Translations under genes and position numbers: made by a program
Assembly: GCA_002840735.1 (NCBI GenBank)
Contig: PHBY01000003.1
Span: 250,734 to 285,583 of the forward strand
Source of the DNA: Chloroflexi bacterium HGW-Chloroflexi-2
GTDB taxonomy: Bacteria; Chloroflexota; Anaerolineae; Anaerolineales; Anaerolineaceae
DNA length: 34,850 nt
Direction: 5' to 3'
Shown here: positions 1 to 34,850 of the stretch, in pieces
Layout of the letters: each line of letters opens with the position of its first letter
Numbering within the stretch: the first letter of the stretch is position 1
The notes under the pieces: model-generated
The model's input: the letters and a program-made list of their open reading frames with translations, nothing else
What the model was told of the DNA's origin: nothing
Databases searched by the model: none

Positions 1-663
1 CTCTTTTTGGATGAGTTACCGGAGTTTGGTTCGCGGGTACTGGAAGTTATGCGCCAACCGATGGAGGATAAAGTCGTCACCATCAGTCGCGCCCAAGGAT
101 CCCTCACCTTTCCAGCCAATTTCCAGCTCATCGGAGCGATGAATCCATGCCCGTGTGGATTTTATGGCGATCCGGTAAAACCCTGTACCTGTGCCTTAGG
201 GATGGTTCAGAAATACCAGAAGCGAATCTCCGGCCCCATGCTGGATCGCTTTGACATTCATGTGGAAGTGCCTCGCGTGGAGTATGACAAGTTAACCAAT
301 CAACGCCTGGGTGAATCCTCAACCATCATTCGTGAGAGAGTGGAAACCGCCCGGCAACGTCAGATCCAACGCTTTTCTCACAACGGAAGCAATCCCGAAG
401 AAAACCAAAAATCACTCCTGATGACATCCAATGCCGATATGGGAGTGGGAGAAATCCGCAAATTCTGTCATCTCGATGAGGCTGGCGAAACCCTCATGCG
501 CGCCGCTATGCGCCAGTTACAGCTCTCCGCGCGTGCATTTCATCGCGTACTCAAAATTGCCCGCACCATCGCAGACCTGGCAGGCAGTGAACCTATCGCC
601 CCCAACCACCTGGCAGAAGCACTGCAATACCGTCCAAAGATAATGTTGGATAATCAGGGATGA
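1..663 (+). CDS. YifB/ComM family AAA+ ATPase (Mg-chelatase-like), 3' part
   Basis: The reading frame is open from the first base, so the gene is cut by the window edge and only its last 220 residues are present. The visible part opens on the Walker B motif LFLDELPEF. Next come a Cys cluster (C50, C52, C62, C64, with NPCPCG), the GPMLDRFDIHV segment that usually carries the arginine-finger region, and a helical C-terminal Mg_chelatase_C domain ending near residue 215. This order is typical of YifB/ComM, a hexameric helicase that in competent bacteria promotes branch migration during natural transformation; elsewhere its role is less clear. The P-loop half is missing from the window. It ends 12 bases before the convergent next gene. 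Family assignment is firm; calling it a functional ComM is inference. Confidence 0.9.
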   Translation, partial: LFLDELPEFGSRVLEVMRQPMEDKVVTISRAQGSLTFPANFQLIGAMNPCPCGFYGDPVKPCTCALGMVQKYQKRISGPMLDRFDIHVEVPRVEYDKLTNQRLGESSTIIRERVETARQRQIQRFSHNGSNPEENQKSLLMTSNADMGVGEIRKFCHLDEAGETLMRAAMRQLQLSARAFHRVLKIARTIADLAGSEPIAPNHLAEALQYRPKIMLDNQG

Positions 664-675
664 TCGCCTAATAAC

Positions 676-1569
676 TTAAGCCTCATCCTCTATTCCAAAA
701 CAATACACAATACTTCTGGCATCAGCTTCATTTTCAGGCCTGGCAACATTCTCAAACAACGACCATGTTTCCAAATGTGTCACGGACACTCCAGGTTCTA
801 AAATTGTTTTTGGCCCTAACGTCTCCAATTCCAGAAACTTGTCATTACAATAACATTCACTTGAACTACCCATGTCGTAATAATCAGATCCCTCAAGAAA
901 TGAAGTGCGTTTAACAAACAAACAACCATCCAACCAATAAGCCAGCCAACCTCTGCGATTGGGAAAACCGACTTTAAATGGTGAAGCAACTTTTGCATTC
1001 AGGATTATAAATTCATTTCCCAAAGTCACATTTGGATCATTCATATCCGTATAAGGCCAAATCGCTAACGATCGATTAGGGAGAAACCCTGTATCCGTTC
1101 TGTTTTGGGGTAAGATCGCCATACCACCGGTTCGAAATTGAGTAATCGCCCAGGGTGCACATTCCATGGGACTGTTGCCACAATTCTTAAGTACATGCTC
1201 CACTGAAACAATTGCTGCATCAGGATCCAGTTTTATACGAATAGTTTTCTCAATCCCGGAATTCTTTTCAATTTCTTTCTTGATCAAAATGAAATCACCA
1301 TCTTCCTTTATCTGTACCGGTTGATCATCATATTCATAGGTCAGCGGCATATGCTCCGGTGCCATCCATAATCGATGACCACCGTAAAAATGGTATGGTT
1401 TTCCATCTGGCACTTGCGTTGTGAAATCAGGTAATTCTGCCAGAAGGTTCTTTTTTCCTCGTAAAATTAATCCTACTATTCTAGGACCAATCGAACGAGA
1501 AACAATGAGTTGAATTTTTTCATTCTCGATCACAAAACATTCTTGATTTTGAAAGTTGAGGTTCTGCAT
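676..1569 (-). CDS. DUF4380-like protein with galactose-mutarotase-type fold
   Basis: A 297-residue soluble protein with no signal peptide or membrane segment. The motifs GPRIVGL (near residue 30), GGHRLWMAPE and a C-terminal ELETLGP/LEPG stretch resemble the beta-sandwich aldose 1-epimerase/DUF4380 group, which binds or epimerises sugars. I cannot name a substrate. The ATG at 1569 was chosen because AGGA lies 7 bases before it; a GTG at 1590 in the same frame has no ribosome site. It is convergent with the YifB-like gene and 170 bases downstream of msrA on the same strand, with a hairpin terminator between, so it is probably a separate unit. Confidence 0.7.
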   Translation of the reverse strand: MQNLNFQNQECFVIENEKIQLIVSRSIGPRIVGLILRGKKNLLAELPDFTTQVPDGKPYHFYGGHRLWMAPEHMPLTYEYDDQPVQIKEDGDFILIKKEIEKNSGIEKTIRIKLDPDAAIVSVEHVLKNCGNSPMECAPWAITQFRTGGMAILPQNRTDTGFLPNRSLAIWPYTDMNDPNVTLGNEFIILNAKVASPFKVGFPNRRGWLAYWLDGCLFVKRTSFLEGSDYYDMGSSSECYCNDKFLELETLGPKTILEPGVSVTHLETWSLFENVARPENEADARSIVYCFGIEDEA

Positions 1570-1662
1570 GTAAATTCCTGGAATCTCCACGTGAAATTAA
1601 TAATCGCCATTATAACATTGAGAGGTTTGGAAATTCTCATTGATGATTTATTAAAAAAGAAT

Positions 1663-1688
1663 AACCTGAATGAAAAATCAGGTTTTTT
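1663..1688 (-). terminator. Bidirectional-looking intrinsic terminator after msrA
   Basis: AACCTGA (1663-1669) pairs with TCAGGTT (1678-1684) around an 8-base loop. There is an A6 run on the left (1653-1658) and a T6 run on the right (1683-1688), so either strand ends in U residues. Since msrA lies upstream on the minus strand, it most likely ends that transcript. Confidence 0.6.
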
Positions 1689-1738
1689 ATACTGGAAAAT
1701 TTTCAAAACAGAGTGGATTATCTTCGTCCAGATTTTTA

Positions 1739-2281
1739 TTACTGCTTCAATTGACTGGCAAATTTCTGCTTAAACTTCTTTAATTTCGGATTGATCACCA
1801 CCTGACAATATCCAGCCCAGGGATTCTTTTCATAGTAGTCCTGGTGATAATCTTCAGCGGGATAGAACTCTGAAAGGATTTCAATTTGAGTGACGATCTT
1901 ACTTCTCCACAAGTCAGATTGGTCAATTTTTTCAACAATTTCTTCAACTTGCTCTTTTTCAGCTTCATCCTTCACCAGGATGATCGAGCGGTATTGAGTA
2001 CCCACGTCAGCACCCTGGCGATTTAGGGTCGTCGGATCATGCACCTGAAAAAATACATTCAGTAACCCATTCAATGAAATCATTTCAGGATCATAGGTAA
2101 CTTCAACAACTTCTGCATGACCGGTTCGGCCAGTACAAACCTGCTCATAAGTCGGTGATGGTACGGCTCCCCCAGCATATCCAACAACCACATCTTCGAC
2201 TCCAGTTAGATTTTTATAGATAGGATCCAGACACCAAAAACATCCTCCACCTAGCACAATTTTCCTAAATTTCTCATTCAT
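1739..2281 (-). CDS. msrA: Peptide methionine sulfoxide reductase MsrA
   Basis: Reduces the S-epimer of methionine sulfoxide, free or in proteins, in the cytoplasm using thioredoxin. The 180-residue product has the catalytic motif GGCFWC, with the nucleophile at C14 and a second Cys at C17. It also has GYAGG (residues 34-38), the GHAEVVEVTYDP segment that holds the conserved substrate-binding Glu, and a C-terminal AEDYHQDYY segment. No MsrB domain is fused. The ATG at 2281 is preferred because AAAGGA lies about 7 bases upstream; a GTG at 2302 has no ribosome site. It lies downstream of serA on the same strand but a perfect hairpin separates them. Very secure. Confidence 0.96.
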   Translation of the reverse strand: MNEKFRKIVLGGGCFWCLDPIYKNLTGVEDVVVGYAGGAVPSPTYEQVCTGRTGHAEVVEVTYDPEMISLNGLLNVFFQVHDPTTLNRQGADVGTQYRSIILVKDEAEKEQVEEIVEKIDQSDLWRSKIVTQIEILSEFYPAEDYHQDYYEKNPWAGYCQVVINPKLKKFKQKFASQLKQ

Positions 2282-2366
2282 ACCTAATTCCTTTATTACC
2301 ACTCATATTTACCAATATAAAGAAAATTTCTACAAAGATCAAAAAATAGCATAACCTGTTAAACAT

Positions 2367-2392
2367 GAAAACCGGTTTTATCACCGGTTTTC
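2367..2392 (-). terminator. Hairpin terminator after serA
   Basis: A perfect 10-bp inverted repeat, GAAAACCGGT (2367-2376) with ACCGGTTTTC (2383-2392), and a 6-base loop. It sits 22 bases past the serA stop. The U-rich stretch on the minus strand is partly inside the stem and then interrupted (ATGTTT), so efficiency is uncertain. It also separates serA from msrA. Confidence 0.6.
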
Positions 2393-2414
2393 AAAACGTA
2401 AATATTTAAACTTC

Positions 2415-3347
2415 CTATTTATTTACCTGGAATCTCACATCACCTTTTTCAAAGAAATCAATGATCTGGTGGATAGCAGCCAATCCAGCATTTACATTAG
2501 CTTCTTCGGTTTGTGCCCCCATCTTCTTAGGGGTAAAAAAGAAGCGTCCGGTGAATTTCTCTTTGATCTCTGCTGCACAGGCTGGTTCAATATCTGAAAC
2601 GTAGGAAAAATCTGGTCGATCAACAAAAACCTTGAGTAAATCTTCTTCGTTAACAACTTCTTTACGGGCAGTATTGACCAAGGTGGCAGGTTTTGGCATG
2701 CTGGTTAATAATTTATAGTTTACGGAGTTCTTCGTTTCAGCATTCGCAGGAATATGTAATGACACATATTGGGATTTGGCATATAACGCTTCCACTGTAT
2801 CAACACAATGCACCCCATCTGCTTCAATTTGCTCCCGTGGAATATACGGGTCAAAGGCAAAGATCTCCATTCCAAAGCCTTTAGCGATGGTTGCTACACA
2901 CTTACCAACATTTCCATAAGCATGGATGCCCAGTGTTTTTCCTTTAAGTTCAGACCCAGCTTTGCCGTTGAATTGTTTGCGCGCCTGAAAAATCATCATA
3001 CCAATAGCTAACTCGGCAACAGCATTTGAGTTTTGTCCGGGGGTGTTCATCGCGACGACACCATGCGCAGTTGCAGCAGCCAGATCGATATTGTCATAGC
3101 CAGCACCAGCGCGAACCACAATCTTTAATTGTTTGGCTGCATCCAGAACTTCGGCATCTACGATATCGCTGCGAATAATCATTGCATCAACATCGCTGAC
3201 AGCTTTTAATAAGTCGGATTTATCGGTATATTTTTCCAACAAAATAATTTGATATCCAGCTTTGTCTGCAATTTCCTTAATCAGACCCACTGCTTCAGCT
3301 GCAAAAGGTTTTTCAGTGGCTAATAATATTTTCTTCATCATACCCAT
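2415..3347 (-). CDS. serA: D-3-phosphoglycerate dehydrogenase, short type without ACT domain
   Basis: Oxidises 3-phosphoglycerate to 3-phosphohydroxypyruvate with NAD, the first step of serine synthesis. The 310-residue product has the substrate-domain motif VRAGAGYDNID, a nucleotide-binding glycine motif written HAYGNVG in place of the usual GLGxIG, and NTARKE with the catalytic Arg. It stops without an ACT or other regulatory domain, so serine feedback of the E. coli type is not expected. The usual catalytic His of the TPHIGA motif is replaced: here the sequence is TPKKMGAQT (K274-K275). That variant is known from Entamoeba and Bacteroidetes enzymes. It lies 17 bases after serC and is surely co-transcribed. 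The first Met is used here; Met codons at 3341 and 3338 are possible. Confidence 0.92.
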   Translation of the reverse strand: MGMMKKILLATEKPFAAEAVGLIKEIADKAGYQIILLEKYTDKSDLLKAVSDVDAMIIRSDIVDAEVLDAAKQLKIVVRAGAGYDNIDLAAATAHGVVAMNTPGQNSNAVAELAIGMMIFQARKQFNGKAGSELKGKTLGIHAYGNVGKCVATIAKGFGMEIFAFDPYIPREQIEADGVHCVDTVEALYAKSQYVSLHIPANAETKNSVNYKLLTSMPKPATLVNTARKEVVNEEDLLKVFVDRPDFSYVSDIEPACAAEIKEKFTGRFFFTPKKMGAQTEEANVNAGLAAIHQIIDFFEKGDVRFQVNK

Positions 3348-3364
3348 CCAGTCTTTTTTATTAA

Positions 3365-4435
3365 TTAGTGTAACTTTTCAAATTCCTGCATGCAATTGAC
3401 CAATGCCTGAACACTTTCAATGGGCATAGCGTTGTACAACGAAGCTCGGAAACCACCTACATCGCGATGACCCTTGATGCCAACCATACCTCTTTCTCCA
3501 GAGAATGCCTGGAACTCTTTTTCAAGATCTTTATAATCTGGTTTCATCACAAAACAGACATTCATTAATGATCGGTCTTTCTCATCTGACACTGTAGCAA
3601 CAAATAGTTTATTGCGATCAATTTCATCGTAGAGCATTTTGGCTTTTTCGTGATTAATTTTTTCGATGGCCTTCAAACCACCAAGATCCTTCAACCATTT
3701 CAAAGTCTGTAATGCTGTGAAGATTGCGAAAACAGGAGGGGTGTTGAACATAGAACTTTTATTGATATGGGTCCGATAATCAACCATCGTAGGTATTGGG
3801 CGGCTAACTTTACCTAACAGATCTTCTTTGACGATGACAAATGTCAGACCAGCAGGAGCCAGGTTCTTTTGGGCGCCACCATAGATTAATCCATATTTGG
3901 AAACATCCATAGGACGACTGAAAATATCTGAAGACATATCTGCAATTAATGGAACGGGTGAAACCAGATCTTCTTTGATTTCAGTGCCATAAATGGTGTT
4001 ATTAGTGGTGATGTGGAAATAATCAACATCTGTCGGAATACTGTATCCACGAGGTATGTAAGTAAAATTCTTATCTTCCGAGGAACCTAAAACAACAACT
4101 TCACCGAATAATTTCGCTTCTTTGGTTGCCTTTTTTGCCCAGCTACCGGTAACCAGATAGGCTGCCTTTGTCTCAAGAAGGTTGTAAGGTACCGTAAAGA
4201 ATTGTGTACTGGCCCCACCACCCAGGAATAAGACTTTATATCCTTCTGGAATATCAAGCAATTCCTTAAATAATGCCATTGCTTCTTCATTGATGGCATC
4301 AACTTCTTTACTGCGATGGGAAACTTCCAACAGAGATAAGCCGGTGCCGGCGAAATTCAAAACAGCTTCGGCTGTTTTTTCAATGGCGATTTGAGGTAAG
4401 ATAGACGGGCCTGGATTAAAATTATGTTTTTTCAT
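3365..4435 (-). CDS. serC: Phosphoserine aminotransferase
   Basis: Transfers the amino group of glutamate to 3-phosphohydroxypyruvate to make phosphoserine, the second step of serine synthesis, using PLP. The product is 356 residues, starts [14 protein letters not shown], has the GGGAST phosphate/PLP-binding loop, and carries the PLP Lys at K190 in YGGAQKN. The wording of the N-terminus and GGGAST region resembles Bacteroidetes SerC more than the E. coli enzyme, from memory. The ATG at 4435 is chosen over that at 4441 because AAAGGA then lies at a normal 7-base spacing. It is the first gene of serC-serA, with a TATAAT about 46 bases upstream. Confidence 0.95.
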
Positions 4436-4480
4436 TTTCATTTCCTTTTTTCTGTTAATTTCATTTTCCTAGATATCCAT

Positions 4481-4486
4481 ATTATA
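4481..4486 (-). promoter_or_regulatory. Candidate -10 box of serC-serA
   Basis: The minus strand reads a perfect TATAAT here, 46 bases before the chosen serC start, giving a leader of about 38 bases. No good -35 lies 16-18 bases upstream (the 17-base position reads ATGTAA), so the promoter is either activator-dependent or only apparent. Confidence 0.4.
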
Positions 4487-4575
4487 GGAAAAAGAGTGTT
4501 AAGTTACATTTGACAAACTTCCATATTTTCAAGTATTTCTCTCTTTAAAATATGAAAAACGACGAATTTAAAAGT

Positions 4576-5055
4576 TCAACTGTGTGTTGTTCCATCGGGC
4601 ATGATCGTGCCATACAATGATTTCGCCCGTAGGATCTTATAGTCTGGGACATTGGACCCGGTTAAATCAGCACCAGTGAGATTCGCATTGGTTAGATCGA
4701 CTCCACCTAAATTTGCGTCTATCAAATTTGAGCCTGATAAATCAGCTTCCATCAGGTCTGCTTCTGCCAAATTTGCCTCACGAAAATCTACACCTCGCAA
4801 ATTTGCTCCTCGAAGAGTGGCTTTTCTTAAGTCCGCACCGATAAGATTGGCATTTTCAAAATTACAACCACCCAATTTAGCTTCCGACAAATTCGCCCCT
4901 CGTAAATCAGAGCCACTAAAATTAGCATTTGATAATGTGGATAATGATAAGTTTACTCCCCTCAAATCAGCCCCACTTAAATCTATATAACTTAACCACA
5001 AAGGTTTTTCCTGATTAAGCAACATGTAAATTTCATAACGTGAAAATTCAGACAT
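4576..5055 (-). CDS. Pentapeptide-repeat protein
   Basis: A 159-residue protein. After about 25 residues it is made almost wholly of tandem A(D/N)LxG-type pentapeptides (e.g. GADLRGVNLS, EADLMEADLSG), which fold as a right-handed quadrilateral beta-helix. There is no signal peptide or membrane helix, so it should be cytosolic. Members such as Qnr/MfpA bind DNA gyrase, but most have no known role and nothing here points to a target. The ATG at 5055 follows GAAAGG with 5-base spacing; a GTG two codons earlier is less likely. It has its own TTGACA-17-TATTAA promoter overlapped by a perfect palindrome. Confidence 0.9.
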   Translation of the reverse strand: MSEFSRYEIYMLLNQEKPLWLSYIDLSGADLRGVNLSLSTLSNANFSGSDLRGANLSEAKLGGCNFENANLIGADLRKATLRGANLRGVDFREANLAEADLMEADLSGSNLIDANLGGVDLTNANLTGADLTGSNVPDYKILRAKSLYGTIMPDGTTHS

Positions 5056-5080
5056 AGTCACCTTTCAATGAATTTAATTA

Positions 5081-5109
5081 TTAATAATTTGTACCAAAAT
5101 GAGTGTCAA
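5081..5109 (-). promoter_or_regulatory. Promoter of the pentapeptide-repeat gene
   Basis: On the minus strand a perfect -35 TTGACA (5104-5109) is followed after 17 bases by TATTAA (5081-5086). The start of transcription would fall about 20 bases before the ATG at 5055. Confidence 0.6.
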
Positions 5110-5118
5110 TTATTGACA
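5104..5118. promoter_or_regulatory. Perfect 15-bp palindrome overlapping -35 (operator candidate)
   Basis: TGTCAATTATTGACA reads as seven perfectly paired bases on each side of a central T. One half is the -35 of the minus-strand promoter; the other half is a TTGACA on the plus strand. A dimeric regulator bound here would block both. Which regulator is unknown. Confidence 0.45.
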
Positions 5119-5140
5119 AGGGTAGGCGTTATTGTAGAAT
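5113..5140 (+). promoter_or_regulatory. Candidate plus-strand promoter facing the SUMF lipoprotein gene
   Basis: TTGACA (5113-5118), a 16-base gap and TAGAAT (5135-5140) form a near-consensus promoter on the plus strand. No plus-strand gene follows before 6521, so any transcript would run antisense into the lipoprotein gene. It may be an accident of the shared palindrome. Confidence 0.3.
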
Positions 5141-5202
5141 GATCCTGTCTCAATTGTATTACATTTTCTTTGATTTAGATCAACTGGTTTCAATGAATAG
5201 CC

Positions 5203-5227
5203 AAAAAAAGACACATCCTTTTGTGTT
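5203..5227 (-). terminator. Intrinsic terminator of the SUMF-domain lipoprotein gene
   Basis: On the minus strand ACACA and TGTGT pair around a 6-base loop (with a G·T pair at the base of the stem) and are followed at once by a seven-U run (5203-5209). It begins 25 bases after the stop codon of the gene. The stem is short, so strength is uncertain. Confidence 0.6.
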
Positions 5228-5251
5228 GGGTCTCAATAATTTTAGTTTTAG

Positions 5252-6268
5252 TTAATCCGTCGAAGCACAGCGGAATCCTAGATTTTCGTACCAATATTTA
5301 GGAACAGATTTATATCGCAAAGTAGATCGTATCCACCAGGTTCCATTGCTCCAGGGACCACCACGCCACACATACAGATATCCATCATTTTCCTCACGGC
5401 CATCATCTGGATCATAAGGGTATGGTTTTGGGATAGAACTTGTCCACTCCCAAACATTTCCAGCCATGTCCATGACACCGTAAGGGCTGGCACCATTGGG
5501 ATAACTACCCACAGGAGCAGTATCGGCAAATCCATCATTAAAAGCTGGATTTGCATGGTCTCTCGTGCAATTTACATCACAAAAATTTGCCTTGTCTTCA
5601 GTTATAGGGTCATTTCCCCATGGATATTTTCGACCATCCGTCCCTCTTGCGGCTTTTTCCCATTCCGCTTCCGAGGGTAATCTCCCACCAGCCCACTCAC
5701 AAAAAGCGTTTGCCTGCCACCAATCTACCATGATAACTGGATAATTATCAAACTCCGGATTGCCATAATATTCCTGGCGGGTATTGGAGAAGTTTACCCA
5801 GGGAGCAGTACAAGCTCCATCTGCTACACACAAGGCATAGCGTCCATTGGTCACTTCGTATTTATCAATCCAATACCCATCTAAATAAACAGTATGCATG
5901 GGTACTTCTGGATAGGCTACACCATTATCCAAAGTGTGTTGGGCATCTGTATCTTGTGTGCCCATAATGAATTCGCCCGCAGGAATAAAAATCTGCTCTG
6001 ATTGATCTTTTTCTAAAATCCGAAAATTGGGATCCCCAACTTCAGTTGAGAGCATTGTAGGCTCCAACGTGGGAGTTGCGGGAACTATGGTCTCGGTTGC
6101 CATTAATGTTGGTAAAGCATTTGGTTCTATAATTTCTTCTTTTGTAGGTTCACTGGTACGTGATGGTTGTTGAGGAGGTGCAGTTGTTAATACAGAATTG
6201 CTACATGCACTTAAAATCATTGATAACAGTATTAAAACAAACATCAAAGATTTTATTGAATTCTTCAC
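5252..6268 (-). CDS. Lipoprotein with formylglycine-generating-enzyme-like (SUMF1) domain
   Basis: A 338-residue exported lipoprotein: the signal peptide ends in the lipobox LSAC with the modified Cys at C22. About 65 residues of Pro/Thr/Glu-rich linker follow. From about residue 93 there is a full SUMF1/FGE-sulfatase domain (IPAGEFIMGT, VDWWQANAFCEWAGGRLPSEAEWEKAAR, YPWGN, DMAGNVWEWT, NLGFRCA). The two Cys that bind copper in true formylglycine-generating enzymes, expected in the RGGxW...R segment before NLGFRCA, are absent. So it is more likely a binding or otherwise non-FGE member. The start is GTG, supported by AGGAG 7 bases upstream. No sulfatase gene is nearby. Confidence 0.85.
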   Translation of the reverse strand: MKNSIKSLMFVLILLSMILSACSNSVLTTAPPQQPSRTSEPTKEEIIEPNALPTLMATETIVPATPTLEPTMLSTEVGDPNFRILEKDQSEQIFIPAGEFIMGTQDTDAQHTLDNGVAYPEVPMHTVYLDGYWIDKYEVTNGRYALCVADGACTAPWVNFSNTRQEYYGNPEFDNYPVIMVDWWQANAFCEWAGGRLPSEAEWEKAARGTDGRKYPWGNDPITEDKANFCDVNCTRDHANPAFNDGFADTAPVGSYPNGASPYGVMDMAGNVWEWTSSIPKPYPYDPDDGREENDGYLYVWRGGPWSNGTWWIRSTLRYKSVPKYWYENLGFRCASTD

Positions 6269-6286
6269 TGATTGCTCCTAAATGAA

Positions 6287-6307
6287 GGATGGTATCAAAA
6301 ACCATCC
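6287..6307 (-). other. Leader hairpin before the SUMF lipoprotein gene
   Basis: GGATGGT (6287-6293) and ACCATCC (6301-6307) form a perfect 7-bp stem with a 7-base loop. It ends a few bases before the AGGAG ribosome site, so it could shield translation or stabilise the 5' end. No U-run follows. Confidence 0.35.
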
Positions 6308-6438
6308 AGAGATTTAATAAGACAAATTTTACTACCAATTTTCATTATTGAATCTTGATACAAATTTCGTTAAGTTTCAAATAATAAATAGTGTTTAAGT
6401 TCTTTATTCATTTTCCCCAATTTGGTCCATTTTTTATG

Positions 6439-6467
6439 ATGACTTTTTTTAAGGAAAGCGATATAAT
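6439..6467 (+). promoter_or_regulatory. Promoter of the transglycosylase/pseudo-sortase unit
   Basis: ATGACT (6439-6444, four of six -35 bases), a 17-base gap, then a perfect TATAAT (6462-6467). Transcription would start near 6474, about 47 bases before the ATG at 6521. Confidence 0.5.
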
Positions 6468-6520
6468 GATTGAATTAAGGGCTTTTATTTTAATTTAATT
6501 CATTGGGTGGTTGTTATTTG

Positions 6521-8509
6521 ATGAAGAATCTCAAAAAAATTTTATTTCTGGCAATAATCTTCATCTTTATTTCGATTTTTGCATCCTTTAACGTATCTGC
6601 ACAGGAAGAAATCGAAGAACCTGAACGAATCAAATTAGTTGAAAATACATTTACTCAATACACATGGCGGCTGGTGACAAGAACTGGTGTTCCGGTTTGC
6701 ATCGTTGTTATTAATCATGAAGGTTTCCCTACCGGGCAGGAAACATTGGCAGCCTGTAACGAATCCTGGTTAGCACTTTTTCCAACACCCACGGTTGTAG
6801 TCACTGGAACACCAACACCTCAACCAACATCCACTCCCATTGTTATCAATCAATTATGGGAGGATACTTATTGGGTTTTTGTTTCTTCTGAGGAAGTCAC
6901 TCTGGTAACACAAATAACCATTCCTGACATTATCGTCAACATTTATGCACCTGGAATTCCTGTGAGTGCCCCATATGTGGTCATTAAGGCAATCGAACCT
7001 TATTCTGAGTATAAAATTACCAGAATTGCGGGTACGGTTAATGAAGATCCTTTCGAATGTTTCTCTGATCAATGCATTGTACCGCTCATACAAGACGCAC
7101 AGATTCGTTTTTGGGCTGAAAGCAGTTTTGGCGATCAAACCAAAGTGATTACCACCATTGTCAGAATTTTCATCAGTAATGATTACTATAATGTTCGCAT
7201 TACTTCCATCGATCAACTGTTAGGGTTTACGGATTCCTGCCGGGAAATCTGGCGTGAAACTGCTTACGGTGAATCACCTGATTGGGTGGTTTTTCCGGAA
7301 TCACCTGATATGTTAGCCACATTTGATAAATTGCACTATCTGGCAGGAAAATTGATATTAAACAGATTTGTGGATGCATCATCCTGTCCTAATGGTGGAT
7401 TGTTCGCCAATGGTGCACCCAATGCCTGTGGTTTGGAAATTGTTGAAGAAGCGATGTTTGCCTGGCAAAATCGTTTTGACCCGATCATCTGGGCGACTGG
7501 AAGAGAATCAGGTATTTCGCCTGTTTTGATCAAAAGTATTATTGAGCAGGAATCACAATTCTGGCCAGAAAACGCCCGCTACCTGTATGAAGAATATGGG
7601 TTCACACAGATCAACGAGTTGGGTGCTGATGTCGCCTTAAGATGGAATGAAGACTTAAAAAATCAAATATGTTCCGGTTTGCTGTTCAATTGCGATGAAT
7701 CATTTGTAAAAATGAATGCGTTTGAACAGGCAATGTTAAGAGGTGGATTAATCCGATCCATTGATGCCTATTGTCCTGCCTGTGAAAATATGATCAACCT
7801 TGATATTGCTGAACAATCCATAGCCATCACCGGTCAGGTCATTAAGTCTAATTGTTCTCAAGCAAATTATATTGTGAGCGGTCTTGAACTCAAAGCAACC
7901 TTAACCGACATGTGGAAATTCACGATTCTCTCCTACCATGGTGGTTATTATTGTTTACGGAACAGTTTGGAAATAGTAAAGGAAAAAGGACTTGAACCTA
8001 CCTGGGCTAATGTATCTGCAAATCTGGTTTGCCCAAATGCTCGTGATTATGTTGATTCCGTCTGGGAGAATCTGACCAGCTTTCAACTCTACTATGCACC
8101 ACAACCCACACTTTCACCAGAACAACTACAGCCAACTGGCCAAAGTGACCTGGTTCAATTCCCACCCACCGTTACTCCCACACTCACACCAACACCTAAA
8201 ACGTATCTGGCAAGTGGAAAAATTAATGTGTATCTTTACATTGATACAAACATGGATTTTGTTATGGATGAAGATGAGCTGATCGAAAATGCCAACATTT
8301 TGGTTGAATTTGCAAATGGGTCTTCAAAAACAGTCCCTGTTCAGAATGGTGAAGCAATTATTGAGTATGAGAATCAATTCAAAAATTCTGATGTTACCAT
8401 TACTGTTCTTGAAATTTATCAGTCCACACAAGTCAGAATTCCTGAAAGTGGTGAACTTTTTACAATTTTACGAATCCCACCACCTGAATTACCTGGATTA
8501 CTACCGTAA
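6521..8509 (+). CDS. Secreted lytic-transglycosylase-like protein with SdrD-B-like C-terminus
   Basis: A 662-residue exported protein. A signal peptide occupies residues 1-27 (ending near VSA). Then come a Cys-containing N-terminal part, a Thr-Pro linker (TPTPQPTSTP, about residue 105) and a beta-rich region to about residue 250. A goose-lysozyme/SLT-like stretch follows near residues 330-400, with IIEQESQFWP (probable catalytic Glu near residue 340) and YGFTQINELG. A later LSYHGGYYC matches the usual NAG-binding motif. A second Pro/Thr linker leads to a C-terminal domain (INVYLYIDTNMDFVMDEDE) like SdrD-B/Cna-B folds. Several Cys pairs suggest disulfides. It probably cleaves or binds peptidoglycan at the wall. 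The ATG at 6521 is preferred over a TTG at 6503; its ribosome site is weak. It is followed after 15 bases by the pseudo-sortase gene. Confidence 0.75.
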   Translation: MKNLKKILFLAIIFIFISIFASFNVSAQEEIEEPERIKLVENTFTQYTWRLVTRTGVPVCIVVINHEGFPTGQETLAACNESWLALFPTPTVVVTGTPTPQPTSTPIVINQLWEDTYWVFVSSEEVTLVTQITIPDIIVNIYAPGIPVSAPYVVIKAIEPYSEYKITRIAGTVNEDPFECFSDQCIVPLIQDAQIRFWAESSFGDQTKVITTIVRIFISNDYYNVRITSIDQLLGFTDSCREIWRETAYGESPDWVVFPESPDMLATFDKLHYLAGKLILNRFVDASSCPNGGLFANGAPNACGLEIVEEAMFAWQNRFDPIIWATGRESGISPVLIKSIIEQESQFWPENARYLYEEYGFTQINELGADVALRWNEDLKNQICSGLLFNCDESFVKMNAFEQAMLRGGLIRSIDAYCPACENMINLDIAEQSIAITGQVIKSNCSQANYIVSGLELKATLTDMWKFTILSYHGGYYCLRNSLEIVKEKGLEPTWANVSANLVCPNARDYVDSVWENLTSFQLYYAPQPTLSPEQLQPTGQSDLVQFPPTVTPTLTPTPKTYLASGKINVYLYIDTNMDFVMDEDELIENANILVEFANGSSKTVPVQNGEAIIEYENQFKNSDVTITVLEIYQSTQVRIPESGELFTILRIPPPELPGLLP

Positions 8510-8524
8510 AATCAGGAAAAAAAT

Positions 8525-10276
8525 ATGAAGAATAACAAAAAAAAAGATATAAATGAAAACAAAATTGAAAAGGATGATTTAAGCAGAATTGAAGCATCGT
8601 TAAGTTCAAGTAGCGCGAAAGATGAAAATACGAATGATCTCGAATCAAGACTTAACGATATAAAAAAATTAGCTTCAGATTTTTCAATGGATGATGAACC
8701 CCTCGCTGAGGAGAATCTAAATTCTGAAACAGATAGCCTTGATGATGGTGAAGATTATCTGGAGAGATTGTCAGATATTCAAATTGAGAAACCATTTGTG
8801 AGTGACAATGATACAGAAATAGAACTTGATTCCAGATTGAATCAAATTAGTAAAGATCCGGAAAAGTCTAATCAGACAAGTAAAGAAGAAATTAAAAAAA
8901 CCAGTCCATCCCCATTTATTGCACTTCCTGAATTCAAAGATCCAGACGAGTTACGCAAACAAGCAATTAATAAAAAAAGTCCAATTTCGATTGAAGATAT
9001 TGAACATGACGCGGAAGAAATGATGGAACAAAGTCAATCCAATGAGGATTTCCTGGAGCGTGTTAAAACTTCTCTGAGTGAAGGTGAAGATAAATCAGAG
9101 GAACCATCCTCTACTGAATCTGCCAATGTTTTTACATCTTACGATCATGAGTTAGACGATAGTGAATTGATCCAGGAATTGGAACAAGAGATTGTTAATG
9201 CAGATAAAGCCAATAATCCGTTCATTGAAGGTCAGGATACAATTGCATCAGATGATTTCCTATCAAATCTGGATAAAATAACAATCCCTGAAGTCGAATT
9301 GAATCAAAATGAGAATGAATTAAACCAATTAGAAGAATTGGTTGAAAGTGAATTGATGCTTTCATCTTCATCCTGGAAAGACCTATTAGACTCAACAGAT
9401 GATGACAACCAGATGGAAGGCGAAAAACCCTTTGATCTTGATCAAGAACAGTCATTTGATGAATTCTTACAAGAAATTGATTCACAAGAATCTGAAGAAA
9501 AATCGATATACCCCCTTCTTGGAGAGGGTATTAATGAGGATGGTAACACAACAGAAGAAAGCGTTGATCTGGATTCGGATTCTTCCTCAGAAAATGATGG
9601 TGAGATTGATCAGGATGAAGAATCTGTAGAGAGCTTACGAAAATCATTTATCGATGAATTTGATCAGACAGCCTTTGATGAAGAACTCCAAAAAAGCGAA
9701 AAGAAAAATTGGCTCCCGAGAAAAATAGAAGCTTTAAGTAAATGGTTCAAATCATTAAGTTTTGCAGAAAAAATACTGATAGGCTTAAGTTTCGTTATCA
9801 GTCTTGCAGTTGTTGTTTCGATAATATTGGTTGTCACTCAATGGAGTAGTAATAACCGAAAGATTACCAGTCCTCCCCCAGCCATAGAAGCAACCGGTCA
9901 GGATTTAATCTATCCTACTGGTCTCCAATTACCCGGTGGTTGGTTTTTCTTCTTACAAAGAGGAGAAATACAGGACAACAAATGGGAACCGCAAAACGCA
10001 GAATGGTTAGCAAATACCAAACTACGAAGAGTAATCGCAATCCCCTGGTCTAATCAATCGGAGTCTGTGGTGCAATCGCTAACCACACAAGATGAAATCA
10101 GTATTTACATGAACAACAATGACATCATTGTTTATCAAGTCGAGGAAGTTATCCAAATATCACGGGAAAATGTGCGCATTCTTTCAGACACTGAACCTTC
10201 TCTCGTCGTCATCCTGTTTAGAGAAGATAATGAAGATCGCTGGACGATCATCGCGAAACCAAAACCAGCTGAATAA
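8525..10276 (+). CDS. Acidic single-pass membrane protein with a sortase-like outer domain lacking catalytic residues
   Basis: 583 residues. Residues 1 to about 400 are very acidic, Ser/Asp/Glu-rich and probably disordered. They hold four copies of a [DE][DE][FY]Lxx[LVI] motif (near residues 76, 173, 242 and 312). A basic amphipathic stretch leads into one membrane helix at about 415-440 (ILIGLSFVISLAVVVSIILVV). The last 140 residues face outward. The segment running LTTQDEISIYMNNNDIIVYQVEEV, then VRIL and LVVILF, follows the strand pattern of sortases. However, the GHR-like His reads AIPW and the TLxTC Cys reads VILFRE, so catalysis is not expected. The fold call is mine from pattern only. 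AGGA precedes the ATG by 7 bases. Co-transcribed with the transglycosylase-like gene. Confidence 0.7.
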   Translation: MKNNKKKDINENKIEKDDLSRIEASLSSSSAKDENTNDLESRLNDIKKLASDFSMDDEPLAEENLNSETDSLDDGEDYLERLSDIQIEKPFVSDNDTEIELDSRLNQISKDPEKSNQTSKEEIKKTSPSPFIALPEFKDPDELRKQAINKKSPISIEDIEHDAEEMMEQSQSNEDFLERVKTSLSEGEDKSEEPSSTESANVFTSYDHELDDSELIQELEQEIVNADKANNPFIEGQDTIASDDFLSNLDKITIPEVELNQNENELNQLEELVESELMLSSSSWKDLLDSTDDDNQMEGEKPFDLDQEQSFDEFLQEIDSQESEEKSIYPLLGEGINEDGNTTEESVDLDSDSSSENDGEIDQDEESVESLRKSFIDEFDQTAFDEELQKSEKKNWLPRKIEALSKWFKSLSFAEKILIGLSFVISLAVVVSIILVVTQWSSNNRKITSPPPAIEATGQDLIYPTGLQLPGGWFFFLQRGEIQDNKWEPQNAEWLANTKLRRVIAIPWSNQSESVVQSLTTQDEISIYMNNNDIIVYQVEEVIQISRENVRILSDTEPSLVVILFREDNEDRWTIIAKPKPAE

Positions 10277-10283
10277 TAAGATT

Positions 10284-10316
10284 AAAGCTGCTGAGACCCA
10301 TCAGCAGCTTTTTTTT
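10284..10316 (+). terminator. Strong intrinsic terminator
   Basis: AAAGCTGCTGA (10284-10294) and TCAGCAGCTTT (10301-10311) form a perfect 11-bp stem with a 6-base loop, and the U-run continues to 10316. It ends the transglycosylase/pseudo-sortase unit 8 bases after the stop codon. Confidence 0.92.
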
Positions 10317-10378
10317 ACATGAAGAATGCAACTTTAAACATCTTATGGATGTGAATGCATTAATGACATTTTACATAT

Positions 10379-10406
10379 ATGAGACATCTTCTGAACACTC
10401 TATAAT
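10379..10406 (+). promoter_or_regulatory. Promoter of glmS
   Basis: ATGAGA (10379-10384), 16 bases, then a perfect TATAAT (10401-10406), 27 bases before the glmS ATG. The leader is therefore short, about 20 bases, and has no room for a glmS ribozyme. Confidence 0.45.
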
Positions 10407-10432
10407 CTTAACATCCCATAAACGAGGTCTCT

Positions 10433-12223
10433 ATGTGCGGTATTTTTGGAATAGTTAGCAAACGAGATAAACTTTTAGGTCCAACCCTGATTGATGCAGG
10501 TTTAAGACTTTCCTATAGAGGGTATGATTCTGTCGGAATTGCAACAATAAATGAAAATGGAATAATCGATTTGCGGAAAGATGCTGGAAAAGTAACCACA
10601 GTTGCGGAAAGATTTAATTTTAAGGAGATGATTGGCAAGCGTGGGATTCTTCAGCTGCGTTGGGCAACTTTTGGTGAACCTTCGATGGTGAATTCTCAGC
10701 CTCACCTTGATTCAGAAGGATTGATGGTTGGAGCACACAATGGCAACGTTGTGAATAATGCAGAATTACGGGAAGAATTTATTGCTGAAGGAATGATTGT
10801 TCGTTCAACAAATGACGGTGAGAGTTGTGTCCACGCTGTCGAACGATTTATTCGGCAGGGTTTTTCAATGATTGATGCCATCAGAAAAGCATATGATGTG
10901 CTCAAGGGAGATTATGCTTTTGTCATCGGAAAGGCAGATGATGACAGATTATACGCTTTTAAGAAAGGATCGGGTTTGGTAGCTGGTATCGGGGATGAAT
11001 TCACTGTCGTTTCATCCGATCTACCTTCCATTCTTCCCCTGACTCGAAATATCGTTTTCATGAATGATGGAGAAATTATTGAGCTTTCAGATCAATGTTT
11101 TACGATCTATTCTGTTTCTACGGGAGAAGTTATCGATCGATCAGCTGAGATTGTTGAAGAAACGATGGAAGTCGCTCAAAAAGGTGGTTTCGATCACTTC
11201 ATGCTTAAAGAAATACATGAACAACCTAAAGTCGCTGAAGAATTACTGCACCTCTGGAATAATTCTCCATCAATCGATGTGACGGTAGAAGCCCTTAAGA
11301 ACGCACGGAATATTTATTTTGTTGGATGTGGAACCAGTTTCAATGCTTGCGTTGCCGGAGCGGTTTACTTCAATCGCTTATCCGCAAAAACAACCATACC
11401 AATAGCCGCGCCACAATTCATTGCCCAATATAACCGTGCTATCGGGCCTGAGGATGTGGGTATTTTTGTCAGTCAGAGCGGTGAGACAAAAGATGTACTC
11501 AATGCAGTGGAGATCGCTCGAAAACAAGGAATGCGGATTTTTTCCCTTGTAAACGTTGTTGGATCAACATTGACAAAATTATCTGAAAAGTGGTTACCCC
11601 TGGTCTGCGGATACGAAATCAGTGTTCCAGCAACAAAGACATTCACCAACCAACTCGTTGCTTTTCTTTATCTGGCTTATAAAGTGGCTGCTAAAGACAT
11701 CAACGAATTGAACCAACTTCCTGATCACATGCTAAAAACCATCGAGGAAGCCGAAAATCAGGTCAGAGAGATTCTCACATATGTTCAGGATTGGAATGAT
11801 CTTTATTGTTTAGGGTACGGGATAACTTACCCGATAGCACTGGAAGGTGCGCTCAAACTAAAAGAGATAACCTATGCTCATTGTGAAGGAATGTTGTCCA
11901 CTGAATTCAAACATGGTCCATTAGCGGCAGTTACAAAAGATTACCCGATCATTTTTTCCACGATTCGAGAAGATATCCCATTAATTATTTCTGGAATTAA
12001 TGAGGTTACCTGTCGCGGAGCCAGAGCCATTGTGATCGGACCTAAAGATGAAAGATTAGAATCCAATGCTCATCACACCATTCGCATCGCTGAGCCTACT
12101 CCGGAATTTGCTTCCATTTTAACTATCATCCCATTGCAATTACTTTCGTATTACATGAGTGTCCACAGAGGATTTGATCCTGATTTTCCACGTAATCTGA
12201 GTAAAACATTAACTGTCGATTAG
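10433..12223 (+). CDS. glmS: Glutamine-fructose-6-phosphate aminotransferase (GlmS-type), variant
   Basis: Makes glucosamine-6-phosphate from fructose-6-phosphate and glutamine, the entry to UDP-GlcNAc and so to peptidoglycan. 596 residues: an N-terminal class II glutaminase domain with the nucleophile Cys2 (MCGIFGI) and YRGYDS, then two SIS domains (VGCGTSFNACVAG, SQSGETKD, EGALKLKEI) and a C-terminal NLSKTLTVD that keeps the catalytic Lys. Several glutaminase residues differ from the usual text: RWATFGEP where RWATHG is normal, NSQPH for NAHPH, and HNGNVVNN for HNGIIEN. Glutaminase chemistry seems intact, but this belongs to a divergent branch and may be a paralogue. GAGGT precedes the ATG. 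It is monocistronic. Confidence 0.9.
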   Translation: MCGIFGIVSKRDKLLGPTLIDAGLRLSYRGYDSVGIATINENGIIDLRKDAGKVTTVAERFNFKEMIGKRGILQLRWATFGEPSMVNSQPHLDSEGLMVGAHNGNVVNNAELREEFIAEGMIVRSTNDGESCVHAVERFIRQGFSMIDAIRKAYDVLKGDYAFVIGKADDDRLYAFKKGSGLVAGIGDEFTVVSSDLPSILPLTRNIVFMNDGEIIELSDQCFTIYSVSTGEVIDRSAEIVEETMEVAQKGGFDHFMLKEIHEQPKVAEELLHLWNNSPSIDVTVEALKNARNIYFVGCGTSFNACVAGAVYFNRLSAKTTIPIAAPQFIAQYNRAIGPEDVGIFVSQSGETKDVLNAVEIARKQGMRIFSLVNVVGSTLTKLSEKWLPLVCGYEISVPATKTFTNQLVAFLYLAYKVAAKDINELNQLPDHMLKTIEEAENQVREILTYVQDWNDLYCLGYGITYPIALEGALKLKEITYAHCEGMLSTEFKHGPLAAVTKDYPIIFSTIREDIPLIISGINEVTCRGARAIVIGPKDERLESNAHHTIRIAEPTPEFASILTIIPLQLLSYYMSVHRGFDPDFPRNLSKTLTVD

Positions 12224-12304
12224 AGAAAATAAGCTGAATTTCTTTAACGTTAGGATTTAATTTTTTGATATTTCTAATTTTTCCGTTAAGTAATTGTTTT
12301 TTTT

Positions 12305-12326
12305 GAAACGAAATCACTTCGTTTTT
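12305..12326 (+). terminator. Probable terminator of glmS
   Basis: AAACGAA (12306-12312) pairs with TTCGTTT (12318-12324) around a 5-base loop, with further T residues after it. It lies 80 bases past the glmS stop and just before the PspC gene. Confidence 0.5.
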
Positions 12327-12363
12327 CGTATATTATTAAAACAAATAAGGATGGAAAAAAGCA

Positions 12364-12555
12364 ATGACCAAAAAAAAATTATTTCGATCTAAAAAAGAAC
12401 GAATGATAGGCGGTGTTTGTGGCGGATTAGCCAATTACTTCAATATTGACCCAACCATCGTGCGATTAATTTTTGTGTTGAGTTTCTTTTTCTTGTTTAA
12501 GAGCAGCTTGTTAATCTATTTATTGTTATTAATTTTCATTCCTGAAGAACAATAA
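12364..12555 (+). CDS. PspC-domain small membrane protein
   Basis: 63 residues, almost the entire PspC domain: a basic N-terminus (MTKKKLFRSKKERMIGGVCGGLANYF), the family signature IGGVCGGLA and DPTIVRLIF, then a hydrophobic segment from about residue 38 that spans or re-enters the membrane. In enterobacteria PspC senses envelope stress and activates the phage-shock response. Short stand-alone versions such as this are widespread and usually uncharacterised. No pspA or regulator is beside it. The ribosome site is GGA about 9 bases upstream of the ATG. It ends 41 bases before the convergent glycosyltransferase gene. Confidence 0.9.
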   Translation: MTKKKLFRSKKERMIGGVCGGLANYFNIDPTIVRLIFVLSFFFLFKSSLLIYLLLLIFIPEEQ

Positions 12556-12596
12556 AATCATCAAAGGATAAACAACCAGCTCGATTAGTGAAGCCA

Positions 12597-13283
12597 CTAC
12601 TTTTTATATGATCCTTTCATGCGTTTGTGAGTCTGCCAAACCACCCTGAAGAAATTTTTTATATGATGAATAGGATGGATTTGGCTGGTTTCATTTCTGT
12701 AAATTGTTCTGATAGGAACCCAGCCAACTGAATAATTGGATTTGATGCAGGTGGCAATAACATCAACTTCAAATTCAAAACCGGACTCTTTACTTTCCAA
12801 AACTTTTTCTAACAATCTTCGACTTAATAAACGATAGCCAGATTGATTATCCAAAATTTTCATGCCCATCGCCCAGGAGAAAGCCCAACCTCCCACCGTG
12901 TTGGCGATTCTTCTGGAAAATGGCATCTTGCTGAAATCACGATATCCAATGATTAAATCTATTTTTTCCAGGTTGAAAAGTGAAATGAATTTTGTGGTTT
13001 CCAGCACATCATGCTGGCCATCGGCATCAATTGTAATTACATATTGACAATTTAAATTTATTGCTTCCTGAAAACCTCTTTTCAAAGCTTCGCCTTTGCC
13101 CTGGTTGGGAACCTGCAAAAATACTTGCGCTCCATTCTTTTCGGCGATTATTGAAGTATTATCCTTAGATCCATCATCAATCACGAATGTAGGTAAAATT
13201 TTTATCGCTTGACTGACAACAAAACCAATATGTTTTTCTTCGTTATAAGCAGGGATAATAATGTACCCGGATTTATCCGTCAT
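12597..13283 (-). CDS. Family 2 glycosyltransferase (dolichyl-phosphate-mannose-synthase-like)
   Basis: 228 residues with one GT-A domain: IIIPAYNEEKHI at the N-terminus, VIDDGSKDNT, then the metal-binding TIDADGQHD near residue 85, and a helical C-terminal region. It has no membrane helices, so it should act at the inner face of the membrane, probably moving a sugar from a nucleotide donor to a polyprenyl phosphate or to a glycolipid. The exact acceptor cannot be told. GAGATGG lies just before the ATG. It is divergent from the dcw cluster, with 300 bases between the two start codons. Confidence 0.85.
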   Translation of the reverse strand: MTDKSGYIIIPAYNEEKHIGFVVSQAIKILPTFVIDDGSKDNTSIIAEKNGAQVFLQVPNQGKGEALKRGFQEAINLNCQYVITIDADGQHDVLETTKFISLFNLEKIDLIIGYRDFSKMPFSRRIANTVGGWAFSWAMGMKILDNQSGYRLLSRRLLEKVLESKESGFEFEVDVIATCIKSNYSVGWVPIRTIYRNETSQIHPIHHIKNFFRVVWQTHKRMKGSYKK

Positions 13284-13473
13284 TCCATCTCAATTCTTAA
13301 AAAATTGGTTTTATTTTTGAGATTATATCGCACTCACGAACAACGAATTATAAATTAGGTCAAGAAAATACAATCAAATTCCAAATAAATAAGATTTCCT
13401 GAAGAGAATTGAAGTAATTCATCATTTCAACCTTACAAAATTAAAAGAAATGTAATGAGTTTTCAAAAAACAC

Positions 13474-13502
13474 TTGCATTTCGATTCATTTTCCGCTAAA
13501 AT
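13474..13502 (+). promoter_or_regulatory. Promoter of the dcw cluster (mraZ promoter)
   Basis: TTGCAT (13474-13479), a 17-base gap and TAAAAT (13497-13502). Transcription would start near 13509, inside the first MraZ box, with a leader of about 75 bases before the mraZ ATG. No other strong promoter was noticed inside the cluster. Confidence 0.7.
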
Positions 13503-13537
13503 GTGGATAATTGTGGAGATAAGTGGGAGAAAGTGGA
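13503..13537 (+). promoter_or_regulatory. MraZ operator: four GTGGR boxes on a 10-bp period
   Basis: GTGGA (13503-13507), GTGGA (13513-13517), GTGGG (13523-13527) and GTGGA (13533-13537) are separated by exactly five bases each. MraZ in other bacteria binds tandem TGGG/GTGG-type repeats at this spacing, upstream of its own gene, and represses the cluster. The array starts right after the -10, so bound MraZ would block promoter clearance. Confidence 0.85.
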
Positions 13538-13555
13538 GCGCCGGGATGCCGGCGT
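13538..13555 (+). other. GC-rich leader hairpin before mraZ
   Basis: CGCCGG (13539-13544) and CCGGCG (13549-13554) form a perfect 6-bp stem with a GATG loop, extended by a G·T pair. It sits between the MraZ boxes and the ribosome site (AGGAG at 13567). No U-run follows, so it is not a terminator as it stands. Confidence 0.5.
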
Positions 13556-13582
13556 TCTGCGATTATAGGAGTCTTAGAACTT

Positions 13583-14017
13583 ATGTTCCTTGGTACGTAT
13601 GAACACACACTCGATACAAAAGGCAGAATGACGATACCCGTTAAGTATCGTGATTTAGTATCTGATGGGGCATATATTACTAAAGGTTTTGATCAGAATT
13701 TAATGGTTCTGACCGACGAAATATTTCAAAGACTTTTCGATCGTATTACCAATATGAACATGGCCAATCCTACTGCTCGTGAATTGAGGAGATTGATGTT
13801 CGCCAATGCTTTTTCGGTGGAAGTCGACAAAGCTGGGCGCATCCTTATTCCTCAAATTCTCCGATCGCATGCCGTCCTCGACGGTGAAGCATTAATTTTA
13901 GGAAACGGCAGCTATTTCGAAATCTGGTCTCCAAATCTCTGGCAAGATCATTCAGACAAGCAGATAAGCAGCGATGCAACTAACGAACGTTATGCTACAT
14001 TAGACTTATCACTCTGA
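13583..14017 (+). CDS. mraZ: Transcriptional regulator MraZ
   Basis: 144 residues with two AbrB/SpoVT-like DNA-binding halves: FLGTYEHTLDTKGRMTIPVKYR at the N-terminus and SVEVDKAGRILIPQILR from about residue 74. Both carry the family's DxxGRxxIP motif. MraZ forms a ring-like oligomer that binds tandem repeats in its own promoter and controls the division and cell wall genes. The reading frame is open upstream to 13523, but that stretch contains the operator and hairpin, and the protein family starts at MFxGxY, so the ATG at 13583 is used. The ribosome site AGGAG is 11 bases away, rather far. The stop overlaps the rsmH start (TGATG). Confidence 0.95.
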   Translation: MFLGTYEHTLDTKGRMTIPVKYRDLVSDGAYITKGFDQNLMVLTDEIFQRLFDRITNMNMANPTARELRRLMFANAFSVEVDKAGRILIPQILRSHAVLDGEALILGNGSYFEIWSPNLWQDHSDKQISSDATNERYATLDLSL

Positions 14018-14961
14018 TGAATGACCAAAATACACCCTCCCCCCACATACCTGTACTTTACCATGAAATCATAAATGCGCTTGCTCCCTACTCAGGTGGC
14101 CTTTATATCGACGGAACTTTAGGAGCTGGTGGTCACGCCATGGGGATATTAGCTGCGTCTGATCCAGATGGAAAATTACTTGGAATAGACCTGGACCCCC
14201 AGGCACTGGTTATCGCGAATCGGCACCTCTCTGTTTTCAAAGACCGGGTTTTTGTCAGGCAAGGTACTTATGTCGATATGGCATCATTTGTAAAAGAGAT
14301 TGGATGGCTTTTTGTCGATGGAATTATTCTTGATTTAGGTGTATCGTCCATCCAGCTTGATACCAAAGAAAGAGGGTTTTCTTTTCTTTATGATGCTCCC
14401 TTAGATATGAGATTTGGTGACCAGACTAGCTTCAATGCAGCAGATCTGGTCAACTCATTGGCAGAAAATGATTTGGCGAATATTATCTGGAAATATGGGG
14501 AAGAAAAATATTCCAGAAAAATCGCCAGGATTATCTGCCAGAACAGGCCAATCAACACGACCTTTGAATTAGCCTATCTGGTTAAAAAAGCTTACGGGAA
14601 TCAATATAGCCAGATCCATCCTGCTACACGAACATTCCAGGCAATTAGGATCGCTGTCAACCAGGAAATGCAAGCCATTGAATCTGTTGTTCCTCAGGCG
14701 ATTCGTCTGTTAAAGCCTGGAGGAAAATTGGCTATCATATCCTTTCATTCTTTGGAAGATCGGATTGTGAAGTCAATTTTTAGAACAGAAAGCAAAGATT
14801 GTATCTGTCCACCGAATCAACCCATCTGTACCTGTAACCACATCAAATCAATAAAGGAGGTAAATAGAAAACCCATTGAAGCATCACCAGAAGAAATAAC
14901 CAATAACCCTCGGGCGAGAAGTGCAAAGTTAAGAATTGCAGAAAAACTTAATTTGGCATGA
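14017..14961 (+). CDS. rsmH: 16S rRNA (cytosine-1402 N4) methyltransferase RsmH (MraW)
   Basis: Methylates N4 of C1402 in the decoding centre of 16S rRNA using S-adenosylmethionine. The 314-residue protein begins HIPVLYHEII, has the SAM-binding motif IDGTLGAGGHA (residues 31-41), ILDLGVSSIQLD, the insert with ERGFSF and LDMRF, IAVNQEMQ, LAIISFHSLEDRIVK and a C-terminal NPRARSAKLR. All are hallmarks of the family, and the length is normal. It is translationally coupled to mraZ by a one-base overlap. 38 bases separate it from the next gene. Confidence 0.97.
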   Translation: MNDQNTPSPHIPVLYHEIINALAPYSGGLYIDGTLGAGGHAMGILAASDPDGKLLGIDLDPQALVIANRHLSVFKDRVFVRQGTYVDMASFVKEIGWLFVDGIILDLGVSSIQLDTKERGFSFLYDAPLDMRFGDQTSFNAADLVNSLAENDLANIIWKYGEEKYSRKIARIICQNRPINTTFELAYLVKKAYGNQYSQIHPATRTFQAIRIAVNQEMQAIESVVPQAIRLLKPGGKLAIISFHSLEDRIVKSIFRTESKDCICPPNQPICTCNHIKSIKEVNRKPIEASPEEITNNPRARSAKLRIAEKLNLA

Positions 14962-14999
14962 GTATTGCAAACAAATTGTATTAATATCGGTAGGGACGC

Positions 15000-15461
15000 A
15001 TGAACAAAAGATATACCCAAGCTCATCAACAAAATCCATGGAGGCTCCAGATTCAAAGGTTTGGTCTGGTGCTGCTTTTATTGGTTGTGCTTGTTCTTTC
15101 ATTTTTTATGAACCTTAATTTCACCGCCAGAGCAGCACAGGCAGGTGTTCAAGTCCGGTTATTAGAAGCAGAGAGAGAATCACTAATTCGCTCAATTTCT
15201 GCTAACAGTACCAATCTTGCCTTGCTGACTTCAGCAACAACCATGCAAAACCGCGCAAAAGAATTAGGTTTTGTTCCTGCGACCAGAGCAGATATTGAAT
15301 ACTTATACATTCCCAATTACATCGGTAAACAACCTGAACCTGTAACAATTCCCCGATCCGTTGCTGATCAGGAAAATTTCCGGATGGTACCGGCTTTTAC
15401 TCAATCGATCTGGGATTGGTTGTATCAAGGCACTTTTATTATGTTGGACAAAGAGGGTTAA
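15000..15461 (+). CDS. FtsL-like division protein
   Basis: 153 residues: a short basic cytoplasmic tail, one membrane helix at about residues 22-39 (FGLVLLLLVVLVLSFFM), an outer coiled-coil-like helix (QVRLLEAERESLIRSIS) and a motif RAKELGFVPA that matches the conserved end of FtsL/DivIC-type helices. About 45 extra residues follow. Position between rsmH and ftsI is the standard place of ftsL, whose product joins FtsB and FtsQ to activate FtsW-FtsI. Sequence identity to known FtsL is low across bacteria, so the name rests on topology and place. AGGGA precedes the ATG. Confidence 0.75.
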   Translation: MNKRYTQAHQQNPWRLQIQRFGLVLLLLVVLVLSFFMNLNFTARAAQAGVQVRLLEAERESLIRSISANSTNLALLTSATTMQNRAKELGFVPATRADIEYLYIPNYIGKQPEPVTIPRSVADQENFRMVPAFTQSIWDWLYQGTFIMLDKEG

Positions 15462-15465
15462 TAAC

Positions 15466-17268
15466 ATGCGACGAGAAAAGATGCGCTTTTATTTTGTCGG
15501 TATTGCAATTATCTTATTTTCTATTACTATTGTCTTTCGGTTAGTTCAAATACAAACGGATCCGGTTTTTCAAGAGATCAGCGAGAAAGTCGGTAACCAG
15601 GCGACCTATAAACCCAAAGCTTTTGAAGCGGTACGCGGAAACATATACGACCGGTGGGGAAATTTGCTTGCCGGCAATAATGAAGTTTATGAAATTGGTG
15701 TCACCCTGAATCAAATTACAGAGAGTAACAAAAATGAAATCATTAATTTTATATCCAGTCTGACTGGCTTGAATAGAGATTATGTAAGAACCAGAATCGA
15801 AATCCCGTATCAACCAGACCCATTAAAAGAGAATTATGCAGTGTTTTCAACGATCTATAGAAATGCGACGGAAAAAATGGTTGAGGAAATTTCGATGGCA
15901 CAAGAAACAAACCGTGCACTATATCCAATCACATGGAATGGCCGTCTTGAAAGAACCTATCCCGATCATCGATTAGGTGCGAATGTTCTTGGCTTTTACA
16001 GTTCTGGTGGTTTTTTTGGTGTAGAAGGTTTTTACGACAATATCCTATCAACAATTGAATCATCCACATTTATTTCAATGAATCCTTATGATGTCATGGA
16101 AATTCCCGAAATTCCTCATGGAGCTAGTGTGATATTGACAATTGATCGTGAAATTCAGGCTAGAATGGAAGAAATCCTGGATCGTTCTATTAAAAATTCC
16201 GGATCATCATCAGGCACCGTCATTGTTATGGACCCTGAAACTGGTGAAATTCTGGCTATGGCTACCACTCCCCGCGCCAATCTAAACCAGCCATCTGAAC
16301 AAATTTTAGCCGAATATCCAACACTAAATGTGGATGGTTATGATATTCCGACGCCATTCAATCGTGCAATTATGCAAACCTATGAACCTGGTTCAGTTTT
16401 TAAAGTATTTACTCTGGCAGCTGCTCTGGACTCAGGTGCGGTAACACCGGAAACGGAGTTTCTCGATACAGGCGTTGTTAATATTGGTGGTATGACCATA
16501 TACAACTGGGATTATGGTGCCTGGGGTTACCAGGACATGACAGGATGTATGCAGCATTCCTTGAATGTTTGTCTGGTCTGGATGGCCCAACAAACAACCA
16601 CAAAAACCTTTTATGAGTATCTCTCTGCTTTTAATATTGATAGAAAAACCAACATCGATATGGAAGGAGAAGCCAGCTTTCCATTCCTGTCCCCGAGCAA
16701 CCCTACTCCCTTTGGATCAGATCCCAATGCGCCCCGCTGGTATGAAGGAATGATCGGACCACATTCATTCGGTCAGGGTGTCTCGGTTACGCCAATTAGA
16801 ATGATAACTTCCATTGCAGCCATAGCAAACGATGGACGTATGATGGCACCACATATTCAAAAAGCTGTTGTTCAGGACGGCAGGATCAGATACTATAATC
16901 CAAAAATTGTTTCGACACCGATCAAACCTGAAACAGCACACACAATCACCGAGATGCTGGCGGTTTCATTGGAAAAGGAAGCCTCAGATGCATTGGTCGA
17001 AGGATATCGTCTGGCGGGAAAAACAGGAACCGCAGAAATTCCCAGTCGACAGGGTTATGTAGCCGGGCAAACGAATGCATCCTTTGTTGGTTGGGGTCCT
17101 GTGGATGATCCCAAATTTATTGTTTATATCTGGTTGGAAAAACCTCAGTCCAGTATCTGGAGTTCCGTCGTTGTGTCTCCAGTGTTCAGTGAGATTGTTG
17201 AAAACCTGGTAATTCTGATGGATATACCACCCGACAAAATTCGTATGGAAATGGCAAGCAGCCAATAA
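15466..17268 (+). CDS. ftsI: Division-specific penicillin-binding protein FtsI (PBP3-type transpeptidase)
   Basis: Cross-links septal peptidoglycan as the partner of FtsW. The 600-residue class B PBP has one N-terminal membrane helix (FVGIAIILFSITIVFRLV), a pedestal domain with RGNIYDRWG, and a transpeptidase domain with the three active-site motifs SVFK (S310-K313), SLN (S365-N367) and KTGT (K519-T522). No PASTA domain follows. The ATG at 15466 is chosen because GAGGG lies 8 bases before it, just after the ftsL-like stop. The frame is open 35 codons earlier, but that stretch overlaps the upstream gene and has no ribosome site. It ends 7 bases before murF; murE, usually next, is not here. Confidence 0.95.
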   Translation: MRREKMRFYFVGIAIILFSITIVFRLVQIQTDPVFQEISEKVGNQATYKPKAFEAVRGNIYDRWGNLLAGNNEVYEIGVTLNQITESNKNEIINFISSLTGLNRDYVRTRIEIPYQPDPLKENYAVFSTIYRNATEKMVEEISMAQETNRALYPITWNGRLERTYPDHRLGANVLGFYSSGGFFGVEGFYDNILSTIESSTFISMNPYDVMEIPEIPHGASVILTIDREIQARMEEILDRSIKNSGSSSGTVIVMDPETGEILAMATTPRANLNQPSEQILAEYPTLNVDGYDIPTPFNRAIMQTYEPGSVFKVFTLAAALDSGAVTPETEFLDTGVVNIGGMTIYNWDYGAWGYQDMTGCMQHSLNVCLVWMAQQTTTKTFYEYLSAFNIDRKTNIDMEGEASFPFLSPSNPTPFGSDPNAPRWYEGMIGPHSFGQGVSVTPIRMITSIAAIANDGRMMAPHIQKAVVQDGRIRYYNPKIVSTPIKPETAHTITEMLAVSLEKEASDALVEGYRLAGKTGTAEIPSRQGYVAGQTNASFVGWGPVDDPKFIVYIWLEKPQSSIWSSVVVSPVFSEIVENLVILMDIPPDKIRMEMASSQ

Positions 17269-17275
17269 GGAAGAA

Positions 17276-18688
17276 ATGCTAACAGTAGCCGATATTTTTG
17301 AAGCTTTAACTAATAAAAGACCAACTGCCCCGCAAATTATTAGCGAGGCAGCCGTTGATTCAAGACAGGTTATTCCAGCAGCGTTATTTGTTGCCCTCGA
17401 AGGTGAGCAACAAGATGGACATCTATATGTGAATGATGCTTTTCGTCGGGGAGTTCAGGCAGTCCTTATTGAAAAACAAGTTGAGTCACAATATCCAATC
17501 ATTGATCTGAGAGACAACAAATTACCCGAAATCTTGCCATCTTTTGAACAACCAGTTGCATTGTTGGTCATAAACACCCTGGATGCCCTACAAAAAATTG
17601 CAGCCTTTTGGCGGAGGAGACTCAATATCCGCGTCATTGGAATTACAGGATCTGTTGGTAAATCCACAACCAAAGAATTAATTGCTGAAGTCCTCAGTCA
17701 AAAATACAGAACCTTAAAAAATTTTGGGAATCTGAACAATGAGATTGGATTACCTTTAACCATTCTACGAATGACAGAAAGTCATCAACGAGCCGTATTG
17801 GAAATGGGTTTTTATGTACCAGGAGAGATCAAACTCCTTTGTGAAATTGCAGATCCAATTACTGGAGTCATAACGAATATTGGCGCAGTGCATGCTGAAA
17901 GAGCTGGCTCATTAGAGGCGATCGCTCGAGGTAAAGCTGAGTTGATTGAATATTTACCTTCAACTGGAACAGCCATCCTGAATTACGATGATCCTTTGGT
18001 GAGACCCATGGCTGAAAAAACCCAGGCAAATGTTCTTTTTTACGGTTTGAACCCCCAGGCTCATCTATGGGCGGATCAGATTGAAGGCTTAGGCTTACAA
18101 GGAATACGATTTTGTCTGCATTATAAAAATGAGAGATTATTTTTACGAGTTCCACTGATCGGCCAACATTCTGTGCATACAGCCTTACGCGCTGCGGCGG
18201 TTGGTTTGGTTGAAGGATTAACCTGGCAGGAAATCGTAAATGGATTACAACAGGGACATACCCAATTAAGACTGGCGGCAGTAACCACACCTTCAGGTGC
18301 GCTCATATTGGACGACACATATAATGCTTCACCTGATTCCGTGATGGCTGCCTTAAACCTGTTAGATGAACTGCAGGGTGAAAAATGTGCGGTACTCGGT
18401 GACATGTTAGAATTAGGCTTTTATGAAGAACAAGGGCATGAAATGGTTGGTGTACGAGCTGCTCAAGTGGTCAAGCGATTGATCACCGTTGGTGAACGTG
18501 CCAAAATAATTGCACAAACAGCTAAACGCTCGGGGTTACCCGGAAAAGCGATTACCAGCGTTGATTCTGTAGATGAAGCCATTCAGGTATTACAAGGAAC
18601 CTTTAAGAAGAATGACGTGGTGCTTGTTAAAGGATCTCACGGATTACATATGGAACAAATCGTTTATGCCCTGGAGGAAGAAAAATGA
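17276..18688 (+). CDS. murF: UDP-MurNAc-tripeptide-D-Ala-D-Ala ligase
   Basis: Adds D-Ala-D-Ala to UDP-MurNAc-tripeptide, the last cytoplasmic ligation. 470 residues with the three Mur-ligase domains: the N-terminal substrate domain with AVDSRQV, the ATPase domain with P-loop GITGSVGKST (K129), and a C-terminal domain. DDTYNASPDS and KGSHGLHMEQIV are specific to MurF and rule out MurE, which has DYAHTPD and a different end. AAGGAAG precedes the ATG. The stop overlaps the mraY start in ATGA, so translation is coupled. Confidence 0.95.
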   Translation: MLTVADIFEALTNKRPTAPQIISEAAVDSRQVIPAALFVALEGEQQDGHLYVNDAFRRGVQAVLIEKQVESQYPIIDLRDNKLPEILPSFEQPVALLVINTLDALQKIAAFWRRRLNIRVIGITGSVGKSTTKELIAEVLSQKYRTLKNFGNLNNEIGLPLTILRMTESHQRAVLEMGFYVPGEIKLLCEIADPITGVITNIGAVHAERAGSLEAIARGKAELIEYLPSTGTAILNYDDPLVRPMAEKTQANVLFYGLNPQAHLWADQIEGLGLQGIRFCLHYKNERLFLRVPLIGQHSVHTALRAAAVGLVEGLTWQEIVNGLQQGHTQLRLAAVTTPSGALILDDTYNASPDSVMAALNLLDELQGEKCAVLGDMLELGFYEEQGHEMVGVRAAQVVKRLITVGERAKIIAQTAKRSGLPGKAITSVDSVDEAIQVLQGTFKKNDVVLVKGSHGLHMEQIVYALEEEK

Positions 18689-19677
18689 CCGAAGCTCCTA
18701 TGGCATTAGCGTTAAGTGGCATTAGCTTTTTAATGGCTGTAATTTGGGGACCACCATTACTCAGGATATTAAAACATTTCAAAATTGGAAAAGTCATCCG
18801 CGTTGAGGGTCCAAATTCTCACATTAGCAAAATGGGCACCCCCACTATGGGCGGTGTCATGTTCATCGCACCGGTTGCATTATTAACCATTCTCCTGAAT
18901 TCGGCCAGTTTGCTTGGTTTTAACGTACTCGGACGATCTGTTCTACTTCCCGTAGGCACATTATTTATCTATGGTATTTTAGGAATGATTGATGATTGGG
19001 AAGGCATTCGTGGAGCCCGCAAAGGAATCGGTATGCGAGCCCGAACCAAATTCCTCCTTCAAATTATCATCGCAACCTTTATAGGCATCACGCTTAAATA
19101 TGTGTTGGATGTACCGGAAATGTTCTGGCCCAGCTTGAAAATGGAAATTTCTCTTGGTATTTTTTATGTTCCTATTGCCATTGTTGCCATTGTTGGTTTT
19201 TCTAATGCCATAAATTTGACGGATGGATTGGATGGACTGGCTGGATTGATCTCAGCAACAGCTTTTACCGCCTTTGGTGCGATTGCATTAATTCAAGGTC
19301 AATTTTATCTGGGTCGTTTTTGCTTCACGCTTGTCGGTGCTATTTTTGGCTTTTTATGGTTCAATGTGCATCCTGCGCAATTGTTCATGGGGGACACTGG
19401 TTCTCTGGCTTTGGGAGCTACCCTGGGGGTAGTGGCATTAATGACCGGTCAATGGTTGTTGCTGCCAATTATCGCCATTATTCCTTTGAGTGAGACACTT
19501 AGTGTCATGCTACAGGTGACTTATTTTAAATTATCAGGAGGTCAACGTTTACTCAAAATGTCGCCCTTACACCATCATTTTGAGCTAAGTGGTTGGAGCG
19601 AAACCCAGGTCGTACAACGATTCTGGTTGGTAAGCTTAATTGCAGCATTAATTGGAATTGCATTGGCGTTAATATGA
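18685..19677 (+). CDS. mraY: Phospho-MurNAc-pentapeptide translocase MraY
   Basis: Transfers phospho-MurNAc-pentapeptide from UDP to undecaprenyl phosphate, making lipid I at the inner membrane. 330 residues with about ten membrane helices. Family motifs are all present: KMGTPTMGGVMF, the first Asp pair in MIDDWEG, NAINLTDGLDGLA, the magnesium-binding Asp of FMGDTGS (D237), and SPLHHHFEL near the end. Start and stop are each shared in ATGA overlaps with murF and murD. Confidence 0.97.
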   Translation: MTEAPMALALSGISFLMAVIWGPPLLRILKHFKIGKVIRVEGPNSHISKMGTPTMGGVMFIAPVALLTILLNSASLLGFNVLGRSVLLPVGTLFIYGILGMIDDWEGIRGARKGIGMRARTKFLLQIIIATFIGITLKYVLDVPEMFWPSLKMEISLGIFYVPIAIVAIVGFSNAINLTDGLDGLAGLISATAFTAFGAIALIQGQFYLGRFCFTLVGAIFGFLWFNVHPAQLFMGDTGSLALGATLGVVALMTGQWLLLPIIAIIPLSETLSVMLQVTYFKLSGGQRLLKMSPLHHHFELSGWSETQVVQRFWLVSLIAALIGIALALI

Positions 19678-21059
19678 AATCAGACTGGACGAAAACAAAA
19701 GTTTTGGTAATTGGAGCTGCAAGGCAGGGTTTAGCGCTGGCACGATATTTAGCTAGTCATGGCGCTATTGTCACATTAAATGATGGGCGATCAGAACAAG
19801 ACTTACAATCTTCCAAAGATCAATTAAAAGATCTAACTATCCGCTGGGTTTTGGGCGAACATCCGCTGGAATTATTACACGAAACAGACCTGGTTTGTGT
19901 TTCCGGTGGCGTACCGCTTTATATTCCGCTTATTATGGAAGCTGTAAATAAAAAAATTCCTTTAACGAACGATTCTCAGATTTTTATGGAAAACGTCCCC
20001 TGCCCGGTCATTGGTATTACCGGTTCAGTTGGTAAAACAACCACAACTACCTTATTGGGTGAGATCGCTCACAAAGCATCCGCTAAGGATCGAAAAGTTT
20101 GGGTTGGTGGAAATATTGGCAATCCACTGATCAATAACGTAGAAGAAATGACAGGTAATGACCTGGTTATTCTAGAATTATCCAGCTTTCAACTTGAATT
20201 GATGACGATTTCACCTAACATTGCAGCAATTTTAAACATCAAGCCTAACCATTTGGACCGCCACGGCTCTGTAGAAGCATATACCTCAGCCAAAGCAAAT
20301 ATCCTTAAGCACCAGACATCGCATGATTACGCAATCATCAACCGGGATGATCGCGGGTCTTTTGGATTAAGGCATTTGATTAAGGGGAACCTGGTAAGTT
20401 TTGGATTTTCTCCAATCCCCGAAGACCATAATGGTTCGTACATTGAGAATGATGCTGTCTGGGTTACAAACCATGGAATAAGTGAAGAAATCTGTAAACT
20501 TGATGAAATCACGCTTCCAGGAAAACACAATATCTCAAATATTCTGGCTGCCAGTGCAATATCACTGGTCGCTGGTTTGAACAAAGAAGCAATCAGGGCT
20601 GCCATACGTGAATTCAAAGGTGTTCCCCACCGTTTGCAATTCGTACGTGAGTGGAATGGGATTCGATGGATCAACGATTCAAAAGCAACAACACCAGAAG
20701 GATCCATAGCAGCCATACTGGCATTTTCAAATCCGATTGTTCTCCTTTTGGGCGGAAAAGATAAGAATTTGCCCTGGGAAAATTTACTACATCTGGTTAA
20801 CCAGAAAGTGGACCATGTTATTTTGTTTGGCGATGCTGCTGAGAAAATTCATGGATACATAAAAGAATTGAAATTTCAAAATCAGAATTTCACTTTGGAT
20901 ATATGCAATCATCTTCAGGATGCTGTCATCACTGCCAGCAAAATCGCTGAACCGGGTGACATCGTTTTGTTGTCACCAGGTGGCACCAGCTACGATGAAT
21001 TCAAGGATTTTGAAGAGAGAGGAGAAAAATTTCAATCATGGGTCCAAAATCTCCAATAA
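19674..21059 (+). CDS. murD: UDP-MurNAc-L-alanine:D-glutamate ligase
   Basis: Adds D-glutamate to UDP-MurNAc-L-Ala in the cytoplasm. 461 residues: a Rossmann-like UDP-binding domain (VLVIGAARQGLALARYL), the ATPase domain with P-loop GITGSVGKTT (K121) and NIKPNHLDRHGS, and a C-terminal domain with NDSKATTPEGSIAA and LLGGKDK, the latter typical of MurD. The frame is open 27 codons upstream, but the ATG at 19674 forms an ATGA overlap with mraY and the family start is near it. Its end overlaps ftsW by 22 bases. Confidence 0.95.
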   Translation: MKSDWTKTKVLVIGAARQGLALARYLASHGAIVTLNDGRSEQDLQSSKDQLKDLTIRWVLGEHPLELLHETDLVCVSGGVPLYIPLIMEAVNKKIPLTNDSQIFMENVPCPVIGITGSVGKTTTTTLLGEIAHKASAKDRKVWVGGNIGNPLINNVEEMTGNDLVILELSSFQLELMTISPNIAAILNIKPNHLDRHGSVEAYTSAKANILKHQTSHDYAIINRDDRGSFGLRHLIKGNLVSFGFSPIPEDHNGSYIENDAVWVTNHGISEEICKLDEITLPGKHNISNILAASAISLVAGLNKEAIRAAIREFKGVPHRLQFVREWNGIRWINDSKATTPEGSIAAILAFSNPIVLLLGGKDKNLPWENLLHLVNQKVDHVILFGDAAEKIHGYIKELKFQNQNFTLDICNHLQDAVITASKIAEPGDIVLLSPGGTSYDEFKDFEERGEKFQSWVQNLQ

Positions 21060-22294
21060 AGTCCAAAAGTTCTTCCCAACCAGACCTCAAAATCCCCTTT
21101 TTAAAGACGATTGATTTTCCTTTAGTATTAATTGTTTTTGCTTTGTATTTGTTTGGATTGGTGGTTCTATATTCAGCATCCATGCCGATGGCTTACTATG
21201 CAAGTACCCCAACTTCACCCTGGGATTATGTTTCCAGACAGGCATTATTTGGTTTGATTGGTTTGGCAGGTGCGTTCTTTATCGCCTGGATTGATTATCG
21301 TGTCTGGAAAAAATTCATGCTTCCCGCCTTGCTCGCGACCTGGATCGTTCTGTTTCTGGTTTTGATTGTGGGATCATTTCGACATGGGTCTACCCGCACA
21401 TTTTTTGATGGTAGTGTGCAGCCATCAGAATTATCCAAGGTGTTAATTATTCTTTATCTCTCCTTCTGGATTAAAAGCCGGCAGGAAAATCTCAAAAAAT
21501 TGACATTCTGGGTGATACCGATTGGATTTATTATCGGTGGTACTGCTGTGCTGTTAGCCCTGGAACCGGACTTTAGTGCTGTTTTAACTCTGGTCATGAT
21601 CAGTAGCGTCATCCTTTTTCTTGCAAATTTAGATTGGAAACAAATCATTCTGATCGGTTTGGTTGCAGCATTATCATTTTTTGTCATCATCCGTGTCACC
21701 ACCACAGGAAGTACTCGCTGGGGACAATTTATCACCGGTTACAACGATCCAAATCAAGCCTTAACTCAGGTGAAACGGTCGATTGAGTCTGTTGTCAATG
21801 GCGGTTTCTTTGGCGTTGGTATCGGTCAGGGTACCGTAAAATTCACAGGACTGGAGGTTGGGCAATCCGATACCATTTTCACGGTAATTGCGGAAGAAGC
21901 CGGATTGTTAGGTAGTATCGGTGTTTTGGTTTTATACCTGCTCTTGTTATGGCGAGGTTTCAAAATCGCTCTGGAAAGTGAAGATATGGCAGGCAGGTTG
22001 ATTGCCGGTGGTATCAGTTCATGGATTGTGTTAGAAGCTTTCATCAATATTGCCAGTCTTTTTAACATCGTGCCTATCGGTGGTAATACATTACCTTTCT
22101 TCAGTCTGGGAGGTTCCAGTCTGGTATCCATCCTTACTGGAATTGGGTTCGTATTAAGTGTCGGAAGAGTGAATCAGATCAAGCAAATTCAGGAAAGGAG
22201 TTCCTACAGTGCGGTTGTTGATTTGCGCTGGCGGGACAGGAGGAGGAGTGTACCCCGCACTCGCCGTCCTGCAAGCCATGGAAGGCAATTATAG
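21038..22294 (+). CDS. ftsW: Septal peptidoglycan polymerase FtsW (SEDS family)
   Basis: Polymerises lipid II into septal glycan strands together with FtsI. 418 residues, about ten membrane helices, with VQPSELSK, ALEPDFSA (the place of the catalytic Asp in SEDS proteins), GGFFGVGIGQG, the SDTIFTVIAEEAG motif and PFFSLGGSS. Its dcw position favours FtsW over RodA. The last 28 residues, rich in Arg (for example RWRDRRRSVPRTRR), are encoded in the 86 bases that overlap murG. The ribosome site GGAG is about 13 bases from the ATG, inside murD. Confidence 0.93.
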   Translation: MGPKSPIKSKSSSQPDLKIPFLKTIDFPLVLIVFALYLFGLVVLYSASMPMAYYASTPTSPWDYVSRQALFGLIGLAGAFFIAWIDYRVWKKFMLPALLATWIVLFLVLIVGSFRHGSTRTFFDGSVQPSELSKVLIILYLSFWIKSRQENLKKLTFWVIPIGFIIGGTAVLLALEPDFSAVLTLVMISSVILFLANLDWKQIILIGLVAALSFFVIIRVTTTGSTRWGQFITGYNDPNQALTQVKRSIESVVNGGFFGVGIGQGTVKFTGLEVGQSDTIFTVIAEEAGLLGSIGVLVLYLLLLWRGFKIALESEDMAGRLIAGGISSWIVLEAFINIASLFNIVPIGGNTLPFFSLGGSSLVSILTGIGFVLSVGRVNQIKQIQERSSYSAVVDLRWRDRRRSVPRTRRPASHGRQL

Positions 22295-23318
22295 TGATAT
22301 CCTCTGGGTTGGCGGAGAAGGCGGTATGGAAGAAAATTTAGTCAAACGCCTCAACCTCCCTTACCAGGAAATTCCGGCAGCTGGTGTGCATGGAGTTGGT
22401 TTGCGTTCCCTGCCTGGAAATATTTATAAACTCATCAGAGGCGTCATTAAATCTGCTCAGATTCTTAATCAATACCAACCGGATGTCATTTTTTACACCG
22501 GTGGGTATTTAGCTGCGCCTATGGCAGTCGCTGGATTTAAGAAGCCATCCGTATTGTATGTACCCGATATCGAACCAGGTATTGCATTGAAGTTCATTGC
22601 TAAATTCGCGCATACAATTGCCTTAACAACGGAGAACTCTAAAAAATTCTTTAATCAGGGCCAAAAATTAGTTGTGACCGGTTACCCACTCAGAAAAGAG
22701 TTAAAGCAATATTCAAAAGTTGAAGCCAGAAAAGTCTTTAATTTACATGACCGTTTACCTGTATTGTTGATCTATGGCGGCAGTAAAGGTGCTCATACCA
22801 TCAATCAGGTCATCAAAAAAAATCTGGAAATTTTATTAACCAAAACGCAGATCATCCACGTCACGGGAAATTATGATTGGGCGGATATGCAGCAGGCCTA
22901 CTCCGAACTTCCAGCTGAATTATCCGAGAATTATCGAATTTATCCATACATTCATGAAGAAATGTCTGCAGCCTTTTCATGCGCGGATTTATGTGTGTGC
23001 AGAGGTGGTGCTTCCACATTGGGAGAATTGCCATTTTTCGGATTACCAGCCATTGTGGTCCCCTACCCTTATGCCTGGCGCTATCAAAAAATAAATGCCC
23101 AATATCTTGTCGACCATCACGCAGCAATCATGCTTCCTGATGAGGAAATGGACAACAGGTTATTGAATGAAATTATCCAATGTTTATCGCAAATCAACCA
23201 CATAGATGAAATGAGATCAGCGATGCATTCATTATCCAAACCAGATGCAGCCCAACAAATTGGGAATCTGATTACTCAACAATTCAATTTATCCAGCCAG
23301 AAAGGTGGTCCTGCATGA
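22209..23318 (+). CDS. murG: UDP-GlcNAc:lipid I N-acetylglucosaminyltransferase
   Basis: Converts lipid I to lipid II at the inner face of the membrane. 369 residues of GT-B fold, starting with the glycine-rich lipid-binding loop CAGGTGGGVYPALA. It goes on with GGYLAAPMAVAG, LLIYGGSKGAHTIN, and the donor-site region CRGGASTLGELPFFGLPAIVVPYPYA. The start is GTG at 22209, supported by AAAGGAG 8 bases upstream. This places the start 86 bases inside ftsW. The stop forms ATGA with the next gene. Confidence 0.95.
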   Translation: MRLLICAGGTGGGVYPALAVLQAMEGNYSDILWVGGEGGMEENLVKRLNLPYQEIPAAGVHGVGLRSLPGNIYKLIRGVIKSAQILNQYQPDVIFYTGGYLAAPMAVAGFKKPSVLYVPDIEPGIALKFIAKFAHTIALTTENSKKFFNQGQKLVVTGYPLRKELKQYSKVEARKVFNLHDRLPVLLIYGGSKGAHTINQVIKKNLEILLTKTQIIHVTGNYDWADMQQAYSELPAELSENYRIYPYIHEEMSAAFSCADLCVCRGGASTLGELPFFGLPAIVVPYPYAWRYQKINAQYLVDHHAAIMLPDEEMDNRLLNEIIQCLSQINHIDEMRSAMHSLSKPDAAQQIGNLITQQFNLSSQKGGPA

Positions 23319-23854
23319 TTTCATTAGATGTTATCTTCTGGATGTATGTTTGTTTATTTGCCTTAATTGGAGCCATGCGTGGTTGGGCACGTGAATTGCT
23401 GGTCAGTTTCAGCGTGATTCTGTCATTATTTATGCTCTCTGTTCTGGAACGCTTTGTCCCTTTCATTCGTGATACCTTGATGGTCAATAATCCGGATTCC
23501 TTTTTCTGGTTGAGATCCATTCTATTAATTTCTCTGGTTTTCTTTGGATATCAGACTCCAAAATTTCCTAAGCTTGCCAGTTCAGGTCGCTTCATCCGGG
23601 AAAAATTTCAGGATGTTTTGTTAGGACTCTTTTTAGGCGCGGTTAATGGGTATTTAGTTTTTGGAAGTCTATGGTTTTTTCTGAATGATGCCGGTTACCC
23701 CTTCTCTTTCATTATTCAACCTGATGTAAATTCTGATATTGGCATTGCTGCCCAGGAATTACTTGCTTTCATGCCACCTGAATTGTTGGGAGGTCCTACG
23801 ATTTATTTCGCCGTGGCAATCGCATTTGTATTCGTATTAGTGGTTTTCCTATGA
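23315..23854 (+). CDS. CvpA-like membrane protein inside the dcw cluster
   Basis: 179 residues with about five hydrophobic segments, the last at the very C-terminus (IYFAVAIAFVFVLVVFL). The N-terminal layout (a helix followed by GAMRGWARELL) matches the start of CvpA/colicin V production proteins, which typically read GxxRGxxxE. Their function is not settled; proposals include envelope integrity and septum-linked roles. It is locked into the cluster by ATGA overlaps with murG and murC, so it is co-translated with cell wall genes. A role in lipid II handling or division is possible but not shown by the sequence. Confidence 0.65.
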   Translation: MISLDVIFWMYVCLFALIGAMRGWARELLVSFSVILSLFMLSVLERFVPFIRDTLMVNNPDSFFWLRSILLISLVFFGYQTPKFPKLASSGRFIREKFQDVLLGLFLGAVNGYLVFGSLWFFLNDAGYPFSFIIQPDVNSDIGIAAQELLAFMPPELLGGPTIYFAVAIAFVFVLVVFL

Positions 23855-25242
23855 AAAAGCACGTGTTCTTTATTGGGATTGGTGGAACCGGTCTTTCAGC
23901 CATCGCTCGATTATTGCAGGAAAAAGGGTATATTGTGAGTGGTTCTGACCAGCAAATCTCCGATCTAGCCAGAGAACTGATTAATGATGGAATTCCTGTT
24001 TATCAGGGACATTCTGCGGATCATCTGGTAGGTGTCAATCTGGTTATACGCTCATCAGCGATTCCGGATAGCAACCCCGAAGTGCAGGCTGCGCAGGCTG
24101 CCCATATCCCGGTATATAAACGTTCCGATATCCTGGGTGAATTGATGAAAGATCAAATCGGAATTGCCGTTGCTGGTACACACGGCAAAACAACCACCAC
24201 TGCCATGATTGCGACCATGTTTTATAAACTAGGGCTTGATCCCAGCTATATCATTGGAAGTGTGGCGAAAGACCTTGGCAACAATGCTCATTATGGATCA
24301 GGAAATTATTTTGTGATCGAAGCCGATGAGTACGACCGTATGTTCCTTGGGTTATCCCCCACCATCGCCATCATCACGAACCTAGAACATGACCACCCGG
24401 ATTGTTACCCGACTTTTTCGGATTATCTGCAGGCCTTCAAAGCTTTCACAGAAAAAGTTACTCCCGATGGTAAGTTATTTGTTTATCGAGATGATACCGG
24501 AATTCAAAAACTAATCCCATTAATCACCCACCCAGCTGTACTGACCTATGGCATATCCTCGGATTGTGATTACCAGGCGAGGGAAATCGCACCAAACCAG
24601 ATGGGTGGATATCACTTTTCCGTTTATCAGAATACCGCGCAATCTTCTACCAGATTGATCACAGTGGATTTGAGTGTTCCTGGCATGCATAATGTTATGA
24701 ATGCTCTGGTCACTTTAGGAATATCACACAGCCTGGGATTTGATCTTCAGTCCGCTGCCAACTCTCTAACCGAATTTTCCGGCACCTCCCGTCGCTTCGA
24801 TATTCTTGGAGAAGTCAATCAGATCACCATCATCGATGATTATGCGCACCACCCTACCGAAATTCAGGCAACTCTTCAGGCAGCCAGGAGTCGCTACCCG
24901 GGTAGAAAAATCTGGGCAATCTGGCAACCACATACTTTCTCGCGCACAAAGATATTATTTGATGAATTCAAGAATTCTTTCACCCAGGCTGACCACGTCA
25001 TCGTCAGTCAAATCTATGCTTCACGCGAAAAGGATGATGTCTTCACTTCATCACAGGTTGTGGATGCCATGCTACATCCAGATGCCCGCTACATCGCATC
25101 TCTGAAAGCTATCACCGATTACCTGGTTGAAAATCTTTCATCCGGGGATGTCATGCTGGTATTTTCTGCCGGTGATGCAACACAGGTCAGTAAAGATGTT
25201 TTATCCAGGCTTACCCAAAAGGAGGAACACCATGAAATATGA
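23851..25242 (+). CDS. murC: UDP-MurNAc:L-alanine ligase
   Basis: Adds L-alanine to UDP-MurNAc, the first peptide step. 463 residues: N-terminal UDP-binding domain with FIGIGGTGLSAIARLL, ATPase domain with P-loop AGTHGKTTTT (K113) and EADEYDRMFL, then DYAHHPTEIQATL and WQPHTFSRT, which are MurC-specific. The start is in an ATGA overlap. The end overlaps the start of the 63-residue orphan by 11 bases, and its last codons carry the orphan's ribosome site. Confidence 0.97.
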   Translation: MKKHVFFIGIGGTGLSAIARLLQEKGYIVSGSDQQISDLARELINDGIPVYQGHSADHLVGVNLVIRSSAIPDSNPEVQAAQAAHIPVYKRSDILGELMKDQIGIAVAGTHGKTTTTAMIATMFYKLGLDPSYIIGSVAKDLGNNAHYGSGNYFVIEADEYDRMFLGLSPTIAIITNLEHDHPDCYPTFSDYLQAFKAFTEKVTPDGKLFVYRDDTGIQKLIPLITHPAVLTYGISSDCDYQAREIAPNQMGGYHFSVYQNTAQSSTRLITVDLSVPGMHNVMNALVTLGISHSLGFDLQSAANSLTEFSGTSRRFDILGEVNQITIIDDYAHHPTEIQATLQAARSRYPGRKIWAIWQPHTFSRTKILFDEFKNSFTQADHVIVSQIYASREKDDVFTSSQVVDAMLHPDARYIASLKAITDYLVENLSSGDVMLVFSAGDATQVSKDVLSRLTQKEEHHEI

Positions 25243-25423
25243 GAATGATTTTGACACAGAGGTGCAGAAAGTTGAATTATTCACCTTTCTACCCACCATC
25301 ATCCTTCCGGCTGAGAAAGGTTGCGTTGATCATAATCCCAGGTTGAATGAAAAAAACCGATCAACCATCCAGAATAAAAAAGAAGTTATTCACAAATTAA
25401 TTAAGTATTTCAAAAACGCATAA
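25232..25423 (+). CDS. 63-residue orphan protein between murC and murB
   Basis: I do not recognise this protein. It starts MKYENDFDTEVQKVELFTF, is soluble by sequence, and ends in a basic helix-like tail (KKEVIHKLIKYFKNA); there is one Cys. Reality is supported by a near-perfect ribosome site (AAAAGGAGG, 6 bases before the ATG) set within the end of murC, by an 11-base overlap with murC, and by an 11-base gap to murB. It is too short for a domain call. It could be a small division or wall-synthesis cofactor, or a decayed remnant. The ATG at 25232 is used, although the frame is open earlier within murC. Confidence 0.6.
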   Translation: MKYENDFDTEVQKVELFTFLPTIILPAEKGCVDHNPRLNEKNRSTIQNKKEVIHKLIKYFKNA

Positions 25424-25434
25424 AGGTTTCATTC

Positions 25435-26400
25435 ATGACACATCCGCAATCAATAGGTATTCTGGAGAAGAAATTCGGTAACAGGCTGCAACAGCAGGTT
25501 GCTTTGCAAAATTATGCTACCGCCAGGGTTGGCGGTGCTGCTGCCTGGTTTGTCACCGTGAGGAATGCCAACGAACTCGCTGATGCTGTTCAAATCTGTT
25601 GGGACCACAACCTTAAATTTTTCCTTTTGGGATCAGGATCGAACGTTTTGTTCAGTGATGATGGTTTCAACGGCCTGGTGATCCTCAATCACGCTAAGAA
25701 AATTGAAATGAAAATCTCAGGTGAGCATCCCACATTGTGGGTTGAATCTGGTGCGAGCCTTGGATTGGTCGCCCGAAAAGCTGCCCTGGCTGGTTTATCC
25801 GGCTTAGAATGGGCTGCCACCGTACCGGGGACTGTTGGTGGGGCTATCTATGGCAATGCTGGCGCGCATGGCAGCGATATGCACAGCAATTTACTTTTGG
25901 CTGAAATCTTGCAACATGAAGGGGGGAAATCTATCTGGAAAAATGAAGATTTCCAGTTTAGCTATCGTAGCAGTATTTTCAAACGCCAGCGTAGAAGTGG
26001 TGTGATCTTATCCGCAACCCTCAATTGCGAGTATGATGACCCGCAAAAGATCAAGGAAAGGATGAATGTTTTTAGTGAATACCGCCGCCGAACACAACCA
26101 CCCGGAGCCAGCATGGGTTCCATGTTTAAGAACCCGCCCGGGGATTACGCCGGCAGGTTGATAGAAGCAGCCGGACTGAAAGGCTACACCATCGCTGGTG
26201 TAAAAGTCAGCGAAGTGCATGCCAATTTTTTCGTCAACTCAGACCAGGCAACAGCCAGCGATATTTATAATCTGGTACAGCATGTACAAAAAACCGTCAA
26301 AAAAGAATTCAACGTAGAACTCGAGTTAGAGGTAGAAATGATTGGGTTCAATCCAACAGCAAACAACGATAAAGCAAATCATGGGAAGGCTTCGATATGA
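25435..26400 (+). CDS. murB: UDP-N-acetylenolpyruvoylglucosamine reductase
   Basis: Reduces UDP-GlcNAc-enolpyruvate to UDP-MurNAc with NADPH and FAD. 321 residues: FAD-binding region with YATARVGG, LLGSGSNVLFSD and PGTVGGAIYGNAGAHG. The proton-donor Ser (S229) lies in GASMGSMFKNP and the conserved Glu (E301) in the C-terminal ELEVEMIG. Lack of the extra E. coli loop places it in the type II group. AAAGG precedes the ATG. The stop forms ATGA with ddl. Confidence 0.95.
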   Translation: MTHPQSIGILEKKFGNRLQQQVALQNYATARVGGAAAWFVTVRNANELADAVQICWDHNLKFFLLGSGSNVLFSDDGFNGLVILNHAKKIEMKISGEHPTLWVESGASLGLVARKAALAGLSGLEWAATVPGTVGGAIYGNAGAHGSDMHSNLLLAEILQHEGGKSIWKNEDFQFSYRSSIFKRQRRSGVILSATLNCEYDDPQKIKERMNVFSEYRRRTQPPGASMGSMFKNPPGDYAGRLIEAAGLKGYTIAGVKVSEVHANFFVNSDQATASDIYNLVQHVQKTVKKEFNVELELEVEMIGFNPTANNDKANHGKASI

Positions 26401-27518
26401 ACCAATTAACCGTAGGCATATTATTTGGAGGTCGATCAGGAGAGCATGAAATATCACTCCTCTCTGCCCGATCCATTCTGGAAAAAATTAATCGTAAAAA
26501 GTACAAGGTTGTCGAAATTGGCATCACCCACGATGGCGTTTGGTTGGTCGGTTTGGATGTCTTGACGGCTTTTGAAAACAAAGATTTAGATGGCTTAAAA
26601 CCAGCAACACTCATTGCTGAACCTGGTGGAAATATCCTTTATGCCCGTGAACAGACTGCGGCAGGCATCCTCCTGTCACCATTTGCAAAGTTGGATGTGA
26701 TTTTCCCGGTCACCCACGGTCCCTTCGGTGAAGATGGCACCATTCAGGGATTGTTAGAGATCACCGAAATCGCTTTTGTGGGTGCTGGTGTGTTGGGGTC
26801 TTCGGTAGGCATGGATAAAGCAGTCTTCAAGCAGGTGATGCGCGCCCATCAGATTCCTGTGGTGGATGATATGATTTTCTCCCGCAAGGAAATTGAAGCA
26901 GATATTGACCAGGTCGTTGAAAAAATCGAAGCAATGAAACACTACCCATACTTCACCAAACCAGTGAACATGGGTTCTTCTGTTGGCATTAACAAATGTA
27001 AAAATCGACAACAGCTCATCGCAGGCTTATTGGATGCCGCCCAATATGACCGCAGAATTCTGGTGGAAGTCGGACTTGAAAAACCTCTTGAAATCGAAAT
27101 CTCGGTTCTCGGGAATGAATTCCCACAGGTATCGGTACCTGGCGAGATCGTCCCGGGTGATGAATTCTATAGTTATGATGACAAGTACATCAACGGAATC
27201 TCCAAATTAATCATCCCAGCAGAAATCCCAGCAGAGATGACGAAACAAATTCAGGAAACAGCCATTAAAGCCTATCAATTAATTGATTGCGCTGGCATGG
27301 CACGCGTCGACTTTATGGTGGATGAGAAAGATAATCGCATCTACCTGAATGAACTCAATTCCATTCCTGGTTTTACCAAAATCAGCATGTATACCAAATT
27401 ATGGGAAGCATGTGGAATATCATTCACAGAATTAATTGATCGCCTGATTGAATTAGCCATTGATCGCCAAAAAGAAAATTCCCGGTCCATACACCAATAC
27501 CGGAGGAGAGCCTTATGA
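26397..27518 (+). CDS. ddl: D-alanine-D-alanine ligase
   Basis: Joins two D-alanines for use by MurF. 373 residues, the longer DdlA/VanA-like form: LFGGRSGEHEISL at the N-terminus, then the ATP-grasp domain with KPVNMGSSVGI and NELNSIPGFT. The omega-loop reads EFYSYDDKY (E256-Y264); the Tyr there is typical of D-Ala-D-Ala ligases rather than D-lactate ligases of vancomycin resistance. It is held between murB and ftsQ by ATGA overlaps. Confidence 0.95.
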   Translation: MNQLTVGILFGGRSGEHEISLLSARSILEKINRKKYKVVEIGITHDGVWLVGLDVLTAFENKDLDGLKPATLIAEPGGNILYAREQTAAGILLSPFAKLDVIFPVTHGPFGEDGTIQGLLEITEIAFVGAGVLGSSVGMDKAVFKQVMRAHQIPVVDDMIFSRKEIEADIDQVVEKIEAMKHYPYFTKPVNMGSSVGINKCKNRQQLIAGLLDAAQYDRRILVEVGLEKPLEIEISVLGNEFPQVSVPGEIVPGDEFYSYDDKYINGISKLIIPAEIPAEMTKQIQETAIKAYQLIDCAGMARVDFMVDEKDNRIYLNELNSIPGFTKISMYTKLWEACGISFTELIDRLIELAIDRQKENSRSIHQYRRRAL

Positions 27519-28546
27519 GAAATGCAACCAGTATCCCAAGAGCCACCCTGGTGCGTGAGAGACAAAAACAACAGACTGAAGAAAAAATCAAACGCACGAC
27601 CAGGACGATTCAACAACCGCTCCAAAAAGTGTCCACACCCATGGTCAGCCGTCGTGGAATGTATGCAGCTGCTTATCCTGCGATGCCAAAACAAACCAAA
27701 GGCCGCCAATACAATTACGCCATTGGCGCAACCGGGGCTGAAGTTCGTTTACCGGCTATTTCGTCCATCCATATCGGCTGGCGTTTTCTCTCCTTCTTCC
27801 TGGGTATTTTTTGTTTAGCAGGCATTTATTTATTATTTAATTCTGCGGAATTTCGTGTCAACCAAATCCAGACCAGTGGATTGCTGCGTCTGACTGCTGC
27901 TGACCTGGATGCTGTCATGAAAATTCAGGGTGAATCGATCATCTGGATGGATGCCAACCAGGTAAAACAGGATTTGTCGATTGCCTTCCCTGAGTTAAAG
28001 GATATCCAGATTTCTGTTGAGTTTCCTAATCAGGTAAAAATTTCCGCCTTTGAGCGCCAACCTGTGCTCTTATGGCAGACTGAAAAACAGGCTTACTGGA
28101 TAGATCAGGAAGGTGTTCTAATCCCACCACGTGGCGAAGCCGGTGATCTGCTCACCATTCAAGCATCTGCCGCTCCCCCGCTGGTAGCAGCTCCACAGGT
28201 TCTGAACGCCTTATCCCCACTCGTAACTCCGGAAGATGGCAAAAGCGCACAGTTATCCGTTGCTCAATTGCAGGGTTGGGGAGAATCCGTCGACCCGGTC
28301 ATGATTGATGCAGCCTATCAGTTGATGGCTTTTCTCCCACCAAGTTCACAAATCCTCTATAATCAAACTCATGGGTTAGGATGGAAAGCAGAACAGGGAT
28401 GGGATGTGTTTGTCGGATTGACTTTAAATGATATTAATTATAAATTAAATGCTTATCAAGCACTCGTTGAGAAATTTACCAGAGAAGGAAAAAATCCCAG
28501 CATGGTTAGCATAGAATTTGCAACCAGACCTTATTACCGGGAGTAA
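27515..28546 (+). CDS. ftsQ: Cell division protein FtsQ/DivIB-type
   Basis: 343 residues. A long basic cytoplasmic part (about 85 residues, with RERQKQQTEEKIKRTTR) precedes one membrane helix at roughly 88-110 (FLSFFLGIFCLAGIYLLF). A POTRA domain follows (FRVNQIQTSGLLRLTAADL, then FPNQVKISAFERQPV). A C-terminal beta domain holds YWIDQEGVLIPPR. It links FtsL and FtsB to the divisome. The order before ftsA-ftsZ is standard. The start is in ATGA with ddl. Confidence 0.88.
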   Translation: MRNATSIPRATLVRERQKQQTEEKIKRTTRTIQQPLQKVSTPMVSRRGMYAAAYPAMPKQTKGRQYNYAIGATGAEVRLPAISSIHIGWRFLSFFLGIFCLAGIYLLFNSAEFRVNQIQTSGLLRLTAADLDAVMKIQGESIIWMDANQVKQDLSIAFPELKDIQISVEFPNQVKISAFERQPVLLWQTEKQAYWIDQEGVLIPPRGEAGDLLTIQASAAPPLVAAPQVLNALSPLVTPEDGKSAQLSVAQLQGWGESVDPVMIDAAYQLMAFLPPSSQILYNQTHGLGWKAEQGWDVFVGLTLNDINYKLNAYQALVEKFTREGKNPSMVSIEFATRPYYRE

Positions 28547-28553
28547 ATCGTAT

Positions 28554-29795
28554 ATGGAAGAACCAATTGTTGTCGGAATTGATATAGGTACCACCAAAGT
28601 TTGTACGTTGATCGGCCGTATTGAAGGCGATCACGGCATACGCATCCTTGGTGTAGGGATTGAACCCTCTGCAGGAATCAAGAAAGGCACCATTATAGAT
28701 CTGGCGGCAGCTTCGCAATCGGTTGCACGGTCGGTGGAAAAAGCACAACGCTCCTGTGGTCTGGAAGTCTCCGAAGCCTTTGTCAGTCTGGCTGGTTCAC
28801 AAGTCGCTTCTGTCAATAATCGCGGCGTTGCTGCCGTTACTGGCGGTGTAATTGATATCAATGACATGCACCGGGCATTGGAAGCCGCACAGGCTGTGAA
28901 TATCCCTCATAATCGCGAAATTTTGCATGTTATCCAACGCGGCTTCATTGTCGATGGGCAGGATGGTATCCGCTCCCCGATTGGCATGCATGGCTATCGC
29001 CTGGAAGTGGAAGCCCACATCATCACCGCTGCAGAATCCGCCGTGGAAAATATTCGCCAGGCAGTCGAAGGCGCTGGGATCCAGGTGAGCCAATTCATCC
29101 TCAATCCACTAGCATCAGCCGAGGTAGTGCTTTCTGAAACCGAGCGCAACATGGGTGTCATCGTCTGCGATATTGGCGGTGGTACCACCGATTTAGCCAT
29201 TTACATCGACGGTGATGTCTGGCATACCATGGTGCTGGCGGTAGGTGGCAATCATATCACCTCAGATATTGCCCATGGACTGCGCTTACCCATAGATGAA
29301 GCTGAGAAAGTCAAAAAACAATATGGTCACGCCATTAAAGCCGAAGTTGGGGAAGATGAATCATTCCGCGTGCGCAGCTTTGGCGATGACCAGGCAACAC
29401 AAATTCCCAGGCGCGATCTATCGCATGTCATCGAAGCCCGTACAGAAGAGATATTTGAACTGATCTTAGATGAGATCAAGCGCTCTGGATATGATGGTTT
29501 ATTACCAGCTGGCATGGTATTGACTGGCGGAAGTAGTCTCTTACCGGGTATCCGTCCGCTGGCAAGTAAGGTGTTAGGTTTGCCAGTTCGTCTGGCCAGA
29601 CCTGAAAACCTGGTGGGGTTGGTGGATCAATTGAATTCACCGGCATATGCCACCAGTGTCGGGTTACTCTATTTTGCTTTAGCGATGAACGAATCGGCAA
29701 TGCCTGCGCGTGGTGGTGGTCGATTTGTATCGAAAGGAAGTGGTCCGGATTGGTTAGGGAAGATTGTGGAATTCCTTAAAAAGATTTCCCCATAA
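28554..29795 (+). CDS. ftsA: Cell division protein FtsA
   Basis: Actin-like ATPase that tethers FtsZ to the membrane and recruits later division proteins. 413 residues: VGIDIGTTKVCTLIG (phosphate 1), the 1C/SHS2 domain with KKGTIIDL, CDIGGGTTDLA (phosphate 2) and MVLTGGSSLLPG (adenosine motif). A C-terminal amphipathic helix WLGKIVEFLKKI is the expected membrane anchor. The ATG at 28554 is chosen with GGGAG 10 bases upstream; a TTG at 28518 in frame overlaps ftsQ and adds 12 residues of no family match. It precedes ftsZ by 50 bases. Confidence 0.95.
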   Translation: MEEPIVVGIDIGTTKVCTLIGRIEGDHGIRILGVGIEPSAGIKKGTIIDLAAASQSVARSVEKAQRSCGLEVSEAFVSLAGSQVASVNNRGVAAVTGGVIDINDMHRALEAAQAVNIPHNREILHVIQRGFIVDGQDGIRSPIGMHGYRLEVEAHIITAAESAVENIRQAVEGAGIQVSQFILNPLASAEVVLSETERNMGVIVCDIGGGTTDLAIYIDGDVWHTMVLAVGGNHITSDIAHGLRLPIDEAEKVKKQYGHAIKAEVGEDESFRVRSFGDDQATQIPRRDLSHVIEARTEEIFELILDEIKRSGYDGLLPAGMVLTGGSSLLPGIRPLASKVLGLPVRLARPENLVGLVDQLNSPAYATSVGLLYFALAMNESAMPARGGGRFVSKGSGPDWLGKIVEFLKKISP

Positions 29796-29845
29796 TTTCT
29801 TGATCATCTGACCATGACCGCAAACTGTTTTCGGGAGGAAGGATA

Positions 29846-30979
29846 ATGGAATTTCAATCAGAATCATTTGCAAGAATCAAAGTTGTTGGTGTTGGCGGCG
29901 GTGGCTGCAATGCAGTAAACCGCATGATCCTGGAAGGCATGTCAGGAGTTGAGTTTATTGCCGTCAATACCGATGCACAGGCGTTACTGCTTTCCAAAGC
30001 AGAAATAAGGGTGCGCATTGGTGACAAAACTACCCGCGGTTTAGGTTCGGGTGGTAATCCAGAAATTGGTCAGAAAGCTGCTGAAGAATCTGCAGAAGAT
30101 CTGTACGAAGTATTGCGCGGATCAGACATGGTCTTCGTCACCGCCGGTTTAGGTGGTGGTACCGGTACAGGTGCTGCAGCAATTGTAGCTCAAATTGCTA
30201 AGGAAGTTGGCGCATTGACCATTGGCGTTGTTACACGACCATTCACATTTGAAGGTGCTCGCCGAACAAAATCAGCTGAAGGCGGTATTACCCGCTTGAA
30301 AGAGCATGCAGACACCTTGATCGTCATTCCGAATGACCGCTTATTGCAGATCGTTGACAAACGAGCAAGTTTGCAAGATGCTTTTCGTATCGCAGACGAT
30401 GTCTTACATCAAGGCATTCAAGGTATTTCTGAATTAATTACAGTTCCAGGAATGATTAATCTTGATTTTGCTGATGTTCGTGCGATCATGAGTGAGGGTG
30501 GCGCAGCATTGATGGCGGTCGGTCGAGCCTCTGGTGAAGATCGTTCCCGCATTGCTGCAGAAGCAGCCATTTCCAGTCAGCTTCTTGACATCACAATCGA
30601 TGGAGCCCGCGGTATCCTCTTCAATGTTACCGGTGGTCCAGATCTGACTCTCTTTGAGGTCAATCAGGCTGCTGCCATCATTAAAGAAACCGCACATCCG
30701 GATGTTAACCTCATCTTTGGTGCTGTCATCGATGAAAACATGGGCGATGAAGTACGCATTACGGTCATTGCCACAGGTTTTGACCGGGCGGGTGTTCGCC
30801 AGAACTCGGCTTTTGATGCGAAACCGGTGAGCAGGAGTGATGAAGTCAAACCTCATACCTCAAACTCACCTCATCGACAGGAAAGAGTTGCAGCGGCGCC
30901 CACTGAATTCCAATCTAGTATGATCAATACGGACGACCTCGATATTCCCGCTTTCTTACGCAATCGCTCACAACGCTAA
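29846..30979 (+). CDS. ftsZ: Cell division GTPase FtsZ
   Basis: Tubulin homologue that polymerises into the Z ring. 377 residues: [15 protein letters not shown] at the N-terminus, the tubulin signature GGGTGTG (G103-G109), NDRLL and the T7-loop region [12 protein letters not shown] short linker then leads to the conserved tail [12 protein letters not shown], where FtsA binds. A strong ribosome site (GGGAGGAAGG) lies just before the ATG, in keeping with the high level of FtsZ needed. It is the last gene of the cluster. Confidence 0.98.
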
Positions 30980-31000
30980 GCGGAAAAATCCTCCCAGGTT

Positions 31001-31029
31001 CTTACAGCTTTTGCCTTCAAAGCCGTAAG
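31001..31029 (+). other. Hairpin just after ftsZ
   Basis: CTTACAGCTTT (31001-31011) and AAAGCCGTAAG (31019-31029) pair with a single A/C mismatch around a 7-base loop. No U-run follows, so it is more likely an mRNA 3'-end stabiliser or weak terminator than the main one. Confidence 0.5.
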
Positions 31030-31156
31030 GATTTACTTAGGGGGCTGTGTCGCAGGAATTCGCTCCACTCCATCGTTCAAAATTTGATCCATTGGTCCTT
31101 CCACTTACTCCACACAAACCGCGTTACAAAACTCCCCACAATTTTTGAAACGCAAC

Positions 31157-31188
31157 AAAAAACACCGGAACGCGCACGGTGTTTTTTT
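31157..31188 (+). terminator. Intrinsic terminator of the dcw cluster
   Basis: AAAAAACACCG (31157-31167) pairs with CGGTGTTTTTT (31177-31187) around a 9-base loop, and the T run reaches 31188. It lies 178 bases past the ftsZ stop. Confidence 0.85.
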
Positions 31189-31439
31189 ATCTCTAAAAAT
31201 CGGGGCAAGCGGGCTTTTTGAGACCTTTCTTCCAAGATTTTTTAACATTACAAATATTCGTATTAAAAGCATTATGGTCAACGATACCTACTCGTGGGGA
31301 TTAATCCTCTAACTCCGCCTGATACCCCCAAATGCGCACCGCATATATGGGGCAATATTTTGTTTATTCATCCATTTAATATTATAGAATTTTTATTCTA
31401 ATATCATTAAAATTTTAAGTATACCGTTTCTTAATTCGC

Positions 31440-31468
31440 TTGCAGACATGATTCTCTTGTGCTAGAAT
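31440..31468 (+). promoter_or_regulatory. Promoter of nrdR-nrdJ
   Basis: TTGCAG (31440-31445), 17 bases and TAGAAT (31463-31468). The -35 resembles that of mraZ (TTGCAT). Transcription would start near 31475, leaving a leader of about 110 bases. Confidence 0.5.
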
Positions 31469-31472
31469 AAAA

Positions 31473-31519
31473 CCCATAGATATAAGACATTAATTTTTTT
31501 ATACCCCCATATATAGGGG
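31473..31519 (+). promoter_or_regulatory. Candidate tandem NrdR boxes
   Basis: The 16-mer at 31504-31519 reads CCCCCATATATAGGGG, a near-perfect dyad that fits the NrdR-box pattern ACACWATATATWGTGT at its core and at the C and G positions. A weaker 16-mer at 31473-31488 (CCCATAGATATAAGAC) lies exactly 31 bases upstream, centre to centre, which is the three-turn spacing known for paired NrdR boxes. Both cover or follow the predicted transcription start, as expected for repression. Confidence 0.55.
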
Positions 31520-31586
31520 TTTTGTTTATTTGGATTTATTTTTTCATCGTCATACAAGCTGGTAAATCCATCTTGAGGGAGCTTTC

Positions 31587-32036
31587 TTGAACTGTCCGTA
31601 TTGTCATAGTGATAAATCGAGGGTTATTGATACGACTCATGATGCCAGAGGCGGTGTGCGTAGGCGTCGTGAATGTGAAAGCTGTCATCAACGCTTCAGC
31701 ACCTACGAACGCCCCATTCTGGCAACCCCGCTCATCATCAAAAGAGATGGTACCCGTGAGGAATTCGACCGCGAAAAATTGCACCACGGCATTCGCATTG
31801 CCTGTGTCAAACGGCCCGTCACCGCTGCACAAATTGACAATCTGGTATCCGAAATCGAAACCGCTCTTCAAAAATTAGGCCGTGCGGAAGTCTCTTCAAG
31901 AGTGGTTGGTGATATGGCATTCAATGGTTTAAAAGAACTCGATTTAATTGCCTACATCCGCTATGCCATCGTTTACCTGCGCCTGGATGATTTAAATGCC
32001 ATCAGAACAGAAATCGATCGATTGTTAGAATCGTAA
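31587..32036 (+). CDS. nrdR: Transcriptional repressor NrdR
   Basis: Represses ribonucleotide reductase genes when dATP is high. 149 residues: an N-terminal zinc ribbon with C3, C6, C30 and C33, the RVIDT and RRRRECESCHQRFSTYER signature, then an ATP-cone domain (VIKRDGTREEFDREKL and onward) that reads the nucleotide pool. The start codon is TTG, supported by GAGGGAG 5 bases upstream; it is also where the family begins (MxCPYC). It lies 17 bases before nrdJ, so repressor and target are in one operon and candidate boxes precede both. Confidence 0.96.
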   Translation: MNCPYCHSDKSRVIDTTHDARGGVRRRRECESCHQRFSTYERPILATPLIIKRDGTREEFDREKLHHGIRIACVKRPVTAAQIDNLVSEIETALQKLGRAEVSSRVVGDMAFNGLKELDLIAYIRYAIVYLRLDDLNAIRTEIDRLLES

Positions 32037-32053
32037 TTTATTGGAGGTAGATA

Positions 32054-34648
32054 ATGACTGTAGTATCAAATTCTAATCAAAAGGTCAGTGGTTCCGGATT
32101 GCTGCCAACACCCCCGCTCCCGGAAGGATTACCTACGATTGAACTTTCAGAAAACTCAAGGCAAATTCTGGTCAAGCGTTACCTCCGACGCGGCCATAAT
32201 GGTGAACCGGTTGAAAGCATTGAAGATATGTTTTGGCGGGTTGCCTATCACGTCGCTAAGGTAGAAGAAAATTGGGATGGTGATCCGATCAAACGTGCCA
32301 AAGAATTCTATCGCATGCTGATCGACAAGCGCTTCTTCCCCAATTCACCCACCTTCACCGGTGCCGGTACACCCCTGGGACAATTAGCCGCCTGTTTTGT
32401 GCTACCGATCGATGATGATATGGGACGCTCCTCTGCTGGTATCTTCCAGACCCTGCGCGACGCTGCCCTCATTCAGCAGACTGGTGGCGGGAATGGTTTT
32501 GGCTTTTCGCGCTTACGACCCAAAAATTCTCTCGTCAAATCCTCTGCTGGCAATGCCACCGGGCCGGTCGGCTTCCTGCGCGTTTACGACCACGCTTTTG
32601 GTGAAGTTGCCCAGGGTGGCACCCGTCGCGGCGCTAATATGGCAGTTTTGCGTGTCGATCACCCGGACATCGAGGATTTCATCACCTGCAAGACCAATGA
32701 AAACGCCATCACCAACTTCAATATCTCCGTCGGCATCACCGACGACTTCATGCGCGCAGTAGAAAACGACGACGACTGGGAATTGCGCTTCCCGGATATC
32801 AGCCATCCTGATCACAAACATTTCAAAGGCACCATCAATCAGATCGAAGCCGCTGGCTATCCCATCCTCACGCACAGTACTGTCAGAGCACGTGACCTGT
32901 TCTCCAAAATCGTGAAACAGGCGCACCACAACGGCGAACCGGGCATGCTCTTCCTGGATGCCGCCAATCGTTCCAATCCCGTACCACAATTATACGAGCT
33001 GGAAGCCACCAACCCCTGTGGTGAGCAATGGCTGGGACCCTACGAAAACTGCTGTCTGGGGTCCATCAATCTCTCACGCCACATCAATGCAGACGGCGTC
33101 ATCGATTGGGAACAATTGCGTCAGGATGTGGAGCTCTCCACCATCTTTCTGGATGATGTGGTCGAAGCCAATGCCTACGTCCCGGCTGTCCCTCAGCTGC
33201 GTGAAGCCGCCTTACGCGCCCGCCGTATCGGACTGGGTATCATGGGGCTGGCGGACATGATGTATTACGCCGGCATCCGCTATGGTTCACCCGAAGGACA
33301 GGACTTTGGTGCCCAGGTGATGGAATTCGTGCGCTACCACGCCATGCAAACCAGCATTGAACTGGCAAAAAGCCGTGGATCATTCCCGGCCATCACCGGC
33401 TCGATTTACGACCCTGAAAACATCACCTGGCAGCCGCCTGTCAGTATTCTCGATTTCCGCAACGACTACGGCCGTCCTGATCTGGATTGGGATGCGATCG
33501 TCGAGCAGATTCGTGCCCACGGTATTCGCAACGCTGCCCAGACTACTGTCGCCCCCACCGGCACCATCTCGACTGTTGCCGGTTGTGAAGGCTACGGCTG
33601 TGAACCTGTATTTGCCCTGGCCTACATCCGCCACGTCAACGACAACGGCAAAGATCTGCAATTGACCTATGCCAGCCCGGCTTTCGAAAAAGCCCTGGAG
33701 CGCCTGGGTATGAACCAGGAAAAACGACAGGAAGTCTTCGAGCAGGTCATGCAGAAGGGCAGCTGCCAATCACTGGACGATATTCCCACCTTTGTGCGCA
33801 ATGCTTTCGTAGTCTCCTCCGATATCAGTGCTGAGGAACACGTGCGTATGCAGGCAGCCCTGCAGGTTTATGTGGATAACTCGCTCTCCAAGACCATCAA
33901 CTTCCCACCCAACGCCACAGAAGAAGACGTTGCTACCGCATACCAGCTTGCCTGGGAATTGGGATGTAAGGGTATCACCGTCTATGTCACCGGCTCGCGC
34001 GAGACCGTCGTGCTCGAGACCCACGCTACCGCCAAAGAAAAGATAAAGGATAGCACCCCCGCACCCGCGTCAGTACCCGCCACCGCCGAACAATCGATTT
34101 TATGGTCAGAGAGCAAGAAACCACGCCCGCGCTTCCTGAACGGCTTCACCTATCAGATCGGCACCCCACTGGGCAAAGCCTTTGTGACCATCAATGAAAA
34201 CGGCGATTACCAACCTTTCGAAGTTTTCATCAACTCCGCCAAAGCCGGCTCGGATACCGCTGCTGTCTCGGAAGCGATCGGCCGCCTGGTGTCCTACATC
34301 CTGCGCCTGACCTCCACCGTGGAGCCCAGCAAACGCCTGCGCGATGTCATCAGCCAGTTGAACGGTATTGGTGGTGGACGCCCGCTCGGCTTCGGCCCCA
34401 ACCGTGTACGTTCGCTGCCGGATGGCCTGGCACAGATCCTGACCGATTATATCCAGGGTCGTGACGAACGCCTCTCCGGCTTACCAGATGGCGAAAAACC
34501 CAAAAACGGACAGAAACCCTGGGTGGAAGTCCCTGCTACCCAACATATGATGCAAATCGGCGATCTCTGCCCCGAGTGCGGCCAGGCCGCCTTCGTCAAC
34601 GAAGAAGGCTGCCGCAAATGCTACGCCTGCGGCTACTCGGAGTGTTAA
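32054..34648 (+). CDS. nrdJ: Adenosylcobalamin-dependent (class II) ribonucleoside-diphosphate reductase
   Basis: Makes deoxyribonucleotides using a 5'-deoxyadenosyl radical from B12, so it works with or without oxygen. 864 residues: the first redox Cys in LAACFVLP (C114), [14 protein letters not shown], and the NPCGEQ motif with the radical Cys (C322) and Glu (E324). A TSCPD domain follows at about residues 705-770. The C-terminal Cys-rich end (C839, C842, C853, C856, C859, C864) combines a zinc-ribbon-like part and the swinging redox thiols. No N-terminal ATP-cone was seen, so allosteric activity control may rest on NrdR. GGAGG precedes the ATG. GC content is clearly higher than in the genes to the left. 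Confidence 0.97.
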
Positions 34649-34666
34649 TAAATCTCGAATGAATTT

Positions 34667-34697
34667 CGTACGGGTGGGTTCAAAACCCGCCCGTACG
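34667..34697 (+). terminator. Long hairpin after nrdJ
   Basis: CGTACGGGTGGGTT (34667-34680) pairs with AACCCGCCCGTACG (34684-34697) along 14 bp with a single G·T pair and a CAA loop. It starts 18 bases after the stop. Only a short, mixed T stretch follows, so it may work as a terminator, a 3'-end stabiliser, or be one copy of a dispersed palindromic repeat. Confidence 0.6.
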
Positions 34698-34707
34698 CGT
34701 TTAATCA

Positions 34708-34811
34708 ACCGGTGCATTGCACTTGTCGGGAAAAACTCGAACTTTGATATATGTGATTACATGATGGACTATGATTTCACCCAGCCTCCTTCCCACCGGT
34801 GCGATGCACTT
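34708..34811. repeat. Pair of imperfect 17-bp repeats
   Basis: ACCGGTGCATTGCACTT (34708-34724) returns as ACCGGTGCGATGCACTT (34795-34811), two mismatches, in the same direction, 87 bases apart. Each copy has its own small inverted repeat (GTGCA/TGCAC and GTGC/GCAC). No gene was recognised between or after them up to the window end. Confidence 0.6.
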
Positions 34812-34850
34812 AAAGATCAGAAATCTCCACCATCCTGCAAAATTAATCTG

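Follow-up and report, generated by a model that had tools for sequence, protein, structure and literature searches.

Chloroflexota encode a family of sortase-like membrane proteins that lack the catalytic His-Cys pair and accompany secreted proteins with a conserved C-terminal Leu-Pro tail

The closest described relatives of the membrane protein reported here are the sortases of Pfam family PF04203, of which loci L034, L192, L313 and L314 are Chloroflexota examples. They share with it a homologous domain, an N-terminal membrane anchor, a kept arginine and alignable positions of the catalytic His and Cys. Unlike these sortases, the family described below (dead sortases) has lost His and Cys, has shortened loops ahead of the His strand and in the Cys-to-Arg stretch, stays under the Pfam cut-off, and is linked to a C-terminal tail rather than to a full sorting signal. 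LPXTG-type sorting signals, as treated in PMC8361268 and PMC4155245, resemble this tail in that a secreted protein carries a Leu-Pro motif at its C-terminus. The tail differs from them in that the protein ends at the motif, with no hydrophobic stretch, no charged tail and no Thr-Gly scissile bond.

A dead sortase holding a Leu-Pro peptide has been obtained artificially. According to PMC9520033, Cys-to-Ala sortase A (SrtA) of S. pyogenes binds LPAT peptides, and its Arg216 forms hydrogen bonds with the carbonyl groups of Leu and Pro; substrate binding is, in the view of its authors, the main task of the sortase Arg. As described there, that protein is a laboratory mutant, whereas the dead sortases presented here are a natural family. 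Neither a natural inactive sortase family nor this tail was found in the literature searched, subscription journals and preprints lying largely outside the search. On the side of the partner protein, SdrD B-like and cellulosome X-module domains are comparable small beta-sandwiches near the C-terminus of surface proteins, from which the partner domain differs by its LP-x-x-[LI]-P tail. Pfam SdrD_B matched one partner at E 0.0013 and Foldseek returned 2b59_B at E 3.5e-3, no family cut-off being reached.

The gene pair lies in a window of 34,850 nucleotides (the whole stretch of DNA that was analysed) from the 4.1-Mb genome of an Anaerolineaceae-type Chloroflexota bacterium. This genome contains one copy of the dead-sortase gene and also two genuine sortases in which His, Cys and Arg are all present. 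The features of the pair are as follows.

6503..8509, plus strand: secreted lytic-transglycosylase-like partner (TTG start at 6503 or ATG at 6521)
8207..8476, plus strand: C-terminal beta-sandwich of the partner, SdrB-like, with a D-x-N...E loop (17 rows align gap-free)
8477..8506, plus strand: C-terminal tail of the partner, PPPELPGLLP-COOH (motif in 17/17 orthologues)
8525..10276, plus strand: dead-sortase membrane protein of 583 aa (open reading frame)
8525..9778, plus strand: acidic N-terminal arm, residues 1-418 (119 D+E versus 42 K+R)
9779..9835, plus strand: one transmembrane segment at residues 419-437 (hydropathy peaks at 2.97 in a 19-residue stretch)
9887..10264, plus strand: outer domain related to sortases but lacking His and Cys, approximately residues 455-580 (profile comparison, alignment)
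10043..10045, plus strand: Pro507 on the catalytic His position (full-length alignment with active sortases)
10217..10219, plus strand: Phe565 on the catalytic Cys position (profile-profile match, full-length alignment)
10238..10240, plus strand: retained Arg572 on the catalytic Arg position (full-length alignment; R in the family column)
10284..10316, plus strand: terminator-like stem-loop and T run 3' of the dead-sortase gene (11-pair stem, 10284-10311)

The partner stop codon is 15 bases upstream of the dead-sortase start, and promoter-like sites around the two genes are no more frequent than expected by chance. Further upstream of the pair there are an FGE (sulfatase-modifying-factor-like) lipoprotein gene and a pentapeptide-repeat-like gene (5252-6268 and 4576-5061, minus strand).

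The initial annotation had placed a sortase-like outer domain with altered His and Cys positions at 9776-10276. The domain indeed lies within this span, which also takes in the transmembrane segment, and its reading as a dead sortase is supported by the profile comparisons and the family-wide loss of the His-Cys pair given below. The acidic arm of some 400 residues noticed at the same time is real and conserved in the window family, where complete genes have arms of 405-525 residues with 20-30% acidic residues; the arm is probably cytoplasmic. In 17 measured genes of other families only 20-132 residues precede the transmembrane segment, so the acidic arm appears to be an addition of this family and not part of the core function.

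How far is the relation to sortases supported? For the outer part of the window protein, Pfam Sortase was the best match, at a sub-threshold E of 0.054 and 13.7 bits (14.4 bits in a second comparison; the PF04203 gathering score is 26.6), and it did not appear among the matches of the whole 583-residue reading frame. Thirteen of 17 homologues matched Pfam Sortase, the best at E 5.7e-4. A single-sequence phmmer search of the PDB with the window protein retrieved nothing relevant. A profile of the 17 homologues put sortase 4d70 first among PDB sequences (E 0.005, unrelated proteins close behind), and with a family profile of 28 rows the six best matches were all sortases, led by 4d70 at E 1.6e-6, if 5hu4, deposited as 'cysteine protease', is counted as one by its rank among them. 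Profile-profile comparison (hhalign) with 36 Chloroflexota sortases gave a probability of 96.4 (E 1.2e-9, 65 columns), as against 0.34 for the reversed profile and 1.11 for the top of 20 column shuffles. The 16 Anaerolineaceae rows alone still reached 91.8, with controls at 1.14 and 5.71.

This local match spans the half of the domain with Cys and Arg; the His position rests instead on a full-length alignment with the active sortases L192, L313 and L314 of the same class. There, the catalytic His, Cys and Arg correspond to Pro507, Phe565 and Arg572, the dead proteins are about three residues shorter between Cys and Arg, and the loop before the His strand is missing. Judged by these comparisons, the outer domain (the last 125 or so residues) is homologous to sortases. 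The NCBIfam models of named sortase classes, including class F, gave no match for the window protein, and the distant member L018 scored 19.8 bits against an NCBIfam class model with a curated score of 166.

Structure prediction was uninformative as to an eight-stranded sortase barrel in this domain. The AlphaFold2 model, built from four near-identical rows (the window and L031-L033), had a mean pLDDT of 51. With it, Foldseek gave 0/331 matches at E <= 0.001 and VIA-align a best Z of 4.5, with neither a significant match nor a sortase among the rows shown by either program. No relatives were found in viral_contigs, scanned with two alignments, or in plasmids searched with the G043 protein. Weak homology matches collected early (down to E 1) turned out to be chance matches and were dropped after their reading frames had been read.

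Next, the catalytic columns were compared across the family. At E <= 1e-3, 120 distinct rows were obtained; 26 were set aside as real sortases, either because Cys was present with His or a gap or as one of eight loci named by hand, and 94 were kept. A score cut yields the same 94/26 split, since the 94 score about 7e-11 or better and the 26 about 4e-7 or worse. The family matches that were read, 30 loci and 40 further regions, are a subset of all matches. The 94 distinct members come from 20 Chloroflexota families, and none of them has His and Cys together. The His column holds P in 60 members, H in 11, E in 9, A in 6, S in 5, and D, N and a gap in one each. In the Cys column L (44) prevails, followed by F (11), V (9), Y (8), M (5), C (4) and others. 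The Arg column, by comparison, shows R in each of the 92 rows that have a residue there. The domain (131 columns) is devoid of any Cys in 87/94 members, and therefore of a thiol nucleophile.

All 11 members that keep His belong to one family, f16. At the f16 loci, L097-L099 among them, Cys is absent, the upstream gene is fumarase-like and a tailed partner is encoded elsewhere in the genome. Homologues that keep Cys, a possibility raised by the initial annotation, do exist (4/94, from one genus of another class), though none has His too. At these loci (L093-L096, family f46) Cys is at the catalytic position, Pro stands for His, and the partner ends in TPLPALLP.

The partner genes supply the second half of the argument. 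In the window, the middle part of the partner resembles SLT (Pfam E 0.039, 14.0 bits, below the cut-off of 21.3), and the Glu of an E[ST]Q[FY]W motif, which we take to be the SLT catalytic Glu, is kept in 14/14 aligned partners. Of 101 family genomes, only 17 have a partner match that reaches the C-terminal end; in most others the match breaks off ahead of the final 100 or so residues. The 17 full-length orthologues, picked by full-length similarity and not by their tail, align over 100 columns with no gap, and P-x-[LIV]-P-x-x-[LIM]-P is the very C-terminal end in 17/17. The window partner stops at LPGLLP, and an LPXTG-like motif followed by a hydrophobic stretch and a positive tail is not present. 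In a model of its C-terminal 100 residues (mean pLDDT 76) strands extend up to residue 90, and the last ten residues form a low-confidence block with a mean pLDDT of 52.

The tail reaches far beyond the orthologues. Among the 85 of 94 dead-sortase genes that are readable upstream (L018 is one of the remaining nine despite a tailed reading frame there), 61, from 13 families including one of another class, follow a product ending in [LIVMFY]P..[LIVMF]P. By comparison, 0/21 real sortases with upstream sequence have a tailed product next to them. The 24 dead-sortase genes with no tailed upstream product belong to f16 (15), f24 (5), f22 (3) and f136 (1). In f16 the partner domain is encoded elsewhere in the genome, which led us to reject the idea that these genomes have no partner, and in f24, f136, f145 and f146 it is found about 4-5 kb upstream. 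Such non-adjacent partners end in P..[LIM]P at 16/18 loci read, e.g. TLPDRIP, APPERIP and QPGLIP, the first motif residue being Gln in the f24-like group (QPGLIP); most of the 18 were found with a profile to which they contributed nothing.

Searched with a tail-less profile, 83/91 reading frames with the partner domain end in P..[LIVM]P, compared with 10/7191 other reading frames, which include spurious frames and, among the ten, one partner fragment. The former count is partly circular because partners chosen for their tail had gone into the profile (A6); this circularity does not touch the 17 orthologues or the 18 non-adjacent partners. Exceptions to the tail are APTGSP or LPAGSP in f22, MPGGTP in G621, LPTRLN in G159 and ALRRLP in G461.

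All partners share a homologous C-terminal domain, and the tail keeps its exact C-terminal position, residue for residue, across distant partners, while the N-terminal parts vary: they are transglycosylase-like in the window family and consist of PPC domains in f135, where the Pfam cut-off is exceeded, and f23 (weaker), and the G043 partner is a stand-alone domain of 126 aa. Paralogues of the window partner that do not have the C-terminal domain occur in most family genomes (some match in 81/101), many with Pro-rich ends; paralogues of this kind also tend toward a terminal Pro.

The partner adjoins the dead sortase in 13/13 other family genomes with upstream sequence. Within the genus this says little, because the whole region is syntenic there; among six genomes from outside it, G011 alone has any further window genes (two) near the pair. 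Where sequence upstream of the dead sortase is missing (G008 and G065), the partner was found near a contig end. Among 147 genomes of the window family, 16 have the dead sortase and 17 the tailed partner, all 16 being within the 17; the remaining one, G095, is 78% complete. Among 396 genomes of the class (E <= 1e-10), 112 have the dead sortase, 108 the partner, 103 both and 279 neither (Fisher p 3e-77, phylogeny ignored). Nine of the 396 have a dead sortase with no detected partner, in six of them with the gene close to a contig start, which is not clearly so in G552, G741 and G797; five have a partner only. Co-occurrence and adjacency do not in themselves prove contact between the two proteins.

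Since His and Cys are lost, Arg is kept and the neighbouring gene encodes a Leu-Pro C-terminus, the dead sortase is most simply understood as a tail holder. We consider it probable, at roughly 0.7, that it is a non-covalent membrane receptor for the LP-x-x-[LI]-P C-terminus of its partner. The outer domain would be that of a former sortase which no longer cuts and joins peptides and would have retained the groove and, in Arg572, the arginine that holds Leu-Pro. The beta-sandwich of the secreted partner would display a free tail ending in LP-x-x-[LI]-P-COOH, and the dead sortase would grip this tail in the groove with no covalent bond. The partner, in the window a lytic-transglycosylase-like protein, would thereby be retained and positioned on the outer side of the membrane. 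The fixed position of the tail suggests that its free carboxylate is also read by the receptor. The earlier idea that the domain binds peptides resembling sorting signals thus gains strong indirect support, drawn from sequence, in the conserved Leu-Pro tail encoded by the partner gene. Extended to the whole group, the proposal becomes one of enzyme-free sorting, which we favour with somewhat more reserve: Chloroflexota pseudo-sortases would hold varied secreted proteins by LP-x-x-[LI]-P-COOH, with reversible docking in place of covalent anchoring.

Retention of Arg and good conservation of the domain would also be expected if it were still an enzyme that worked through other residues, for example by trimming or transferring the tail. 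This is highly improbable: the columns conserved in at least 60% of members (W, P, G, A, L, V, N, Q, T, D, F and R) offer no alternative conserved nucleophile or base, T and D reaching just 63-74% and not being kept as T or D together in the window, and the tail is the C-terminus of its protein, with neither a hydrophobic stretch nor a charged end to remove. Another explanation takes the genes to be linked merely by descent or expression and the tail to be the structural end of the beta-sandwich, unrelated to the sortase domain. The homology of all partner C-terminal domains does mean that the tail could be inherited, and the region is syntenic throughout the genus. But the tail comes after the last predicted strand, in a part modelled with low confidence, its position is constant to the residue over distant partners, and the pair persists although partner N-terminus and neighbourhood change, even when the two genes are not adjacent. 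We hold a mere linkage of this kind to be improbable.

Secretion genes near some of the pairs raise a different alternative, namely that the two proteins are subunits of an envelope machine, type IV secretion-like in several lineages, in which the sortase domain would be a structural element of the channel and contact the partner via other surfaces, and the tail would be an assembly signal for something else. Genes of VirB4-like ATPases accompany the pair in G043 and G049, two Chloroflexota genomes that belong to other families, with NCBIfam E values of 6.7e-27 (G043; L149:8978-11131, plus strand) and 8e-23 (G049; L148:3348-5477, minus strand), both below the curated cut-offs, and G043 also has a PrgI-like gene (E 5.4e-4, below cut-off); a divergent type IV secretion locus is a possible interpretation of these regions. 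Upstream of L256, L258 and L260 (f24, f136 and f146) we recognized, by reading, a polytopic-looking gene of VirB6/TrbL type, for which Pfam returned nothing in the one case tested. However, secretion-apparatus genes were not observed beside the pair in the window family, and the f16 genes lie apart from each other, so that an apparatus is not obligatory. Nor does an envelope machine explain the fixed C-terminal tail any better. It is an unlikely general explanation, even though the pair may serve a secretion apparatus in some lineages.

If the receptor reading is correct, the dead sortases are a natural pseudoenzyme family derived from sortases, in which recognition was kept and chemistry dropped, and their ligand is a short tag that can be carried on the C-terminus of different proteins. 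This would account for the retention of wall-cutting and other surface proteins at the Chloroflexota membrane and would assign a function to a family beyond the reach of any Pfam or NCBIfam model. Whether the sortase Arg serves binding or catalysis, a matter of debate, could then also be tested in a protein devoid of catalysis.

A possible origin of the family can be pointed out as well. The loci L192, L313 and L314, all of family f136, encode active-looking sortases with full-length matches to the dead-sortase profile, and the ancestor from which the dead family arose may have been close to these proteins.
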